Source of the DNA: Nocardioidaceae bacterium
Lineage (GTDB): Bacteria; Actinomycetota; Actinomycetes; Propionibacteriales; Nocardioidaceae
DNA length: 64,000 bases
Assembly: GCA_018672315.1 (NCBI GenBank)
Contig: CP076053.1
Location: 2,963,827 to 3,027,826 of the forward strand
Direction: 5' to 3'
This document shows, in pieces, positions 1 to 64,000 of the stretch. A model generated the notes under the pieces. The model ran no database searches. It was not told the DNA's origin and worked only from the letters and a program-made list of their open reading frames with translations. A program made the position numbers and the translations under genes. Position 1 is the stretch's first letter; each line of letters opens with the position of its first letter.

Positions 1-229
1 CGTCGAAGTTGATGACGACCCCGTCGCCGCCACCGGTGGTGGCGCCCCCGGTCGGTCCGGCGGGGCCGCCGGGGCCTCCCGGCCGGGCGGGGTCCAGCTC
101 GTCGGCGTACGCCGTGCCCGCGAACGGCGCCCCGGACACCACGAGCACCGCCGCGACCCCGAGGGCGGCGGCGGTGCGTCGGAGGTGCCGGGACGGCGCG
201 GCGGTCGTCACGGTGGGAGGGCTGGTCAC
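1..229 (-). CDS. fliP: Flagellar type III export membrane protein FliP, N-terminal part (runs off left edge)
   Basis: FliP is a core subunit of the FliPQR export gate in the basal body membrane. Only the first 76 residues are here: a GTG start overlapping the fliO stop by 4 bases, a basic N-terminus, a hydrophobic stretch ending ...VLVVSGAPFAG (signal-peptide-like, as FliP has), then a Gly/Pro-rich linker ending VVINFD at the window edge. A second in-frame GTG lies 6 codons in. The call rests mainly on position after fliN-fliO and the signal peptide; the conserved membrane core is outside the window. Confidence 0.72.
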   Translation of the reverse strand, partial: MTSPPTVTTAAPSRHLRRTAAALGVAAVLVVSGAPFAGTAYADELDPARPGGPGGPAGPTGGATTGGGDGVVINFD

Positions 230-738
230 GAGGCGCGTCGTCCCCCCTCGGCACGACGCTTGCCCGCCCCGTTCGTGGGCCGGGCGGCGGGGCCACGGAC
301 GCCGAGCGCCTGCTTGGCCGCCTGCCAGGTGGCAGGGGAGAGGACGGAGCCGGACAGGGCACCGGCCGGTGCACGCTCGGCCCGACGAGCGGTGGTCGCT
401 GCGGTGGTCGCTGCGGCAGCGTCGGCCGCGGGCAGCTCGGATGAGGCCGCCCGCGGCTCGGGCACGGTGACCCGGCGGGCGGTCACGGTCTCGAGGTCGA
501 CCGCGTCGAGCTCGGTGACGAGGCTGATCTGCTGCTCGGTGGCACCGAGCACGAGCACCCGGCCGGCCACGTCGACGACCGTGAGGGAGGACGTGCGGCT
601 CAGCGGCTGCCGGTGGAGCACCGTCACGAGGCCGTCGGACGAGCCGGAGAAACGGCGTGCGCCCAGCCGGGTCAGCACCAGCAGGAGACCGACGACGACG
701 GCGAGGCTCGCGACCAGGCGGAGGAGCAGCTCGATCAC
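226..738 (-). CDS. fliO: Flagellar biosynthesis protein FliO
   Basis: 170 residues with an N-terminal membrane segment (about residues 4-21, LLLRLVASLAVVVGLLLVL) followed by a small cytoplasmic domain with the FliO-like pattern of VLHRQPLS...VVDVAGRVLVLG...ISLVTEL. The C-terminal 60 residues are Ala/Arg-rich and probably disordered. FliO helps assemble the FliP ring. It sits 3 bases after fliN and overlaps fliP by 4 bases, so the fliM-N-O-P genes are translationally coupled. Sequence conservation in FliO is weak, so membrane topology and gene order carry much of the call. Confidence 0.82.
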   Translation of the reverse strand: MIELLLRLVASLAVVVGLLLVLTRLGARRFSGSSDGLVTVLHRQPLSRTSSLTVVDVAGRVLVLGATEQQISLVTELDAVDLETVTARRVTVPEPRAASSELPAADAAAATTAATTARRAERAPAGALSGSVLSPATWQAAKQALGVRGPAARPTNGAGKRRAEGGRRAS

Positions 739-741
739 GAC

Positions 742-1623
742 TCAGACCGCCGTGCGGGTCTCGACGATCTCGGTGATGCGCAGGCCGAAGTCCTCGTCGA
801 CCACGACGACCTCGCCCCGGGCGATCAGGCGACCGTTGACCAGCAGGTCCGCGGGTGCACCGGCAGCGCGGTCGAGCTCGACGACCGCACCCGGCGCGAG
901 ACCGAGCAGGTCGCGCACGGCGAGACGGGTACGTCCGAGCTCGACGGTCACCTCCATGTCCACGCCGTGCAGGAGCTCGATGCCGCGTCGTTGCTGCGGG
1001 GGCACGGGCCCTCCCTGGTGGTAGACGGGTCGGGTCAGCGGGGGTTCGTCTCGCGCTTCGTACGCATCGCGAGGCTGGGGGTCGGTGGCGGATCCGGCGT
1101 CGGCGAGGGGCACGGCTGCGGCCGCCCCCTCATGCTGGGTCGCCTCGCCGGGGGAGAGCGCGTCGACCGGCGCCGGCCGCGGCAGCCGGCGTCGCTCGAC
1201 GGCCCCGTCGAGCACGGGCCTCGGCACGGCCAGGGCCGCGACGAATCCGTCGCCGATCAGGGGCACCACGGTGAAGTCGCCGCCCAGGTCGCTGACGACG
1301 AGGGCGAGCTCGGTGTCACGGACCTCCGCGACGTCGACCCGCAGGTGCGCGGTCGCGGCGTCGAGCGCGGGACGGACCGCGGCCGGCAGGTCCATGCCGG
1401 TGAGGTCGGACTGGCTGACGGCCTCGATGAGCTCCTCGGCGACGAGCACCGCGATCCGGCCCAGGTCCGTCTCGGCGAGCACCGCGGCGGAGAAGGGCGC
1501 GACGACGTGCTCGGTGCCGGGCTGGGCGCCGGCGACGGTGAGCTCCTCGGAGGAGGGCAGGACCGAGGCGAGCTGCTCGGCGGCCTCCACGCACAGCGCG
1601 AGGGCCTTCTCGGGATCGGTCAC
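742..1623 (-). CDS. fliN: Flagellar motor switch protein FliN (long form with N-terminal domain)
   Basis: 293 residues, about twice the length of enterobacterial FliN. The last 85 residues are a clear SpoA/FliN domain ([18 protein letters not shown] ... [21 protein letters not shown]). The first 150 residues resemble the CheC-like region seen in FliY-type switch proteins, and are joined by a Pro/Ala-rich linker. FliN forms the lower C-ring, binds FliH and sets rotation direction. The GTG start overlaps the fliM stop by 4 bases. Whether the N-terminal part has CheY-P phosphatase activity as in Bacillus FliY cannot be told from sequence; no clear double E-x2-N signature was seen. Confidence 0.88.
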
Positions 1624-2576
1624 GGGGTCTCCTCCGGGTCGGGGACGACGAGGGCGGCGAGGCGGCGGCCGTGGGCGCCTGGACGCACGCTGGCGAGCAC
1701 GACGTCCTCGACGACCAGGTCGAGGGGACGGTCGGCGTGGTGGGCCAGGCGGAGCACCGTCCCGGGCTCGAGACCGCTGAGCACTGCGGGATCGGTCGGG
1801 GTGCCGGACAGCTGCACGGTCGCGGTCACGGGGACCTCCTCGAAGGTGGCGCCCACCAGCTCGGCGGCGTTGGCTCGTTGGGCGCGCTCGCGCTCGGAGG
1901 CCGGGGCGGGAGCCGCGGCCTTCGCCAGCGCCGGCAGCACCGAGCTGAAGGGGAGGCAGACCGTCATGACCGCACCGACGTCGCCGACGTGCACGTCCAG
2001 CCGCGCCCGCACCATGGCGTCACCGGCCGCGGCGGCCTGGGCGAACTGAGGGCTGTACTCCACCTCGTGCACCGCGGGTTCGATCCCGAGCGTGCCGGCG
2101 AGGCTGTAGCGCAGCTCCCCGAGGAGGCGCTGGACCAGGCCCGAGGCGACCGAGGACTCGATGTCCGTCAACGGGCGTACGGGCTGGTCGCCGCTGCCGG
2201 GGCCGCCCAGCATGTGGTCCACCGACGCCATCACTGCCGCGAGGGGGATCTCGAAGATGCCGAGACCGGCGAGCGGCTCGAGCGTCATCACCGTCATGTA
2301 CGTCGGCGCCATCAGGTCGTCGATGTAGTCGGCGTAGGAGGTCTGCTCGATGTTCAGCAGCGAGCACGTGCACACCGTGCGCAGCGAGGAGGTGAAGACG
2401 GTCGTGGCCTGACGCGCGAAGGTGTCGAAGCCGATCTGCAGCAGGCGCGAGTGCTCACGCGAGAGCTGGATGGGCTGACGGAAGTCGTAGTCCACCGGCG
2501 GCAGCTCACGGCGGCGCCGCGCACGGCTGCCGAGCACGTGACCACGCGGGTCCGCTGCAGTCGTCGAGGCCGTCAC
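1620..2576 (-). CDS. fliM: Flagellar motor switch protein FliM
   Basis: 318 residues. The N-terminal half matches the FliM middle domain ([22 protein letters not shown], then [22 protein letters not shown]) and the C-terminal third is a SpoA domain ([13 protein letters not shown]...). FliM links the C-ring to CheY-P and FliG. The usual N-terminal CheY-binding LSQxEID peptide is not evident; the N-terminus is short and basic. The start is GTG with no Shine-Dalgarno, placed 9 bases after a FliA-type -10 (2586-2591), so the transcript is probably almost leaderless. First gene of fliM-N-O-P. Confidence 0.93.
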
Positions 2577-2585
2577 GGCAGGCCC

Positions 2586-2611
2586 ATCGGCACGACGTCA
2601 GGGCACCTGAG
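2586..2611 (-). promoter_or_regulatory. FliA-type promoter of fliM
   Basis: On the minus strand CTCAGG (-35, CTCA at 2608-2611) is followed by exactly 16 bases to GCCGATGG (-10, 2586-2591), matching seven other sites in this window. It lies in the only large gap (2577-2736) of the switch/motor region, implying that fliM-N-O-P is transcribed apart from flbD-motAB-fliL. Confidence 0.68.
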
Positions 2612-2736
2612 GTGATCCTCGTGATGAATTGCGACATTCCTGGACCCGACCGCGTCGTGCGGTGTGTCGCCGGGTGTGTCCCTCCCTGGGCCTCCGTGCC
2701 CGGGGAGCCGATCGGGGGTCGACCGGCCGCCGGCGG

Positions 2737-3168
2737 CTACTGCATGACGAACTCCGTGAAGAACACGTCCATCACCTCGTGGTGGTAGACCTTCTCCAGG
2801 TGCTCGAGCAGCTCCCTCTTCTCGGCACGGCGTCCCTGTGCCTGGGTGAGCTCCTCCATCGGCATGCCGCTGAACTGGTCGATGGCCGCGTCGAGCGCCT
2901 TCGACCCGTCGGCGTGCGTGGCGTCGGCGGTGAGCTGCAGCGCCATCCCCAGGCGCAGGTAGTGGCTCCCTGACAGGTTGATCTGGATCGGGTCGAGCGT
3001 GAGCACCTCGCCGGGCTCCGGCGCGGCCTCGGCCTCGGCGTCGCCGGCGAAGACGACGAAGTAGGCGGCGGCGGCGAGCACGAGCACGACGACCGCGAGA
3101 CCGACGAGGACGATTTTGCTCGGACCGCGCCTGGCCTCCTCGGCCTCCGGCATGTCGGTGACGCTCAT
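2737..3168 (-). CDS. fliL: Flagellar basal body-associated protein FliL
   Basis: 143 residues: short cytoplasmic N-terminus, one membrane helix (about 20-40, VLVGLAVVVLVLAAAAYFVVF), an acidic/Ala-rich periplasmic-side linker, then the FliL domain (ILTLDPIQINLSGSHYLRLGMALQL ... VYHHEVMDVFFTEFVMQ). FliL surrounds the stator and supports motor torque. It overlaps the motB stop by 4 bases (ATGA), so it is coupled to the stator genes, which fits its function. Confidence 0.93.
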   Translation of the reverse strand: MSVTDMPEAEEARRGPSKIVLVGLAVVVLVLAAAAYFVVFAGDAEAEAAPEPGEVLTLDPIQINLSGSHYLRLGMALQLTADATHADGSKALDAAIDQFSGMPMEELTQAQGRRAEKRELLEHLEKVYHHEVMDVFFTEFVMQ

Positions 3169-4202
3169 GGCTGGTTCCTCTCAGGGGTCTCGGGTGTCTC
3201 GGCGGTGTCGGTGGTCTCGGTGGGCTCGGTGGTCTCGCTCGCCGTCGGGCCTGCGCGTACGCCGTCGTCGGGGGGGAGGGCGTCGAGCGGGTACGCCGCG
3301 GGCGGGGCGCCCCGTCGGCGGTCCTCGGCGACGGTGCCCAGCAGCCGAGAGACGGTGCTCGGGGCGGTCGAGACGACGATGATGTCCACACGCTTGTTGA
3401 TCTGCTGGCTGCCGGGCTCGTCAGGGTCGACCAACGGCTTCTCGGCGCCGAACGACGACGCGGTCAGCAGCGACGGGGGGATGCCGAACTCCTCGTCCAG
3501 CAGGCGGAGCACGGTGATGGCGCGGGCTGCTGCGAGGTCCCAGTCGGAGTCGTAGAACTTCGGCTGCACCTTCACCTGGTTGGTGTGACCGTCGATCTGC
3601 AGCGGGTCCCCGAGCCGTCGCAGCACCGGCGCGAGCGTGGCCACGACCTCGCGGCCACGCTCGGTGAGGCTGGCGAGGTGGGCGTCGAAGACGACGGTGC
3701 GGGACACGAGGCTGACGACGAGGCCGTCGTCGGTGATCTCCGTGCGGACGTCCTGGTCGAGGCCCTTCTTGCGCAGGGCGGCGAGGAGCTCCTGCCGGAC
3801 CGACAGCAGACGGTCGTACTCGGCGGAGGCCTCGGCGTACTCGCTCTGGGACTCCAGCACCCGCTCGGCCTCCATCGCGGCGGTGACCGTCTGGGCCTCC
3901 TCGGGCGACAGACGGGCGAGGACCTGGTTGGGGCTGAACATCTCCACCGGCTGGGTACCGGGGTAGTCGAGGATCGAGGCGCTGCCGGACAGCAGGCTGT
4001 CCGAGGCGCCGAAGCCGGCGGCCAGCCCCTCCCGCAGCTCGTTGAACTTGCGCTCGTCGACCTGGCTCATCGCGAACATGACGATGAAGAGCACCATCAG
4101 CAGGGTCACCATGTCGGCGTAGGTCACCAGCCACCGCTCGTGGTTCTCGTGCTCCTCCTCCGGCATCTTGCGGCCCCCGCCGCGCCCGCCACCCCCGGAC
4201 AC
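3165..4202 (-). CDS. motB: Stator protein MotB
   Basis: 345 residues from GTG 4202; an internal ATG at 4166 (12 codons later) is the alternative. The basic N-terminus leads into HENHERWLVTYADMVTLLMV, the conserved MotB membrane segment whose Asp (TYAD) is the proton-binding residue. The C-terminal half is an OmpA-like peptidoglycan-binding domain (QIDGHTNQV ... WDLAAARAI ... NKRVDIIV). The last 60 residues are a Thr/Glu/Pro-rich tail of low complexity. It starts 1 base past the motA stop. GTG is preferred because actinobacterial MotB usually has a Gly/basic leader before the EEHENHERW block. Confidence 0.92.
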   Translation of the reverse strand: MSGGGGRGGGRKMPEEEHENHERWLVTYADMVTLLMVLFIVMFAMSQVDERKFNELREGLAAGFGASDSLLSGSASILDYPGTQPVEMFSPNQVLARLSPEEAQTVTAAMEAERVLESQSEYAEASAEYDRLLSVRQELLAALRKKGLDQDVRTEITDDGLVVSLVSRTVVFDAHLASLTERGREVVATLAPVLRRLGDPLQIDGHTNQVKVQPKFYDSDWDLAAARAITVLRLLDEEFGIPPSLLTASSFGAEKPLVDPDEPGSQQINKRVDIIVVSTAPSTVSRLLGTVAEDRRRGAPPAAYPLDALPPDDGVRAGPTASETTEPTETTDTAETPETPERNQP

Positions 4203-4203
4203 C

Positions 4204-4971
4204 TCAGGCCGCCTCGACCTCGCGCTGCGCCGCGGGCAGCAGCGAGCGCAGCTTCTGGGCCACGATGCGCGGGTTGGACCCCGACTGGATCGCGGCGACG
4301 CCCTCGATGGTGACCTCCATGCGCCCGGCGTCGAGCTCGGCGAGCCGCTTGATGCGGCTGGAGAGGGGGAGCCAGAACAGGTTGGCGGAGGCGACGCCCC
4401 ACAGGGTCGCGAGGAACGCCGCGGCGATGAGGTGTCCGAGCTCCTCGGGCTGAGCCAGGTTCTCCAGCACGTGCACCAGCCCCATGACGGTGCCGATGAT
4501 GCCGACGGTCGGGGCGTACGCACCGGCGTCGCCCCAGAACTTCGCCGCCTGCTTGCTCTCCATGCGGTGGGCGTACACCTCGGCCTCGAGGATCTCCCGC
4601 AGCTCCTCGGGATCCGTGCCGTCGATGGCCATGGTCACCCCGCGGACGAGGAACGGGTCGTCGATGCCGCGCAGCTCGTCCTCGAGGGCGAGCAGCCCCT
4701 CGCGGCGTGCCTTCTCGGCCAGGGTGACGATCTGGGGGACCACCTCGGCGGCCTGCGTGCCCTTGGAGGTCAGGGCCTCCTTGGCCCGCACCAGGGACAG
4801 CTTCGCGTCGGCCATCGTGCCGCCGGCCAGGGTGATCATGAGCGTGGTGCCGAAGACCAGCAGCATGGGCGGGAGGAGCAGCATGTGTGACGGGCTGCCG
4901 CCCTCGAGGATGTTGGCGATGACGACGATGAGCAGGCCGACGCCGATGCCGATCAGAGTTGCCGGATCCAT
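4204..4971 (-). CDS. motA: Stator protein MotA
   Basis: 255 residues, the usual MotA length. Four hydrophobic segments are visible (about 5-25, 31-51, 150-170, 183-203), with the cytoplasmic loop between the second pair. Recognisable blocks are SLVRAKEALTSKG, the MTMAIDGTDPEELREILEAE region and the PTVGIIGTVMGLVHVL third helix, typical of the MotA/TolQ/ExbB family. With MotB it forms the proton-driven stator. It lies 3 bases after flbD and 1 base before motB. Confidence 0.94.
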   Translation of the reverse strand: MDPATLIGIGVGLLIVVIANILEGGSPSHMLLLPPMLLVFGTTLMITLAGGTMADAKLSLVRAKEALTSKGTQAAEVVPQIVTLAEKARREGLLALEDELRGIDDPFLVRGVTMAIDGTDPEELREILEAEVYAHRMESKQAAKFWGDAGAYAPTVGIIGTVMGLVHVLENLAQPEELGHLIAAAFLATLWGVASANLFWLPLSSRIKRLAELDAGRMEVTIEGVAAIQSGSNPRIVAQKLRSLLPAAQREVEAA

Positions 4972-4974
4972 GTC

Positions 4975-5259
4975 TCAGACCTCCAGGCCGCGGTGGCCGG
5001 CCGAGCCGGGGACGACCGCGAGGTGCGGCGCACCCGGGGCCGCGGAGGTCGCGACGGTCGGATCGACACCGCTGCCGCGCGCGACGATCTGCCCGCGGTA
5101 GGCCAGCACCGACTCGACCAGCATGGCGAGGTCCTCGCGCACGACGTACTTCTTGCCGTCGACGAGGGTGACGACCGTGTCGGGCGTGGCGTCGACGCGC
5201 TCGATCAGGTCGGCGTTCAGCACGAACACCGATCCCGAGAGTCGTGTCAGGGCAATCAT
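4975..5259 (-). CDS. flbD: FlbD-family flagellar protein
   Basis: 94 residues from ATG 5259. The first 65 residues match the small FlbD family (MIALTRLSGSVFVLNADLIE ... TVVTLVDGKKYVVREDL), usually found beside motA. This FlbD is unrelated to the Caulobacter transcription factor of the same name; its molecular role is not settled. The Gly/Ala-rich last 25 residues are an extension. First gene of flbD-motA-motB-fliL and has its own FliA-type promoter about 90 bases upstream. Confidence 0.85.
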   Translation of the reverse strand: MIALTRLSGSVFVLNADLIERVDATPDTVVTLVDGKKYVVREDLAMLVESVLAYRGQIVARGSGVDPTVATSAAPGAPHLAVVPGSAGHRGLEV

Positions 5260-5347
5260 GGGCACCGTCCTTGTGCGTGGTCCCGTGCGCTCGGCGACGC
5301 GCGGCGAGCGGACGGTGACCGACCCTCCGTGGTCGGTCCCCCCTCTC

Positions 5348-5373
5348 ATCGGCCGCCGTCGGCGGAACCTGAG
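5348..5373 (-). promoter_or_regulatory. FliA-type promoter of flbD-motAB-fliL
   Basis: Minus strand CTCAGG (CTCA 5370-5373), 16 bases, GCCGAT (5348-5353). It lies between the terminator after flgE and the flbD start, exactly where a new transcription unit is expected. Confidence 0.65.
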
Positions 5374-5424
5374 CCGGGGCGGTCGGTCGCTGGCAAAGGT
5401 CCGCACCGCGTGGCCCGTACGCGA

Positions 5425-5461
5425 CGACGCGACCGTCCCCGGACGGGGCACGGTCGCGTCG
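5425..5461 (-). terminator. Terminator hairpin after flgE
   Basis: Perfect 12-bp inverted repeat (CGACGCGACCGT at 5425-5436 with its complement at 5450-5461); the loop itself can pair (CCCCG/CGGGG). It lies just past the flgE stop and closes the long flgB-to-flgE unit. There is no clear U-tract, as is common in high-GC actinobacteria. Confidence 0.68.
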
Positions 5462-5479
5462 ACCTGGGCGCGGACGAGC

Positions 5480-6271
5480 TCAGCGCTTGAGGTTCACGAG
5501 CTCCTCGAGCACCTGGTCGGAGGTGGTGATGACCCGTGAGCTGGCCTGGAAACCGCGCTGGGCCAGGATCAGCGTGGTGAACTCGGCGGCGAGGTCCACG
5601 TTGCTCATCTCGAGCGCCCCGCCGAGCAGGGTCCCACGACCGTCGGTGCCGGCCTGCGCGACCTGCGCGGCGCCGGAGTTCGCGGTTGCGCGGAAGGACG
5701 TCTCGCCGATGCGCTCGAGGCCGCCGGGGTTCGCGAACGTCGCGATGCCGAGCGTGGCGATGTCGATGCGGGTGCCGTCCGCCTGCACCCCGCGCAGGAC
5801 GCCGTCGGCACCGAAGTTGAAGGAGGAGAGGCCCTGGGGCAGCGTGATGCGGTTGCCCGCCGCGTCGAGCACGAGACCGCCCGAGGGGGTGACGAGGTTG
5901 GAGTTGGCGTCGAAGGAGAAAGCGCCGGCGCGGGTGTAGACCGGCTGGCCGTCGTTCTCCACGACGAAGAAGCCGTCGCCCTGCAGCATGACGTCGGTGT
6001 TGCGACCGGTCTGCTGCGCGGAGCCCTGGGTGAAGTTGCCCGACGTCGCGGACACCCCCGTGCCCAGACCGATCTGCATCGGGTTGGTGCCACCACGTGC
6101 GGCGGCGGGTTGGCCGGCGCCGGTGACGAGCTGGCTCAGGTTCTCCTGGAACACCGTGGTGGTGCCCTTGAAGCCCGTGGTGTTCGCGTTGGCGATGTTG
6201 TTGCCGGTGACGTCGAGCATCGTCTGGTTGGTGCGCAGACCGCTGATGCCGGAGAAGAGTGAACGGAGCAT
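5480..6271 (-). CDS. flgE: Flagellar hook protein FlgE (FlgE/FlgG family)
   Basis: 263 residues. The N-terminus (MLRSLFSGISGLRTNQTMLDVTGNNIANANTTGFKG, in pieces) carries the rod/hook ANNIANxxTxGFK-type signature, the centre has MLQGDGFFVVEN, and the C-terminus (MSNVDLAAEFTTLILAQRGFQASSRVITTSDQVLEELVNLKR, in pieces) is the helix that packs inside the filament axis. The length is closer to FlgG than to enterobacterial FlgE, but it directly follows fliK and flgD, hook-building genes, so hook protein is the better call. The leader contains five 9-bp tandem repeats; the start has AAGGA 8 bases upstream. Confidence 0.86.
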   Translation of the reverse strand: MLRSLFSGISGLRTNQTMLDVTGNNIANANTTGFKGTTTVFQENLSQLVTGAGQPAAARGGTNPMQIGLGTGVSATSGNFTQGSAQQTGRNTDVMLQGDGFFVVENDGQPVYTRAGAFSFDANSNLVTPSGGLVLDAAGNRITLPQGLSSFNFGADGVLRGVQADGTRIDIATLGIATFANPGGLERIGETSFRATANSGAAQVAQAGTDGRGTLLGGALEMSNVDLAAEFTTLILAQRGFQASSRVITTSDQVLEELVNLKR

Positions 6272-6283
6272 GGTGGATTCCTT

Positions 6284-6328
6284 GTCTGAGAGGTCTGGGA
6301 GGTCTGAGGGGTCTGAGGGGTCTGGGGT
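6284..6328. repeat. Five 9-bp tandem repeats in the flgE leader
   Basis: Plus strand units GTCTGAGAG, GTCTGGGAG, GTCTGAGGG, GTCTGAGGG and GTCTGGGGT follow each other without gaps between the flgD stop and the flgE start, about 13-57 bases upstream of the flgE ATG. Confidence 0.85.
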
Positions 6329-6346
6329 GGTCGTACGGGAGCGGGG

Positions 6347-6988
6347 TCAGAGGATGACGCCGGTGACGGCGTCGGCCGGGGTGTCGGGGGCGTCGGTGAC
6401 GACGGCGGCGCCCGGATCGGTGCGGACGGTGGTGTCGCGCGCGGACGTGCCTCCCTGGTTGGCCGTCGGGTTGGCAGTCGGGTCGGCCGGTTGGCCGGCC
6501 GCAGGGGCCGCCGTCGGGTCCGGACCGGACGCCACGGGGCCGCTGCTCCCGCGGATCGGATCAGGTGTGCCGACCGCCTGCACCTGGTTGATCGAGATCG
6601 AGTGGCCCTCGACGTCGAGGACAGGGCCGTCGGCGGAGAAGCTGACGGCGCCGACGGTGCCGCGCAGCAGCTGACCGTCGGCTCCCGGCCAGGTGACTTC
6701 CCGACCGACGAGTCCCGCCGCGCCGAAGGCCATCTGCTGGGTCATCAGCGCGGTGGTCGCGTCAGCGACCTCCTGCATCTTCTCCAGCGCCTGCATCTGG
6801 GCGTTCTGGGCCATGAACTGGCCCATGTCGGCGGGGTTCATCGGGTCCTGGTAGCGCAGCTGCGCCACCATCAGGTTGAGGAACATCTCCTTGTCCTGCG
6901 CCGCCTGCTGCGACGCCGACGAGGCGCCGGGTCCGAACAGGCCGGCGACCTCGGTCGGGCCGAGCGCCTCGGGTACGGGAACCGTCAT
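6347..6988 (-). CDS. flgD: Hook assembly (capping) protein FlgD
   Basis: 213 residues. The N-terminal block KEMFLNLMVAQLRYQDPMNPADMGQFMAQNAQMQALEKM is shown in part by KEMFLNLMVAQLRYQDPMNP, the hallmark of FlgD, followed by the export-related Gln-rich helix. A middle domain (GREVTWPGADGQLLRGTVGAVSF, in part) is the FlgD tudor-like fold. The C-terminal 70 residues are Thr/Pro/Ala-rich. FlgD caps the growing hook and recruits FlgE subunits. It lies 8 bases downstream of fliK. Confidence 0.93.
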   Translation of the reverse strand: MTVPVPEALGPTEVAGLFGPGASSASQQAAQDKEMFLNLMVAQLRYQDPMNPADMGQFMAQNAQMQALEKMQEVADATTALMTQQMAFGAAGLVGREVTWPGADGQLLRGTVGAVSFSADGPVLDVEGHSISINQVQAVGTPDPIRGSSGPVASGPDPTAAPAAGQPADPTANPTANQGGTSARDTTVRTDPGAAVVTDAPDTPADAVTGVIL

Positions 6989-6996
6989 CGGTCCTC

Positions 6997-8454
6997 CTAC
7001 ATGACCAGGTCGACCCCTGCGTCGCGCAGCGTGTGCGCACCCGGGGTGACCGGACGGGTCTTCGACCCGTCGAGCTGTCCCTCCGTGGTCTGACCGGTTC
7101 CGCGCGTCCCTGCGCGTCCGTGGTGCTGGTCTGCGTGGGCCGCGCCTCGGCTGTCGCCGCCGTCCCCGCTGCCGGGGCGAGGCCCCGGGCCGTCGCCCGC
7201 GGCCTGGTCGTGCGGCTGACCCCCGAGCGTGCCGGGCGACGAGCCGGACAGGGCCGACCCGGAGCCGGCGAGTTCCCGGAGTGCCACCTGGGCCTCGCGT
7301 GCGCCGCCGCCCTCGAGCAGACGCTGCAGCTCGGGAAGGGACTCGCGCAGCATCCCGCGAGCCTCCTGACCCGCGGCGAGGCTGACGTGCACCTCGCCGG
7401 CTCGCATCGTCAGCACGACCTTGACCTCACCGAGCGTCTCCGGGTGCAGCTGCAGGGTCACGCGGTGCACGCCCGGGCCCCGTCGGGCGTGCTCGGCGAC
7501 CTCCGGGATCACCTGGGCACCGACGCTCCGTGCCTGGTCGGCCGGCGCAGCCACCGGCGCTGTCACCGGCGCAGTCACCGGCGTCGTCACCGGGTTAGCG
7601 ACGGCGGTCGGCGCCGCGTCCGGCGCCAGCTGTGCCGGGGGCGCCGGGGACGTCGCGGACGTCGCGGACGTCGCGGACACCGTGGCGACCGCAGGGGCAC
7701 TCGGGTTCGAGGCGGTGACGGAGATCGACGAGGGCGCGGCCGCGGACGTCACGGGCCGCTCGGTGGTGGCCCCGGTGGTGGCCCCGGCAGTCGTGATCCC
7801 GGCAGTGTCGGCGGCGGTCGACCGGCCGGCGACGGGTCCGACCGGAGCAGCCGCAGGCGCCTGTACGGCGTCCACCGTCAGCGGTGCGGCGGCGGATCCC
7901 GCCGCGGGGGGCCGGGACTGCTCCGCCGTCGGCGCAGTCGCCGCGGGGCCTCCCGTAGGCGGTGCCGGCGTCGTACGTCCCACGGGCGCACCGAGGAGAG
8001 CGAGGAGGGCGGCCGGCGGAGCCTCTCGTGCGACGTCGACGCCCACGACGCCCCCGACGGATACGCCGTCCATGACGCCCACGGCGCCCTCCACGTCCGC
8101 GGCAGACGCGGCACCCGCGATGCCCTCGTTGTCCGCCGCGCCTGGGGCGGCTGTGGGCTCGGGGGTCGGGGCGGCGGACGGCCCGGCAGTGCGCTGCGGC
8201 GGGACCGAGGCGGCGAGAGCCTTCGCCACCAGCGAGGCGAAGCCGGCCACGGCGGAGTCCGTCGTGCCGCATCCGCCCGGTGCGGCACCGGGTCCTCCCA
8301 GCAGGGCGAGCACCTCGCCGGAGGTCGCGCCGGAGCGCGACGACGAGGACGCGTCCACCCCGCCGGCCGGGGCGACGGTGGTCCCCGGTCGCGAGGGCAC
8401 GGCGCCGGGCACGGTGGCCATCACGGTGCCCCCGAGGGACGTGGTCCTGGTCAT
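6997..8454 (-). CDS. fliK: Flagellar hook-length control protein FliK
   Basis: 485 residues. The first ~370 are Ala/Pro/Thr/Val-rich and low in complexity, as expected of the secreted ruler part. The conserved C-terminal domain is at about 365-430 ([19 protein letters not shown] then [20 protein letters not shown]). FliK measures the hook and switches export from hook to filament subunits. The start ATG overlaps the upstream gene's stop by 4 bases. The low-complexity part varies fast, so only the C-terminus supports the call. Confidence 0.88.
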
Positions 8455-9482
8455 GCGGCGACCTCCAGCCGGCCCATGATCTTGCTGACGTAGGCCTGGG
8501 TCTCGGCGTACGGGGGGATGCCGTCGTAGCGCAGCACCGCGCCCGGTCCGGCGTTGTAGGCCGCGAGCGCGAGGTCGGTGCGGCCGAAGCGGTCCAGCAG
8601 GTCACGCAGGAGCTTCGCAGCCCCGTTGACGGCCTGGGAGGGGTCGAAGGAGTTGCTGACCCCCAGTCCGGCGGCGGTGGCAGGCATCAGCTGCATCAAC
8701 CCCTGCGCGCCGGCGTGGCTGACGGCGCGCGGGTCGAACGCGGACTCCGCGCGTGCCACCTCGGCGAGCAGCACGGGCGGGACACCGTGGCGACGTCCGG
8801 CACTGGTGAACAGGTCGGCGTACGGCACACCGGTCAGGTTCGAGCCACCGACCGCACCGGCCCGGGCGAGGGCGCCCGCGCCGGTCACGGAGGCCTCGGG
8901 CAGCACACGGCGGATCGCGGTCGGGGTGTCGTAGACGGGCGAGACCTGCACGTCCTTGCCGGGGCGCGGCGCCTCGATCATCTGGTTGCCGCCGATGTAG
9001 ATCGCGATGTGGCTGACGGGGGAGTTGAAGGCGAGCAGGTCGCCGGGCCGGGCGTCGGCCAGCAAGGCGACGGGCCGCCCGGCCTGCGCCTGGTCCCGGG
9101 ACACGCGAGGCAGCTCGATGCCGAGGTCGCGGTAGACGCGCTGCACCAGGCCGGAGCAGTCGAGGCCGACCGAGGGGTCGGTGCCGCCCCAGACGTACGG
9201 GACGCCGAGGTACTTCCGCGCTCCGGCGACGACGTCGCTGCCGGTCGGACCGCCGGCGGACCCGGCACGGTCGAGTCCGCCTGCCTGCTGCACGGGGATC
9301 GCGGAGCGGAGCAGCGAGGAGGCGTCGGCGAGGGCGCCGGCGAAGTTCGGTGCCGGCGCGGCGCCGGAGGCGGTGCCGCCGGTCCGGGCGGCCGGCAGGG
9401 AGACGACCGGCGCCGGGGCCGGGAACTGCGCCTGGATCTCGCTGATGCGCGCCTGCACGGCGGCCAGGCCGCCGAACGTCAT
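8451..9482 (-). CDS. Flagellar peptidoglycan hydrolase: NlpC/P60 plus lytic transglycosylase (SLT) fusion
   Basis: 343 residues with two cell-wall enzyme domains. Residues ~90-215 form an NlpC/P60 domain ([20 protein letters not shown] with catalytic Cys, then [10 protein letters not shown] with catalytic His). Residues ~235-340 form a lysozyme-like SLT domain ([20 protein letters not shown] with catalytic Glu, then QGLMQLMP and [13 protein letters not shown]). It sits between fliJ and fliK, overlapping both by 4 bases, so it probably opens the wall for rod growth in place of FlgJ. No signal peptide is visible; it may be exported through the flagellar system. ATG 9482 was chosen because it overlaps the fliJ stop. 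Confidence 0.86.
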
Positions 9483-9943
9483 GACGCACCGCCGTGGGAA
9501 CGGGCGGTGGTGCGGCGCCACAGCGTCGCCGCCGTCTCGTCGTCCTCGCGCGCGGCTCGGCGTGACGCCTCCTCGGCGCGCTGCTCGCGGCGGCGCTCCA
9601 GCAGTCCGTCGACGGACTCCAGACGCCGGTGGTCGGCGATCCAGTGCTCGCGCGCGCTGTCGACGACCCGCGCTGCCGCCCGGGCCTCGGCCCGGGCCGC
9701 GCCGAGGCGCTCCCCGAGGGCGACCAGGTGGGCGTGGTGCACCGCGTACGCGGTCGCGCTCGTGGCCGCCGTCGTCGTCGCGACGCCGCGGAGGCCGTCG
9801 GTGAGGCGTACGACGGTCGCTTCTCGCTCCTGCTGCTCGGCGACCGCGCGGGCCAGCCCGAGGTGGCTGTCCTCCTCGCGGGCCGCGCGGACGCGTCGTA
9901 CGGCGTGCAGCCCGCGGTCGTGGGTGTGCATCCGGGTGCTCAT
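9479..9943 (-). CDS. fliJ: Flagellar export chaperone/stalk protein FliJ
   Basis: 154 residues, almost wholly charged helix (Arg/Ala/Glu-rich with heptad spacing), as in FliJ, the coiled-coil stalk that sits in the FliI ring and touches FlhA. Primary sequence is poorly conserved in this family; the call depends on the length, coiled-coil character and position directly after fliI with a 4-base overlap. Confidence 0.8.
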
Positions 9944-11250
9944 GCGGCCACCACCGAGGCGAGGCGGGACCAGGCGCCGTCGAGGTCGCTGACGTCGCCG
10001 AGCGGCTGTCGGAGGAACGCGTCGATCTGGCTCATCCGGGCCAGCGCCGCGTCGGCGTCGGCGTCGGTGCCGGCGACGTACGCCCCGATCTCGACGAGCT
10101 CGCGCACGTCGCGGTGCGCCGCGAGCATCCGGCGCAGCCGGGTGGCGAGCTCCCGCTGCGTTGGCGAGGTGACGGCGGAGGTCAGGCGGGACACGGACTC
10201 GAGCACGTCGATGGCGGGGAAGTGGCCGGAGGTGGCGAGGCGGCGGGTCAGCACGACGTGGCCGTCGAGGATCGAGCGGGCGGTATCGCCGATCGGGTCC
10301 TGCAGGTCGTCGCCCTCGACGAGGACGGTGTAGAGGCCGGTGATGCTGCCGGTCGCCGCGGTGCCGGCCCGCTCGAGCAGCTTCGGCAGCAGACCGAACA
10401 CGCTCGGCGGGTAGCCGCGGGTGGCGGGCGGTTCGCCGGCGGACAGCCCGATCTCCCGCTGGGCGAAGGCGATGCGGGTCAGCGAGTCCATCATCAGCAC
10501 CACGTCGCGGCCGGCGTCACGGAAGTGCTCGGCGATGCGGGTCGCCGTGAAGCCGGCGCGCAGGCGCTCGACGGCCGGGGCGTCGGAGGTCGCGACGACG
10601 ACGACGGAGCGGGCGAGTCCCTCAGGACCCAGGTCGTTCTCGATGAACTCGCGCACCTCGCGTCCACGCTCGCCGACCAGGGCGATGACGGAGATCTCGG
10701 CGTCGGTGCCGCGGGCGATCTGCGAGAGCAGGCTGGACTTGCCGACGCCGGAGCCCGCCATGATGCCGATGCGCTGCCCGCGCCCGCAGGGCACCAGCGT
10801 GTCGAGGGCGCGGACGCCCAGTCCCACCGGTGTGGTGATGGGTGCGCGGTCCAGCGGCCGTGGGGCGGAGGCGTTGATGCCGACCCTCGGCAGGTGCGCG
10901 AGCGAGGCGCCGCCGTCGATGGGACGGCCGAGCCCGTCGAGGACCCGACCACGCAGGTCCTCGCCGACGGGGACGCGGAGCGGCGATCCGGTGGCGTGCA
11001 CCAGGGCACCCGTGCGCAGACCGGTGAGGTCGTCGAGCGGCAGGCAGACCAGTCCGTCCGGTCGGCTGGCGACGACCTCCACGAGCACCGGGCGCCGGTG
11101 GCGGCCCGCATCGACCTCGAGCAGCTCGCCGACCCCGGCGGGCACCCCGGCGACGCGGACGTGCAGGCCGACCAGCTCGGTGACCCGCCCGAGCAGCGGT
11201 GCGCGGGTGGCGGCCAACGCGGCGGCGCGGCGCTCTGCGGTGAGCGTCAT
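9940..11250 (-). CDS. fliI: Flagellum-specific ATPase FliI
   Basis: 436 residues, the family length. Walker A is [17 protein letters not shown] (about 163-179), followed by [15 protein letters not shown], Walker [21 protein letters not shown] (near 250) and the ATP-synthase-like motif [15 protein letters not shown]. FliI energises unfolding and docking of export substrates and works with FliH and FliJ, which flank it here. Overlaps both by 4 bases. Confidence 0.97.
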
Positions 11251-12050
11251 GACGGGTCCTCAGCCAGGTCCGCGTCCAGGTCCTCACCCAGGTCCGCGCC
11301 CAGGTCGTCGCCCTGGTCGTCGCACAGGGCGGCGCGGACGCGGCGGACGGTGCTGGCCAGGCGCAGGTCGACGCGCGTGCTGGCGGCGTCGACGACGGCG
11401 TCGTCGCGCTCGAGGCCGGGGTCGGCGACGACCCGGGCGCCGTGCCGGGCGAGTCCCTCGCGGGCGGTGTCGTCGAGGACGGCGACGACGGCCGGTGACA
11501 GCCGGACGGTGGCGCGCAGCTGGTCGCCCTGGTCACCCTGACCGGACTCGGCGGCGAGCTCGCCCAGCGCCCCCAGGACGCGGCGGACGACGTCGTCGGC
11601 GGCGTTCCGGGTGTCGAGCCGCCCGAGCTCGCGCCCGAGGATCGCCTCGACGAGGACCGCGGCGAGGTCGGCGGCGTCGGCGGTCAGCTCCTCACGCAGT
11701 GCGGTCAGCTGGTCGGTCAGGGCTGCGGCGGCGTCCGTCAGGGCGCGGACCGCCGCGGCGTGCTCGGCGGCCTGGTGCTCCGCGGTGGTGGCGGCCGACT
11801 GCTCGAGTCGGGCGCGGCCGGTGGCGAGCTCGGCGGCCGCACGGCGGCGGGAGTCGGCGATGCCCCGGAAGTAGCCTGCGGCGTACCCGTCGGCCTCGGC
11901 GCGGGTGCGCGCCCGGTCCTCGGGGCGGAGCAGGGACAGCGGCTCCGCTCCGGTGCGTTGCGCCGGGAGGCGTACGAGACGCAGGTCGGGGACCGGCGCG
12001 GGGCGCGGCTCGCCCGCAGACCCCCCGCGCGGCTCAGCTGACGAACTCAT
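11247..12050 (-). CDS. fliH: Flagellar assembly protein FliH
   Basis: 267 residues. The centre (about 70-160) is an Ala/Glu/Arg-rich coiled coil, and the C-terminal region (ILGRELGRLDTRNAADDVVRRVL ..., VRLSPAVVAVLDD) resembles the FliH/YscL stator-like domain that binds FliI. The start is ATG 12050, preceded by GGAGG at the right distance, so it overlaps the end of fliG by 17 bases. FliH is poorly conserved; its place between fliG and fliI supports the call. Confidence 0.85.
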   Translation of the reverse strand: MSSSAEPRGGSAGEPRPAPVPDLRLVRLPAQRTGAEPLSLLRPEDRARTRAEADGYAAGYFRGIADSRRRAAAELATGRARLEQSAATTAEHQAAEHAAAVRALTDAAAALTDQLTALREELTADAADLAAVLVEAILGRELGRLDTRNAADDVVRRVLGALGELAAESGQGDQGDQLRATVRLSPAVVAVLDDTAREGLARHGARVVADPGLERDDAVVDAASTRVDLRLASTVRRVRAALCDDQGDDLGADLGEDLDADLAEDPS

Positions 12051-13050
12051 CGTCACCTCCACGGGCGACCATGATCTGGCCCTGCTCCTCGAGCGTCCGG
12101 ATCACCCGGATGACGGCCTGCTGGGCCTCCTCGACCTGGGCGAGGCGTACGGCGCCGAGCAGCTCGACCTCCTCGAGGAGGTTCTCGGCGGCTCGGGAGG
12201 AGAGGTTGCCGGTGATCTTCTCGCGCACCTCGTCCTTGACGCCCTTGAGGGCGAGCGCGAGGTCGGCGGTGTCGACCTGCCGCAGCACGAGCTGCACCGA
12301 ACGGTCGTCGAGGTTGACGACGTCCTCGAACATGAACATCCGCGACTTGACCTCGTCGGCGAGCTGCTGGTCGAGGGTCGCGAGCCCCTCGACGATGGTG
12401 CGCTCGGTGCTGCGGTCGGAGCGGTTGATGATGTTGACGAGCGGGCCGATGCCGCCGACCTTCGACATGGTGTTGCTCTGCAGCACCGAGGACAGCTTGC
12501 GTTCGAGCGTCGCCTCGACGGCGCGGACGATGTCGGGGGAGGTGCGGTCCATGACCGCGATGCGGTGGGCGACGCGGGCCTGCTGCTCGGGCGGCAGGCC
12601 GGAGAGCAGGAGTGAGGCCTTGTCCGGGGTCATGTGCGAGAGCACCAGGGCGATCACCTGCGGGTGCTCGTCGGCGATGAAGGACCGCAGCTGGGCGGGG
12701 TCGGCACGATGGAGGAACTGGAACGGCATGGCCACGGCGGCGGCGTTGAGCCGGGCGATGACCTCCTCGGCGCGCTCCTTGCCGAGGGACTGCTCGAGGA
12801 GCTCCTGGGCGAGCCCGAGGCCCCCGTTCTTGATGTGGGCGCGCGCGGCGGTCATCTCGGAGAACTCCTCCAGGACGCTGCGCGCCTCCTCGCCGCTGAC
12901 CCGGTCCAGGCGGGCCACCTCGCTGGTGATCGCCTCGACCTCGGCCTCGGAGAGGTGCTTCATGATGGCCGCGGCCTTGTCCTTGCCGAGTTGGATCAGC
13001 AGCACGGCGGCCTTGTGCACCCCGGAGTCGGTGCTGACTGCGGCGCTCAC
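12034..13050 (-). CDS. fliG: Flagellar motor switch protein FliG
   Basis: 338 residues, the family length. N-terminal domain KAAVLLIQLGKDKAAAIMKHL, middle EHPQVIALVLSHMTPDKAS (the EHPQ motif), and C-terminal torque helix (FMFEDVVNLDDRSVQLVLRQ with the charged residues that meet MotA). It ends ...DEFV near the C-terminus as FliG proteins often do. FliG sits on FliF and converts ion flow into rotation. Overlaps fliF by 4 bases. Confidence 0.97.
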   Translation of the reverse strand: MSAAVSTDSGVHKAAVLLIQLGKDKAAAIMKHLSEAEVEAITSEVARLDRVSGEEARSVLEEFSEMTAARAHIKNGGLGLAQELLEQSLGKERAEEVIARLNAAAVAMPFQFLHRADPAQLRSFIADEHPQVIALVLSHMTPDKASLLLSGLPPEQQARVAHRIAVMDRTSPDIVRAVEATLERKLSSVLQSNTMSKVGGIGPLVNIINRSDRSTERTIVEGLATLDQQLADEVKSRMFMFEDVVNLDDRSVQLVLRQVDTADLALALKGVKDEVREKITGNLSSRAAENLLEEVELLGAVRLAQVEEAQQAVIRVIRTLEEQGQIMVARGGDDEFVS

Positions 13051-14639
13051 TGGCGCGGCTCCACGAGCCAGCCGCGCAGCAGCGCGGCGACGTCGTCGGG
13101 TTGGCTGTCGACGAGCTGCTCGAGCTGCTCCTTGAGGTTCTGGGCCTCCCGCTCCTGCGCGGCCTCGAGGGCGGCGAGGGCCGGCGAGTCGATGTCCTCG
13201 AGCTCGGCCGGCGCACGGCGGGCGTCCTGGTCGGCCCGCAGCTGCTCGACGACGTACTGGCGGGCGGCCTCGCGGTCCGCAGCGCTGCGTCGGGCCCGAC
13301 GCCAGGCGAGCAGGAGCACCAGCAGCACCACGAGTCCGAGACCGAGGTTGCGGTACAGGTCCATGCGGGCCGCGGCGGCCGCTGCCTCGTCGGCGGCGGC
13401 GATCTCGGCAGCCGTGGCCTCCTCGGCGGTGCGGTCGAAGGGCAGGGACGCGACCTGCACGGTGTCGCCGCGCTGGCGGTCGATGCCGACGGTGGAGGAG
13501 ATCAGGCGGCTGATCTCGTTGGGGTCGACGGTGCCGGCGTTGCGGGCGTCGAGCACGACGCCGACGTGCAGCGCCTCGAGCTGTCCCTGCGCCTCCTCAC
13601 GCCGCTCCACGGTCTTGTCGACGGCGTTGTCGCGCGTGGTGCTGGTGTTGCGGTAGGTCGTCTCGTCGTCGCCGGCGTTGCCGATCTCGGTCTGGCCGTC
13701 GGGTCCCAGGACGCCGCCGGCGGCCGCGGCGCCCGGGCCGTCGTACCGCTCGGTGGTGGTGGACTCAGAGAGCGGCGCACGGTTCGGGTCGGCGTTGTAG
13801 AAGGTCGACTCGCGCACGGTGTTGTCGAAGTCGAGGTCGGCGGTGACCTGCACCGTGGAGTTGCCCGGTCCGACGACGCGGTCGAGCATGGTCTGGATGC
13901 GGCTGCGCATCTCGTTCTGCACGGTCATCGTCTGCTGGGTCCGGGTGCTCGCGGCGGCAGCGTCGTTGCCGTCGCCGGCCGAGAGCACCTGACCGCTGGA
14001 GTCGGCGACGGTGACGTCGTCGGGGTCCATGCCGTCGATGGAGGAGGCGACCAGGTGCACCACGGCCTGGGTCTGCTGGGCGTCGAGGGTGTCGCCGCCG
14101 CCGGAGGTGAGGAGGACCGAGGCCGTCGGCGGGGCCTGCTCCTCGGCGAAGACCTGCTTGACCGGTAGGGCGAGGTGCACGACGGCCGAGCTGACGCCGT
14201 CGATGGAGGCGATCGTGTTGCCGAGCTCGGTCTCCATGGCGCGCTTGAAGGCCGTCTGCTCCTGAAACTGCGACGTGGCGATGCCCTGCTCGTCGAGCAG
14301 CGCGTAGCCACCCTCGTCGCCGGCGGGGAGGCCCTCGGCACTCAGCGCGATGCGGGTGGCGTACACGTCGGCCTGCGGCACCCGGATCGTGGCGCCGCCG
14401 TCGACGAGCTCGTACGGGAGGCCGCGGGCGTCCAGCTCCTGGATCACCGCCGCGGCGTCGCTGTTCGACAGGCCGGTGAACAGCGGGGTGTACGTCGGCT
14501 TCGTCGCCCAGTTGAAGAGCATGACGGCCGCGACCAGCAGCGCGACGACGCCCACGGCCGCCGAGGCCTTCTGGGCGGCGGAGAGCACGGAGAGCTGGCG
14601 CTGCAGGGAGTTCCCCTGGCGGAGGAGGAGGTCTTTCAT
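13047..14639 (-). CDS. fliF: Flagellar MS-ring protein FliF
   Basis: 530 residues. First membrane helix at ~28-46 (VGVVALLVAAVMLFNWA), YscJ/FliF ring-building domain (YTPLFTGLSNSDAAAVIQEL ... ALSAEGLPAGDEGGYALL), a large periplasmic-type domain with the VTADLDF block, second membrane helix at ~425-443 (LGLGLVVLLVLLLAW), and a C-terminal cytoplasmic tail ending VAALLRGWL, the FliG-binding motif. FliF forms the MS ring that starts basal body assembly. It lies 8 bases after fliE. Confidence 0.96.
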   Translation of the reverse strand: MKDLLLRQGNSLQRQLSVLSAAQKASAAVGVVALLVAAVMLFNWATKPTYTPLFTGLSNSDAAAVIQELDARGLPYELVDGGATIRVPQADVYATRIALSAEGLPAGDEGGYALLDEQGIATSQFQEQTAFKRAMETELGNTIASIDGVSSAVVHLALPVKQVFAEEQAPPTASVLLTSGGGDTLDAQQTQAVVHLVASSIDGMDPDDVTVADSSGQVLSAGDGNDAAAASTRTQQTMTVQNEMRSRIQTMLDRVVGPGNSTVQVTADLDFDNTVRESTFYNADPNRAPLSESTTTERYDGPGAAAAGGVLGPDGQTEIGNAGDDETTYRNTSTTRDNAVDKTVERREEAQGQLEALHVGVVLDARNAGTVDPNEISRLISSTVGIDRQRGDTVQVASLPFDRTAEEATAAEIAAADEAAAAAARMDLYRNLGLGLVVLLVLLLAWRRARRSAADREAARQYVVEQLRADQDARRAPAELEDIDSPALAALEAAQEREAQNLKEQLEQLVDSQPDDVAALLRGWLVEPRQ

Positions 14640-14647
14640 CAGTCAGG

Positions 14648-15019
14648 TCAGCCGATCGGGAGGCGCATGATCTCGGTGAACGCCTCGAGCGCCTTGTTGC
14701 GCGCGGCGACGGTCACCTGGGTGGTCACGGACGCCTCGGTGGCGGCCATCATGTAGCTGTGCATGCTCGCGGCGTCGCCGGTGGCGGCCTGCACCGAGAG
14801 CTGGTCGGCGCGGTCCTGGGTCTGCTCGAGCCGCTCGATGCCGTCGACGACCATGTCGCCGAAGGACTGCCCACCCGGGCCGGTCGCCGCGGTGCTGCCG
14901 GTGCTCGCGGCACCCCCGGCGGCGGTGGGGGAGCTGACGACCGGGGAGTCGCCGGCGCGCGGGGTGACGAACGGCGTGAAGCCGATGCCACCGACGCCGC
15001 CGATGCCTGGGACGCTCAC
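14648..15019 (-). CDS. fliE: Flagellar hook-basal body adaptor FliE
   Basis: 123 residues from GTG 15019, placed just after the flgC stop. The N-terminal 50 residues are Gly/Pro/Ser-rich; the rest is the FliE helical core ([22 protein letters not shown] ... [33 protein letters not shown], in pieces), which joins the MS ring to the rod. The family signature near the C-terminus (N/R-K-x-x-E-A-Y/F-x-E-I-M) is intact. Confidence 0.92.
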
Positions 15020-15020
15020 G

Positions 15021-15410
15021 TCATCGTCCGATCTGCAGGGCGGCGTCGTAGTCGGCCCGGGCGGTCTGGGTGACGCTGACCTGGGCCTGGTAGCCACGCT
15101 GCGCGACGATCAGCGCTGTCATCTGGGTGTTCATGTCCATGGACGTCATCCGCACGTAGCCGTTCTCGTCCGCCAACGGGTGGTCGGGGTCGTGCACCAT
15201 GCGGCCCTCGCCGTCGCCCTGCTGGATCGAGCGCACCGCGACACCGCCCTCGGGGGCGGTGACGACGTCGACGAGCTGCTCGCGGAAGGCCTCCTCGTCG
15301 GTGCGGCGTACGACGTTGGCGTTCGCGATGTTGTGGCCGAGCGCGTCGAGCCAGGTCTGGTGGGCACCCAGCGCCGAGTTGGCGATGGCGAGCACGTCGA
15401 AGCCGCCCAT
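15021..15410 (-). CDS. flgC: Proximal rod protein FlgC
   Basis: 129 residues. The N-terminus ([20 protein letters not shown], then HNIANANV) has the rod signature; the C-terminus has [25 protein letters not shown], typical of FlgC. The ATG overlaps the flgB stop by one base and fliE starts right after its stop. Slightly shorter than enterobacterial FlgC. Confidence 0.94.
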
Positions 15411-15763
15411 CAGGAGGCCACCGTCTTCAGCAGCTCGAAGCGGTTGGTGACGGCGCGGGTGAGCATGGCGTACTGGTACTGGCTCTGCATCGCGGCGAGC
15501 GTCTCCTTGCGCAGGTCGACGGAGTTGCCGGTGCCGTCGACGGGGGTGTCGGTCAGGCGGGTGCTGGCGGTGACGGTGTCGTTGCGCGGGTCGCCGTCGG
15601 CAAGCGCGGAGCGCAGCGAGGACTCGAACTCCACGGAGACCGCACGGAAGCCGGGGGTGTCCAGGTTCGCGATGTTGTCGGCGGTGACGCGCTGGCGCAG
15701 CGAGACGGCGTCGAGCGCCGAGCCGAGGGTCGCCATCACGGCGTCGTTGGCTGAGAACGGCAC
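15410..15763 (-). CDS. flgB: Proximal rod protein FlgB
   Basis: 117 residues from GTG 15763, which has AGGAGG 6 bases upstream. Signature VTADNIANLDTPGFRAV near residue 30 and a C-terminal helical block (YQYAMLTRAVTNRFELLKTV). The long 5' region (15764-15925) carries a TAAAG-type motif and no FliA-type site. First gene of the long basal body operon. Confidence 0.94.
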   Translation of the reverse strand: MPFSANDAVMATLGSALDAVSLRQRVTADNIANLDTPGFRAVSVEFESSLRSALADGDPRNDTVTASTRLTDTPVDGTGNSVDLRKETLAAMQSQYQYAMLTRAVTNRFELLKTVAS

Positions 15764-15885
15764 GTCGGACCTCCTGGTCGATGCGGGGCAACGAGGGGGC
15801 CGGTCCGTCGGCCAGGGGTGTGAGCGATCCTGCTCAGGTGACATCTTGGAGAGGGGGCGGGGTCACCGCCGGGGATTCACGAAAG

Positions 15886-15900
15886 CGCTGTCTTTCTTTA
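15886..15900 (-). promoter_or_regulatory. TAAAG-type motif upstream of flgB
   Basis: Minus strand reads AGTAAAGAAAGACAGCG, about 130 bases before the flgB start. Similar sequences (GTAAAG-N4-GCCG) lie upstream of the sigma gene, the flagellins and cheA. It could be a regulator site or part of a promoter for early flagellar genes; no partner box was found at a fixed distance. Confidence 0.4.
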
Positions 15901-15925
15901 CTGAACGCCTTCTGACCTGCACCGA

Positions 15926-16447
15926 TCAGGACACGAGCACGAGGGCGAGTCGGCCGGTGCCGTAGCCCTCCACGCTGACCTCGTGGTCCTCACGACGGCC
16001 CAGCGAGTAGCAGCCCATCCGGGTCTGCTGGGGCACCTCGGTGCCCGCGACGTGGAAGGCGTGGAGCTTCACGTGGACGCCGGGCACGGCGTTGAACGCG
16101 GTGGCGAGCACGTTGAGCACCTCCTCGACGTTCTCGCCGAGCTCCTCGCCCAGGGGCTCACCCCGGCCGGCGGCCGCGACGAGCTCCTCGGCCTCCTGAC
16201 GGGGCAGGAGGCTCAGCGCCGCGCCGAGACGCACCGTGAGGGAACGGTCGAGCACGGCGACCGCACGCGTACGCCCGCTCTCGTCGGCATAGGTGCCGAC
16301 GCTGCAGACAGATCGGGTGGAGGGGACGAGTGCGGCGGCCGGCTGCAGCTCGACGGGCTTCCCCACGAGCGCACCCAGCACCTCCCTGACCTCGGTCGGG
16401 GAGGGCAGGTGGACCGACGCCGGAACGGTGGCCTGTGAACCCTGCAC
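15926..16447 (-). CDS. Chemotaxis-operon protein, CheC/CheX-like fold possible
   Basis: 173 residues from GTG 16447, 5 bases after the cheY stop. I do not recognise the family firmly. The segment GEELGENVEEVLNVLATAFNAV has a loose resemblance to the E-x2-N helix of CheC/CheX/FliN-type proteins, and the preceding text (VAVLDRSLTVRLGAALSLLP) fits the same fold. There are no membrane segments or signal peptide. Being the last gene of cheR-cheY-cheX-cheY, it is probably a CheY-P phosphatase relative or a motor-switch accessory. The C-terminal 45 residues have no match I can name. Confidence 0.55.
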   Translation of the reverse strand: MQGSQATVPASVHLPSPTEVREVLGALVGKPVELQPAAALVPSTRSVCSVGTYADESGRTRAVAVLDRSLTVRLGAALSLLPRQEAEELVAAAGRGEPLGEELGENVEEVLNVLATAFNAVPGVHVKLHAFHVAGTEVPQQTRMGCYSLGRREDHEVSVEGYGTGRLALVLVS

Positions 16448-16452
16448 GGTGC

Positions 16453-16818
16453 TCAGCTCCCGAGCAGCGGGTCGAGCGCCTCGGCGAACGTCTCGGCGGT
16501 GAACGGTTTCGCGATGAGGAACAGTGCTCCGGACCGGGCGGCACGCTCTCGCATCTCGGGCGACCCCTCGGAGGTGACGAAGCCGAAGGGCACCTCCGTG
16601 CCTTGCGCCCGGAGGGCGTCGAGGCACTCGATGCCGGTCATCTCCGGCATGTTCCAGTCCGAGAGCACCAGGTCCGGGGTCCGGTCGGTGACCAGGTCGA
16701 GGCATTCGCGGCCGTTCTCGGCCTCGATCACCTCGTGGCCGCCGTGGCCGGCCTGACGCAGCGTACGCACGACGATGCGGCGCATCACCTTGCTGTCGTC
16801 GGCGACGATGATCTTCAC
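16453..16818 (-). CDS. cheY: CheY-type single-domain response regulator
   Basis: 121 residues, a bare receiver domain. Acidic pair near residue 7 (VADDSKVMRR), phospho-acceptor Asp in DLVLSDWNMPEMTGIE, conserved Thr/Ser in GFVTSEGS and Lys in LIAKPFTAE. No output domain, so it likely carries the CheA signal to FliM/FliN. It overlaps the cheX-like gene by 4 bases. One of two CheY-like proteins in this operon; which one binds the motor is unknown. Confidence 0.9.
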   Translation of the reverse strand: MKIIVADDSKVMRRIVVRTLRQAGHGGHEVIEAENGRECLDLVTDRTPDLVLSDWNMPEMTGIECLDALRAQGTEVPFGFVTSEGSPEMRERAARSGALFLIAKPFTAETFAEALDPLLGS

Positions 16819-17375
16819 GGCACCTCCCCGGTCAGGCCGGTGTGGCCGGTGTGCTCACCGGTGTCCGCGGTGGAACCGACCGCGTGCAGGTGGACGCGGA
16901 CGGGGCGGCCGTGCCAGCGCACCGCGACGTCGCAGAGGCGGGTGCTGTGGCGGGGCAGGGCGACCCGTCCGGCCGCGACGACGGGCAGCGAGAGGCTGCT
17001 GGTCGCGGCGACGATCGACTTCACCGCACCGCCGAGGATGTTGACGAGCTCGCCGACGGCATCGGAGATGTCCTCGTCGGTGATCTCCTCGTCGCCGTCG
17101 AGCGCGAGGAGCTCGCGGGTCGCGGCCTCCGCGGTGGTGCCCTGCATCTCCAGCGCCACCAGGCAGCGCCAGGTGCCGTCGAAGCAGACGGAGGCGGACC
17201 AGCCGACCGTCTCGTCGTCGACCGGTGCGGTGGGCCACGGGATCGCGGGTCCGCCGTCGCTGAGGTAGCTCTCCCAGGTCTCGACCAGAAGGGCCTCCAG
17301 GTCGGCGCTGGTGGGTGCTGACGCTGCGACCGTGGGGTCGACGCCGGGGTCGAGGGGGGCCGGGTGGATGCTCAT
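16815..17375 (-). CDS. CheX-like chemotaxis phosphatase
   Basis: 186 residues. The core at about 85-150 contains ISDAVGELVNILGGAVKSIV, matching the E-x2-N helix of the CheX/CheC phosphatases that remove phosphate from CheY-P. The protein is longer than Thermotoga CheX (about 155) because of a 35-residue N-terminal leader and a short tail. It sits between two cheY genes and overlaps both by 4 bases, and no cheZ is seen, so it is a reasonable signal-termination enzyme. Its exact place among CheC/CheX/FliY types is uncertain. Confidence 0.75.
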   Translation of the reverse strand: MSIHPAPLDPGVDPTVAASAPTSADLEALLVETWESYLSDGGPAIPWPTAPVDDETVGWSASVCFDGTWRCLVALEMQGTTAEAATRELLALDGDEEITDEDISDAVGELVNILGGAVKSIVAATSSLSLPVVAAGRVALPRHSTRLCDVAVRWHGRPVRVHLHAVGSTADTGEHTGHTGLTGEVP

Positions 17376-17764
17376 GCGGGGACCTCGTCGTGACGGTGGG
17401 TGGGGAGGCCGAGGATCTGGAGCTTGTCCGCGATCGCGTCGGCCGTGAAGGGCTTGACCAGGTACTCGTGGGCGCCCGCGGCGAGAGCCCGCACGATCGC
17501 GCTGGTCTCCGCCTCGCTGGTGACCATCATCAGCACCAGGTGTCGCCAGTGCGGGCGCTGCTTCACGGCATGGATGAACCCGAGACCGTCGAGAACGGGC
17601 ATGTTCCAGTCGATGAGGCACACGTCGGGTGCGACGCCGGACTCCAGCACGGCGAGCGCGTCGGCACCGTTCTCGGCCTCGACGGTGTCGTAACCGAGCG
17701 ACCGGAGGGTGCGCCGCAGGATGGATCGCATCGTGCGTGAGTCGTCGACGACGAGGGCGAGCAT
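17372..17764 (-). CDS. cheY: CheY-type response regulator
   Basis: 130 residues, receiver domain only. Active-site residues: VVDDSRTMRS (acidic pair), VCLIDWNMPVLDGLG (phospho-Asp), MMVTSEAET (Thr/Ser), EYLVKPFTAD (Lys). The start ATG overlaps the cheR stop. It is about 40% alike to the second CheY downstream by eye, an older duplication rather than a recent copy. Confidence 0.9.
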   Translation of the reverse strand: MLALVVDDSRTMRSILRRTLRSLGYDTVEAENGADALAVLESGVAPDVCLIDWNMPVLDGLGFIHAVKQRPHWRHLVLMMVTSEAETSAIVRALAAGAHEYLVKPFTADAIADKLQILGLPTHRHDEVPA

Positions 17765-18642
17765 CAGGAGACTCCTCGGGACATGGCCAGCGAGCGGGCC
17801 GGCGCAGAGCTGGTGGGGCTGTGCTGCGGGCCGTGCTGGGGTCGGTGCAGCGGGACGGTGCCGGCGAGCTCGCGCTGCCAGGAGTCCGGGTCGAGGTCGA
17901 GGCTGGTCTCGGTCGAACCGAGCATCAGGAAGCCGTCGGGGGCGACGTGCTGGTGCATCCGGCGGAGCACGTCGCGCTTGACCTCGACGTCGAAGTAGAT
18001 GAGGACGTTGCGCACCAGCACGAGGTCGAAGGTGGGGAGCCCGACGAAGGGGGTGCACAGGTTCATCTGGCGGCTGCGCACCATCGCGCGCAGCCGCGGG
18101 GAGATGACCCAGTCGCGACCCTCGCGGGTGAAGTGCTTGACCAGCATCGGGGCGGGCAGGCCGCGGTTCATCTCGACCTGGCTGTAGCGGCCTTGGGCGA
18201 CCCGGTCGACCATGGCGTGCGAGACGTCGGTGGCGAGGATCTCGGCGGTCCAGCCGGCCGGGAGGTGCTCGTCGAGGAGCATCGCGATGCTGTACGCCTC
18301 CTGACCGCTGGAGCACGCCGCCGACCAGATGCGCAGGTGACGGCGGTGCATCCGCGCCTGGACCAGGCTCGGCAGGACCGTGGAGCGGAAGGCCTCGTAC
18401 GGGGCGTTGTCGCGGAACCAGCTGGTCTCGTTGATGGTCAGGGCGTCGACGGCGCGGGCGCGCTCACGGCTGTCGGTGCGGATGCGTTCGACGTACGCGT
18501 CGACGTCGGTCGCTGCGGCCTCGCGCGCCAGGGGCAGAAGTCGGGCCTCGACGAGGTACTCCTTGCCCGGTCCGTACAGCATCGAGGTCTCGCGCTGCAT
18601 CAGCTCAGCGACGAACGAGAAGCTTGCTGTCGATACCCCCAT
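17764..18642 (-). CDS. cheR: Chemotaxis protein methyltransferase CheR
   Basis: 292 residues. The N-terminal helical domain is followed by ALTINETSWFRDNAPYEAFR (the conserved T-x-N-E-T-x-F-F/W-R-D motif), the SAM-binding stretch IWSAACSSGQEAYSIAMLL, and LVLVRNVLIYFDVEVKRDVL near residue 220. It methylates receptor glutamates for adaptation. ATG 18642 fits the family N-terminus. First gene of the minus-strand adaptation operon, divergent from cheB. Confidence 0.94.
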   Translation of the reverse strand: MGVSTASFSFVAELMQRETSMLYGPGKEYLVEARLLPLAREAAATDVDAYVERIRTDSRERARAVDALTINETSWFRDNAPYEAFRSTVLPSLVQARMHRRHLRIWSAACSSGQEAYSIAMLLDEHLPAGWTAEILATDVSHAMVDRVAQGRYSQVEMNRGLPAPMLVKHFTREGRDWVISPRLRAMVRSRQMNLCTPFVGLPTFDLVLVRNVLIYFDVEVKRDVLRRMHQHVAPDGFLMLGSTETSLDLDPDSWQRELAGTVPLHRPQHGPQHSPTSSAPARSLAMSRGVS

Positions 18643-18651
18643 GGCAGTCTC

Positions 18652-18677
18652 ATCGGACCTGCGCGGACGACCTTGAG
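18652..18677 (-). promoter_or_regulatory. Probable FliA-type promoter of cheR (one mismatch)
   Basis: Minus strand CTCA (18674-18677), 16 bases, TCCGAT (18652-18657). The -10 differs from the GCCGAT consensus at its first base. It is only 9 bases from the cheR ATG, like the fliM promoter. Confidence 0.42.
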
Positions 18678-18694
18678 GTCTTCGACGGTGAAGA

Positions 18695-18714
18695 AACGCA
18701 AACGCGTTTGCGTT
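18695..18714. promoter_or_regulatory. Perfect 20-bp palindrome between cheR and cheB
   Basis: AACGCAAACGCGTTTGCGTT is its own reverse complement over all 20 bases. It sits between the divergent cheR and cheB promoters, 3 bases upstream of the cheB -35 and 17 bases upstream of the cheR -35. An operator for a dimeric regulator is the simplest reading. Confidence 0.6.
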
Positions 18715-18717
18715 GCG

Positions 18718-18743
18718 CTCAGGCGGGTGATGCGGACGCCGAA
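18718..18743 (+). promoter_or_regulatory. FliA-type promoter of cheB
   Basis: CTCAGG (CTCA 18718-18721), 16 bases, GCCGAATGG (GCCGAA 18738-18743). The cheB GTG start follows 23 bases after the -10. Confidence 0.68.
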
Positions 18744-18766
18744 TGGGTGGTCGTGGGAGTCCTCCG

Positions 18767-19840
18767 GTGATCAGGGTCGTCGTCGTCGACGACTCGACGG
18801 CCATACGCCGGGTGGTCTGCGCCGTGCTCCGCTCCGACCCTCAGATCACGGTCGTGGGCCAGGCGGAGGACGGGATGCAGGCGCTCGAGGTCGTCGCGCG
18901 GGAACGTCCCGACGTGGTCACGCTCGACGTCGAGATGCCTCGCATGGACGGCCTCGCGACGTTGCGACGCCTGCGGACCGACAACCCGCGGCTGCCTGTC
19001 GTCATGTTCTCCTCCCTGACCGAGCAGGGCGCCGCCACCACGGTGACGGCCTTGACGTCAGGGGCGAGCGACTACGTGCAGAAGCCGGCCGGCGGGGGAG
19101 CGGTGACGGCCTCGATGGCGGCGGTGCGCGAGCAGCTGCTGCCGAAGGTTCGTGCCCTGGGGGTACGCCGCGAGGTCGCGGTGCTCGCGGGTGCGGTGTC
19201 GGCCTCGGTCCCGGCCGATGTACAGGGCGGTGGGGCGGGGGCCAAGGCCGCGCGTCGACAGCCCGAGGTCGTGGTCGTGGGCTGCTCCACGGGTGGTCCG
19301 GACGCGCTGTCGCTGCTGCTGCGTGACCTGCCTGCTGACCTGGGGGTGCCGGTGCTCGTCGTGCAGCACATGCCGGCCGTGTTCACGACGCTGCTCGCGG
19401 AACGGCTGGGCCGGGTGTGTCCGCTGCCCGTGCGCGAGGCGGTCGACGGGGAGGAGCTCTCCGCCGGTCAGGTCACCCTGGCGCCCGGTGACTTCCACCT
19501 GCGGGTGTCCCGCCGCGCCGGCCACGCGAGGCTGCACCTGGATCAGGAGCCCCCGGTGCACTTCTGCCGCCCCGCCGTCGACCCCACGCTGGAGTCGGTG
19601 GCCGCGGCGTACGGGCCCCGCGCGCTCGCCGTGGTGCTGACGGGCATGGGATCGGACGGCGCCGCCGGCGCGCGCGCCGTCGCGGCGGCCGGAGGAAGTG
19701 TGCTGGCCCAGGACGAGGACAGCTCGGTGGTGTGGGGGATGCCCGGCGCCGTGGTCGCCGCCGGCGCCGCGGACGAGGTGCTGCCGCTCGCCTCGATGGC
19801 CGCCCGTATCGGACAGCTCGTCCGCCGCCGGGCAGGATGA
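18767..19840 (+). CDS. cheB: Chemotaxis response regulator protein-glutamate methylesterase CheB
   Basis: 357 residues from GTG 18767, chosen because an upstream ATG (18743) overlaps the promoter -10 and VIRVVVVDDSTAIRR is the normal N-terminus. The receiver domain (1-120) has phospho-Asp in VVTLDVEMPRMDG and Lys in VQKPAGG. After a linker, the esterase domain has VVVGCSTGGPDALS (catalytic Ser), LVVQHMPAVFTT (His) and VLTGMGSDGAAG (Asp). It removes receptor methyl groups and counteracts CheR, encoded divergently. Monocistronic; the next gene is convergent. Confidence 0.95.
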   Translation: MIRVVVVDDSTAIRRVVCAVLRSDPQITVVGQAEDGMQALEVVARERPDVVTLDVEMPRMDGLATLRRLRTDNPRLPVVMFSSLTEQGAATTVTALTSGASDYVQKPAGGGAVTASMAAVREQLLPKVRALGVRREVAVLAGAVSASVPADVQGGGAGAKAARRQPEVVVVGCSTGGPDALSLLLRDLPADLGVPVLVVQHMPAVFTTLLAERLGRVCPLPVREAVDGEELSAGQVTLAPGDFHLRVSRRAGHARLHLDQEPPVHFCRPAVDPTLESVAAAYGPRALAVVLTGMGSDGAAGARAVAAAGGSVLAQDEDSSVVWGMPGAVVAAGAADEVLPLASMAARIGQLVRRRAG

Positions 19841-19871
19841 CGGTCACGACGCACGCGCTGTCCGGGGGGCG

Positions 19872-21161
19872 TCAGCACCGTCGGCGTGAGAAATTGATGG
19901 TGCCGTCGGGTTGTCGTCGGTGCTGGTAGCTGTGGTCGTGGATGCGGCGGTGGTGGAACGTGCACAGCGGGAGCATGTCGTCCAGGTCGGTGGTGCCGCC
20001 GTGGGACCAGGGTCTGGCGTGGTGCAGCTCGGTCCAGGCGTAGGGGGTCTGGCACCCGGTCGCGGCGCAGGTGGTGTGTCGGGTCGCTCCTGCGAGGCGT
20101 TGGGCCTCGGAGAACAGGCGGCGTTGCCGGCCGAGGTCCAGCGGTTGGGACTCCCCACCGAGCACGACCGGCACGAGCCCGGAGCTGCACGCGAGGCGCC
20201 GGGTGGTCGCGGCGGAGAGCCGCTCACCGGTGTCGATGCCGGCCGCCTTCACCGCCCCCGCGAGTGTGGTGTGGTCCATGGTCACCACGAGGGTGGTCGC
20301 GGTCTTGCCCGAGAGCCGGTCGGTCGGCAGGTGCTCGAGGAGGTCCGCGAACGCGACACCGCGCTCGTGGGCCCAGTCCCGTCCACCGTGACCCAGCGGC
20401 TGAGCTCCTTGGGCCTGGGTGGCGCCGAGCGCGGCGCGGCGGGGGGCGGTCATCGCGGCCAGGATCTTCCGCAGCACCGACCCGGCCAGGTGGGGGACGG
20501 TGAAGTGTCCGGTCACGGTGCCGTCTGCGTTGTCGTGCAGCGTCAACCGGGCCTTGGCCAGGGCGCGGGACTCCTCATCGACGAGCTGCGCGTCCTCGTG
20601 GGCATCGACCACGGCGGGGTCGGGTTCGACGACCTCGAGGACCCGGCGGGCGTGGCGGCGGAGCTGGGTCGGGTCCAGGGTGCGGCTGCGCTCGACGAGC
20701 CGCTGCTCGACGGTGGCCTTGTCCTGGGCGGACAGCCCGGTGGGGAGCTGGGCGGTGGCGTGCGCGATCACCGCGGCGTGCTCGCGGGAGACCAGCCCGG
20801 CGTCCAGGGCCTGCCCGGTGGCGGGGAGCCGCTGGTCGAGGTCGGCAGCCAGACCGACGGTGCGGGCAGCGGCTGCACCGGTGGTGCGGGTGCGGGCCGC
20901 GAGCCAGTCGCTGGTGGTACGCACCCCTGCATCAGAGGCCACGGTCGTCTTCGCAGCCGCGGCGACCAGCCGCAGCTCGTACGCCTGCAACCGCGCCCTC
21001 GCGCGTGCGACCTCAGCGATCAACGCGTCGCACTCCCGCGATGAGAGCCCCTCGACCGGACCCGCGGCGTCGAGCGCGTCATGCACCGAGCTGACCGTCT
21101 CCCGGGGACCCCGCTCACGCGACCGCCCAACGATCGGGGCGGGGTCCAGGAGCGAGGTCAT
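19872..21161 (-). CDS. DUF222 / HNH endonuclease family protein (13E12 repeat type), LexA-regulated
   Basis: 429 residues from ATG 21161. The N-terminal ~270 residues are the all-helical DUF222 domain (VSREHAAVIAHATAQLPTG ... LAKARLTLHDNADGTVTGHF, in pieces). The C-terminal HNH motif is CAATGCQTPYAWTELHHARPW, continuing SHGGTTDLDD and CTFHHRRIHD, with Cys pairs and the His residues of the His-Me finger. This family occurs in many copies in actinobacteria. A -10 TAATAT ends 6 bases before the ATG, so the mRNA is probably leaderless, and a perfect LexA box lies just upstream. It interrupts the flagellar island and is unlikely to act in motility. Confidence 0.9.
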   Translation of the reverse strand: MTSLLDPAPIVGRSRERGPRETVSSVHDALDAAGPVEGLSSRECDALIAEVARARARLQAYELRLVAAAAKTTVASDAGVRTTSDWLAARTRTTGAAAARTVGLAADLDQRLPATGQALDAGLVSREHAAVIAHATAQLPTGLSAQDKATVEQRLVERSRTLDPTQLRRHARRVLEVVEPDPAVVDAHEDAQLVDEESRALAKARLTLHDNADGTVTGHFTVPHLAGSVLRKILAAMTAPRRAALGATQAQGAQPLGHGGRDWAHERGVAFADLLEHLPTDRLSGKTATTLVVTMDHTTLAGAVKAAGIDTGERLSAATTRRLACSSGLVPVVLGGESQPLDLGRQRRLFSEAQRLAGATRHTTCAATGCQTPYAWTELHHARPWSHGGTTDLDDMLPLCTFHHRRIHDHSYQHRRQPDGTINFSRRRC

Positions 21162-21174
21162 GCACACATATTAC

Positions 21175-21190
21175 TCGAACATATGTTCGA
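21175..21190. promoter_or_regulatory. lexA box: LexA (SOS) box upstream of the HNH gene
   Basis: TCGAACATATGTTCGA is an exact palindromic match to the actinobacterial LexA consensus TCGAAC-N4-GTTCGA. It overlaps the spacer just upstream of the -10 TAATAT (21168-21173), a position suited to repression. Confidence 0.88.
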
Positions 21191-21258
21191 TCGTGGTTGG
21201 GACGCGCCGACCTGTGGACGAATCAAATGCCAAGGCCTCGGAAGCACGCGATCCGCCC

Positions 21259-21591
21259 TCACGCCTCCAGGTCGAGATACGCCGACTGAGGTGTCGGCGC
21301 GTATCCACCACCCGTACGCGGCGCCTTCACCTGCGCCCGCTCACGCCGGACCTCGTCGAGCCGGCGACCGGCCAGAGCGGACACCTCGGTGTAGCGACGA
21401 TGCAGAGCCTCGGCGCGGGCGACGTGCTCCGTGGTCAGCGGGGCCAGCTGTGATGGTGGCGACCACTGGTCCGGCGGCTCGCCGGAGACGTCCTCGAGCC
21501 ATGCCTCCCACGCCAGCAGCGAGGTCTCCAACCCGTCGAGGGTGGAGTCCCAGTCTGATGCCGATGCCGCCGGCGCGGGGGAGTGGCTCAT
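21259..21591 (-). CDS. FliT-like small flagellar protein (hypothetical)
   Basis: 110 residues, mostly helical with a charged C-terminus. ATG 21591 overlaps the fliS stop by 4 bases. Segment TLDGLETSLLAWEAWLEDV and a later TTEHVARAEALHRRYTEVSA suggest a helical hairpin like the FliD chaperone FliT, which normally follows fliD-fliS. Sequence identity to FliT is not evident; the call is by order and size. Confidence 0.55.
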   Translation of the reverse strand: MSHSPAPAASASDWDSTLDGLETSLLAWEAWLEDVSGEPPDQWSPPSQLAPLTTEHVARAEALHRRYTEVSALAGRRLDEVRRERAQVKAPRTGGGYAPTPQSAYLDLEA

Positions 21592-21992
21592 GCGCTGGCG
21601 ACCACCGGCACGTTGGGGCCGGCGGCGCCGGTGAGGAGCGCCTCGCGCCAGGCACCGGCGAGGTCGTCGATGATGGTCTGGCACTCCGCGGTCGCGGCCC
21701 GGTCGCGACCGATGTTGGCCTCGATGAGCCGCTTGGTCAGGTACGCGTACAGCCCGGACAGTGCCGGCCCGCCCTCCCACAGGTCGACCTTGAGTGTCGA
21801 GTGCAGCTCGGTGACGATCTCCTGGGCGTGGAGCAGCTGTGTCCGCGCTGCGTCGTGGTCGCCCGCGTCCTGGGCCACGCCGGCCCGACGGACGTCGAGG
21901 GCGAGCCGGTCGTACAGCATGACGAGCAGCCGTCCCGGTGAGGCGGTGGCGATCGAGTTGGCGGCGTACGCGTTGCGGGCGTTGGGGATCAT
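21588..21992 (-). CDS. fliS: Flagellin export chaperone FliS
   Basis: 134 residues with the FliS pattern: N-terminal AYAANSIATASPGRLLVMLYDRLA, then ELHSTLKVDLWEGGPALSGLYAYL and a helical C-terminus. FliS keeps flagellin unpolymerised in the cytoplasm. It lies about 100 bases after fliD on the same strand. Confidence 0.94.
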   Translation of the reverse strand: MIPNARNAYAANSIATASPGRLLVMLYDRLALDVRRAGVAQDAGDHDAARTQLLHAQEIVTELHSTLKVDLWEGGPALSGLYAYLTKRLIEANIGRDRAATAECQTIIDDLAGAWREALLTGAAGPNVPVVASA

Positions 21993-22090
21993 CTCAGCGG
22001 CCTTCCGTGGCTATGTGAGTGAACTGCGGGTGGACGCCCTGCCAATCGGCCGCCAGCCGGTACGCCTGAGGTGACCTCGGGTTAAGCAGG

Positions 22091-23434
22091 TCATCCCTGG
22101 CCGGAGCTGTACGACGGCAGCGACCCGAGCTGGCCGGCGAGCCAGTTGCCCTCGGCCTGCAGACGCGACAGCGCCGTCTCCAGGGCGGTGAACGTACGCG
22201 TCAGGGTGGTGCGCCGCAGCTCGAGTCGGTCGTCCCACCGCGCGATGTCGTCCTTCAGGAGCTTGGTGGTCGACTCCTTGCCCTGAATGGCTGCGGTGAC
22301 GGTGCCGTCCGTCTTGTCAGAGGCGCCCTCGGCGACGGTCTGCACCCGTCCGGCGAAGCCGTCGGTGCCGGTGAAGCGTGCTGCGACGCCCGCGGGGTCT
22401 GCGTTGTAGGCCTCGGTGAACTTCGCGTCGTCGAAGGTCAGGGTGCCCTCGCGGGTCAGCTCGATGCCGATCTCGGAGAGCGAGCCTCCGGTCGCGGAGA
22501 AGACGGCGGATGCCAGCGCTGTCCGGGCCGCGCGTACGGAGCTCTCGCCGGCGAGCTTGCCGGAGGCGTTGGTCGTGGCGTTGTACTTGGTGAGGTTGTC
22601 GATCTCGGTCAGCGAGGTGTTCATCGCGTCGACGAGCGCCTTGACGTCCTTCACCAGGCCGGCGGTGTCACGGCTGACATCGAGGCGTACGGCACTCCCG
22701 GTCGCGGTCGTGGCGCCGAGGGTGACGGTGACCCCGGGAAGGAGGTCGGCGAAGGTGTTGGTCGCCGAGGTGGCGGTGATGCCGGCGCCGAAGGTGACCT
22801 GGGCGTCCTGCCCGGCACGGACGGTGGCTCCGCCGAGCACGGCCGACCCGTCGGTGTTGGTCAGCGTGAAGTCCGAGGCGGCGCCGGTGTCCTTGGACTC
22901 GACCAGCAGCCGGTAGGAGCCGTCGGCGACCTTGACGGCGCTGGCTCGCAGGCCGGTGTCGTTGGCAGGGTCGTTGAGGGCGTCGATGACGCCCTGCAGG
23001 GTGCCGTCGGTGGTCCCGACGTCGACGGTGGTGCCGTCGAGTCGGTCCAGGCGGATCTGGGTGGAGCCGGTGAGCACGACGTCGGTCAGGGCCGCTGCGG
23101 CGGTGTAGCCGAGTTGGTGCGAGCGGGCGACCTGGTCGACGGTGAGGTCATAGGAGCCGGGCTGGGCGTCCTTCGACGCCGTGATGGAGACGGTGTCGAC
23201 GGAGCTGGTGGCCTTCGTGGGCGTCCAGTTCGCGGGGTCGGCGAGCTTCTCGGCCTTGGTGCCGATGCCGGCGAGGTTGGAGTTGACCGTACGCATCGTC
23301 GTGAGCAGCGAGTTGGTCTTGTCCAGCCGCTGCTGCAGCCGGGTCTGCGGGATCGCCTCGAGCTGCATCAGCTGGCTGATGATCGAGGACGTGTCGAGGC
23401 CGCTGGCGAGTCCGCCGATGCTGGCGTTGGCCAT
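22091..23434 (-). CDS. fliD: Flagellar filament cap protein FliD
   Basis: 447 residues from ATG 23434, preceded by GAGGAGG. The N-terminus (GLASGLDTSSIISQLMQLEA) is the FliD signature; the middle has the repetitive beta-rich domains; the C-terminus (DDIARWDDRLELRRTTLTRTF, then LETALSRLQAEGNWLAGQL) is the coiled coil that caps the filament. The upstream region has TAGCCT-type vegetative -10 sequence but no FliA-type site. Confidence 0.95.
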   Translation of the reverse strand: MANASIGGLASGLDTSSIISQLMQLEAIPQTRLQQRLDKTNSLLTTMRTVNSNLAGIGTKAEKLADPANWTPTKATSSVDTVSITASKDAQPGSYDLTVDQVARSHQLGYTAAAALTDVVLTGSTQIRLDRLDGTTVDVGTTDGTLQGVIDALNDPANDTGLRASAVKVADGSYRLLVESKDTGAASDFTLTNTDGSAVLGGATVRAGQDAQVTFGAGITATSATNTFADLLPGVTVTLGATTATGSAVRLDVSRDTAGLVKDVKALVDAMNTSLTEIDNLTKYNATTNASGKLAGESSVRAARTALASAVFSATGGSLSEIGIELTREGTLTFDDAKFTEAYNADPAGVAARFTGTDGFAGRVQTVAEGASDKTDGTVTAAIQGKESTTKLLKDDIARWDDRLELRRTTLTRTFTALETALSRLQAEGNWLAGQLGSLPSYSSGQG

Positions 23435-23569
23435 GCGGTCCTCCTCTGCTGGCGCCCGCGTGACTCGGGGCGACGCGGGGCGTACGGGTGGTCGATCGAG
23501 GCTAGGGTGCCGCGCGGGCGGGCCGCAGACGATTGCGCGGTTCTTCACCGATCGGTCTGGCCACCAACC

Positions 23570-23613
23570 ACGAAGCCCGGGTCGGGCGGGTTCTCCGCCC
23601 GACCCGGGTCGTG
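23570..23613 (-). terminator. Strong terminator hairpin between flagellin C and fliD
   Basis: Perfect 14-bp stem (CCCGGGTCGGGCGG, 23576-23589, with complement 23595-23608) and a 5-base GTTCT loop, extended by an imperfect CACGA/TCGTG outer pair. It follows the 3' end of the minus-strand flagellin gene (stop 23656) and lies before fliD. Confidence 0.78.
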
Positions 23614-23655
23614 GGTGGGTGCTGCGGTGGTGCTGCTGCTGGTCGTGCGGGTGGA

Positions 23656-24765
23656 TCAGCGGAGCAGCGAGAGTACGCCCTGCGAGGCCTGGTTGGCCTG
23701 GGCGAGCATCGCGGTGCCGGCCTGGCTGAGGATCTGGGAGCGCGTGAACTCCATCATCTCCGTGGCCATGTCGGTGTCGCGGATCCGGGACTCAGACGCC
23801 GAGAGGTTCTCGACCGACACGTTCAGGTTGTTGATCGTGTGCTCGAGGCGGTTCTGCGAGGCGCCAAGGTTGGCACGCGCCTCAGAGATGTCGGCGATCG
23901 CTGTGTCGATCACCCCGATGGCCGCTTGGGCGGCGGAGTGGGACCCAAAACTGATCGCCGCAGTCGAGGCACTGGTGGTGTCGAAACCATCGCCGTCGGA
24001 GGTGACGGCGACGGTACCGCCACTCTTCGACACGATCTCCAGCTGACCGTTCGCGTTTACCGATGCGGTGAAGGTGTTGCTGAAGTCGCTACTCGCGTTC
24101 AAGTTGTCAACCAACGCCCCGAGTGAGGCAGAGTCACCGGCGACGGCGGTGTAGTCAACCGTGGAGGTGCCGTTGGTGATGCTGATGACGTCGCCCGCGG
24201 CGATGTCGCTCGTGTTGACGTTGTTGGTGCCCTTCGCCGACGAGGTCAAGGTGTCCGCGATGACGGAGACGTCGGTCAGTGCGACGTTGATTCGGCTGTT
24301 GGCGTCACCATCGGCACCCACCTGGAAGTTGAGCGAGGCCGAGTCGCCGTTGAGCAGGTTGGTGCCGTTGAAGTTCGTGCTCTCCGAGATGCGCGAGAGC
24401 TCCGCCTGCAGCTGTGTGACCTCCGTCGTGATGGCGGCGCGAGCCTCGGTGTTGTTGGTGTCGTTGGATGCCTGCACTCCCAGGTCACGCATGCGCTGCA
24501 GGATCGCGTGAACCTCGGTGAGAGCGCCCTCGGCGGTCTGCACGACGGAGATGCCGTCCTGCGCGTTGCGGGAGGCCTGCTTCAGGCCACCGACCTGCGA
24601 GCGCAGGCCCTCGGAGATCGCGAGACCGGCGGCGTCGTCGGCGGCGCGGTTGATGCGGAAGCCGGACGACAGCTTCTCGAGCGACTTGCTCATGTCGCTC
24701 TGCGTCATCGAGAGGTTGCGGTAGCTGTTGAACGCCTCGATGTTCTGGTTGATGCGAAGACCCAT
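23656..24765 (-). CDS. fliC: Flagellin (C; most fliD-proximal)
   Basis: 369 residues. N-terminus MGLRINQNIEAFNSYRNLS and C-terminal ...ILSQAGTAMLAQANQASQGV are the conserved flagellin D0/D1 helices. The central insert (about 165-285) is Ser/Thr/Asp/Gly-rich with GDVISITNGTSTVDYTAVAG, a typical outer-domain sequence. A good RBS (AGGAGGG) precedes ATG 24765. A FliA-type promoter and an ACGGA hairpin lie in the leader. One of three canonical flagellins in tandem. Confidence 0.96.
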   Translation of the reverse strand: MGLRINQNIEAFNSYRNLSMTQSDMSKSLEKLSSGFRINRAADDAAGLAISEGLRSQVGGLKQASRNAQDGISVVQTAEGALTEVHAILQRMRDLGVQASNDTNNTEARAAITTEVTQLQAELSRISESTNFNGTNLLNGDSASLNFQVGADGDANSRINVALTDVSVIADTLTSSAKGTNNVNTSDIAAGDVISITNGTSTVDYTAVAGDSASLGALVDNLNASSDFSNTFTASVNANGQLEIVSKSGGTVAVTSDGDGFDTTSASTAAISFGSHSAAQAAIGVIDTAIADISEARANLGASQNRLEHTINNLNVSVENLSASESRIRDTDMATEMMEFTRSQILSQAGTAMLAQANQASQGVLSLLR

Positions 24766-24799
24766 GGTGATTCCCTCCTGGAATTCAAGGTCGGACTCC

Positions 24800-24817
24800 G
24801 AGCCCATCCGTGGGCTC
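24800..24817 (-). promoter_or_regulatory. Candidate CsrA site hairpin in flagellin C leader
   Basis: Minus strand GAGCCCACGGATGGGCTC folds with a 7-bp stem and ACGGA at the loop. It starts about 7 bases after the predicted transcription start. A second ANGGA (AGGGA, 24772-24776) overlaps the Shine-Dalgarno, as in CsrA-controlled flagellin mRNAs. Confidence 0.5.
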
Positions 24818-24830
24818 CTGTGCCGGGACC

Positions 24831-24856
24831 TTCGGCCCGGGCTTCCCTCACCTGAG
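24831..24856 (-). promoter_or_regulatory. FliA-type promoter of flagellin C
   Basis: Minus strand CTCAGG (CTCA 24853-24856), 16 bases, GCCGAAGG (GCCGAA 24831-24836). Predicted leader is about 60 nt. A TAAAG-type motif lies further upstream (24865-24876). Confidence 0.7.
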
Positions 24857-24899
24857 ATATCGAGCGCAGACCTTTACCTTCCGGCCACTCGAGACAGCA

Positions 24900-24940
24900 G
24901 AACGCCCCGCGATGTCCGATACGGACAGCGCGGGGCGTTC
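24900..24940 (-). terminator. Terminator after flagellin B
   Basis: 12-bp stem GAACGCCCCGCG (24900-24911) with its complement at 24929-24940; the loop also holds a short GTCCG/CGGAC pair. It follows the flagellin B stop (24948) by 7 bases. Confidence 0.78.
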
Positions 24941-24947
24941 GCCGTGA

Positions 24948-25766
24948 TCAGCCGTTGAGCAGTCGCAGCACGTCCTGCGGCGCCTGGTTGGCCTGCGCGA
25001 GCATCGCGGTGCCGGCCTGGCTGAGGATCTGGCTCTTGGTGAACTGCGTCATCTCCAGCGCCATGTCGGTGTCCCGGATGCGGGACTCCGAGGCCGAGAG
25101 GTTCTCCACCGCGACGTTCAGGTTGGCGATGGTGTGCTCGAAGCGGTTCTGCACCGCACCGAGGTTGGCCCGCACGGTCGACACCGCGGTGATGGCGTCG
25201 TCGAGCGTGCCCATGGCGGTCCGTGCGTTCGCGTCGCTGAGCAGGTCGACCGCGCCGATGCCCAACGAGGTGGTGTCGACCCCGTCGATGTCGATGGTGA
25301 TCGAGTCCGAGGCCTCGGAGCCCACCTGGAAGACGGCGGAGAAGGTGCCGTCGAGCAGGCGTACGCCGTTGAAGTTCGTCGCCTGGCTGATGCGGTCGAG
25401 CTCGGCCTTGAGCTGCTGCGCCTCGGCGTCGAGCGCGTTGCGCGAGGCCTGGTTGTTCGACCCGTTCGCCGACTGCACCGCGAGGTCCCGCATGCGCTGC
25501 AGCATCGAGTGCACCTCGGTGAGCGCACCCTCCGCGGTCTGGGAGACCGAGATGCCGTCCTGCGCGTTGCGCGCCGCGACCTTCAGGCCGCCGATCTGCG
25601 TACGCAACCCCTCGCTGATCGCGAGACCCGCGGCGTCGTCGGCGGCACGGTTGATGCGCAGACCGCTGGAGAGCTTCTCCAGCGACTTGCTCATCTGCCC
25701 CTGCGTGACCGAGAGGTTGCGGTAGCTGTTGAAGGCATCGATGTTCTGGTTGATGCGAAGACCCAT
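24948..25766 (-). CDS. fliC: Flagellin (B; short form without outer domains)
   Basis: 272 residues, the shortest flagellin here. N-terminal MGLRINQNIDAFNSYRNLSV and a C-terminus with DTDMALEMTQFTKSQIL are canonical. Between the D1 helices there is only a 60-residue linker (GVRLLDGTFSAVFQVGSEAS ... GIGAVDLLSD, in pieces), so the filament surface domain is minimal. Start ATG 25766 has AAGGA 11 bases upstream. The leader shares the ACGGA hairpin but lacks a CTCA-N16-GCCGAW promoter; a TAAAG motif is 175 bases upstream. Confidence 0.95.
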   Translation of the reverse strand: MGLRINQNIDAFNSYRNLSVTQGQMSKSLEKLSSGLRINRAADDAAGLAISEGLRTQIGGLKVAARNAQDGISVSQTAEGALTEVHSMLQRMRDLAVQSANGSNNQASRNALDAEAQQLKAELDRISQATNFNGVRLLDGTFSAVFQVGSEASDSITIDIDGVDTTSLGIGAVDLLSDANARTAMGTLDDAITAVSTVRANLGAVQNRFEHTIANLNVAVENLSASESRIRDTDMALEMTQFTKSQILSQAGTAMLAQANQAPQDVLRLLNG

Positions 25767-25803
25767 GGTGCACTCGTCCTTGGAATCGGTTGTCCATCGG
25801 GAC

Positions 25804-25821
25804 GAGCCCGTCCGTGGGCTC
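25804..25821 (-). promoter_or_regulatory. Candidate CsrA site hairpin in flagellin B leader
   Basis: Minus strand GAGCCCACGGACGGGCTC: 6-bp stem with ACGGAC loop, differing at one position from the hairpin before flagellin C. AAGGA (25777-25781) overlaps the Shine-Dalgarno region. Confidence 0.5.
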
Positions 25822-25929
25822 ACATTCGGAGGCGGTCCGTCCTGGACCACCGGGTGATGACGCGAGTCTCGTGGACCGGAAGGGTCTGCGTGAGAAAACG
25901 CCGAACTCGACCCATTCGCGACGACCGAT

Positions 25930-25943
25930 CCGGCGAATCTTTA
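25930..25943 (-). promoter_or_regulatory. TAAAG-type motif upstream of flagellin B
   Basis: Minus strand GGTAAAGATTCGCCGG. Shares AAAGATTCGCCG with the region upstream of cheA and GGTAAAG with the sigma gene and flagellin C. Confidence 0.42.
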
Positions 25944-25964
25944 CCTCCGCCGCGTTTCGACCAC

Positions 25965-25999
25965 GTCTGCTGCAGCGCCCGGTCAGCCCTGCAGCAGAC
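25965..25999 (-). terminator. Hairpin spanning the flagellin A stop codon
   Basis: 11-bp inverted repeat GTCTGCTGCAG (25965-25975) / CTGCAGCAGAC (25989-25999). It encloses the stop codon (25983-25985) in its loop. It may end transcription or stabilise the 3' end; no U-tract follows. Confidence 0.4.
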
Positions 26000-27161
26000 G
26001 CAGCACGCCCTGCATCGACTGGTTCGCCTGCGCGAGCATCGCGGTGCCGGCCTGGCTGAGGATCTGGCTGCGCGTGAAGCTGGTCATCTCCATCGCCATG
26101 TCGGTGTCGCGGATCCGGGACTCCGACGCGGACAGGTTCTCCACCGCGACGTTCACGTTCGCGATGGTGTGCTCGAAGCGGTTCTGGATCGCACCGAGGT
26201 CCGCGCGCACCGTGGACACCTTGGTGATGGCGGTGCTCAGGCTGTTCAGCGCAGCGGTCGCACCGTCGGCCGAGGAGATGTCGAGCGTGTCGATGCCCAT
26301 CCCGGCGGTGTTCATGGCGTCGTACGTGGGCGCCGCCGCCGAGGCCGCGCCAGCAGTGGCGGTGGGCGTGCCTGCAGCGATGCCTCCGGTGACCACCGGG
26401 GCGGTGGCGCCGGGCCCACGGCTCGTGCTGGTCACCACCAGAGAGTTCGCGGTCTCGTCGTAGTCGAAGCGGTAGTCCTCGTCGAGGCCACCCCGCGCGC
26501 TGTCGTACGCCGCCTGGAGCGCCGTCGCCACCGTGTCGCCGTCGGCGCCGGCCAGGTTGCGGCTCACGGAGACAGCGACCCCGTCGATCGTGAACGTCAG
26601 CGGGGTGCCCGAGTAGTCGTTCTCCAGGTCCACCGTGTTCGCGAACGTCGCCGGCGTCGCCGCCGGCACCTTCAACCCGATCATGATCTCGATGCTGTCG
26701 GCGGCGTCCGAACCGACCTGGAAGCTCGTGGAGGTGAACGTGCCGTCCAGCAGCTTCACGCCGTTGAACGACGTCGAGGAGGAGATGCGGTTCAGCTCCT
26801 CCTTCAGCTGCTCGGTCTCCGCCTGCAGCGCGTCCCGCGACGCCTGGTTGTTCGACCCGTTCGCCGACTGCACCGCCAGGTCGCGCATCCGCTGGAGGAT
26901 CGCGTGCACCTCGGTGAGCGCACCCTCTGCCGTCTGCACGACCGAGATGCCGTCCTGCGCGTTGCGCGCCGCGACCTTCAGGCCGCCGATCTGCGTACGC
27001 AACCCCTCGGAGATCGCGAGACCCGCGGCGTCGTCGGCGGCACGGTTGATGCGCAGACCGCTGGAGAGCTTCTCCAGCGACCGGCTCATGTCGCCCTGCG
27101 TCGCCGAGAGGTTGCGGTAGCTGTTGAAGGCGTCGATGTTCTGGTTGATGCGCAGACCCAT
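25983..27161 (-). CDS. fliC: Flagellin (A; with central insert)
   Basis: 392 residues. N-terminal MGLRINQNIDAFNSYRNLSA and C-terminal ILSQAGTAMLAQANQSMQGV are near-identical to flagellin B. The central region (about 165-320) contains an inserted outer domain with GTPLTFTIDGVAVSVSRNLA and an Ala/Thr/Gly-rich part. A FliA-type promoter precedes it and ACGGA lies in the leader. The ends look recently homogenised with flagellin B (shared protein and DNA). Confidence 0.95.
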   Translation of the reverse strand: MGLRINQNIDAFNSYRNLSATQGDMSRSLEKLSSGLRINRAADDAAGLAISEGLRTQIGGLKVAARNAQDGISVVQTAEGALTEVHAILQRMRDLAVQSANGSNNQASRDALQAETEQLKEELNRISSSTSFNGVKLLDGTFTSTSFQVGSDAADSIEIMIGLKVPAATPATFANTVDLENDYSGTPLTFTIDGVAVSVSRNLAGADGDTVATALQAAYDSARGGLDEDYRFDYDETANSLVVTSTSRGPGATAPVVTGGIAAGTPTATAGAASAAAPTYDAMNTAGMGIDTLDISSADGATAALNSLSTAITKVSTVRADLGAIQNRFEHTIANVNVAVENLSASESRIRDTDMAMEMTSFTRSQILSQAGTAMLAQANQSMQGVLRLLQG

Positions 27162-27210
27162 GGGGTGTCCTCGGAGGTCCCGGCCGTCCCTGGAGGTGGA
27201 TGGATGGGCT

Positions 27211-27222
27211 CCCGTCCGTGGT
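27211..27222 (-). promoter_or_regulatory. Candidate CsrA motif (ACGGA) in flagellin A leader
   Basis: Minus strand GACCACGGACGGG places ACGGA at 27215-27219, about 54 bases before the ATG. Only 2-3 stem pairs flank it, weaker than the other two flagellin leaders. Another ANGGA (AGGGA, 27187-27191) lies closer to the start. Confidence 0.35.
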
Positions 27223-27237
27223 CGCTCGTACGCACCC

Positions 27238-27263
27238 ATCGGCGGCGCGAGCTCGCACCTGAG
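27238..27263 (-). promoter_or_regulatory. FliA-type promoter of flagellin A
   Basis: Minus strand CTCAGG (CTCA 27260-27263), 16 bases, GCCGATGGG (GCCGAT 27238-27243). A GGCGAAT/ATTCGCC inverted repeat abuts the -35. Confidence 0.7.
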
Positions 27264-27305
27264 GCGAATCCGACATTCGCCTCCGCAGGTGGCGGATCGA
27301 CCCGA

Positions 27306-28796
27306 TCAGCGGAGGAGGGACAGCAGCTGCTCCGGCGTACGCAGGGCATGCGCGAGCATCGCCGACGCGACGTCCGCCCGCAGCTGCGCCCGCACCAGGT
27401 GTGACGCCTCGAGCGCGTGGTCGGCGTCGCAGATGCGGCTCTCAGCCGCGATGCTCGCGCCGAGACTCGCGCCGAGGCGACTGGCGGTGTGTCCGAGCCG
27501 GTTCTCGACCGCGCCGAGGTAGGCACGAGCCAAGGACAGGTCGTCCAGCACCGCGTCGATCGAGGCGATCAGACCGCCCTGTGGTGGCGTGACCGGCACC
27601 GTCGGCGCTCCGGGATCCTCCGGCGACTGCGGGGCCGGCGGCGGGTTCTCGGGCGGGGGCGTCGCGTCCGGCAGGGGGTCCGGCTGGGTCCGCACCGGCG
27701 TTGGGGCGGACGCCGGGGTGAAGGACACCTGCACCTCCTGCGCCGTGACGCCGGGACGGCCGCCGGTGCCGCCGATCACCCCGACGACTCCGCCGATCAG
27801 ACCGCCCAGACCTCCGTTGCCCGGACCTCCGTTGCCCGGAGGCACGACGACGCCCGCTCCCGTGAAGACGGCATCGACCCCGTCGGCCGAGACCGTGACG
27901 GCGCCGGCTCCGAGGGCGCCGTCGAGAGCCTGCTGCAAGCTCGCGAGCCGGGTCTCGGCCGAGGTGCCGCCCGCGAAGACCACCGTCGCGAGGTCGAGAG
28001 CGGCACCGCGGTAGGTGATCGTGCCGTTGAGCCGGTCGTAGCTGTCGGGATCGCGCAGGTCCACACCCGAGATCCGCACCGTGGAGCCGGTCGTCGTCGT
28101 TGCCGCGGTCGACGTCGCCGTCAGCACGGGGTTCGTGGCGGCCGGCTCCTCCTGCTCCGTCGACGCCGCCGGTGCTGCGGTCGCCGTCGGCCCACCCGGC
28201 TCGGCCGGGCTGTGGGGCTGCACCGCTGCGGGCGCGTTGGTGGCAGCAGGGGAGAGGGTGCCGGTCGCGCCGACGTGGTCTCCGGCCAGAAACGCTGCGA
28301 GCACCGTCAGGCCCGGCGTACGCATCAGCAGGTGGTCGTCGGCGGCCGGCCCGACCTGCAGCGAGGACGTCGACCCGTCGAGCATCCGGCGTGCGGGTCC
28401 GCTGACGGCTGCGAGGGTCCGTCCGGCCTCGGCACGCAGCATCTGCAGCTCGGTGTCGATCGTGGCGACCGCCTGGGGGCCGAGCGCGTCGGCGTTGCCG
28501 CGCCGAACGGCCAGGTCACGCATCCGCTGCACGAGCTGGTGGACGGAGCCGAGGGCGCCCTCGGCCGTACGCACCATGCCGATGCCGTCCTGCACGTTGC
28601 GGAGGGCGACCCTGCTGCCCCCGATGGTCGAGCGCAACCCCTCGGACACGGCGAGACCGGCGGCGTCGTCGGCGGCCGTGGCGATGCGCAGCCCCGACGC
28701 GAGCCGTGCCGCGGCGACCTGACGGTCGGACGCATGGGCCCCGAGTGCGTGGGATGCCGCCCACGCAGGTGCGTTGTGGCGTACCCCGAGCAGCAC
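27306..28796 (-). CDS. Diverged flagellin-like protein with Pro/Gly-rich central region
   Basis: 496 residues from GTG 28796 (start uncertain; the reading frame is open further upstream). Residues ~10-130 match the flagellin D0/D1 helix, including ADDAAGLAVSEGLRSTIGGS and NVQDGIGMVRTAEGALGSVH. The last 80 residues (LSLARAYLGAVENRLGHTAS, then ASAMLAHALRTPEQLLSLLR) match the C-terminal helix. It lacks the usual MGLRINxN start. The 300-residue centre is Ala/Thr/Pro/Gly-rich with runs such as GNGGPGNGGLGG and PPPENPPPAPQSP. Could be a minor flagellin or a filament junction component. Confidence 0.75.
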   Translation of the reverse strand: MLLGVRHNAPAWAASHALGAHASDRQVAAARLASGLRIATAADDAAGLAVSEGLRSTIGGSRVALRNVQDGIGMVRTAEGALGSVHQLVQRMRDLAVRRGNADALGPQAVATIDTELQMLRAEAGRTLAAVSGPARRMLDGSTSSLQVGPAADDHLLMRTPGLTVLAAFLAGDHVGATGTLSPAATNAPAAVQPHSPAEPGGPTATAAPAASTEQEEPAATNPVLTATSTAATTTTGSTVRISGVDLRDPDSYDRLNGTITYRGAALDLATVVFAGGTSAETRLASLQQALDGALGAGAVTVSADGVDAVFTGAGVVVPPGNGGPGNGGLGGLIGGVVGVIGGTGGRPGVTAQEVQVSFTPASAPTPVRTQPDPLPDATPPPENPPPAPQSPEDPGAPTVPVTPPQGGLIASIDAVLDDLSLARAYLGAVENRLGHTASRLGASLGASIAAESRICDADHALEASHLVRAQLRADVASAMLAHALRTPEQLLSLLR

Positions 28797-28950
28797 GGCT
28801 GCCTCCCCCCGCGGAGGACGGCGTACGCCGGTGCGCCTCGCTGGACGTCCCCGGGTGCAGCAACGACTTGGCGTACGCGGGGTCATGGCCGGGCCTTGCC
28901 GGTCCAGCCAGCCGGCCGGCTGGCCAGTCAGTCATCCAGCCAGTCAGCCG

Positions 28951-29048
28951 GCCCCTGGACGCCCGCGTACGCGGGCGTTCCCGTGCTTGCGCGGGCATGC
29001 AAGCCCGCAGAAGCACCTGGACGCCCGCATACGCGGGCGTTCAGGGGC
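28951..29048. repeat. 98-bp structured element with two near-identical palindromes (REP-like)
   Basis: Outer pair GCCCCTG (28951-28957) and CAGGGGC (29042-29048) encloses two 20-bp palindromes, ACGCCCGCGTACGCGGGCGT (28959-28978, perfect) and the same with one change (29021-29040), 62 bases apart. A third hairpin (GTGCTT..GCGGGC with GCCCGC..AAGCAC) lies between them. The 312-base stretch 28797-29108 holds no gene I can support. Confidence 0.72.
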
Positions 29049-29055
29049 CCCGGGC

Positions 29056-29095
29056 GCGACCTGGGGCGACCTGGGGCGACCTGGCGCGACCTGGG
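29056..29095. repeat. Four 10-bp tandem repeats
   Basis: GCGACCTGGG occurs four times in a row with one base change in the third unit, directly next to the palindromic element and just 3' of the sigma factor gene. Confidence 0.82.
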
Positions 29096-29108
29096 GCGAA
29101 CCGAGGGC

Positions 29109-29966
29109 TCAGCCCGCGGCGTTCACCGAGGAGTACGCCTGCCGCACCCCGGCCGCAGCCCCGGCGGCGTGGCGTGCCGCGACGGCGGCGACGTACGCGT
29201 CCTTGCGGCGCGCGGCGCATCCGTCGGGCCGCTGGTGGGGGATCACGAGCCAGGGCTCGAGAGCGGTCGCGAGGGCGTGTCGGATCAGGGCGAGCGCCTC
29301 GGCGCGCATCTGGGAGACCCGCGACTCGGTCACGTCGAGCTCGGCCGCGATCTCGGCCATGGGGCGCTCGGCGAGGAAGTACTGCTCCACCACCGTGCGC
29401 AGCCGCTCCGGCAGTTCTGCGATCGCCTCGTGGAGGTAGGCCACCTGCTCGCCTCGCAGGAGCACCTCCTCGGGCGCGGGGGCGTTGTCCACGAGCAGCA
29501 GCTCGACGGGCGATCCCTCGCCGGCCTGCAGGCTCATCACCTGGGCGCGAGCGGTGTCCTCGTCGTTGGCGAGCACCTCCTCCGCGCTCAGGCCGAGGGC
29601 CGAGGCGACCTCTGCGGTCGAGGCGGGCCGTCCGAGTGCCGTCGCGAGCTCCGAGCGCGTACGGTCCAGGTCGCGGGCGCGGCGACGCACCGACCGGGAC
29701 GCCCAGTCGACGCTGCGCAGCTCGTCCAGCACGGCGCCCCGGATGCGGGTCGCGGCGTAGCGGGCGAACGGCACCCCGCGACTCCCGTCGAAGGACCTGT
29801 CGGCACTGACCAGGGCGGTCAGTCCGGCGGAGGTCAGGTCGTCGCGGCTGACGTGGCTCGGGACGCGACCCATCGTCTCGCGGACGACGTGGCCGACCAG
29901 CGGCATGTGCGCGGTGACCCGGCAGCGCTCGGCGGCGTCCTCGTCGGCGCGGGAGGTGATGTCCAC
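29109..29966 (-). CDS. fliA: FliA/WhiG-family RNA polymerase sigma factor (flagellar sigma)
   Basis: 285 residues from GTG 29966; the frame stays open upstream but without a good RBS. Region 2 (PSHVSRDDLTSAGLTALVSA, VPFARYAATRIRGAVLDELR), region 3 (GRPASTAEVASALGLS) and region 4 (LPERLRTVVEQYFLAERPM, EIAAELDVTESRVSQMRAEA) are all present, in the group 3 (sigma-28) pattern with no region 1.1. It should drive the CTCA-N16-GCCGAW promoters in this window. Its C-terminal ~50 residues (RRKDAYVAAVAARHAAG) extend past region 4. A TAAAG motif is about 50 bases upstream. Confidence 0.88.
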   Translation of the reverse strand: MDITSRADEDAAERCRVTAHMPLVGHVVRETMGRVPSHVSRDDLTSAGLTALVSADRSFDGSRGVPFARYAATRIRGAVLDELRSVDWASRSVRRRARDLDRTRSELATALGRPASTAEVASALGLSAEEVLANDEDTARAQVMSLQAGEGSPVELLLVDNAPAPEEVLLRGEQVAYLHEAIAELPERLRTVVEQYFLAERPMAEIAAELDVTESRVSQMRAEALALIRHALATALEPWLVIPHQRPDGCAARRKDAYVAAVAARHAAGAAAGVRQAYSSVNAAG

Positions 29967-30008
29967 GGGAGCGAGATTCGTGCGGACGTCATCGTTTTCG
30001 TGGCGGAA

Positions 30009-30022
30009 CCGGCTTTTCTTTA
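30009..30022 (-). promoter_or_regulatory. TAAAG-type motif upstream of the sigma factor gene
   Basis: Minus strand GGTAAAGAAAAGCCGG, about 45-55 bases upstream of the GTG start. Same form as the motifs before flgB and flagellin B. Confidence 0.42.
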
Positions 30023-30053
30023 CCTCGGCACGGAGTTCTCCTCGGGCGAATGA

Positions 30054-30079
30054 CTCAGGTGGGCCATGGCCCGGCCGAT
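30054..30079 (+). promoter_or_regulatory. FliA-type promoter of flgN-flgK-flgL-fliW
   Basis: CTCAGG (CTCA 30054-30057), 16 bases, GCCGAT (30074-30079). The flgN GTG follows 94 bases later, in the divergent region facing the sigma gene. Confidence 0.68.
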
Positions 30080-30173
30080 CGGCTTCCTGTCGACGTCCGA
30101 TTCGTCTGTTACCGACGCCGTCCGCCGGATCCCGGCGCACCCGCACTCACCACTCGAGCCCAGGAGGACCATC

Positions 30174-30653
30174 GTGGAGCGACTGTCCCTGGTGCTGTGG
30201 CGTGAGCGGGAGCAGATGGAGACGCTGCTGTTCAAGCTCGAGCAGGAGACACTCGTGCTCGCCTCGGGCAGGACGCGGTGGCTGATGCGGTCGGCGCGCG
30301 AGGTCGAGGCCGTGCTCGAGCAGCTGCGGCAGACCGAGATCGTGCGTTCCGCCGCCGCCGACCAGGCCGCGGCCGAGGTGGGTCTGGAGGTCAACGCCTC
30401 ACTGAAGGACCTGGCCGAGGCGTGCGAGGAGCCGTGGCAGTCGATCCTGCTGGAGCACCGCGACGCCTTCGAGCAGCTCACGCGTGAGATCGGCGAGTCC
30501 GCGGACTCCAACCGCGCGCTCATCGCCGGGGGCCTGCGCTCGGCGCGGGAGTCGCTGATGGCGGTCACCGAGACCCTCGACGGCTACGCCGCCGACGGCC
30601 GGGCGCGTACGACCGAGTCCTCGCGCCAGCACTTCGTCGACCGGAGCCTGTGA
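30174..30653 (+). CDS. flgN: Hook-filament junction chaperone FlgN
   Basis: 159 residues from GTG 30174, with AGGAGG 6 bases upstream. Helical throughout (LSLVLWREREQMETLLFKLE ... SAREVEAVLEQLRQTEIVRS, in pieces), the FlgN pattern. FlgN holds FlgK and FlgL before export; both follow directly. Confidence 0.88.
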   Translation: MERLSLVLWREREQMETLLFKLEQETLVLASGRTRWLMRSAREVEAVLEQLRQTEIVRSAAADQAAAEVGLEVNASLKDLAEACEEPWQSILLEHRDAFEQLTREIGESADSNRALIAGGLRSARESLMAVTETLDGYAADGRARTTESSRQHFVDRSL

Positions 30654-30654
30654 C

Positions 30655-31974
30655 GTGGCCGGCACCTTCGGCTCCCTCGGCATCGCCCTGAGCGCGATGC
30701 GCTACAGCCAGAGCGTCATGGACGTCGCCGGCAACAACATCGCCAACGTCGGCACCGAGGGCTACGTACGCCGCCGCGTCGAGGGAGCCTCGGTGGGTGC
30801 TCCCGTGCAGCCCGCGCTGTGGTCGCGCTACGACCGGGTCGGCGGCGACGGTGTCGCCGTGGCGGGCCTGACCCGGATGGTCGAGGAGCAGGCCAACGTA
30901 CGCAGCCGGCGCGAGCACGGCTCCCAGACCTTCCTGGACACCCGCGCCACGTCGCTGAGCCGGCTGGAGTCCGGGATCGGCGAGCCCGGCCCGGACGGCC
31001 TCGCCGCGGCGCTCGCGGACCTCAAGGCCTCCTTCGACGACCTCGCCAACAACCCCGGCGACCAGGCCGCGCGCCAGCAGGTGCTCGTGAAGGCCGCCAT
31101 CGTGGGCGACGCGCTGCGCGGCCAGGCCGGCAACGTGCTGGACGAGATGACCGACCAGCAGGTCGCGATCACCGAGGCGCTGAGCGAGGTCGAGACGCTC
31201 GCCTCGGACCTCGCGGCGACCAACAAGGCGATCAACACCGCGACGCTGACCGAGGTCGATGCCAGCACGCTGATGGACAACCGCGACAGGATCGCCCTGC
31301 GCCTCGCCGAGCTGACCGGCGGTTCCGCCTCGTTGCGACCCGACGGGGGCTACGACTTCACCGTTGGCTCCGTCGCGCTCGTGCAGGGACAGCAGACCGC
31401 CACCCTCACCGCGACGGACGTGCCGCCGGGCTCCGGCGAGATCGCCGCCCGCACGGCGCTGGTCCAGGTCGACCTCGCCGCGCACCTCGACGGCTTGAAC
31501 CGGATCGCCGCCGACCTGGCCGCTGCCGTCAACACCGCTCATCGCGGTGGCCACGACCAGGACGGCAACCCGGGCGGCGACCTCGTCGCGGTCACCGCCG
31601 GGGACGAGGCCCGTACGCTCCGCGTCGTCGTGAGCGACCCTCGCCAGGTCGCCGCGTCCTCGGTCTCCGGCCCCGCGAACCTCGACGCCGGCAACGCCGA
31701 CGCGCTCGCCGACGCGGTGCGGGTCGACGCCGACTACCGCCGCCTCGTCTCCGGCTTCGGAGCGACCGTGGCCTCCACGACCCGGCTCGCCACCAACCAG
31801 CGGGTGCTGACCGACCAGGTCGACGCCGCCCGCGACCAGGGCGCCGGGGTGAACCTCGACGAGGAGATGACGAACATGCTCGCGGCGCAACGAGGCTACG
31901 AGGCGGCCGCGCGGCTGATGCGTACGCTCGACGAGGTGCTGGACACGCTCATCAACCGCACCGGGATCCGCTGA
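30655..31974 (+). CDS. flgK: Hook-filament junction protein FlgK
   Basis: 439 residues from GTG 30655, one base after the flgN stop. N-terminus GSLGIALSAMRYSQSVMDVA then GNNIANVGTEGYVRRRV is the FlgK signature; the C-terminus VNLDEEMTNMLAAQRGYEAA and LIN at the end pack in the axial channel. It forms the first junction ring (HAP1). Shorter than enterobacterial FlgK (about 547). Confidence 0.94.
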   Translation: MAGTFGSLGIALSAMRYSQSVMDVAGNNIANVGTEGYVRRRVEGASVGAPVQPALWSRYDRVGGDGVAVAGLTRMVEEQANVRSRREHGSQTFLDTRATSLSRLESGIGEPGPDGLAAALADLKASFDDLANNPGDQAARQQVLVKAAIVGDALRGQAGNVLDEMTDQQVAITEALSEVETLASDLAATNKAINTATLTEVDASTLMDNRDRIALRLAELTGGSASLRPDGGYDFTVGSVALVQGQQTATLTATDVPPGSGEIAARTALVQVDLAAHLDGLNRIAADLAAAVNTAHRGGHDQDGNPGGDLVAVTAGDEARTLRVVVSDPRQVAASSVSGPANLDAGNADALADAVRVDADYRRLVSGFGATVASTTRLATNQRVLTDQVDAARDQGAGVNLDEEMTNMLAAQRGYEAAARLMRTLDEVLDTLINRTGIR

Positions 31975-32861
31975 TGGGCATCTCTCGCGTCACCCACACC
32001 ATGCTCACGCAGCGGTCGGTCGACCGTCTGCAGGGCAGCCTCGGTCGACTCGCCGACGCCCAGGAGAAGCTGTCCACCGGCAAGGTGCTCAACCGGCCCT
32101 CGGACTCCCCGGCCGACACCGCTGCTGCGATGCGGCTGCGCGCCGGGCTCCGGCAGCAGGCGCAGTTCGAGCGCAACGCCTCCGACGGCCTCGGCTGGCT
32201 GGCGCAGACCGACTCCACCCTGCAGTCCATGACGAGCCAGCTGCAGCGCGCCCACCAGCTGGCCATCGCGGGCGCGAACACCGGCGGTCTGTCGGTGGCG
32301 GGCCGTGAGGCCATCGCCACGGAGCTCGAGGTGCTCAGGAGCAGCCTCATCGCCACCGCCAACCAGACCTACCTCGACCGCCCGGTGCTGGGGGGCACCA
32401 CCGCCGGTGGCGTCGCGGTGAACCCCGACGGCAGCGTCGCGGGCGACAGCGGAGCCGTCGTCCGCACCATCGGCGAGGGGATCAAGGTGCGCGTGAACCT
32501 CGACGCGACTCAGGTCGTCGGCCCGGGCGGGCAGATCTTCACCCAGCTCGCCGCCCTGGCCAACGCCGTCCGTGCCGGCGACACCACCGCCATCGGCGAG
32601 GGCATCACGGCCGTCAAGGCCGGGGTCGAGCGTGTCGTCACCGCCCAGGCCGACGCGGGCACGCGGTACGCCCAGGTCGAGAAGGCATACCAGCAGTCCA
32701 CCGACATCGAGATCTCGCTGCGTACGCGGCTCTCCGACATCGAGGACGCAGATCTCGCCGAGGCTTCGATCGAGGTCAGCACCCAGGAGGTGGCGTACCA
32801 GGCCGCCCTCGCCTCCACCGCACGGGTGATCCAGCCCAGCCTGTTGGACTTCCTGCGATGA
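31974..32861 (+). CDS. flgL: Hook-filament junction protein FlgL
   Basis: 295 residues; the ATG overlaps the flgK stop by one base. N-terminal GISRVTHTMLTQRSVDRLQG and KLSTGKVLNRPSDSPADTAA show flagellin-like D0/D1; central NQTYLDRPVLGGT is FlgL-typical; the C-terminus is a helix (DADLAEASIEVSTQEVAYQA). Second junction ring (HAP3). Confidence 0.94.
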   Translation: MGISRVTHTMLTQRSVDRLQGSLGRLADAQEKLSTGKVLNRPSDSPADTAAAMRLRAGLRQQAQFERNASDGLGWLAQTDSTLQSMTSQLQRAHQLAIAGANTGGLSVAGREAIATELEVLRSSLIATANQTYLDRPVLGGTTAGGVAVNPDGSVAGDSGAVVRTIGEGIKVRVNLDATQVVGPGGQIFTQLAALANAVRAGDTTAIGEGITAVKAGVERVVTAQADAGTRYAQVEKAYQQSTDIEISLRTRLSDIEDADLAEASIEVSTQEVAYQAALASTARVIQPSLLDFLR

Positions 32862-33292
32862 TGACTGCCGCCCCAGCCCACCACACCGCCACCGAGGGAG
32901 CCGACGTGGACCTGCCCGTGATCGAGCTCGCCCGGCCGATGCCGGGCTTCCCCGAGCACCGCCACTTCACCCTCGTGGCGCTCGACGACGCGAGTCTCCT
33001 GTGCAGCCTGCAGTCGCTGGAGGAGGAGGCCCTGCGCTTCCTGGTCGTGCCGCCGCACCCCTTCTTCCCCGAGTACGCCCCCGTGATCGACGACGAGACC
33101 GTCGGCGAGCTCGGCGTGCAGCGCGCCGAGGACGTGATGCTGCTCCTCGTGGTCACGGCCGGCCAGTCGCTCGCGGAGACCACCGTCAACCTGGCGGCAC
33201 CCATCGTCGTGAACGCCTCGACGATGCAGGCCGCGCAGGTGATCCTCGAGGACCCCGCCTGGCCGGTGAAGGCGGGACTCGCCACGCCGTGA
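32858..33292 (+). CDS. fliW: Flagellar assembly factor FliW
   Basis: 144 residues. Core motifs FPEHRHFTLVALDDASLLCS, LQSLEEEALRFLVVPPHPFF, and C-terminal LAAPIVVNASTMQAAQVILE are the FliW pattern. FliW binds flagellin and CsrA; when flagellin is exported, free FliW sequesters CsrA and allows more flagellin translation. The ATG overlaps the flgL stop by 4 bases; csrA follows 50 bases later. Confidence 0.94.
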   Translation: MMTAAPAHHTATEGADVDLPVIELARPMPGFPEHRHFTLVALDDASLLCSLQSLEEEALRFLVVPPHPFFPEYAPVIDDETVGELGVQRAEDVMLLLVVTAGQSLAETTVNLAAPIVVNASTMQAAQVILEDPAWPVKAGLATP

Positions 33293-33342
33293 GCGCCGCT
33301 CACCTCCGCCCCGCACCGCGGGCGGGCGGGTAGCGTGCCCCC

Positions 33343-33645
33343 ATGCTGGTCCTGAGCCGTCGCATCGGAGAGAGCATCGTCATCGGCGACGACGTCACCG
33401 TGACCGTGCTCGAGGTGCGTGGCGACGTGGTGCGTGTGGGCATCGATGCGCCGCGCTCGGTCGCGGTCCACCGCGCCGAGCTGCTCGAGCAGATCGGCGA
33501 GTCCAACCGCGACGCGGCCTCGCCGGCGGACTCCGCCGTCGACCAGCTCAAGGGCGCGCTGCTCGGTCGCCGCGGCGGCCTCGACCTGCCCCGCGCCGAT
33601 CGCCCGGGCCGGGGCGGCGACGCAGGCCCGTCCTCCCAGCCCTGA
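33343..33645 (+). CDS. csrA: Carbon storage regulator CsrA (long C-terminal tail)
   Basis: 100 residues; the canonical ~60-residue RNA-binding dimer domain is complete (MLVLSRRIGESIVIGDDVTV ... VGIDAPRSVAVHRAELLEQI, in pieces) and followed by a 40-residue Gly/Ala/Asp/Pro-rich tail that is not part of the usual protein. The start has a TAGCGT -10 at 33331-33336, 6 bases before ATG, so it may have its own leaderless vegetative transcript. Likely target: flagellin leaders with ACGGA. The tail may affect FliW contact, since FliW binds an allosteric CsrA site. Confidence 0.93.
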   Translation: MLVLSRRIGESIVIGDDVTVTVLEVRGDVVRVGIDAPRSVAVHRAELLEQIGESNRDAASPADSAVDQLKGALLGRRGGLDLPRADRPGRGGDAGPSSQP

Positions 33646-33673
33646 GGGGCGCTCGGGCAAACGTCCCGAGGGC

Positions 33674-33687
33674 AAAAGATTCGCCGC
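33674..33687 (+). promoter_or_regulatory. TAAAG-like motif upstream of cheA
   Basis: GGCAAAAGATTCGCCGC shares AAAGATTCGCCG with the flagellin B upstream region. It lies about 35 bases before the FliA-type -35 of cheA. Confidence 0.38.
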
Positions 33688-33712
33688 TTTCCCGCGGCAC
33701 GCACGCGTTCGT

Positions 33713-33738
33713 CTCAGCCGAGACCTCCGACCGCCGAT
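33713..33738 (+). promoter_or_regulatory. FliA-type promoter of cheA-cheW-mcp
   Basis: CTCAGC (CTCA 33713-33716), 16 bases, GCCGATGG (GCCGAT 33733-33738), 77 bases before the cheA ATG. Confidence 0.65.
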
Positions 33739-33815
33739 GGTCCCGATGCGGCTCCCGGTGTCGTCCGACCCCGGCAACCGCGCCGTGACGCAGTCGGAGC
33801 CGGGGGAGGCACACG

Positions 33816-36008
33816 ATGGACGAGGACGAGGAGATCGTCGAGGAGTTCCTCGTGGAGAGCCACGAGCAGCTCGACCAGCTCGACCGGGACCTGGTCGAGC
33901 TGGAGCGCGACCCGTCCTCCCGCGAGCTGCTCAGCGGGATCTTCCGCGCCATCCACACGATCAAGGGCACCAGCGGATTCCTCGCGCTGACGCGCCTGGA
34001 GAACCTGACCCACGTCGGGGAAAACCTCCTCTCGCGCCTGCGCGACGGGCAGATGGAGCTGACCCCCGACATCGGCGAGCAGCTGCTGCGGATGGTCGAC
34101 ACCGTCCGCGCCCTGCTGGTGCAGGTCGAGCAGCACCGCACCGACGCCGACGGCGTCCCCGAGGTCGACGAGGTCGTGGCCGCCCTCCAGGCCGCGCTCG
34201 AGGGCCGTACGCCGCCCCCGGCGACCGACCTGCAGCGAGCCGAGCCCCTCCCCGAGCTCGAGTCCCAGCCCGAGCCCCGTCCCGAGCCCCGTCCCGAGTC
34301 CGCGCCGCAGCCCGAGCTGCAGTCCGACGATCCCCCGCCCGAGGTCGACCCACCGGGCAGCGTCGTGGACGCCAGCATCCGCGTCGACGTGGCGCTGCTC
34401 GACGACCTCGTGCAGCTCGTCGGTGAGCTGGTGCTCACGCGCAACCAGATCCTGCAGCGCACCTCGGTGACCGACGACGTCGAGCTGCTGCGCGCCTCGC
34501 AGCGCCTGGACCTCGTGGCCTCGGAGCTCCAGGAGTCGGTGATGCGGACGCGGATGCAACCCATCGGTCAGGTGTGGGCGAAGATGCCGCGCGTCGTCCG
34601 CGACCTCGCGCGTCAGCTGGGCCGCGAGGTCGACCTGCGGCTCGAGGGGCACGACACCGAGCTGGACCGCTCCTTGCTCGAGGCCCTCAAGGGCCCCTTG
34701 GCGCACCTGGTGCGCAACGCGCTCGACCACGGCATCGAGCCCCCGTCGACGCGGGAGCAGCTGGGCAAGGCCCGCACCGGTCGACTGCTCCTGCGCGCCA
34801 GTCACGAGAACGGCCTCGTGGTCATCGAGATCAGCGACGACGGCGCCGGCCTCGACCCGGCGAGGATCGCCCGGACAGCCGTGTCGCGTGGGGTCGTGGG
34901 TCGCGACGAGGCCGACCGCATGACCGACAAGGAGCTGGTCGAGCTGCTCTTCCGACCCGGCTTCTCCACCGCCGCCGAGGTCACGAACGTCTCCGGCCGA
35001 GGCGTCGGCATGGACGTGGTGCGCACCAACATCGAGCGCATCGGCGGCACGGTCGACCTCACCTCGGAGACGGGTCGGGGCACCACCTGCCGGGTGCGTA
35101 TCCCGTTGACCCTGGCGATCATCCCGGCGCTGGTCGTCGCCGAGGCGGGCGAGCGGTACGCGATCCCCCAGAGCGACCTTGTCGAGCTCGTGCGGCTGGA
35201 GGGTGGTCAGGACGCCCCCGAGGTCGAGCAGGTCGCCGGCGCCCCGGTGCTGCACCTGCGTGGCGACCGGCTGCCCCTGGTCAGGCTCGCCGACGAGCTC
35301 GGCCTGCCACCGACCCGGCCGGACGCCCTGGTCGTGGTCGTCGTCGAGGCCGACGGGGCCCGCTTCGGCCTGGCCGTCGACGACGTCCACGACACCCAGG
35401 AGATCGTCGTGAAGCCCATCGGCCGTGCGCTCAAGGGCCTCGGGACCTACGCCGGCGCCACCATCATGGGCGACGGCCGGGTCTCGCTGATCCTCGACGT
35501 CGCCGGCATCGCCGCCTCGCACGGCCTGCACGGCCTGCACGGCCTGCACGCCGACGTCGCGGTCACGGCGTCGACCGCGGCTCCGCAGACCCTCGAGACC
35601 TCGCGGTCGCTGCTGGTGCTGGAGGTCGCGGGTGGCCGACGGGCGGCCCTGCCGCTCGCCGAGGTGGCACGGCTGGAGGACATCGCCGCCGACACCGTCG
35701 AGTGGACCGGCGACCGGGAGGTCGTGCAGTACCGCGACGGCCTGCTGCCCCTCGTACGCCTCGCGACGGCGATCGGCCTGCCCGACACCTCGGACGGCCG
35801 CGACCGGCTGAGCCTCGTGGTGCACGAGGGCGACGGGACCCGCGTCGGGCTCGTGTTCGACCAGGTCGTCGACGTCGTCGAGAGCGCAGCGGTGCCCTCC
35901 TCGGTGGGGCGTCGCCCGGGCGTCACCGGCTCGGCGGTCGTCGCCGACCAGGTCACCGACCTGGTCGACCTGCACGACGTCGTACGGGCGGCGGAGGTGG
36001 TCGCATGA
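33816..36008 (+). CDS. cheA: Chemotaxis histidine kinase CheA (tandem CheW-like C-terminus)
   Basis: 730 residues. HPt domain with phosphorylated His in IFRAIHTIKGTSGFLALTRL (about 38-57); P2 region is replaced by a Pro/Glu-rich linker (PEPRPEPRPE); P3 dimer helix; ATP-binding P4 with LVRNALDHGIEPPSTREQLG (N box), EISDDGAGLDPARIA (G1) and NVSGRGVGMDVVRTNIERIG (G2). Two CheW-like domains follow in tandem, about 440-570 and 595-725. A GLH triple tandem repeat (near 35520) lies between them. ATG preceded by GGGGGAGG. First gene of cheA-cheW-mcp. Confidence 0.95.
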   Translation: MDEDEEIVEEFLVESHEQLDQLDRDLVELERDPSSRELLSGIFRAIHTIKGTSGFLALTRLENLTHVGENLLSRLRDGQMELTPDIGEQLLRMVDTVRALLVQVEQHRTDADGVPEVDEVVAALQAALEGRTPPPATDLQRAEPLPELESQPEPRPEPRPESAPQPELQSDDPPPEVDPPGSVVDASIRVDVALLDDLVQLVGELVLTRNQILQRTSVTDDVELLRASQRLDLVASELQESVMRTRMQPIGQVWAKMPRVVRDLARQLGREVDLRLEGHDTELDRSLLEALKGPLAHLVRNALDHGIEPPSTREQLGKARTGRLLLRASHENGLVVIEISDDGAGLDPARIARTAVSRGVVGRDEADRMTDKELVELLFRPGFSTAAEVTNVSGRGVGMDVVRTNIERIGGTVDLTSETGRGTTCRVRIPLTLAIIPALVVAEAGERYAIPQSDLVELVRLEGGQDAPEVEQVAGAPVLHLRGDRLPLVRLADELGLPPTRPDALVVVVVEADGARFGLAVDDVHDTQEIVVKPIGRALKGLGTYAGATIMGDGRVSLILDVAGIAASHGLHGLHGLHADVAVTASTAAPQTLETSRSLLVLEVAGGRRAALPLAEVARLEDIAADTVEWTGDREVVQYRDGLLPLVRLATAIGLPDTSDGRDRLSLVVHEGDGTRVGLVFDQVVDVVESAAVPSSVGRRPGVTGSAVVADQVTDLVDLHDVVRAAEVVA

Positions 36009-36472
36009 GCGCGGCCCCGATGACCTCCGACATCGAGCAGGTCTGCACCTGCTGGGTCGACGGCCAGCTCTTCGGCGTCCCCGTGCAGTGGGTCCAGGAG
36101 GTGCTGCGCGAGCAGCCGCTCACCCCGGTGCCGCGGGCACCCGGCGCGGTCCTGGGCCTGATCAACCTGCGCGGACAGATCGTCACGGCCATCGACCTGC
36201 GCAGCTGCCTGGGTCTGAGGCCGCGCCCGACCGGCCGACCCGCGATGAACATCGTGGTCCGCAGTCGCGGCGAGGTCGTCAGCCTCGTCGTCGACGACAT
36301 CGGGGACGTCGTCCCCGTGGACGCGGCGCCCGTCGCGGTCCCCAGCAACGTCCCCGCGCGGATCCGCGCGGTGGTCTCCGGCGTCATCGGCCACGCGGGG
36401 TCGTCCCTGCTGGTGCTCGACCCCGACGCCGCCATCGACTCACCCGTTGACACCTCCGGAGGGAACCCATGA
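36005..36472 (+). CDS. cheW: Chemotaxis coupling protein CheW
   Basis: 155 residues. Core [40 protein letters not shown] and [20 protein letters not shown] are the CheW fold, linking CheA to receptors. The ATG overlaps the cheA stop by 4 bases. Confidence 0.95.
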
Positions 36473-38832
36473 CCGAGCTCTTCGAACCCCGCGCCAGCGA
36501 CGAGGACCTGCCCGTGCGCAGCAGCCCACGGCGTACGCCGACGCTGGATCTCCTCGACGCCGTCCCGACGTCGGTCCTCCTGCTCGACCACGACGGGCGC
36601 GTCACGCACGCCAACCCCGCCGCGCTGGCGTCGGCCACCCGCAGCGGCGCGGCAGGCACCGCCGGGATGGTCGTCGGCGCCGACGTCGGCTCGGTCCTCG
36701 GCGTCGACCCCGACATCGGGGTCACCGAGCAGACGGTCGAGGGTCGCGTCCTGTCCGTTCGCCGGACGCCGTGCGAGGGCGGATCCCTCGTCGCCTGGGA
36801 GGACCTGACGGACCGGCGCAGGGTCCTCGAGGAGCGCGACCAGGCCGTCTCGGACACCCAGGCCGTCTCCACCGTGCTGCGCCGCGTCGGCGCGTGCCAC
36901 GACGAGGAGACGGCGGTCCGCGACGCCCTGAACACCGTCCGTGAGGAGTTCGGCTGGGCGTACGGGTCCTTCTGGCGCATCGACCCGACCGACGGGACGC
37001 TGCGCTTCGTGCAGGAGTCGGGGTACGCGGGGGAGGAGTTCCGCCAAGTCACGCTGGCCGCGTCCTTCGCCAAGGGCGTGGGTCTCTCGGGGCGGGCGTG
37101 GGCCAGCGGTGACCTGTTCTTCACCCCCGACCTGGGCGAGATGACCGACTGCGTCCGCGCGCCGGCGGCGCAGCGGGTCGGGGTGAAGTCCGGTGTGGTG
37201 TTCCCGATCCGTGTCGGCGGCGAGATCGTCGGCACGATGGACTTCTTCGCCACCGAGACCCTCGAGCCCACCGCGCAGCGCCTGGACTCCCTGCGCAGCG
37301 TCGGTGAGCTGGTCTCCGCGGCGTTGGACCGTTTGCGGCGCGAGGCGACGCAGAGCGAGGCGGCGCAGGACGTCGACGCGGTCAACGACGTGCTCTCGCG
37401 GCTGGCGACGGCCGCGGACGAGGAGACCGCGGTCCGCGAGGCGCTGGACGCGGTGCGCGCCCGCTTCGGCTGGGCGTACGGGTCCTTCTGGCGCATCGAC
37501 CCGGCCGACGACACCTTGAAGTTCGTGCTGGAGTCCGGCGACGCGGGGGAGGAGTTCCGCCAGGTCACGCTGGCGGCCTCGTTCGCCAGGGGCGTGGGTC
37601 TCTCGGGGCGGGCGTGGGCCAGCGGCGACCTGTTCTTCACCCCCGACCTGGGCGAGATGACCGACTGCGTCCGCGCGCCGGCGGCGCAGCGGGTCGGGGT
37701 GAAGTCCGGTGTGGTGTTCCCGATCCGTGTCGGCGGCGAGATCGTCGGCACGATGGACTTCTTCGCCACCGAGACCCTGGTGCCCACCGACCAGCGGCTC
37801 GAGGCGTTGCGCAACGTGGGACGTCTGGTCTCCCAGGCGTTGGACCGCGTCGTCGCCCAGGACGAGGAGCGCCGTGTCGCCGCCGAGACCGCCCGCAAGG
37901 TCGACCTGGTGCTCGAGGTCGTCAGCGCGGCCGCGCAGGGCGACCTCACGCGGCCGCTGGACCTGCACGGCGACAGCGCCGTGGACCGTCTCGCCGGAGG
38001 CCTCGCCACCCTCCTGGACACCCTGCGCGCCTCCATGGGGGAGATCGGCACGACGGCGGACACGCTGGCCGTCGCGGCCGAGCAGCTGACGATCCTCTCC
38101 CAGGGCATGGGAGAGGGCGCGACGACGACCTCCGACCGCGCCGCGAGCAGCTCGCACGCCGCGGTGGAGGTCTCCGCCTCGATCCAGACCGTCGCCTCCG
38201 CCGCGGAGGAGATGACCGCGAGCATCAGGGAGATCTCCCAGAACGCCAGCGAGGCCGCGACGGTCGCGGGCAGCGCGGTGGCCGTGGCGGCCTCGGCGCA
38301 GCAGACGGTCGCGAACCTCGGCCAGTCCAGTTTGGAGATCGGCAAGGTCGTCAAGGTCATCACCTCCATCGCGCAGCAGACCAACCTGCTCGCGCTCAAC
38401 GCGACCATCGAGGCGGCCCGTGCCGGCGACGCCGGCAAGGGCTTCGCGGTCGTCGCGAACGAGGTCAAGGAGCTGGCCAAGGAGACCGCCCGGGCCACCG
38501 AGGACATCTCGACGAAGATCGAGGCGATCCAGTCCGACACCACCGGTGCGGTCTCGGCGATCGCGGAGATCTCGGAGGTCATCGAGCGGATCAGCGACAT
38601 CCAGACGACCATCGCCTCCGCGGTCGAGGAGCAGACGGCCACGACGAACGAGATCGCCCGCAGCGTGACCGAGGCGGCGACGGGCGCCAACGAGATCAGC
38701 GAGGACATCACCCAGGTCGCGACCGCCGCCGACGGCACGCGTCGCGGCTCGGAGAACACCCTGCAGTCGGCGGGCGACGTGGCCTCGATGGCGAGCGAGC
38801 TGAAGGGGCTGGTGGGTCGATTCACGGTGTGA
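36469..38832 (+). CDS. Soluble methyl-accepting chemotaxis protein with PAS-like and two near-identical GAF domains
   Basis: 787 residues, no membrane helices, so cytoplasmic. Residues ~20-120 resemble a PAS domain ([20 protein letters not shown]). Two tandem GAF-type repeats follow (about 145-290 and 317-462), almost identical over 100 residues ([20 protein letters not shown] in each). The signalling domain has the conserved hairpin [20 protein letters not shown] then [20 protein letters not shown]. No typical CheR tether pentapeptide at the C-terminus (ends GRFTV). Only receptor in this window. Overlaps cheW by 4 bases. Confidence 0.93.
36950..37778 (+). repeat. 516-bp-period tandem duplication in the mcp gene
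   Basis: The block 36950-37262 is nearly identical in DNA to 37466-37778 (long perfect stretches such as the region encoding [13 protein letters not shown] and [12 protein letters not shown]). Differences are a handful of bases including synonymous ones. Confidence 0.85.
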
Positions 38833-38859
38833 GCGACGCCTGCTGAGACCCTGTGCGGT

Positions 38860-40140
38860 GTGAACGCCACCGCACCCGTCACCAGGCCGTCGGACGCGAC
38901 CTCCGGCGCGGTCACCGATGCCGACAGGCGTCGAGGGCTGCGCCGGATGCGTCTGGTCGCCACCGGTCTGCTGGCCCTCGCGGCGGTCGTCTTCGTCCTG
39001 ACCCGTGACACCGACGGCTGGCTGGGCTTCGTCAACGCCGCCGCCGAGGCGGGCATGGTCGGTGCGATCGCGGACTGGTTCGCGGTCACCGCGCTGTTCC
39101 GTCACCCGCTGGGGGTGCCCGTGCCCCACACCGCGCTGGTGCCTCGTCGCAAGGCCGAGCTCGGGCGCAGCCTCCAGGACTTCGTCGCCGACAACTTCCT
39201 GGTCGAGGACGTCGTACGCGAGCGGGTGCTGGCATCCGAGCCGACGCTGCGGGCGTGCGAGTGGCTCTCGGTCGAGGCCAACGCCGAGCGTGCCGCGGAC
39301 GAGGCCGCCCACCTCGCCGGTCGGGCACTGGACCGGCTGCGTCCCGAGGACGTCCGCAGCGTCGTGGAGGACGTGATCCTGCCGCGGCTGCGGGAGGAGC
39401 CGGCGGCGGAGGTGCTGGGCGCCCTGCTCGCCCAGGTCGTGGCCGACCGGTCGCACGTCGGCGTCGTCGACCTGGTCGTGGCCGAGGCGCTGCGCTGGCT
39501 GGAGCTCCACGAGGAGACCTTCATCGACGTCGTCTCCGAGCGCGCGCCCTGGTGGGCCCCGACCAGCCTCAACGACAAGGTCGTGCAACGGCTCCACCTG
39601 GAGGTGGTGCGGTGGCTGCAGGACATCGCACGCGACCCGCACCACCACGCCCGGTACGCCCTGGACTCGCTGCTCGCGCAGGTCGCCGAGGACCTCCAGC
39701 GCGACCCCGACACCCAGGCCAGCGCCGAGCGTCTGAAGCTGCGACTGCTCGAACAGCCGCAGCTCGTCGACTCGGGCATGGCGGTGTGGGGAGTCCTCGA
39801 GCGCTCCTTCCGCGACGCGCTGGAGGACCGTGAGGGTCCGGTCCGCAGCAGGCTCACGGCCGCCCTGGTCACCTGGGCGCGCACGACGGCCGGTGACGCA
39901 GGGGCCCGCGCCCGCTTCGACCGTCGGGCCGCGGACGCGGTCGTGTACGCGGTGCAGCGCTACGGCACCGAGCTGACCTCGGTCATCACCACCACCGTCG
40001 AGCGCTGGGACGGCCGGGAGGCGGCCGACCGGATCGAGCTGCACGTGGGCCGCGACCTGCAGTTCATCCGCATCAACGGCACCGTCGTCGGCGGTCTGGT
40101 CGGCATCGTGATCCACGCCGTGGGCATCCTGCTCCCGTGA
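38860..40140 (+). CDS. DUF445 family membrane-associated protein
   Basis: 426 residues from GTG 38860. N-terminal membrane segment (about 30-48, LVATGLLALAAVVFVLT), then the DUF445 signature AAEAGMVGAIADWFAVTALF and HPLGVPVPHTALVPRRK, a long helical middle region, and a C-terminal hydrophobic helix (VGGLVGIVIHAVGILLP). Function unknown. The S4-domain gene overlaps its stop, so they form an operon. Confidence 0.9.
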   Translation: MNATAPVTRPSDATSGAVTDADRRRGLRRMRLVATGLLALAAVVFVLTRDTDGWLGFVNAAAEAGMVGAIADWFAVTALFRHPLGVPVPHTALVPRRKAELGRSLQDFVADNFLVEDVVRERVLASEPTLRACEWLSVEANAERAADEAAHLAGRALDRLRPEDVRSVVEDVILPRLREEPAAEVLGALLAQVVADRSHVGVVDLVVAEALRWLELHEETFIDVVSERAPWWAPTSLNDKVVQRLHLEVVRWLQDIARDPHHHARYALDSLLAQVAEDLQRDPDTQASAERLKLRLLEQPQLVDSGMAVWGVLERSFRDALEDREGPVRSRLTAALVTWARTTAGDAGARARFDRRAADAVVYAVQRYGTELTSVITTTVERWDGREAADRIELHVGRDLQFIRINGTVVGGLVGIVIHAVGILLP

Positions 40141-40457
40141 GGATCTTCGGGCGCCGTCGCGGCGCGGAGCACCAGGCGGACCTGCCGACGGACGAGCCAC
40201 CGGCACCTCGGGGCGTGCCGATCCGGGACGAGATGATCCGGCTGGGCCAGCTGCTCAAGCTCGCCGGCATGGTCGAGGACGGAGCCGAGGCACGCACCGT
40301 CATCTCCGAGGGCCTGGTGACCGTCGACGGGGAGGTCGACACCCGCCGGGGCGCACAGGTGCGCCCCGGGAGCGTCGTCACGCTGGGGGAGGAGGCGGTG
40401 CAGGTCGTCGACGGGGCCGCGGAGGACGGGTCGTACGACGACGGTCTGCCCTGGTAG
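40137..40457 (+). CDS. RNA-binding S4-domain protein
   Basis: 106 residues from GTG 40137, overlapping the DUF445 stop. S4 fold at ~33-95 (IRLGQLLKLAGMVEDGAEAR, ISEGLVTVDGEVDTRRGAQV, RPGSVVTLG), as in YbcJ-type proteins, which bind structured RNA, probably ribosomal. The N-terminal 30 residues are a disordered leader and the C-terminus is acidic. Confidence 0.88.
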   Translation: MRIFGRRRGAEHQADLPTDEPPAPRGVPIRDEMIRLGQLLKLAGMVEDGAEARTVISEGLVTVDGEVDTRRGAQVRPGSVVTLGEEAVQVVDGAAEDGSYDDGLPW

Positions 40458-40482
40458 CCGCTGCGCGGCCGATCGGCTGGAC

Positions 40483-40860
40483 TCAGCGCACCGCGACGAG
40501 GTCGCAGACGAAGATCAGGGCCTCGCCCGGCGCGATGACGCCGCCGGCGCCCCGGTCGCCGTACGCCAGGTGCGACGGGATCTCCAGGCGACGACGACCG
40601 CCGACCTTCATGCCCTGCACGCCCTGGTCCCACCCGCTGATGACCTGGCCGATGCCCAGGCGGAACTGCAGCGGCTCGCCGCGGTCCCACGAGGCGTCGA
40701 ACTGCTCACCGGTGGAGTGCGCCACGCCGACGTAGTGGACCTGCACCGTCGAGCCGGCGGTGGCCTCGGGCCCGTCGCCCTCGACCAGGTCGGTGACCTG
40801 CAGGTCGGTCGGCGGGGGGCCGTCGGGGAAGTCGATCTCGGGCTTCTCGGAGGTGCTCAT
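40483..40860 (-). CDS. FKBP-type peptidyl-prolyl cis-trans isomerase
   Basis: 125 residues. Family motifs VQVHYVGVAHSTGEQFDASW, FRLGIGQVISGWDQGVQGMK, GGRRRLEIPSHLAYGDRGAG and FVCDLVAV cover the whole FKBP domain; no signal peptide. The -10 TAGGGT ends 7 bases before the ATG, suggesting a leaderless mRNA. Confidence 0.94.
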   Translation of the reverse strand: MSTSEKPEIDFPDGPPPTDLQVTDLVEGDGPEATAGSTVQVHYVGVAHSTGEQFDASWDRGEPLQFRLGIGQVISGWDQGVQGMKVGGRRRLEIPSHLAYGDRGAGGVIAPGEALIFVCDLVAVR

Positions 40861-40875
40861 GCCCCCGACCCTAGG

Positions 40876-41304
40876 TCAGCCCTGCACGTAGCTGCCGAGC
40901 TGGTCCCGCTCGAACTCCAGCTGGTCGATGCGGGCCTTCACCAGGTCCCCGATCGACACGACACCGACCAGCCGTCCGTCCTCACAGACCGGCAGGTGCC
41001 GGAATCGTCCGCTGGTCATGCGGCTCATCACGGCGTCGACGTCGGCGCCGGGCTCGGTGGTCTGCACGTCGGCGGTCATCACCTCGCGCACCCCGGCGTC
41101 GAGACCGACGTCGTCGAGATGGAGCCGGCGTACGACGTCGCGCTCGGAGACGATGCCCACCACCCGGTGACCGTCCTCGGTGACCACGAGGGCGCCGACG
41201 TTGGCCTCGGCCAGACCTGCGAGCACCTCACGCAGGGTCGCGTCCGGCGCGATCGTGGCGATGCGCGGCTCGGGCTTGCCGGACAGGATCTGACTGATGC
41301 GCAT
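40876..41304 (-). CDS. CBS domain-containing protein
   Basis: 142 residues with two CBS motifs (about 8-60 and 75-130): VTEDGHRVVGIVSERDVVRR and VCEDGRLVGVVSIGDLVKAR. Such stand-alone pairs bind adenine nucleotides; the target is unknown. The end (LEFERDQLGSYVQG) is the common tail of this small-protein type. Confidence 0.93.
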   Translation of the reverse strand: MRISQILSGKPEPRIATIAPDATLREVLAGLAEANVGALVVTEDGHRVVGIVSERDVVRRLHLDDVGLDAGVREVMTADVQTTEPGADVDAVMSRMTSGRFRHLPVCEDGRLVGVVSIGDLVKARIDQLEFERDQLGSYVQG

Positions 41305-41429
41305 CGGACGCCTCCGCGGTCGGGGATGTCGTGTCGTGGCTCACACTGCCTGCTGCGACGGTAGCGAGGTTCGCCGGCGGTGACCAGACCCGCGCCCGAC
41401 CAGCGACCAGCCTGTGACCAGCCGTCCTC

Positions 41430-42317
41430 TCAGCCGCGGCGGCGCGAGGCGATGTCGTGCACCGAGCCACCGACAGGACGACCACCCGGGCGACGACCGG
41501 CGCGCTCCCCGGGGGGACCGGGGGAGCCGTCGACGTCGCCGACGTAGGACAGGGCGGCGTCGTGCAGCAGTCCGTTGCTGGCCAGGGCGTTGCCACCGTG
41601 CGGTCCGGGGACACCCGTCAGCGAGGTGAAGCGACCACCGGCCTCGCGCACGATCACGTCGAGCGCCGCCATGTCGTGGGTGTCGAGCTCGGGTTCGCAC
41701 GCGAGGTCGACCGCCCCCTCGGCCAGGAGCATGTAGGACCAGAAGTCCCCGTACGCCCGGGTGCGCCAGCAGCGACGGGTGAGCTGCACGAAGTCCTCGA
41801 GCCGGCCGCGCTCCTCCCACCCCTGCAGGGAGGAGTACGACAGCGACGCGTCCTCGAGCCGTGAGACCGAGGAGACGCCGATCGAGGACACCTTCATCAG
41901 CGACTTGCCGGTGAACGCGCCCTGGCCCGTGGTGGCCCACCAGCGACGCTGCAGCGCGGGCGCCGAGACCAGCCCGGCGACGACCTCGCCCTCGACCTCC
42001 AGCCCGATCAACGTGGCCCACACGGGCACGCCGCGCACGAAGTTCTTGGTCCCGTCGATGGGGTCGACGATCCAACGCCGGTCCCCGGAGCCGGTCGCCC
42101 CCTCCTCCTCGCCGAGGATCGCGTCACGCGTACGCGCCTTCGCGAGGGTGCGGCGGATGCCGGCCTCGACGTCGCGGTCGGCGTCGGTGACCGGCGTGAG
42201 GTCGGGCTTGGTCTGCACCGAGAGGTCGAGGGCCTTGAACCGGTCCATCGAGACCGCGTCGGCGTCGTCGGCGAGCACGTGGGCGAGCCGCAGGTCATCG
42301 GTGAAGGAGGAGGGCAC
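41430..42317 (-). CDS. hisN: Histidinol-phosphatase, inositol-monophosphatase family
   Basis: 295 residues from GTG 42317, leaderless-type (TAGGGT ends 6 bases upstream). Metal-binding motifs GEEEG (about 72-76) and DPIDGTKNFVRG (about 88), then the second site in PELDTHDMAALDVIVREAGG. This is the actinobacterial HisN branch of the IMPase family, which dephosphorylates histidinol-phosphate. The last 40 residues (Gly/Pro/Arg-rich) are an odd extension. Next to rsgA and aroA, a common actinobacterial order. Confidence 0.85.
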   Translation of the reverse strand: MPSSFTDDLRLAHVLADDADAVSMDRFKALDLSVQTKPDLTPVTDADRDVEAGIRRTLAKARTRDAILGEEEGATGSGDRRWIVDPIDGTKNFVRGVPVWATLIGLEVEGEVVAGLVSAPALQRRWWATTGQGAFTGKSLMKVSSIGVSSVSRLEDASLSYSSLQGWEERGRLEDFVQLTRRCWRTRAYGDFWSYMLLAEGAVDLACEPELDTHDMAALDVIVREAGGRFTSLTGVPGPHGGNALASNGLLHDAALSYVGDVDGSPGPPGERAGRRPGGRPVGGSVHDIASRRRG

Positions 42318-42342
42318 AGGCGCACCCTAGAGGCTGGACGTC

Positions 42343-43386
42343 TCAGTCGCCCTCGGCGCGTTCCCGGCTCGCGAGCAGCCGACGGAACGACCCGAGTCGA
42401 GCCTGGCTGATCTCGCCGCGTTCCGCGGCGTCGTCCAGCGCGCACTCGGGAGAGGCCTCCGCGTGCTCGCACCCGCGCGGGCACGCCGTCGTCACCGCCT
42501 CCAGGTCGTCGAAGGCTCCGAGCAGCTCCTGCGGACCGACGTGCGCCAGTCCGAAGGAGCGGATGCCCGGCGTGTCGACGATCCAGCCTCCGTCGGTCTC
42601 CGCGGGTGCGGCGGCGGGGTCGGTGACCGGCAGCTCGAGCAGGTACGCCGACGTCGAGGTGTGCCGGCCGCGTCCGGTCACGTCGTTGACGACACCGACC
42701 GCGCGGTCGGTGCCGGGGACCAGCGCGTTCACCAGCGTCGACTTGCCGACGCCGGAATGGCCGACGAGCACCGACGTACGCCCGGCGAGCCGCTCCCGCA
42801 GGGCATCGAGATCACCGCCGCGCTCGACGGCCACGGCCGGGACCCCGAGCGGCTCGTACGCGGCGAGCAGGTCGGCCGGGTCGGCCAGGTCGGCCTTGGT
42901 CAGGCAGAGCAGCGGGTCCATGCCGGCCGCGAAGGCGGCGACGAGCGCCCGGTCGATCAGCCGGGCCCGCGGCTCGGGATCGGCTAGGGCCGCGACCACC
43001 ACCATCTGCTCGGCGTTGGCGACCACGATGCGCTCGACGGGGTCGGAGTCGTCGGCCGTGCGCCGCAGCACGTTGGTGCGCGGCACCAGCTCGACGACCC
43101 GGGCCAGGGACCCGTCGTCGCCGGAGAGGTCGCCCACGACCTTCACCCGGTCGCCGACAACGACGCCCTTGCGTCCGAGGTTGCGCGACTTCACCGCCCA
43201 CAGCTCTCCGTCGGCGTCGTCGGCCCCGGGATCGTCCAGCACGAGGGTCAGGCGTCCGCGGTCGACGGTGACCACGCGACCGAGCACGGCGTCGTCGTAG
43301 GAGGGACGCTCCTTGGTGCGGGGGCGCGTACGCCGCCTCGGGCGCTCGTAGTACTCCGGGTCCCGGTCGGTGTAGCGACGGCTCAC
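42343..43386 (-). CDS. rsgA: Ribosome small subunit-dependent GTPase RsgA
   Basis: 347 residues. Basic N-terminus, OB-fold ([20 protein letters not shown]), then a circularly permuted GTPase: G4 [10 protein letters not shown] comes before G1 [14 protein letters not shown] and G3 [10 protein letters not shown]. Zinc-binding C-terminus [14 protein letters not shown]. It matures the 30S subunit. The GTG start overlaps the aroA stop. Confidence 0.95.
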
Positions 43387-44687
43387 GGGCCGGCCCCGAC
43401 CCCGGTCGGGGCCAGCAGGCCGTCCCAGACGTCGGCGAAGCCGGGGAAGGTCTTCGCCGTCGTCGCGACGTCCTCGACGTGGACGCCGGGCACCACGGCA
43501 CCGAGCACCACGCCGGCGTGGGCCATGCGGTGGTCGGCATAGGTGCCGAACGTCGCCCCGTGCAGCGAGGCGGGGCGGATGGTCAGCCCGTCCTCGTGCT
43601 CGGTGACGTCGCTGCCGAGCCGGGTCAGCTCGGTCGCCAGCGCCGCGAGCCGATCGGTCTCGTGACCGCGGATGTGGGCGATGCCGCGCAGGTGCGACGG
43701 ACTCGTCGCGGTCGCGGCGAGAGCGGCCAGCACCGGGGTCAGCTCGCCCAGGTCGTGCAGGTCGACGTCGATGCCCTGCAGGGCCCCGTCGGCCGGGCCT
43801 CGCACCACGAGGTCACCACCGTCACGGGAGATCTCCGCACCCATCCGCGCCAGCAGGTCGCGCCAGGCGTCGCCTGCCTGCTGCGTGGAGTCGGGCCAGT
43901 CGGCCACGCGCATCTCACCTCCGGTCGCGGCGGCGGCGGCGAGGAACGGCCCGGCGTTGGACAGGTCCGGCTCGATCCTCACGTCGACGGGCGCCACCGG
44001 ACCAGGCGTGACGCGCCATCGGTCAGGTCCCGTCTCGACCTCGACGCCCTGGGTGCGGAGCGCGGCGACGGTCATCTCGATGTGCGGCAGCGAGGGCACG
44101 GGGCGCCCTTCGTGGACGACCTCGACGCCCTCGTCGTACGCCGCACCGGCCAGGAGCAGTGCGGAGACGAACTGCGAGGAGGCGGAGGCGTCGATGACGA
44201 CACGGCCGCCCCGCGCCGACCCCGTGCCGTGCACCGTGAACGGGAGCGTCCCGCGGCGCTCGTCCTCCACCTGCACACCGAGCTGACGCAGACCGACGAG
44301 CACCTCGCCCATCGGGCGCGTACGCGCATGCGGGTCCCCGTCGAAGCGGGCGGCGCCCTCACCCAGCGCGGCGACCGGGGGCACGAACCGCATCACGGTG
44401 CCGGCGAGGCCGCAGTCGACGGACGTGTTGCCCCCGGCCCGGCCGGGCTCGACCGTCCAGTCCTCCCCGGCGGTGTCCACCCGGGCACCCAGCGCGGTCA
44501 GGGCGCGGGCCATGAGCTCGGTGTCGCGGGAGCGCAGGGCGCGGCGCACCACGGAGGGTCCTGTCGCCAGCGCGGCCAGGATCAGGTACCTGTTCGTGAG
44601 CGACTTGGAGCCGGGGAGCACGACGCGACCCCGCACCGGGTCGACCGGGTGCGGGGCCGCGTAGAGATCGGTGTCGCGGTGGCTCAT
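43383..44687 (-). CDS. aroA: 3-phosphoshikimate 1-carboxyvinyltransferase (EPSP synthase)
   Basis: 434 residues from ATG 44687. Motifs: [18 protein letters not shown] (phosphoenolpyruvate/S3P site), [67 protein letters not shown] and [15 protein letters not shown]. Sixth step of the shikimate pathway. The R-P-M within RTRPMG is the usual glyphosate-site segment. First gene of aroA-rsgA. Confidence 0.97.
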
Positions 44688-44748
44688 GGAGCCAGTCTCG
44701 CCCACGGTGCCGACGGCTGCCCGGGGGCGGGGCGGGGAGACACCGGGG

Positions 44749-45276
44749 TCAGGACAGCTTGTTCTTCTGGGCCCGGACCTCCTGGCCGGCGTGGACACCG
44801 AGGTGCTTGGCCTCGCGCCTGGCGTCCTTGACGGCCTTGCCGGCGCGGTAGCTCATGCTCGGCCGGCCCTCCTTGTCCAGGGCCGCGATGAGCAGACCGC
44901 CCAGGATGGAGGTGTCCTTGGCGAAGTGCACGGCGTCGCGTACGCGCTCCTCGCCGTCCTTCTCCCAGAAGCGGTGGGTGCCGGCGATGGTCGGCACCAT
45001 CGAGGCGGCGAGGACCGTGGAGGCCAGACGCGGGGCGCGGTCGGTGGCCAGCATCAGTCCGCCGACGACGTGCACAGCGCCCCAGATGCGCACGTCCTGC
45101 GTCGCGTCGTCGGGGACCGGCACGTCGACGTCGGCCTCCTGCACCTGGGCGGCGACCTTCTTCTTCAGCGGGCGCACGTCACCGGAGAAGATCTGGGGCT
45201 TGGAGATGGCCAGCGAGCCACCCACGATGAAGGAGGTGGCCAGGAGCGGTCGGGCGAGGCGTCGAGAGATCGTCAT
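44749..45276 (-). CDS. DoxX family membrane protein
   Basis: 175 residues. Residues ~5-25 ([20 protein letters not shown]) and central helices ([31 protein letters not shown]) follow the DoxX pattern of four helices; the C-terminus is Lys/Arg-rich and soluble. Role unknown; in mycobacteria DoxX is linked to redox control. Divergent from the SRAP gene. Confidence 0.86.
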
Positions 45277-45370
45277 GGTCCGCCTCTACCCGCTGATCCG
45301 GTGGGCAAGCACACGACGTCGGACAGCCTTACGATGTAATCCGGGACGGCCCGACGGTACGGTGGGCGCC

Positions 45371-46144
45371 GTGTGCGGTCGCTACGCCTCCACCCGCAAG
45401 GTCGAGGAGCTCCTCGAGGAGCTGCCCGTCGACGAGGTCGCGCCTGCGCTCCGTGAACGCCCGCTGACCCCGGACTACAACGTCGCGCCGACCACGCAGG
45501 TGCCGGCGGTGGTGCAGCGTCCCGCGCGGGACGAGGGGGGCCCGGGCGCGAAGCAGCTGCGCACCCTGCGCTGGGGCCTGGTGCCGAGCTGGGCGAAGGA
45601 CCCGGGCATCGGATCCCGCATGATCAACGCCCGCGCCGAGACCGTCGCCGAGAAACCCGCCTTCCGCGCCGCCTTCGCCCGGCGTCGGTGCCTGCTGCCC
45701 GCCGACGGCTACTACGAGTGGTACGAGACGGAGTCCCTCACCGCCAAGGGCAAGCCCCGCAAGCAGCCGTTCTTCATCTCCCCGGCGGACGGCGGGCTGC
45801 TGGTGATGGCCGGACTGTTCGAGATGTGGCCCGACCCCCAGAAGGCGGACGACGACCCGGACCGCTGGCTGTGGACGACGACGGTGATCACGACCACCGC
45901 GACCGACGACGTGGGCCGCATCCACGACCGCATGCCGATGATGCTCGAGCCCGGGTCGTACGAGGCATGGCTCGACCCGGGCCAGGACGACCGCGACACC
46001 CTGCTGGGGTTGCTGAGGCCCGCGGCGCCCGGCAGCCTGCGGGCGTGGCCGGTGAGCCCGGCGGTCGGCAACGTACGCAACAACTCCGCCGAGCTGCTCG
46101 AGCCGCTGCCCGCGGAGGAGACACTGCTGGGCGACGACGCGTGA
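45371..46144 (+). CDS. SOS response-associated peptidase (SRAP / YedK / HMCES family)
   Basis: 257 residues from GTG 45371. Met is removed so that Cys2 (VCGRYAS) becomes the N-terminal nucleophile that bonds to abasic DNA. Other family blocks: TPDYNVAPTTQVPAVV, RWGLVPSWAKDPGIG, MINARAETVAEKPAFR, CLLPADGYYEWYE, and HDRMPMML with catalytic His. TACGGT ends 7 bases before the start, so leaderless. Protects ssDNA AP sites. Confidence 0.95.
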   Translation: MCGRYASTRKVEELLEELPVDEVAPALRERPLTPDYNVAPTTQVPAVVQRPARDEGGPGAKQLRTLRWGLVPSWAKDPGIGSRMINARAETVAEKPAFRAAFARRRCLLPADGYYEWYETESLTAKGKPRKQPFFISPADGGLLVMAGLFEMWPDPQKADDDPDRWLWTTTVITTTATDDVGRIHDRMPMMLEPGSYEAWLDPGQDDRDTLLGLLRPAAPGSLRAWPVSPAVGNVRNNSAELLEPLPAEETLLGDDA

Positions 46145-46860
46145 GCGAGGTCCTCGAGGTCGACACCCCCCGGGGACCCGCGAGGCTGCACGTCGATGCC
46201 GCTCGCGGCGCGGAGCGGGCCCGGCTGCTGATGGGCCACGGTGCGGGCGGGGGCGTCGAGGCCCCCGACCTCGCCGTGCTCGCCGAGCGGTTGCCCGCCA
46301 CCGGCGTCACCGTCCTCCGGCTCGAGCAGCCCTGGCGTGTCGCCGGCCGTCGCGTCGCCGGCAACCCGGCGTCCCTGGACGAGGCGCTGCGCGCGGTGCT
46401 GGCGACGCTGTGGATGCAGCCGGGCGGCACGTCCTCACCGCTCGTCCTCGGGGGGAGGAGCGCGGGAGCCAGGTCCGCGTGCCGCGTCGCGGCGACAGTC
46501 GACGCCGACGGACCGGCCGGAGTCGTGGTCTTGGCGTTCCCCCTGCACCCGCCGGGTCGCCCCGAGCGCAGCCGTGCCGGGGAGCTGCTGGCGGTGGGCG
46601 CCGGCACGCCCCTCGTGGTCGTACAGGGAGAGCGCGACAGCTTCGGCGGGCCCGCGGAGATCGAGGGGGTGCTCGCGAGCCGCGACCCCGTGACGGACTT
46701 CGGGGAGGTCGTGGGCATCCCGCTGGCGGACCACTCCTTCGCGGTGCCTCGACGCGCCGGAGCCGCCGCGGGCACCTCGACGGAGCAGGCGCTGGACCAG
46801 GTCGCCGCGGCCGTGGGACGCGCCGTGGACCGCATCGCCGGGGAGCGGGGCACGGAATAG
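46141..46860 (+). CDS. Alpha/beta-hydrolase family protein
   Basis: 239 residues from GTG 46141, overlapping the SRAP stop. [20 protein letters not shown] and [20 protein letters not shown] (Ser nucleophile elbow G-x-S-x-G) followed by [20 protein letters not shown] and a late ADHSF (His) define an alpha/beta hydrolase like the small KANL3/Tex30 type. Substrate unknown. The downstream SigR-type promoter overlaps its stop codon. Confidence 0.85.
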
Positions 46861-46879
46861 GGGCGGTCCCGCGCCGGTT
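46854..46879 (+). promoter_or_regulatory. SigR-type (oxidative stress) autoregulatory promoter of sigR
   Basis: GGAAT (46854-46858), 18 bases, GTT (46877-46879): exact match to the Streptomyces SigR consensus GGAAT-N18-GTT. It lies upstream of the sigma gene, so the factor probably controls itself. Confidence 0.8.
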
Positions 46880-46969
46880 GCACCGTGCGTGAGTCCTACC
46901 TGCACAGCCCCGCCCCGGCCGGTCCGGGTCGTCGGCCCCGCCACGGGGCCGCGGCTAGGCTTGCCGACG

Positions 46970-47680
46970 ATGACCCAGCACCCTGAGACCGCGGACGCTC
47001 CCGAGCCCGGCCTGCCCGCAGCCAGCGACCTCGCGATCGAGGTCGGCGACGACCCCGACGACCGGGTCCGCGCGGAGGAGACCGACGCCGAGCGTGCCGC
47101 GCGGTTCGAGCGTGACGCCCTGCCGTTCCTCGACCAGCTCTACGCCGCCGCGATGCGCATGACACGCAACCCCAGCGACGCCGAGGACCTGGTGCAGGAG
47201 GCGTACGCGAAGGCGTTCGGCTCGTTCCACCAGTTCCGTGAGGGCACCAACCTCAAGGCGTGGCTCTACCGCATCCTGTCGAACACGTTCATCAACACCT
47301 ACCGCAAGAAGCAGCGCGAGCCGCAGAAGTCGATGGCCGACCAGCTCGAGGACTGGCAGCTCGCGCGCGCCGAGGCCCACACCTCCACGGGCCTGCGTTC
47401 CGCCGAGATGGACGCCCTGGACAAGCTCGCGGGCTCGGAGGTCAAGGACGCGCTGGCCGCGCTGCCCGAGGACTTCCGCATGGCGGTGTACTACGCCGAC
47501 GTGGAGGGCTTCGCGTACAAGGAGATCGCCGAGATCATGGGCACGCCCATCGGCACGGTCATGTCCCGTCTGCACCGCGGCCGCAAGCAGCTGCGCGAGG
47601 CGTTGGCGGACTACGTGCGCGGTGGCGCCGAGGCGGCCGACGACCGGGTGGCCACCGCCGACGCGGAGGTCCTCTCATGA
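46970..47680 (+). CDS. sigR: ECF sigma factor, SigR/SigH type (thiol-oxidative stress)
   Basis: 236 residues from ATG 46970 (an upstream in-frame GTG at 46889 adds 27 residues). Region 2: [60 protein letters not shown]. Region 4: [40 protein letters not shown]. The best-known homologue is Streptomyces SigR, released from RsrA by disulfide stress. TAGGCT ends 8 bases before the ATG; the SigR promoter is further up. Overlaps rsrA by 4 bases. Confidence 0.94.
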
Positions 47681-48087
47681 CGGGCCCCGAGGCCGGGGAC
47701 TCCGTCCCGCGCGTGGGTGACTGCTCGGGCACGACGCCGTGCGAGGACTACGTCCTGCAGGTCGTCGCCTACCTCGACGACGAGCTCGGCGAGGTCGACC
47801 ACCGCGTCGTCGCCGCCCACCTGCAGCAGTGCGGTCCGTGCCACTCCGAGTACGACATCGACCGCATCGTGAAGTCGCTCGTCGCCCGGTCGTGCAGCGA
47901 GCTCGCACCGCAGGGCCTGCTGGACCGGGTACGCGGCCGTATCCGCGAGGGCGTCGGCGACGACGCCGCCGGCGAGCAGGGCGCGTCGGTGGAGACGTAC
48001 GTGCACACGACGTACGAGCGCTCCTCCGGACCCGAGGGCACCGTCACCCGCGCCAGCCGCACCTGGGTCCAGCGCGACGAGCGCTGA
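47677..48087 (+). CDS. rsrA: Anti-sigma factor RsrA (zinc-binding, redox-sensing)
   Basis: 136 residues. ZAS motif HLQQCGPC (H-x3-C-x2-C) with an upstream Cys pair ([11 protein letters not shown]) that could form the regulatory disulfide. Acidic/Glu-rich helices around it, and a variable C-terminus ([20 protein letters not shown]). It binds the sigma factor encoded just upstream and releases it on oxidation. ATG overlaps the sigma stop by 4 bases. Confidence 0.9.
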
Positions 48088-48146
48088 CCTCCAGCTGACC
48101 TCCAGCTGACCTTGCTTCACCTGCGTCCGCGACGGCCCGGACACCG

Positions 48147-48183
48147 CACGAGCCCCCGACCGGTCACCGGTCGGGGGCTCGTG
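48147..48183. terminator. Bidirectional terminator between rsrA and bL37
   Basis: 18-bp perfect inverted repeat (48147-48164 and 48166-48183) with GACCGGT at its centre; it lies between the convergent rsrA (plus) and bL37 (minus) genes. A shorter CTGACCCG/CGGGTCAG hairpin (48207-48224) overlaps the bL37 stop. Confidence 0.78.
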
Positions 48184-48219
48184 TCTCCGGGGCTCTGGCC
48201 CCGCGCTGACCCGTGCGGG

Positions 48220-48294
48220 TCAGGCGTTCGGCCGCTTGCCGTGGTTGGCGTTCTTCTTCTTGCGCGCGCGGCGCTTGCGTCCTGTCTTGCCCAT
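48220..48294 (-). CDS. Large subunit ribosomal protein bL37 (24 residues)
   Basis: Very short, basic peptide starting MGKTGRKRRARKKK and ending ANHGKRPNA. This matches the small actinobacterial ribosomal protein bL37 described from mycobacterial ribosomes. Often near sigR-rsrA in Streptomyces-like genomes. The ATG is preceded by AGGCGAC; the gene is convergent with rsrA. Confidence 0.9.
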   Translation of the reverse strand: MGKTGRKRRARKKKNANHGKRPNA

Positions 48295-48365
48295 GTCGCC
48301 TCCTACGGGGTGGGGTCCAGTGGGTTCATCCTCTCATCCCGGCGGCCATGGGGCACGATGCGCCC

Positions 48366-48743
48366 ATGAGCGACGACGCCGCAGGCACCCGCACGACGCG
48401 ACGGTTCGAGGTGACCGCGGAGGACACCGCCGCGGCGGTGGGGTCGGGCACGGTCGCGGTGCTCGGCACACCGAGGGTGGTCGCCTGGTGCGAGGCGGCC
48501 ACCGTCGCCCTGGCCGAGCAGGTGGGGCTCGCCCCGGGGCGTACGACGGTCGGCACCCGGGTCGAGGTCGACCACCTGCGCCCCAGCCCGGTCGGGGAGC
48601 AGGTCGTCGTGACGGCGACCCTCGCCTCCCACGAGGGGCGCCGCTGGGAGTTCGAGGTCGAGGCGACCCACGGCGACGGCACCGTGGTCGCCCGCGCCCT
48701 CGTGCGGCGGGCCGAGGTGGACGAGGCGGGCTTCGGGTCCTGA
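48366..48743 (+). CDS. Hotdog-fold thioesterase (FlK-like)
   Basis: 125 residues from ATG 48366. The pattern VAVLGTPRVVAWCEAATVAL, TVGTRVEVDHLRPSPVGEQV, VVTATLASHEGRRWEFEVEA is that of the FlK/thioesterase subfamily of hotdog proteins, here with a central helix. A CACGAT -10-like sequence lies 6 bases upstream, so leaderless. Substrate not known. Confidence 0.83.
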   Translation: MSDDAAGTRTTRRFEVTAEDTAAAVGSGTVAVLGTPRVVAWCEAATVALAEQVGLAPGRTTVGTRVEVDHLRPSPVGEQVVVTATLASHEGRRWEFEVEATHGDGTVVARALVRRAEVDEAGFGS

Positions 48744-48786
48744 CCGACCCCGTCGCGCCCTCGGCACCTGCGGCACCGTCCGCACC

Positions 48787-49290
48787 TCAGAGCCGGCGTA
48801 CGAAGACCAGCAGGTGCACCCCGGGGGTCGGGGTCCAGTCGCGGCCGGGGTCGCGGACGAAGCCGTGACGGGCGTAGAGCCGGTGCGCGGTGTGCATCCG
48901 GTCCAGCGAGGACAGCACGACCCCGTCGTACGCGCGGTCGGTGAAGAGGCCGAGCACGTGCCGCAGCAGCAGCTCGCCGATTCCGCGGCCCTGTGCCGAC
49001 GGCGCCACGGCGAGCATCCTGAACTCCCCTTCGCCCTCGACGGCTCGTTCGCGCCAGGGTGAGCCCGGCGGGCACGTGGTCACCGTGCCGACGAGTGGGC
49101 CGTCGGGGTCGACCGCGACCCACAGCTCGGCTTCCTCGTGACGCCGTCGGGCGTCGCGCAGACGATCGGCGTAGGGGTCCTCGGGCTCGAGGAACGGCGC
49201 GTACGCCGCGGGCGTCAGCGCACCGACCGCTGGCAGGTCGTCCGCGGTCGCGCGCCGGACGACTGGCCCCGCCGGGGGCGCGGGGTCCAG
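48787..49290 (-). CDS. GNAT family N-acetyltransferase (start uncertain)
   Basis: 167 residues if translation begins at the CTG at 49290, just after the ALS-like stop; the first ATG/GTG/TTG in frame is GTG 49083, which would give only 98 residues and drop the first beta-alpha unit. The upstream part reads as clear GNAT N-terminus (VVRRATADDLPAVGALTPAA), and the downstream has the acetyl-CoA loop in AVAPSAQGRGIGELLLRHVL. No in-frame stop is seen between 49290 and 49083. Reported long because the coding signal extends there. Confidence 0.72.
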   Translation of the reverse strand: MDPAPPAGPVVRRATADDLPAVGALTPAAYAPFLEPEDPYADRLRDARRRHEEAELWVAVDPDGPLVGTVTTCPPGSPWRERAVEGEGEFRMLAVAPSAQGRGIGELLLRHVLGLFTDRAYDGVVLSSLDRMHTAHRLYARHGFVRDPGRDWTPTPGVHLLVFVRRL

Positions 49291-49291
49291 G

Positions 49292-51007
49292 TCAGATCCC
49301 GAAGGTGTTGCGCGGGTAGGCCGCGTCCACGTCGGTCACCACGTCGAGCAGGTACGGCACGCCGGACGCGAACGCCCGGTCGAGGGCAGGGCCGATCTCG
49401 CGCGGGTCGGTGATGCGCTCCCCGGCGCCACCCAACGCCTTCACGACCTCGCTGTAGCGCGTGTCGCGGGAGAGGTCCGCAGCGACGTCGTAGCCGTACA
49501 GCATCTGCATCGGACCCTTCTCCAGGCCCCACGCAGCGTTGTTGCCCATCACCATGACCACGGGCAGGTCGTGGCGCACCAGGGTGTCGACGTCCATCAG
49601 GCTCATGCCTGCGGCGCCGTCGCCGAAGAGCGTGACGACCTGGGAGGAGGGTCGGGCGATGCGCGCCGCGATGGAGGCACCGAGACCGGCGCCGAGGCAG
49701 CCGTACGGGCCCGGGTCGAGCCAGCAGCCGGGGCGCTGTGGCTCCACGAACTTGCCGGCGAACGACACGAAGTCACCCCCGTCGCCGATGACGACGGCGT
49801 CGTCGGCGAGCCGGGGGAGCAGCTCGCCGTAGATGCGTGCGGGGTGGATGGGGTCGGCCTCGGCAGTGAGCAGCTTCTCGTCCTCAGCCGCCTTCTTCGC
49901 GGCGATGTCGGCGAGCTGCTCGGTCCAGCGCCCCCAGTCGGGGCGCCGGTCGCCGTCGGTGACCCCGGCGTGGATGCCGTCGAGCACGAGGGTGAGGTCA
50001 CCGGCGACCGAGACAGCGAGGTCGGCGTGGGTGGCGACCTGTCCGGGGGAGTCGGCGACGTGCACGACCCGCGCGGGGTCGGCACCGTCCTTGCCGCCGA
50101 AGCGGCCGTACCCGAGCCGGAAGTCCAGCGGGGTGCCGATCACCACCACGAGGTCGGCCTGGTTCAGCGCCGCACCCCGGGCCTTCGTCATCAGGAGCGG
50201 GTGCCCGCCGGGCACGAGACCGCGGCCCATCCCGTTGGTGAGCGTGGGGAGCTCGAGGCCCTCGACGAGACGCAGTGCGGCGTCCTCGGCGCCGTCGGTC
50301 CACACGTCGGTGCCCATGACGAGCACCGGACGCTCCGCGCGTACGAGCAGGTCGACGACGGCCGCCACGGCGTCGCCGTCGGGCTCGAGGGGCGCCGGCG
50401 ACGGCGGGATCGGGGCCGCGGCCGTCGTGGTGTCGAAGAACTGGTCCATCGGCACGTCGACGAACACCGGGCCGCGGTGGGAGGACCCGGCCACGGTGAA
50501 GGCCTGGTCCATGCCGCCGGGGATCTCCTCGACGGTGTGGATCGTGCGCGCCAGCTTGCTGACCGACTCCACGATCGGCGGGTGGTCGAGCTCCTGGAGG
50601 CTGCCCTGTCCCCAGCGGTTGGCCGGGGCACGCCCTCCGACGACCACCATCGGGACGCCGTTGAAGTTCGCCTGGGCGATCGCGGAGACGCCGTTGGTGA
50701 CGCCGGGTCCGGCCGTGAGCACCGCGAGTCCGGGCCGTCGGGTCAGCTTGCCCGTCGCCTCGGCCGCGAAGGTCGCGGTCTGCTCGTGGCGTACGTCGAG
50801 CAGTCGCATGGTGGGCTCGGGCTTGACCGCGGCGTCGTACATCGGGAACACGTGGGCGCCCGAGAGGGTGAACATGGTCTCGACGCCGTGTGCTCGCGCG
50901 GCCGCGACCGCGTGGACGCCGCCGTGGCCCTCCAGCTCACCCTCGGCGCGGTGCGCGTCCTCGGCGGTGGCTGGTGCGGTGGGCTCGTCGTGACCGTCGT
51001 CGCTCAT
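49292..51007 (-). CDS. Thiamine-diphosphate enzyme, acetolactate synthase-like
   Basis: 571 residues from ATG 51007. Pyrimidine-binding part with RHEQTATFAAEATGKLTRRP, the middle domain, and the C-terminal TPP part with LGAGLGASIAARIARPSSQV, FGDGAAGMSLMDVDTLVRHD (GDG motif) and NNAAWGLEKGPMQML. It lacks a small regulatory subunit and is not beside ilv genes, so it may make another product (oxalyl-CoA decarboxylase or benzoylformate-type enzymes are also in the family). TAGCGT ends 7 bases upstream: leaderless. Confidence 0.82.
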   Translation of the reverse strand: MSDDGHDEPTAPATAEDAHRAEGELEGHGGVHAVAAARAHGVETMFTLSGAHVFPMYDAAVKPEPTMRLLDVRHEQTATFAAEATGKLTRRPGLAVLTAGPGVTNGVSAIAQANFNGVPMVVVGGRAPANRWGQGSLQELDHPPIVESVSKLARTIHTVEEIPGGMDQAFTVAGSSHRGPVFVDVPMDQFFDTTTAAAPIPPSPAPLEPDGDAVAAVVDLLVRAERPVLVMGTDVWTDGAEDAALRLVEGLELPTLTNGMGRGLVPGGHPLLMTKARGAALNQADLVVVIGTPLDFRLGYGRFGGKDGADPARVVHVADSPGQVATHADLAVSVAGDLTLVLDGIHAGVTDGDRRPDWGRWTEQLADIAAKKAAEDEKLLTAEADPIHPARIYGELLPRLADDAVVIGDGGDFVSFAGKFVEPQRPGCWLDPGPYGCLGAGLGASIAARIARPSSQVVTLFGDGAAGMSLMDVDTLVRHDLPVVMVMGNNAAWGLEKGPMQMLYGYDVAADLSRDTRYSEVVKALGGAGERITDPREIGPALDRAFASGVPYLLDVVTDVDAAYPRNTFGI

Positions 51008-51063
51008 GTCGCGCACGCTACCGGTCACGAGGTCGGGACGCGGGTGCCCTCTAGCCTGTCGTC

Positions 51064-52590
51064 ATGTCGGCCATGGTCACCGAGCTGGTCCGCGGCGGCG
51101 CCAGCCCCGCGGACGCCGACTGGCTGCAGCGCCTGGTCGCGCAGTGGCAGGTCGTCAGCGACCTCTCCTTCGCCGACCTCGTGCTGTGGACCAGGCAGGG
51201 CGGGGCCTGGCGTGCCGTCGCCCAGGTCCGGCCGACCACCGCGCCGACCGCGTACGTCGAGGACCTCGTCGGCTCCTCCGCCCCGCCCGCCCTCGCCGCG
51301 CTCCTCCACCGGGCCGAGGCCGAGGGCACGGTGCTGCGCCAGCAGCCCGTCGCGGGTGAGATCGAGGACCGCGCGGACAGCCCGCGGGCCCTGCACGTGG
51401 AGGCGGTGCCCGTACGCCGTCCGGGCGGGGCGGTGGCAGCGGTTGCCACCAGGGCCACGGGCGTGCGTGGCACGGTGACCCCCTCACCGCTGGAGCGCAG
51501 CTATCTCGCGACCGCGGGGGACCTCGTGGAGATGATGACGACGGGGGCGTTCCCACCGCCCGGCACCGGTGGCACGGCGCCGGACTCGCCGCGTGTCGGC
51601 GACGGCTTCGTCCGCCTCGGCCCTGATGCACGGGTGACCTACGCCAGCCCCAACGCGCAGTCGGTCTTCCGTCGCCTGGGGCTCGCCGCCGATCTGCAGG
51701 GCCACCACCTGCCGAGCCTCACCCGCACCCTCGTGGCGGCGGAACGGCGTGACGACGAGGAGCGTCTCGGCGCCGTCATGGGAGGTCGCGTCGCGGCCGA
51801 CCTCGAGATCGGCGACGGCGTGGTGAGCCTCGCGGTGCACTCGGTACCGCTGCGGACCCAGGCGGGGGACGCGGGCTCCCTGCTGCTGGTCCGCGATGTC
51901 ACCGACCTGCGGCGGCGGGACCGCGAGCTCCTGAGCAAGGAGGCCACGATCCGCGAGATCCACCACCGGGTGAAGAACAACCTTCAGACCGTCGCCGCCC
52001 TGCTGCGGCTGCAGGCGCGGCGGCTCGACGGTCCCGGGCGCGGAGCACTGGAGGAGGCCGTGCGCCGGGTGGGGTCGATCGCGCTGGTGCACGAGACACT
52101 GAGCCTCGCGCCCGAGGAACGGGTGGCCTTCGACGAGGTCGCCGACCGCCTGCGCGCCGCGGTGACGGACATGACGAGCCGCGGCGCCGTCACGACGCAC
52201 CGGACGGGCAGCTTCGGCGAGGTGGGGTCAGCCCAGGCCACCGCCCTCGCGATGGTGCTCACCGAGCTGCTCGCGAACGCCTTCGAGCACGGGTTCGGAG
52301 CCGAGGGAGCGGGTCACGTGGAGCTGCGCGCAGCACGCGTCCGGCGTCGTTCGTCCGGCGACCCCGTGGTCCCTGCCCGGGGGGACACGGTCATCGAGGG
52401 CGTCGAGGAGCTCGTCGTCGAGGTCGTCGACGACGGCGTCGGTCTGCCTGCGGATCTCGAGCAGGCGGCAGCAGGGCACCTCGGCCTGTCGATCGTGAGG
52501 ACGCTCGTCGACTCCGAGCTCCGCGGCACCTTCACCCTCGACGCCGACGACGGGGGAGGGACGATCGCGCGGGTCGTCGTACCCCTGTGA
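51064..52590 (+). CDS. pdtaS: PdtaS-type cytoplasmic sensor histidine kinase
   Basis: 508 residues. GAF-type (about 30-150) and PAS-type (about 175-285) domains, then HisKA_2 phospho-His in IREIHHRVKNNLQTVAALLR, a HWE-like HATPase_c_2 with MVLTELLANAFEHGFGAEGA and LSIVRTLVDSELRGTFTLDA. No membrane helices. It belongs to the mycobacterial PdtaS group, which acts with antiterminator PdtaR, though pdtaR is not nearby. TAGCCT is 6 bases upstream of the ATG: leaderless. Confidence 0.88.
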   Translation: MSAMVTELVRGGASPADADWLQRLVAQWQVVSDLSFADLVLWTRQGGAWRAVAQVRPTTAPTAYVEDLVGSSAPPALAALLHRAEAEGTVLRQQPVAGEIEDRADSPRALHVEAVPVRRPGGAVAAVATRATGVRGTVTPSPLERSYLATAGDLVEMMTTGAFPPPGTGGTAPDSPRVGDGFVRLGPDARVTYASPNAQSVFRRLGLAADLQGHHLPSLTRTLVAAERRDDEERLGAVMGGRVAADLEIGDGVVSLAVHSVPLRTQAGDAGSLLLVRDVTDLRRRDRELLSKEATIREIHHRVKNNLQTVAALLRLQARRLDGPGRGALEEAVRRVGSIALVHETLSLAPEERVAFDEVADRLRAAVTDMTSRGAVTTHRTGSFGEVGSAQATALAMVLTELLANAFEHGFGAEGAGHVELRAARVRRRSSGDPVVPARGDTVIEGVEELVVEVVDDGVGLPADLEQAAAGHLGLSIVRTLVDSELRGTFTLDADDGGGTIARVVVPL

Positions 52591-52607
52591 GCGGCGTGCG
52601 GCCGGGC

Positions 52608-52862
52608 TCAGGCGCTGGTGCGGACCCGGGCGCGGGCGTTGCGCCGCTTCAGGGCGCGTCGCTCGTCCTCGCTCATGCCGCCCCAGACACCGTGGTCCTG
52701 ACCGGCCTCGAGGGCCCAGGCGAGGCACTGCTCGCGCACCTCGCAACGGCGACAGACGAGCTTGGCCTCCTCGATCTGCAGGATCGCGGGGCCGGTGTTA
52801 CCGATGGGGAAGAACAGCTCCGGGTCCTCGTCGAGGCAGGCTGAACGGTCTCGCCAGTCCAC
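52608..52862 (-). CDS. whiB1: WhiB-family transcription regulator WhiB1
   Basis: 84 residues from GTG 52862, exactly WhiB1 length. Four cysteines: VDWRDRSACLDED, KLVCRRCEVREQC (C-x2-C-x5-C). GVWGGMSEDERR turn, then the RRNARAR basic tail. It binds a [4Fe-4S] cluster and SigA. GAGGAG precedes the GTG. Confidence 0.93.
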   Translation of the reverse strand: MDWRDRSACLDEDPELFFPIGNTGPAILQIEEAKLVCRRCEVREQCLAWALEAGQDHGVWGGMSEDERRALKRRNARARVRTSA

Positions 52863-53113
52863 GGGCGGGAGCTCCTCACATACTGGGGGTGCGGTGGGAT
52901 CGGGGTCCTGCTCGCGACGGCGAGGAGCCTCGGTCGGGTCGCGACGTCGGCGCAGGAGACGGCCGTGTCGGCCGGAAGGCACCACTCTGGCAACAACCCG
53001 TGTCACTGACAAGGGTTGCGGTTGGTCGAGTGGGTCACAGGGGCAGCAGGCACGGCTGGTCCAGCCCGGCTCGTCTCACGGCCGAGGTGGCACGGAGTGC
53101 CTACGATGCTCCC

Positions 53114-53494
53114 GTGTCAGGATCCTACGCCGCCTCGCGCCCGCCCGCACCTCTGTCCGTCGCCGCGAGCCTCGCCGCGGTCCAGGGCATGGTGCTGTTG
53201 GCCCTGGGGATCGCCGAGGCGGTCTCGGTGAACGCCGACCGCCTGGTGATGGGCGCGACGACGACGGTCTTCTTCCTCGGCCTGGGGCTGCTCCTGTGCG
53301 TGTCCGCCTTCGGCCTGACACGGCGCTGGACCCTGGCGCGCGGGCCCGTGCTGGTGGTGCAGCTGGTGCAGCTGGGGCTGGCCTGGAACTTCCGGTCCGT
53401 GCCGGTCGCGGCCATCGGCCTGGCCGTGTACGCCCTGGTGGCGCTCGCCGGCCTGCTCAACCCCGCGTCCTCGGAGTACCTCGACTCCGAGTGA
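53114..53494 (+). CDS. Small membrane protein of unknown function
   Basis: 126 residues from GTG 53114 (TACGAT ends 6 bases upstream, so leaderless). Four hydrophobic segments: VAASLAAVQGMVLLALGIAE, TTVFFLGLGLLLCVSAFGLT, LVVQLVQLGLAWNF and VAAIGLAVYALVALAGLLN. Resembles the unnamed integral membrane proteins next to sigF in Nocardioidaceae. No functional motif. Confidence 0.78.
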   Translation: MSGSYAASRPPAPLSVAASLAAVQGMVLLALGIAEAVSVNADRLVMGATTTVFFLGLGLLLCVSAFGLTRRWTLARGPVLVVQLVQLGLAWNFRSVPVAAIGLAVYALVALAGLLNPASSEYLDSE

Positions 53495-53500
53495 CGCGTC

Positions 53501-53518
53501 CCGGCGCCGAGGCGCCGG
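53501..53518. terminator. Bidirectional terminator between the membrane protein and sigF
   Basis: 8-bp inverted repeat CCGGCGCC-GA-GGCGCCGG (53501-53518) lies between the two convergent stop codons at 53494 and 53520. Confidence 0.62.
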
Positions 53519-53519
53519 T

Positions 53520-54311
53520 TCAGTCCTCCTGGTCCAGACCCTCGCGCAGCTGCGTGAGGGTGCGGTTCAGCAGACGCGACACGTGCATCTGGCTGACCCC
53601 GATCTCGCCGGCGATCTGGGACTGGGTCATGCCGCGGAAGAAGCGCAGCATGAGGATCTTCTTCTCGCGGTCCGGCAGCTGCGCGAGCATCGGCTTGAGG
53701 GACTCGCGTACGTCGACCGTGGCGATGTTGCTGTCGACGTCGCCCATGGTGTCGAGCAGGCTGCCGACACCGTCCTCGCTCTCGCCCGACTCCAGGGAGA
53801 GGGTCGAGTAGGCGCCGGAGGACTCGATGCCCTCGATGACGTCCTCGACGCTGACGTCCAGGCGTTCGGCGAGCTCCGAGGGGGTGGGGGAGCGTCCGAG
53901 CTCCTGGGTGAGATCGCCGGTCGCCGCGCCGATCGCAAGCCGCAGCTCCTGCAGCCGGCGAGGGACCCGGATCGTCCAGCCCTTGTCGCGGAAGTGACGC
54001 TTGATCTCGCCCACGATGGTGGGGGTGGCGTAGGTCGAGAACTCGACGCCACGGTCGGAGTCGAAGCGGTCGACCGCCTTGATGAGCCCGATCGTGCCGA
54101 CCTGGAGCAGGTCGTCGTAGGGCTCGCCGCGGTTGCGGAACCGCCGGGCGCAGTGGTCGACCAGCGGCAGGTGCAGCTGCACCAGCTGGTCGCGCACCAC
54201 GTGCTGGCGCACCTCGTTGCCGTCGGCCTCAGCCTCGTGCATCTCGGCGAAGAAGGCGGCGCTCTTGGCCCGTGTCTCGTCGGCTGAGCGGGAGCCGCGG
54301 TACATGCTCAC
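53520..54311 (-). CDS. sigF: SigB/SigF-family RNA polymerase sigma factor
   Basis: 263 residues from GTG 54311; ATG 54305 (261 residues) is the alternative. Region 2: LVQLHLPLVDHCARRFRNRG, EPYDDLLQVGTIGLIKAVDR, FDSDRGVEFSTYATPTIVGE. Region 3: LGRSPTPSELAERLDVSVED. Region 4: LPDREKKILMLRFFRGMTQS, QIAGEIGVSQMHVSRLLNRT. The group that controls general stress or development in actinobacteria. Its antisigma factor is just upstream, 4 bases away. Confidence 0.94.
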   Translation of the reverse strand: MSMYRGSRSADETRAKSAAFFAEMHEAEADGNEVRQHVVRDQLVQLHLPLVDHCARRFRNRGEPYDDLLQVGTIGLIKAVDRFDSDRGVEFSTYATPTIVGEIKRHFRDKGWTIRVPRRLQELRLAIGAATGDLTQELGRSPTPSELAERLDVSVEDVIEGIESSGAYSTLSLESGESEDGVGSLLDTMGDVDSNIATVDVRESLKPMLAQLPDREKKILMLRFFRGMTQSQIAGEIGVSQMHVSRLLNRTLTQLREGLDQED

Positions 54312-54315
54312 GCTC

Positions 54316-54723
54316 TCAGCCCGCGGTCGACGCTCGTCGGGTGAGCACGAGCGTGAGGGTCGAGTCGCTCACGCTCGCGTCGACCTCGCTGGTCAGCGCG
54401 GTGAGCACCTGCCAGGCGAAGTCGTCGCGCGCCGGCGCCGTGGGCGTCTGCGCGGTGACTGTCATCTCGACGGTCAGCTGCCCGGGGCTCATGCTGAAGC
54501 CAGCCTCGAGCCTGCTGTCGACCTCGGCCTGCGGGAGGAGCATCGCCCCTGCCTCGCCGACGGCGATGCGCAGGTCCTCGATGTCGTCGAGGGTGAAGTC
54601 GAGTCGCGCCGCGAGGCCGGCCGCGGTCGTGCGCAGCACCGACAGGTACGCGCTGTCGGCGGGCGTCCGCAGCTCGATGTCGGCCGCCTGGCCGGCAGCG
54701 TCGGGGGCGGGGGGAGTGGACAC
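54316..54723 (-). CDS. RsbW-like anti-sigma factor (ATP-binding kinase fold)
   Basis: 135 residues from GTG 54723 with AGGAG upstream. Residues ~35-60 (LDFTLDDIEDLRIAVGEAGA) align with the N-box region of the HATPase_c_2 antisigma kinases, though the glutamate of the N box (E in ...VGEAG) is the best-preserved position and a classic G2 box is not obvious. As with the SigF cassette, it is immediately upstream of the sigma gene and probably sequesters it. No RsbV-type anti-anti-sigma gene is nearby. Confidence 0.82.
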   Translation of the reverse strand: MSTPPAPDAAGQAADIELRTPADSAYLSVLRTTAAGLAARLDFTLDDIEDLRIAVGEAGAMLLPQAEVDSRLEAGFSMSPGQLTVEMTVTAQTPTAPARDDFAWQVLTALTSEVDASVSDSTLTLVLTRRASTAG

Positions 54724-54830
54724 TGTCTCTCCTGAGTTCGTGCGGTGGTGGAGCCGTGGTCGAGCCGGTGTGGAGCCGAGGGCGATGACGGACCGCCGCC
54801 CCGACCCTACCGAGCGGTCCGGACAGCCAC

Positions 54831-54862
54831 GCGCCGGTCACCTCTGCTGAGGTGACCGGCGC
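54831..54862 (-). terminator. Terminator after sodN
   Basis: 14-bp perfect stem GCGCCGGTCACCTC (54831-54844) with complement 54849-54862 and a TGCT loop. It lies just past the sodN stop (54877) and before the RsbW-like gene start region. Confidence 0.8.
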
Positions 54863-54876
54863 GTCGCGGGGGTGGT

Positions 54877-55278
54877 TCAGCTCTTCTTGGTCTCCCAGAA
54901 GATGTCGGAGATCTCCTCGATCTTGCCGAGCAGCTTGTCGGCCGTCTCGACGTCGTGGTGGCCCTTGGTGCCGCCGGTGCCGGCGAGCTTGGTGGCCTCG
55001 TTGAAGAGCGTGTGGAGGTGCGGGTACTTCTCGAAGTGCGGGGGCTTGAAGTAGTCGGTCCACAGGACCCACAGGTGGTGCTTGACCAGCTCCGAGCGCT
55101 CCTCCTTGATGAGGATGCCGCGAGCGCGGAAGTCGGGGTCGTCGTTGTCGGCCATCTTCTGGGCGATGCCCTTGACCGACTCCGCCTCGATGCGGGCCTG
55201 GGCGGGGTCGTACACGCCGCAGGGGAGGTCGCAGTGCGCCTGCACCTCGATGGTCGGGGCGAACAGCTTGGCGAACAT
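54877..55278 (-). CDS. sodN: Nickel superoxide dismutase SodN
   Basis: 133 residues. After a short propeptide (MFAKLFAPTIEVQA) comes the nickel hook HCDLPCGVYDPAQARIEAES: His1, Cys2, Cys6 of the mature enzyme. The rest is the helical bundle (ARGILIKEERSELVKHHLWV, WTDYFKPPHFEKYPHLHTLF). The N-terminus must be removed to expose His1, the job of SodX encoded divergently. Start ATG 55278. Confidence 0.96.
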   Translation of the reverse strand: MFAKLFAPTIEVQAHCDLPCGVYDPAQARIEAESVKGIAQKMADNDDPDFRARGILIKEERSELVKHHLWVLWTDYFKPPHFEKYPHLHTLFNEATKLAGTGGTKGHHDVETADKLLGKIEEISDIFWETKKS

Positions 55279-55477
55279 TCGCGTCACTCTCTCTCTCGGT
55301 GTCGCAATCGGTGTCGGCTCCCGGCTGGTGCCGGGCCGGGATGCTCCCGACTCGGACACTAGCGGCCAGCGCGGCCGCGGGCGACGTCCTCGGGGATCCT
55401 CTCGTACGCTGCCGGCCGGGTTCGGCCCGCTCGCGCACACTCGGTCCCGAGCCACGTTCCCGCCCTCCGGAGGTGTC

Positions 55478-55813
55478 ATGCCTGTGCGTCGCGCGAAGGA
55501 CCCGTCCGGCCCCGGCCGGTGGGGACTGGCCGTCGTCCGGGGGAGGTCCATGCGACCGACCCTCGCCGACGGGGACCGGCTGCTCGCGGACTACCGGGGC
55601 GAGGCCCGGCCGGGCAGGGTCGCGGTCGTCCGCCTGCCCGGCGGCGTCGTGGCCGTCAAGCGGCTCGGTCACCGGGAGCCCGACGGGTCGTGGTGGGTCG
55701 AGCGAGACAACCCGGCGGAGGGTGTCGACTCGTGGAGCGTCGGCGCGGTACCGCGTGCCGATGTGGTCGCCGTGGTCGTCGCGAGGGTCTGGCCGTCCCC
55801 CCGGCGGCTCTGA
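55478..55813 (+). CDS. sodX: SodX: nickel-SOD maturation protease (signal peptidase-like)
   Basis: 111 residues; ATG 55478 with GGAGG upstream. LAVVRGRSMRPTLADGDRLL contains the Ser of S26 peptidases (S-M), and VVRLPGGVVAVKRLGHRE contains the Lys general base. No membrane anchor, as in SodX. It cleaves pro-SodN. Divergent from sodN over a 199-base intergenic region. Confidence 0.88.
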   Translation: MPVRRAKDPSGPGRWGLAVVRGRSMRPTLADGDRLLADYRGEARPGRVAVVRLPGGVVAVKRLGHREPDGSWWVERDNPAEGVDSWSVGAVPRADVVAVVVARVWPSPRRL

Positions 55814-55865
55814 GGCGGGTCGGGGTGGACCCGGGTGGATCCGGCCGCTGTGCCAGGATCGCGCC

Positions 55866-57056
55866 ATGCCCGAGACGCCCCGCCCGACTCCGCAACCCGT
55901 GCCCGACCACCTCGCCGGCGACCCGGTCTTCGAGCTGCACCGCGGCGGCAAGATGCACATCCGCTCGACCGTGGAGCTGGCCGGCCCCGACGAGCTGTCG
56001 ATGGCCTACACCCCGGGCGTGGCGCGCGTCTGCGAGGCGATCGCGGAGGACGAGACGCTCGCCGCGACGTACACCTGGGTGAACAACACGGTCGCCGTCG
56101 TCACCGACGGCACCGCCGTGCTCGGCCTCGGCGACATCGGTCCCAAGGCCGCCATGCCGGTGATGGAGGGCAAGGCGGTCCTGTTCAAGCAGTTCGGCGG
56201 CGTGGACGCCGTGCCGATCTGCCTGGACACGACCGACACCGAGGAGATCATCGAGACGGTGCGTCGCCTGGCCCCGAGCTTCGGCGGCATCAACCTCGAG
56301 GACATCTCGGCGCCCCGCTGCTTCGAGATCGAGGACCGTCTGCGCAAGGCCCTCGACATCCCGGTCTTTCACGACGACCAGCACGGCACCGCCGTGGTGG
56401 CGCTCGCCGCCCTGCAGAACGCCCTCACGATCACCGGGCGCGAGATGAGCGCGACGCGCGTCGTCGTCTCCGGTGCCGGGGCTGCAGGCGTGGCCGTCAC
56501 CCGCATCCTGCTCTCCGCCGGTCTGCGCGACGTCGCCGTGCTCGACAGCCGCGGCGTGCTGTCCAGCAAGCGCACCGACCTGAGCCCGGTCAAGACCGCG
56601 ATGGCGCGTACCACAGCAGACCTCACCGGCCGCAGCGGCACGCTCGCCGAGGTCATGGAAGGCGCCGACGTCTACATCGGGCTCTCCGGCGGCACCGTCC
56701 CCGAGGAGGTGGTGGCGACCATGGCCGACGAGGCGATCATCTTCGGGCTGGCCAACCCCCACCCCGAGGTCCACCCCGACGTGGCCCACAAGTACGCCCG
56801 GGTCGTCGCGACGGGTCGCAGCGACTTCCCCAACCAGATCAACAACGTGCTGGCGTTCCCCGGCATCTTCCGCGGCGCCTTCGACGCGAGGGCCAACGGC
56901 ATCACCGAGGACATGAAGCTGGCCGCGGCGAGCGCCCTCGCCGACCTCGTCGGCGAGGACCTGGCCGAGGACTACATCATCCCGTCGCCCTTCGACAAGA
57001 GGGTCGGCCCGGCGGTGGCCTCAGCGGTGGCCGCCGCTGCCACCCCCCGCGACTGA
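55866..57056 (+). CDS. NAD(P)-dependent malic enzyme
   Basis: 396 residues. Blocks: AYTPGVARVCEAIAEDE, VAVVTDGTAVLGLGDIGPKA, MEGKAVLFKQFGGVDAVPIC, EDISAPRCFEIED (metal ligands E/D), DDQHGTAVVALAALQNAL, VVSGAGAAGVAVTRILL (Rossmann), RSDFPNQINNVLAFPGIFRG. Oxidative decarboxylation of malate to pyruvate. It is the short bacterial form without the phosphotransacetylase domain. CAGGAT lies 6 bases upstream of the ATG. Confidence 0.95.
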   Translation: MPETPRPTPQPVPDHLAGDPVFELHRGGKMHIRSTVELAGPDELSMAYTPGVARVCEAIAEDETLAATYTWVNNTVAVVTDGTAVLGLGDIGPKAAMPVMEGKAVLFKQFGGVDAVPICLDTTDTEEIIETVRRLAPSFGGINLEDISAPRCFEIEDRLRKALDIPVFHDDQHGTAVVALAALQNALTITGREMSATRVVVSGAGAAGVAVTRILLSAGLRDVAVLDSRGVLSSKRTDLSPVKTAMARTTADLTGRSGTLAEVMEGADVYIGLSGGTVPEEVVATMADEAIIFGLANPHPEVHPDVAHKYARVVATGRSDFPNQINNVLAFPGIFRGAFDARANGITEDMKLAAASALADLVGEDLAEDYIIPSPFDKRVGPAVASAVAAAATPRD

Positions 57057-57111
57057 CCGGCGACCCACCGGGGACTGCCAGGCGCCCCCGCCGAAGGCTA
57101 GGGTCGGAGGC

Positions 57112-58080
57112 ATGTTCGCCGTCTACGCCGACTCCTTCTCCTCCGACGACCCGCTGTCCGCCTTGACGGTGGGAGAACGTCCGGACCCCGAGGTGCCCGA
57201 GGGGTGGGCGCGTGTCCACGTCCGCGCCGCCTCCCTGAACCACCACGACCTGTGGTCGCTGCGAGGTGTGGGGCTGCGCGAGGAGGCGCTGCCGATGATC
57301 CTCGGCTGCGACGCCGCGGGCGTCGACGACGACGGCAACGAGGTGCTCGTGCACGCCGTGGTCTCCGACCCCGCCTGGATCGGCGACGAGACGCTCGACC
57401 CGAGACGGTCGCTGCTGAGCGAGAAGCACCAGGGCACCTTCGCCGACCAGGTCGTCGTTCCGCGGCGCAACATCGTTGCCAAGCCGGAGTCCCTGAGCTT
57501 CGCGGAGGCTGCCTGCCTGCCGACGGCGTGGTTGACGGCGTACCGCATGCTCTTCACCCAGTCCGACCTCAAGCCCGGGCAGACGGTGCTCGTCCAGGGG
57601 GCGGGCGGCGGGGTCGCCACGGCCCTGATCGTGCTGGCTCGTGCCGCGGGACTGCAGGTCTGGGCAACGAGTCGCGACGAGGCGAAGCAGGCCAAGGCCG
57701 TCGAGCTGGGTGCCCATCAGGCGTTCGACTCGGGGCAGCGGCTCCCCGGCAAGGTCGACGCCGTGATGGAGACCGTCGGTGCGGCCACCTGGTCGCACTC
57801 GGTGAAGAGCCTGCGCCCCGGCGGCACGATCGTGATCTCCGGTGCCACGTCAGGTCCGAACCCCGACCAGGCCGAGCTCACGCGCATCTTCTTCCTGCAG
57901 CTGCGTGTCCACGGGTCGACCATGGGCACCCGCGAGGAGCTCGCCGGCCTCGTCAGCCTCCTCGACGCCACCGGCACCGCCCCGCTCATCGACCGGGAGA
58001 TCCCGATGACCGAGGCGCGCGACGGCTTCGCCGCCATGGCGGCAGGTGACGTCTTCGGCAAGATCGTGTTCACCCGGTGA
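57112..58080 (+). CDS. Zinc-independent MDR / quinone-oxidoreductase-like dehydrogenase
   Basis: 322 residues. GroES-like N-terminal part (VRAASLNHHDLWSLRGVGLR) and a Rossmann domain (VLVQGAGGGVATALIVLARA). The structural-zinc cysteine lobe is absent, so it is the zinc-lacking branch. Substrate unknown. TAGGGT ends 7 bases upstream of the ATG, and GGAGG also lies there; probably leaderless. The SDR gene overlaps its stop. Confidence 0.9.
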   Translation: MFAVYADSFSSDDPLSALTVGERPDPEVPEGWARVHVRAASLNHHDLWSLRGVGLREEALPMILGCDAAGVDDDGNEVLVHAVVSDPAWIGDETLDPRRSLLSEKHQGTFADQVVVPRRNIVAKPESLSFAEAACLPTAWLTAYRMLFTQSDLKPGQTVLVQGAGGGVATALIVLARAAGLQVWATSRDEAKQAKAVELGAHQAFDSGQRLPGKVDAVMETVGAATWSHSVKSLRPGGTIVISGATSGPNPDQAELTRIFFLQLRVHGSTMGTREELAGLVSLLDATGTAPLIDREIPMTEARDGFAAMAAGDVFGKIVFTR

Positions 58081-58796
58081 GCCCGGCGCAGGACACGACC
58101 AGCCAGGGGCGGCGGCGTACGCACCTCGTGACCGGCGGCGGCTCGGGCATCGGGTCCGCCCTGGTGCGATCCCTGCTCGCGCGGGGCGACGAGGTTCTCC
58201 TGGTCGCGCGCAGCGGTGACCGCGCAGGGGAACTCGAGCGCGAGTTCGCCGGTGCGAGGGCGGTGGTGGCCGACCTCGGTCAGCCCTCCACCGTGGCCGG
58301 CCTCGAGGACGACCTGCCGGACCGCCTCGACTCGGTGGTGCACTCCGCGGGTGTCGTGGAGCTCACGAGCGTGGCGGACCTCGACCACGTCGAGCTCAGC
58401 CGCACCCTGGCGGTCAACCTCGTCAGCGCGGCCGAGCTGACGCGCATCGCGCTGGGCCCGCTGCGGCGTGCGCAGGGCACGGTCGTCTTCGTGAACAGCG
58501 GGTCCGGGCTCCGTGCGAAGGCGACCTGGGGGGCGTACGCGGCGAGCAAGTTCGGGCTACGTGGTCTCGCCGAGGCGCTGCGTGACGAGGAGACCGACAG
58601 CGGCGTGCGCGTCACGTCGGTCTACCCCGGGCGCACCGCGACGCCGATGCAGCAGAAGGTCCACGAGCAGGAGGGGAAGCACTACGACCCTGCCGAGTGG
58701 TCCGACGCGCAGACGGTGGCCGACGCGATCCTCACCGTGCTCGACCTGCCCTCCGATTCCACGGTGACCGACCTGCAGGTGCGTCCGCGCGGCTAG
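58077..58796 (+). CDS. Short-chain dehydrogenase/reductase (SDR)
   Basis: 239 residues from GTG 58077, overlapping the previous stop. TGGGSGIGSALVRSL is the Rossmann G-x3-G-x-G; VNSGSGLRAKATWGAYAASK includes the catalytic Ser...Tyr-x3-Lys (YAASK). C-terminal SVYPGRTATPMQQKVHEQEG. Substrate unknown. Confidence 0.93.
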   Translation: MSPAQDTTSQGRRRTHLVTGGGSGIGSALVRSLLARGDEVLLVARSGDRAGELEREFAGARAVVADLGQPSTVAGLEDDLPDRLDSVVHSAGVVELTSVADLDHVELSRTLAVNLVSAAELTRIALGPLRRAQGTVVFVNSGSGLRAKATWGAYAASKFGLRGLAEALRDEETDSGVRVTSVYPGRTATPMQQKVHEQEGKHYDPAEWSDAQTVADAILTVLDLPSDSTVTDLQVRPRG

Positions 58797-58975
58797 AGGT
58801 CGTCGTCCGCGTCGTCGAGCCTCGCCAGCCACGTGGCGAGCCGCTCGACGGCGTTCTCGTGGTCGGGATGCACGTCCACGAACTCCACGAGCCGCTCGGC
58901 CAGCCAGGCGAACGAGACCTCCTCGTCCCCCCGGCGGGCCGCCAGCTCCTCGATCCCACGGTCGGTGAAGTACAC
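58793..58975 (-). CDS. DUF6104-like small protein
   Basis: 60 residues from GTG 58975 with GGAGGAG upstream. VYFTDRGIEELAARRGDEEV and WLAERLVEFVDVHPDHENAV, then ERLATWLARLDDADDD: a conserved acidic helical protein next to kgd in actinobacteria. Function unknown. Its stop overlaps the convergent SDR stop by 4 bases. Confidence 0.8.
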   Translation of the reverse strand: MYFTDRGIEELAARRGDEEVSFAWLAERLVEFVDVHPDHENAVERLATWLARLDDADDDL

Positions 58976-59001
58976 CGGGCCGACTCCTCCGCCGACCGCG
59001 G

Positions 59002-62000
59002 TCAGCGTCCGCGACGCTCGAAGGCGTCCCGCATGAGCGACTTGTTCTCCTCCTGGTGACGGGAGGCCTGGCCCACCGACGGCGAGGAGGACTCCGGACG
59101 CGAGACCCGGGTGACCTCCAGGTCGAGCTCGGGCCACAGGTTCAGCTTCAGGTGCGGCCACGGACCCATGTTGGCGGGCTCGTCCTGCACCCAGCGCACG
59201 TCGGTGAGGTTCGGGAACCTGGCCATCTCGGCCTTCAGCTCGCGCACCGGCCGCGGGTAGAGCTGCTCGAAGCGGGCGATCGCCGTCGTCGGGGAGTCGC
59301 CCTGCTGCTTCTGACGCTCCTTGACGAGGTCCCAGGTGACGCGCCCCGAGCACAGCACCAGGTGGGTGACCTGGTCGGGATCGACCGTGTCGTCACCGAT
59401 CAGCGGACGGAACTCACCGGAGGTGAAGTCCTCGGGCTGGCTCGCGGCGTCCTTGCGCTTCAGCATCGACTTCGGCGTGAAGACGATCAGCGGTCGGTGC
59501 TCGTCCCCGAGCGCGTGGCGACGAAGCAGGTGGAAGTAGCTCGCCGGCGTCGACGGCTGCGCGACGGTGAATGCGTCCTCGGCGGCCATGGTGAGGAACC
59601 GCTCGATGCGCGCCGAGGAGTGGTCCGGCCCCTGGCCCTCGTAGCCGTGCGGTAGCAGCATGACCACCCCGGACTGCTGGCCCCACTTGGTCTCGCCGGC
59701 GGTGATGAACTCGTCGATGACCGTCTGGGCTCCGTTGACGAAGTCGCCGAACTGGGCCTCCCAGAGCACCAGCGCATCGGGTCGCGCCACGGAGTAGCCG
59801 TACTCGAAGCCGAGTGCGGCGTACTCGCTGAGCAGGGAGTCGTAGACGTAGAACGACGCCTGGTCCTCCGACAGGTTCGCCAGCGGGGTCCACTCGCGGG
59901 CGTCGGTGCGGTCGATGACGGTCGCGAAGCGCTGCACGAAGGTGCCTCGCCGGGAGTCCTGGCCCGCGAGACGCACCGGGCGGCCGTCGAGGAGGAGGGA
60001 ACCGAACGCGAGGATCTCGCCGGTACCCCAGTCGATCGGTCCGTCCGTGATGGCGCCTGCCCGGCGGTCGAGCTGCGGCTTGACCTTCGGGTGCACCGTG
60101 AAGCCGTCGGGCGCGGAGGTGTGCGCGTCGGAGATGCGCTTGAGCACCTCGCGGCTGATCGAGGTGCCGCGCGTGCTGGTCGACTTCTCCGGGTAGTCCG
60201 GCACCGTCGTCCACTCATCGGGGTCCGGGGAGCTCGAGGCCTCGCGCACCTCGCTGAAGACGTTCTCCAGGCGCTGCTGGAAGTCCTTGAGCGCTTGCTC
60301 GGCCTCCTCGAGCGTGATGTCACCGCGACCGATGAGGGACTCGGTGTAGAGCTTGCGCACCGAGCGCTTCGCCTCGATGAGGTCGTACATCAGCGGCTGG
60401 GTGTACGAGGGGTCGTCACCCTCGTTGTGACCGCGCCGGCGGTAGCAGACCAGGTCGATGACGACGTCCTTGTTGAACGCCTGGCGGTACTCGAAGGCGA
60501 GCCGTGCGACGTAGATGCAGGCTTCGGGGTCGTCGCCGTTGACGTGGAAGATCGGCGCCTGCACCATGCGCGCGACGTCGGTGGAGTAGAGCGAGGACCT
60601 CGACGACGTCGGGGCCGTGGTGAAGCCGACCTGGTTGTTGACGACGACGTGGATCGTGCCGCCGGTGCGGTAGCCGCGCAGCTGGGAGAGGTTGAGGGTC
60701 TCCGCGACGACGCCCTGGCCGGCGAAGGCCGCGTCACCGTGCACCAGCAGCGGCAGCACCGGGAACTCCTCGCCCCGGTTGAGCACGTCCTGCTTGGCCC
60801 GGGCGATCCCCTCGAGGACGGGGTCGACGGCCTCGAGGTGGGACGGGTTCGCTGCCACCGACACCTTGATGGTGTCGCCGCGGTCGGAGGAGAACAGTCC
60901 CTCGGCGCCGAGGTGGTACTTCACGTCGCCGGAACCCTGCACGGTGCGCGGGTCGATGTTGCCCTCGAACTCGCGGAAGATCTGGCTGTAGCGCTTGCCC
61001 ACGATGTTCGCGAGCACGTTGAGCCGACCACGGTGGGCCATGCCGATGCAGACCTCGTCGAGGCCGACCTCGGCGGCGCTCTCGCAGATCTCGTCGATCA
61101 GCGGGATGGTCGTCTCGCCGCCCTCGAGGCTGAAGCGCTTCTGACCGACGAACTTGGTCTGCAGGAAGGTCTCGAAGGCCTCGGCCTCGTTGAGCTTGTG
61201 CAGGATGCGCAGCTGCTCCTCGCGCGGAGGCTTCTGGTGCGGCTGCTCGATGCGCTTCTGCAGCCAGGCCCGCTGGTCGGGATCCATGATGTGCATGTAC
61301 TCCACGCCCACGGTGCGGCAGTAGGAGTCGCGCAGGATGCCGAGGATGTTGCGCAGCTTCATGAACGGACGGTCCGAGCCGCCGAAGGAGCCGGTCGCGA
61401 ACTCGCGGTCGAGGTCCCACATCGTCAGGCCGTGCGTCTCGACGTCGAGGTCGGGGTGGCTGCGCTGCCGGTACTCCAGCGGGTCGGTGTCGGCCATCAT
61501 GTGGCCGCGCACCCGGTAGGCGTGGATCAGCTCGAGCACCCGCGCCTGCTTGGAGATGTCGTTGTCGTGGTTCGTCGCGATGTCGGTCGCCCAGCGGATG
61601 GGCTGGTACGGGATCCGCAGTGCACGGAAGATCTCGTCGTAGAAGCCGTCCTGCCCCAGCAGCAGCTGGTGCAGCTTCGCCAGCAGCTCGCCCGACTGCG
61701 CACCCTGGATCACACGGTGGTCGTAGGTGGAGGTCAGCGTCATGACCTTGCTGACCGCGTTGCGGCTGATGGTCTCCGGAGCGGCGCCCTGGTACTCCGG
61801 CGGGTAGTCCATCGAGCCGACGCCCAGGATGAGGCCCTGTCCCTGCATCAGCCGAGGAACGGAGTGGTTCGTGCCGATGGTGCCGGGGTTGGTCAGGCTG
61901 ACGGTGGTGCCGGCGAAGTCGGAGATCTGCAGCTTGCCGTTGCGCGCCTTGCGGATCAGCTCCTCGTACGCCGTCCAGAACTCCGCGAAGTCCATCGACT

Positions 62001-62817
62001 CCGCAGCCTTGATCGAGGGGACCAGGAGCTGCCTGGTGCCGTCGTCCTTGGGCAGGTCGATCGCGAGGCCGAGGTTGACGTGCGCGGGCTGCACGAGGTG
62101 GGGCTTGCCGTCGATCTCCTCGTAGGAGTTGTTCATCGCCGGGACGGCCCCCAGCGCCTTGACCAGCGCGAAGCCGATGAGGTGGGTGAAGCTCACCTTG
62201 CCGCCGCGGGCGCGGGCGAGGTGGTTGTTGATGACGATGCGGTTGTCCCACAGCAGCTTGACCGGCACCGAGCGGACGCTGGTGGCCGTCGGGACCTGGA
62301 GCGAGGTCTCCATGTTCTGCGCGGTGCGGGCCGGAGCGCCGCGCAGCGTGGTCTTGTCCGGGTCGTCCGACGCCTCGGGCTTCGGCTTCTTCTCCGGCTC
62401 CTTCGTCGTCGGCTTGTCCGAGGCGGAGGTGGCCTTCGAGGTCGCGGCCTTCTCGTCCTTCTGCGCGGCCTGCTTGGGCTCGGTCTTCTTCGCAGCCTGC
62501 TTGGGCTCGGTCTTCTTCTCCGCAGCCTGCTTCGGCTTCGACTCCTGCCCGGTCGCGCCGTTCGAGGGCGTCTTCGCCGAGGCGCCGTTGCCCGAGCCGT
62601 TGCTCGAGCCGCCGTCGTCCTGGCCCTCGAAGAAGTCCCACCACGCCTTGTCGACGCTGTCCGGGTCCTTCTTGTACTGCTCGTACATCTCGTCGACGAG
62701 CCACTCGTTGGCTCCGAAGGATGCGTTGTCTGTCGGCGACTCGGCCACGGGTTGCTTCGCCTCTTCCGATGCGGGCTTGCTGGTCTGCGTGAGGTGCGCA
62801 CGGCGCGTGACGTGCAC
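59002..62817 (-). CDS. kgd: Multifunctional 2-oxoglutarate decarboxylase / dehydrogenase E1 (Kgd/SucA)
   Basis: 1271 residues from GTG 62817 (a longer ATG start at 62841 is possible). The N-terminal ~40 residues carry FGANEWLVDEMYEQYKKDP, the small helix before the Ala/Lys/Pro-rich linker. Residues ~120-355 are a succinyltransferase-like E2 domain (TYDHRVIQGAQSGELLAKLH with catalytic His). The rest is the E1 TPP enzyme (ADTDPLEYRQRSHPDLDVET ... VCIGMAHRGRLNVLANIVGK, GDAAFAGQGVVAETLNLSQL, NNQVGFTTAP). The TAGCCT -10 ends 5 bases before GTG 62817, so leaderless. Typical of Mycobacteriales and relatives. Confidence 0.94.
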   Translation of the reverse strand: MHVTRRAHLTQTSKPASEEAKQPVAESPTDNASFGANEWLVDEMYEQYKKDPDSVDKAWWDFFEGQDDGGSSNGSGNGASAKTPSNGATGQESKPKQAAEKKTEPKQAAKKTEPKQAAQKDEKAATSKATSASDKPTTKEPEKKPKPEASDDPDKTTLRGAPARTAQNMETSLQVPTATSVRSVPVKLLWDNRIVINNHLARARGGKVSFTHLIGFALVKALGAVPAMNNSYEEIDGKPHLVQPAHVNLGLAIDLPKDDGTRQLLVPSIKAAESMDFAEFWTAYEELIRKARNGKLQISDFAGTTVSLTNPGTIGTNHSVPRLMQGQGLILGVGSMDYPPEYQGAAPETISRNAVSKVMTLTSTYDHRVIQGAQSGELLAKLHQLLLGQDGFYDEIFRALRIPYQPIRWATDIATNHDNDISKQARVLELIHAYRVRGHMMADTDPLEYRQRSHPDLDVETHGLTMWDLDREFATGSFGGSDRPFMKLRNILGILRDSYCRTVGVEYMHIMDPDQRAWLQKRIEQPHQKPPREEQLRILHKLNEAEAFETFLQTKFVGQKRFSLEGGETTIPLIDEICESAAEVGLDEVCIGMAHRGRLNVLANIVGKRYSQIFREFEGNIDPRTVQGSGDVKYHLGAEGLFSSDRGDTIKVSVAANPSHLEAVDPVLEGIARAKQDVLNRGEEFPVLPLLVHGDAAFAGQGVVAETLNLSQLRGYRTGGTIHVVVNNQVGFTTAPTSSRSSLYSTDVARMVQAPIFHVNGDDPEACIYVARLAFEYRQAFNKDVVIDLVCYRRRGHNEGDDPSYTQPLMYDLIEAKRSVRKLYTESLIGRGDITLEEAEQALKDFQQRLENVFSEVREASSSPDPDEWTTVPDYPEKSTSTRGTSISREVLKRISDAHTSAPDGFTVHPKVKPQLDRRAGAITDGPIDWGTGEILAFGSLLLDGRPVRLAGQDSRRGTFVQRFATVIDRTDAREWTPLANLSEDQASFYVYDSLLSEYAALGFEYGYSVARPDALVLWEAQFGDFVNGAQTVIDEFITAGETKWGQQSGVVMLLPHGYEGQGPDHSSARIERFLTMAAEDAFTVAQPSTPASYFHLLRRHALGDEHRPLIVFTPKSMLKRKDAASQPEDFTSGEFRPLIGDDTVDPDQVTHLVLCSGRVTWDLVKERQKQQGDSPTTAIARFEQLYPRPVRELKAEMARFPNLTDVRWVQDEPANMGPWPHLKLNLWPELDLEVTRVSRPESSSPSVGQASRHQEENKSLMRDAFERRGR

Positions 62818-62916
62818 GCGCCAGGCTAGCCCCTCGCCCATGCGAAGTCGCCAGGTCCGGAGGCATCCGACACGCCGGTGTGCCGGGGATCTCCCCGACC
62901 CTCGGCCGGACGCGGT

Positions 62917-62947
62917 CGGACCCCCCGCCGGGAGGGCGAGGGGTCCG
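62917..62947 (-). terminator. Terminator of the right-edge gene
   Basis: 8-bp stem CGGACCCC (62917-62924) with GGGGTCCG (62940-62947), a Gly/Pro-rich loop region. It lies 19 bases after the stop of the gene to its right and upstream of kgd. Confidence 0.6.
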
Positions 62948-62965
62948 GCCGGGGGTGCGCCGGTC

Positions 62966-64000
62966 TCAGCGGCGCTTCGCGATGACGTTCGCGACGCCGA
63001 ACTTCAGCTGGGGCCCGTCGTTGGGCATGTCGAGGACTGCCGAGGCCACCGAGAGGCCGCGACCGTTCGGGATCTGGACGAGCGTCCGCAGGATGGCACC
63101 CCCGGGGAGCCGCATGCGCTTGCCGGGCTTGGGCAGGTCCAGTCGCTCGCCGCCGACGATCAGGCTACCGACGGTGCTGCCCTTGATGTTGGTCCGCAGG
63201 ATGCGCCCGGCGCGCTGCTTGACGAAGGCGCGTCCGACGATGTCCTGCAGGCGCAGGTCCAGGGCAGGCACCTCGATGAACTTCGTCTCGGACTTGGCCC
63301 AGGCGACGACGTCACCGTCTGCGGTCTGCTTGCCCATGTAGCTGTTGGTGCCGCCCCCGATGACCGCGAGGTCGCCGATCGAGAGGCCGCGCACCTTCTC
63401 GGTGCGGACCTTGCCGCCGGTGCCGACGCAGGGGATCTTGGCCGAGCCGTAGCGGTCGATGAGGCCGGTCGAGTCCATGGCGGCGGCGTACCCGTTGATG
63501 ACGCCGGACGGCGCGCGCCCGTCGGTGCGGGCGTAGGCGCGGCCCAGCTCGATCTTCGGACCGTTGGTGCGGCCGTTGTCGGCGACCTCGATGAGCAGCC
63601 CGTACGCACCGGCCATGGCGAAGTCCTTCTTCTCGACCTGGCGCTCGTAGCCGAGGTCGAAGCTCACCAGTCCCGGGATCTCGATCGGGACCGGCGTGTC
63701 CATCAGCAGCTGGACCACCTGCTTGATGACGGTGTCGTTGACCGTCTTGGTCAACAGGTCGACCAGCTGCTGCGCCGGCTTGGTCAGGGGCTCCAGCTGC
63801 GGACTGCTGGGCAGCTCGAGCTCCAGGTCGCCCCAGGAGATGTCGGTGTCGGCGTGGAAGCCGTCGGCGTCCTCGTAGGCGTCCGCGACCGTGGTGACGT
63901 TGGTGAGCACGATGCGTCCGGCGCTGCCCGCGATGCCGTCGGGGAGCGGCGGCGCGATCGAGATGTCGCCGATCACGTTGGTCGCGCGGGAGCCGTTGCG
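62966..64000 (-). CDS. Unrecognised protein, probably exported, C-terminal part (runs off right edge)
   Basis: 344 residues in frame from the window edge to the stop. Beta-rich: repeated short Gly/Val/Ile strands (RIVLTNVTTVADAYEDADGF, GLLIEVADNGRTNGPKIELG, RGLSIGDLAVIGGGTNSYMG, GSTVGSLIVGGERLDLPKPG). Single Cys in IPCVGTGG. I cannot place it in a family; such repetitive anchoring proteins occur at the surface of actinobacteria. The N-terminus and any signal peptide are outside the window. Confidence 0.6.
   Translation of the reverse strand, partial: RNGSRATNVIGDISIAPPLPDGIAGSAGRIVLTNVTTVADAYEDADGFHADTDISWGDLELELPSSPQLEPLTKPAQQLVDLLTKTVNDTVIKQVVQLLMDTPVPIEIPGLVSFDLGYERQVEKKDFAMAGAYGLLIEVADNGRTNGPKIELGRAYARTDGRAPSGVINGYAAAMDSTGLIDRYGSAKIPCVGTGGKVRTEKVRGLSIGDLAVIGGGTNSYMGKQTADGDVVAWAKSETKFIEVPALDLRLQDIVGRAFVKQRAGRILRTNIKGSTVGSLIVGGERLDLPKPGKRMRLPGGAILRTLVQIPNGRGLSVASAVLDMPNDGPQLKFGVANVIAKRR

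Follow-up and report, generated by a model that had tools for sequence, protein, structure and literature searches.

The mRNAs of flagellated actinobacteria carry conserved CsrA-type hairpins on flagellin and on two other flagellar operons, suggesting from sequence that flagellum building is under a common RNA-level brake. An earlier note on the stretch of DNA analysed here (64,000 nt, called the window) had predicted CsrA/FliW control of flagellin; its observation was real, its interpretation is largely supported, and the finding turned out to be wider than first noted. We put a probability of about 0.8 on two-site CsrA control of the flagellin leaders with relief by FliW, in which the same CsrA would also read the leaders of flbD-motA and flgB. 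A CsrA dimer would dock first on the exposed ANGGA hexaloop of an upstream hairpin (P1) and then on the ANGGA at the Shine-Dalgarno sequence, which may lie in a loop closed by a weaker helix, P2, between the leader element GAC(T/C)(C/T)(A/G) and the stretch from the start codon through codon 3. Once bound, CsrA would shut out the ribosome and probably also stabilise P2, so that no flagellin would be made, and FliW would free the leader from CsrA once flagellin had been exported and FliW was free. Reading of the two-hairpin flbD-motA and flgB leaders by this CsrA would give one post-transcriptional brake on several flagellar operons.

Flagellin leaders and regulators in the window

The start codons of the three flagellin genes were set at the MGLRIN motif (flaC 24765, flaB 25766 and flaA 27161, minus strand; Table 1). 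The earlier note had placed ANGGA-loop hairpins about 45 bases before the flaC and flaB starts and a second ANGGA at each Shine-Dalgarno sequence, and both were confirmed: the loop A of P1 lies 46 nt (24811) and 49 nt (25815) 5' of the ATG, and the second sites, AGGGA in flaC and AAGGA in flaB, lie at -11 and -15. The ACGGA reported for flaA about 54 bases upstream is present, but at -58, and calling its stem weaker was too mild, because this degenerate P1 has 2 contiguous pairs. With its second ANGGA at -30, flaA lacks both an ANGGA hairpin loop and a second ANGGA over the Shine-Dalgarno sequence. RNAfold of the whole leader scored P1 at 0.00 in flaB and 0.01 in flaA of the window, and the alternative fold it preferred for flaB pairs the Shine-Dalgarno sequence with the 3' arm of P1.

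Table 1 Features of the window
Feature	Position	Strand	Evidence
flbD; downstream open frame taken as motA	4975..5259	minus	Pfam PF06289 E=3.3e-25
flbD Shine-Dalgarno hairpin GCAC-AAGGACG-GTGC, loop holds second ANGGA	5262..5276	minus	
flbD-motA leader P1-type hairpin GACCGACC-ACGGAG-GGTCGGTC	5317..5338	minus	23 bits in search of window alone
flgB, GTG start	15410..15763	minus	
flgB leader hairpin H2 GGCCG-ACGGAC-CGGCC	15798..15813	minus	
flgB leader hairpin H1 GAGC-AGGATC-GCTC, one base short of ANGGA	15822..15835	minus	
flaC flagellin gene	23656..24765	minus	Pfam Flagellin_N + Flagellin_C
flaC predicted P2, 3' strand (last start-codon base + GGTC of codons 2-3)	24759..24763	minus	
flaC second ANGGA (AGGGA) over Shine-Dalgarno	24772..24776	minus	
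flaC predicted P2, 5' strand GACCT, complementary to 24763-24759	24788..24792	minus	
flaC P1 hairpin GAGCCC-ACGGAT-GGGCTC, CsrA-type hexaloop	24800..24817	minus	hairpin model R2 26.8 bits; covariation
flaB flagellin gene	24948..25766	minus	Pfam
flaB second ANGGA (AAGGA) at Shine-Dalgarno	25777..25781	minus	
flaB P1 hairpin, 8-bp stem, ACGGAC loop	25802..25823	minus	model R2 30 bits
flaA flagellin gene	25983..27161	minus	Pfam
flaA second ANGGA (AGGGA), away from Shine-Dalgarno	27187..27191	minus	
flaA leader ACGGA, degenerate P1	27215..27219	minus	16.5 bits
sigma-70-family factor, regions 2, 3, 4	29109..30146	minus	Pfam
fliW, predicted CsrA antagonist	32858..33292	plus	Pfam PF02623 E=3e-34; closest solved FliW 5dmb
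csrA, 100 aa	33343..33645	plus	Pfam PF02599 E=2.4e-24

Only two copies of the exact pattern GAGCCCACGGANGGGCTC occur in the 3.6-Mb genome, those of the flaC and flaB leaders; when up to 3 mismatches were allowed, it was not commoner than its reversed control (88 versus 99 matches). Scanning the same genome with model R1 gave flaC (69.1 bits) and flaB (47.6 bits), then six weak sites including flaA. The hairpin-only model R2 gave flaB, flaC, a site at 568506 (E 0.14) and 13 weaker sites, which include the flaA site, and those that were read fall inside long open frames. The flbD hairpin of Table 1 is missing from this R2 list, so that scan has misses. ANGGA hexaloops in the window numbered 3 with a stem of at least 6 (1 in the reversed control) and 8 with a stem of at least 5 (2 in the control). 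Rfam returned 0 curated RNA families at the gathering threshold in the window.

Pfam confirmed the csrA and fliW genes, which the note had put 6-9 kb away; their distance to the flagellin starts is 5.7 to 8.6 kb, and fliW is adjacent to and just upstream of csrA. The sigma factor nearby is probably FliA/sigma28, a name drawn from its context. The unusual 40-residue tail claimed for CsrA proved to be shorter: residues 53 to about 77 are common to relatives and 59 of 67 CsrA proteins are 77-91 aa long, so only about the last 22 residues are extra. L4 and R44, which presumably take part in RNA binding, are kept in all 7 aligned sequences. Over residues 2-79 the protein can be aligned to the CsrA chain of 5dmb, an entry that also contains FliW; a C-terminal extension of the kind contacted by FliW is thus present, the contact itself being predicted.

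Conservation of P1 among relatives

The comparison with relatives that the earlier note had proposed strongly favours its reading, since the hexaloop is kept and the arms change in concert. We used 69 flagellin (fliC) leaders from the family and three other genera, and the search required ANGGA and left the flanking bases and the stem free. An ANGGA loop could be assigned in all 69, always between C and G, and 66 carry it as a hexaloop on at least 4 contiguous pairs, versus 25 of 2320 shuffles; PMC4894983, in its accessible text, gives the same context, CANGGANG, as the high-affinity hexaloop. Among 54 distinct hairpins, 89.2% of the cells are paired, and both-side changes numbered 54 versus 12.9 (0 of 500 shuffles as high). 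RNAfold of the whole leaders gave P1 >0.5 in 63 of 69.

In 62 of 65 leaders, a raw count with no control, 24 nt or less separate the second ANGGA from the start; its median distance from the first is 34 nt. A sigma28-like promoter was found 5' of the leader in 58 of 65 (135 of 3250 shuffled), transcription start sites being putative. For these promoter and spacing counts, as for the codon counts and the tree test given below, we omitted L048 and L073, whose genomes are already represented by L016 and L015, and L018 and L020, which are near-identical to L017; all four were retained in the 69-leader hairpin counts, shuffles and RNAfold runs. Because the repeat is a near-perfect palindrome directly 3' of this promoter, it might be a DNA operator bound by a transcription factor instead of an RNA hairpin. 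Such an operator would keep its arms, whereas here the arms vary with compensation around a fixed ANGGA loop; moreover, the asymmetric loop matches the CsrA motif, which is found again at the Shine-Dalgarno sequence, and the distances from P1 to the promoter and to the start codon vary among leaders. We therefore consider an operator very improbable.

Of 29 genomes with flagellin from the rest of the class, beyond the family, the leader model matched 23. There, 27 of 47 flagellin-like genes have at least 4 contiguous pairs (shuffled 25/2320), and 40 of 47 have at least 5 of 7 pairs, a raw count with no shuffle for that cut. No flagellin start was recognised in the class-set stretches L154, L156, L159 and L160. 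The hairpin persists outside the family although the remainder of the leader has diverged.

CsrA was found in 67 of 70 stretches and FliW in 66 of 70. L082 and L083 come from genomes in which no flagellin was found; their csrA genes encode 58 and 57 aa, and FliW was not found in either stretch. Leader and csrA occur together at the genome level: where flagellin matched strongly, csrA is present in 58 of 59 genomes of the family and in 41 of 44 of the class sample. In the family tally, G067 and G072 were counted as flagellin genomes though they have only a FlgL-like match, and they are not among the leaders read. We did not find csrA in two hairpin-bearing genomes, G014, with 8% contamination and 520 contigs, and G219, which is 80% complete. 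Only one complete flagellin genome of the class sample, G540, lacks csrA, and the hairpin is missing there too. Many of the leaders come from related genomes, as plain shared ancestry of a short, functionless leader would have it, but the covariation around a fixed loop, the persistence outside the family and the hairpin-free G540 make that hardly credible. Within the flagellin-csrA loci we counted 65 hairpins with a stem of at least 5, and the reversed control gave 33. Of the 65, 25 do not belong to flagellin leaders; they are scattered, and we propose no additional target from them.

Leaders of flbD-motA and flgB, and known systems

The searches with FlbD and FlgB covered 46 genomes hand-picked from the csrA-bearing set; 46 had matches, and 30 loci each were listed, window included, so that all loci read come from csrA-bearing genomes. 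The gene after flbD was named motA by eye from its start, and the flgB of the window is presumably that gene, judging by its sequence. Among the matches listed, paired ANGGA hairpins lie 5' of flbD-motA in all 30 loci, and CCANGGANGG occurs in every one (29 relatives and the window; 10 of 1500 shuffled). The P1-type hairpin of flbD covaries, with 35 double-change cells versus 11.7 (0 of 500 shuffles), and its Shine-Dalgarno hairpin keeps the exact form in 24 of the 30 loci listed. Upstream of flgB, again among the matches listed, the GCC(G)ANGGA form of H2 is present in 30 of 30 loci and the ANGGA form of H1 in 27 of 30, the window locus being a miss; the two hairpins stand in tandem in 27 of 30, with a median of 22 nt from GGA to GGA in 28. 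Covariation was absent in the flbD Shine-Dalgarno hairpin and in both flgB hairpins of the listed loci.

The flgB sites are clear of the Shine-Dalgarno sequence, at roughly 40 and 63 nt 5' of the start codon, so CsrA may bind but act mainly on mRNA stability or as an activator, at least for flgB. In the accessible parts of the sources, B. subtilis CsrA limits the hag transcript level as well as translation (PMC6529632), and stabilisation of flhDC in E. coli is cited (PMC2587704). The second site of flagellin and flbD, in contrast, lies over the Shine-Dalgarno sequence, which is the known repression layout (PMC7652899, PMC4894983). We regard a main action on stability or activation as unlikely and prefer repression of translation.

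This kind of control is already known from Bacillus hag and Campylobacter flaA; new here are the predicted start-codon helix and the paired hairpins of flbD-motA and flgB. As the earlier note had proposed, the flaC and flaB leaders, with an upstream hairpin and a Shine-Dalgarno ANGGA, resemble B. subtilis hag, in which one CsrA site, BS1, lies upstream and a second at the Shine-Dalgarno sequence, with FliW as antagonist, adjacent fliW and csrA, and flagellin as target (PMC6529632, PMC8523840, PMC7652899). Those accounts, as far as accessible, concern hag, whereas paired sites here are on the flagellin, flbD-motA and flgB leaders. According to the accessible text of PMC4894983, C. jejuni flaA has a 45-nt leader with two hairpins, backed by compensatory changes; both loops are ANGGA, the first on a hexaloop hairpin and the second over the ribosome-binding site, the GGA motifs are 21 nt apart, and FliW is again the antagonist. 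Many flagellar-gene mRNAs are named there as potential CsrA targets. Unlike in C. jejuni, some 46 nt separate the first hairpin from the start here, the median spacing of 34 nt between the sites compares with 18-21 nt in that paper, and the second site would occupy a long loop whose closing helix involves the start codon and codons 2-3.

Among actinobacteria, Kineococcus radiotolerans likewise has csrA inside its motility island, and CsrA control of its flagellin was suggested in 2008, with 9 of 12 bases matching hag BS2 (PMC2587704). In its accessible text that proposal concerns one gene and a Shine-Dalgarno site only, and describes no upstream hairpin, leader family or other operon; the word fliW is absent from the text. 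Our literature search found no description of the conserved leader, the start-codon helix or the further operons, and no paper joining CsrA, Nocardioides and flagellin; subscription journals were mostly outside this search, which does not establish absence in print. The CsrA-FliW bench work it found concerns Bacillus, Clostridioides and Campylobacter. Our sequence evidence suggests that, across a class of GC-rich Gram-positives, the same switch acts on flagellin and probably on two or more further flagellar operons. The 2008 paper also reported flagellated actinobacteria without the anti-sigma factor FlgM (PMC2587704), and the switch is a candidate answer to how these couple late gene expression to export. 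A bolder version, which we hold tentatively and with more doubt than confidence, is that CsrA-FliW would be their main export checkpoint, holding the flagellin, motor and rod operons via three two-hairpin leader classes, with the start-codon-burying helix locked and the first codons dictated by RNA pairing.

A predicted helix over the start codon

Pairing and codon use support P2 as a second helix, in which the flagellin leader would pair in the cell with the start codon and codons 2-3. Across 62 leaders, 95.8% of the P2 cells are paired, with 22 double-change cells versus 9.0 (0 of 500 shuffles); two of the five measures in this run were ordinary (69 and 85 of 500). Alignment A3, which leaves out window flaA, window flaB and L037, misplaced rows L056 and L063; these were set by hand in the final tree and pairing scoring (L056 alone in the first tree test) and stayed uncorrected in the P2 covariation counts, so that C facing A appears once there. 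The best P2 pairing reached p<0.05 in 37 of 64 family leaders and 7 of 41 class leaders, and RNAfold of the whole leaders gave P2 >0.5 in 42 of 69. An alternative pairing of the P1 5' arm with GACTC was dropped, as by eye it fits the GGAGTCC class alone.

It may also be that P2 is not a helix: GACYC could serve the leader in some other way, and the AT-richness of codons 2-3 could have ordinary start-region causes. We consider this reading rather unlikely. In its favour, the tree test (without L025, L029 and L035, in whose stretches no CsrA was found) was not significant, though with 7 independent codon-2 contrasts on supported branches it is too small a test: the leader follows codon 2 in 3-4, never opposes it and is unchanged in 3-4 (p 0.125 to 0.25). 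P2 is also missing in L133 and L142, where codon 2 is TCG or GCA, and uncompensated in L137 and L141 (GGC) and L071 (AGC). Against it, a leader C stands opposite a codon-2 A in 0 of 54 scored leaders, with the two misplaced rows corrected by hand. Apparent compensation was seen in L074 (AGC/GGCTT), L126 and L128 (GGT-TTC/AGCCC), L129 and L131 (GGA/TCCCA) and L140 (GGC/GCCC), mostly weak singly (p 0.026 to 0.21). The A/T excess at third positions also ends after codon 3, and codons 4 to 10 are normal.

If P2 is real, it accounts for a sharp codon oddity at flagellin codons 2-3. Codon 2 is AGT in 33 of 65 flagellin genes and codon 3 is CTT in 39 of 65, whereas further into these genes AGT makes up 5 of 1533 serine codons and CTT 12 of 1225 leucine codons, the later codons serving as the baseline. 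GGT, another codon 2, is not rare in general (306 of 1216 glycines).

Hairpin leaders of flagellin genes within the family

CsrA-FliW control of flagellin is established for B. subtilis and C. jejuni, and Zere et al. 2015 (PMC4682653) name Actinobacteria as one of the phyla in which FliW may act on CsrA. The Kineococcus genome paper (PMC2587704) used a match at the Shine-Dalgarno to suggest that CsrA controls one actinobacterial flagellin, and states that FlgM was absent from the flagellated Actinobacteria sequenced by then. The control itself is thus known, and the apparently new elements are a class-wide leader, a probable start-codon helix and a multi-operon reach, by which the system would depart from the known cases; our literature search found no description of a start-codon helix, of the flbD or flgB leaders, or of a hairpin leader conserved across flagellin genes. 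The main point of the earlier note, that the flagellin leaders are of the CsrA/FliW type, proved right, where the role of CsrA, like all functions proposed here, is what we infer from sequence.

The upstream leader hairpin with its ANGGA hexaloop (P1) was analyzed in 69 leaders, taken from stretches of 60 genomes (58 yielded a leader), nine named loci (eight yielded, in Nocardioides, Actinokineospora, Actinoplanes and Actinophytocola) and the window's three flagellins. All 69 had CC(once TC)-ANGGAN-GG(once GA) at -38 to -67; ANGGA was required by the search, so the flank and the stem are the informative part of this count. A stem of at least four contiguous pairs was formed in 66/69 leaders vs 25/2320 shuffled ones. 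Among 54 distinct hairpins, both sides changed at six of the seven pairs, giving 54 double-change cells vs 12.9 in shuffles (reached by 0/500), and the pairing was lost once the partner was slid by one base. Leader alignment across relatives, which the earlier note had set as a check, therefore supported it: with arms that vary and a loop that does not, P1 is a hairpin of the RNA whose loop is the part recognised. Its consensus, CANGGANG, corresponds to the hexaloop of high-affinity CsrA targets described in PMC4894983. RNAfold on whole leaders gave P1 a probability above one half in 63/69, the exceptions being L022, L054, L075, L076 and the window's flaB and flaA.

Among 197 family genomes, csrA was found in 63, and 61 carried a Flagellin_N match, strong in 59 (E of about 1e-40 or lower) and only FlgL-like in G067 and G072. 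csrA was present in 58 of these 59; the exception, G014 (97% complete, 8% contamination, 520 contigs), bears the hairpin despite csrA not being found. Five genomes had csrA and no strong flagellin (G067, G072, G099, G112, G142). CsrA proteins other than the window's were 77 to 160 aa long, apart from truncated ones of 58 aa (L082, G142) and 57 aa (L083, G112). FliW was not found in these two stretches, nor flagellin in these two genomes, as expected for a decaying system, which is the likely reading of these sequences.

Hairpin leaders across the class

A covariance model built from the leader was searched against 394 genomes of the class and matched in 52. Flagellin at E<=1e-28 was present in 44 genomes, and the match adjoined the flagellin domain in 38 of them. 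Fifteen of these 38 belong to the window's family and contributed to model building, so the fair figure is 23/29 outside the family; the six without a match at flagellin were G218, G225, G271, G304, G533 and G540. Of the 14 matches without flagellin at this threshold, six had csrA, and the eight also lacking csrA were all at E 9e-4 or weaker.

Read directly, 27 of 47 flagellin-like genes outside the family had at least four contiguous pairs round the ANGGA loop and 40/47 at least five of seven pairs; fewer were formed in L123, L143, L146 (second gene), L150, L152, L155 and L157. A mismatch (A or G vs A) at the third pair from the loop, in an otherwise good stem, was seen in L133 (first gene), L135, L136 and L138-L140.

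csrA was not found in three of the 44 flagellin genomes. G540 (complete; L152) had neither csrA nor hairpin and is one natural negative control, nothing beyond that. In G533 (63% complete) the hairpin was weak, and in G219 (80% complete) it was present. G219 and G014 run counter to a csrA-hairpin link, unless csrA sits in missing sequence.

The window locus and leaders of further operons

The window lies on a single 3.6-Mb contig whose closest named relatives among the matches were Nocardioides, and its family is taken to be Nocardioidaceae. Pfam identified a flagellar island of three flagellins, fliD, flgN, flgK, fliW, csrA and a sigma factor, probably of FliA type. This confirmed the earlier placement of fliW and csrA in one island. 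Residues 2-79 of the window CsrA align with the CsrA chain of the solved entry 5dmb, and the window FliW with its FliW chain; of the reported 40-residue C-terminal tail, only the last 22 or so residues are extra.

Features of the window
Feature	Position	Strand	Remark
flbD-motA leader	5262-5338	-	two ANGGA hairpins, sigma28-like promoter
flgB leader tandem hairpins	15798-15835	-	first hairpin has lost one motif base
flaB leader	25777-25823	-	possible alternative fold
flaA leader	27161-27262	-	sigma28-like promoter kept, ANGGA site nearly stemless
Fourth flagellin, divergent	27306-28886		upstream of flaA; Pfam

The flaC and flaB hairpins were at their reported places, with the full form nowhere else in the genome, the loop A lying 46 nt (flaC) and 49 nt (flaB) upstream of the start codon, and both leaders had the claimed second ANGGA at the Shine-Dalgarno. 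The upstream ACGGA of flaA was present, at -58 rather than about -54, its weaker stem amounting to just two contiguous pairs, and a second ANGGA was at -30. As its site is nearly stemless, the flaA copy may escape CsrA. RNAfold of the whole leader gave P1 0.01 for flaA and 0.00 for flaB, so the flaB hairpin is clear in sequence, yet is not the predicted fold. In flaB the P1 3'-arm CTCGTCC is complementary to the Shine-Dalgarno GGACGAG, and RNAfold favours the fold in which these two pair, a possible switch.

A sigma28-like TCA(A/G)-N13-19-CGA(T/A/C) preceded the hairpin in 58/65 flagellin leaders vs 135/3250 shuffled. In 62/65 a second ANGGA stood no more than 24 nt upstream of the start codon, an uncontrolled count, and Shine-Dalgarno sequences are GGA-rich; the median spacing of the two sites was 34 nt.

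Scanning the window for P1-like hairpins gave a perfect 8-bp ACGGA hairpin upstream of flbD-motA and, 45 nt upstream of flgB, another with a 5-bp stem. Each leader was compared in 30 loci (29 relatives and the window), all from csrA-bearing genomes, so a csrA-free control is absent. For flbD, CCANGGANGG was present in 30/30 loci (10/1500 shuffled), a sigma28-like promoter in 29/30 (72/1500) and the exact Shine-Dalgarno hairpin GCAC-ANGGA-GTGC in 24/30 (0/1500). Its first hairpin co-varied (35 double changes vs 11.7; 0/500 shuffles as high); the second, nearly invariant, showed no covariation in the 30 loci. For flgB, GAGCANGGAN(N)GCTC was present in 27/30 loci (0/1500), GCC(G)ANGGA in 30/30 (8/1500), both in tandem in 27/30 (27/29 relatives) with a median GGA-to-GGA spacing of 22 nt (20-29), and a sigma28-like promoter in 24/30 (84/1500); covariation was not seen in these 30 nearly invariant loci. 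Further convincing targets were not found by an own-genome scan known to have misses.

A probable helix at the start codon

The leader alignments had a second conserved block, GAC(T/C)(C/T)(A/G), between P1 and the Shine-Dalgarno, complementary to the start-codon U-G and the next four bases (helix P2). In 62 leaders, 95.8% of the five-pair cells formed, with 22 double changes vs 9.0 in shuffles (0/500 as high). These double changes fell on an ordinary number of pairs (2 vs 1.1), and the number of pair types was ordinary too. At the key pair, with two misplaced rows corrected, 54 scored leaders gave T-AGT 31, C-GGT 17 and T-GGT (wobble) 6, and C faced AGT in none.

AGT was codon 2 in 33/65 flagellins vs 5/1533 serine codons further along the same genes, and CTT codon 3 in 39/65 vs 12/1225 leucines; GGT, the other codon 2, made up 306/1216 and hence is not rare. 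Third-position A/T fell from 61/65 at codon 2 to 39/65, 9/65 and 1/65 at codons 3, 4 and 5. Other results speak against P2. On the protein tree, only seven independent contrasts lay on supported branches, of which the leader followed 3-4, opposed 0 and stayed in 3-4 (p 0.125 to 0.25). Pairing of at least five contiguous bases was found in 60/64 family and 21/41 class leaders, and pairing at p<0.05 in 37/64 and 7/41. RNAfold gave P2 above one half in 42/69 leaders. The helix likely exists in the window's family; outside it, P2 is unproven.

One locus, L142, has GCA as codon 2 in three flagellin genes; P2 is absent there and the P1 hairpins are perfect.
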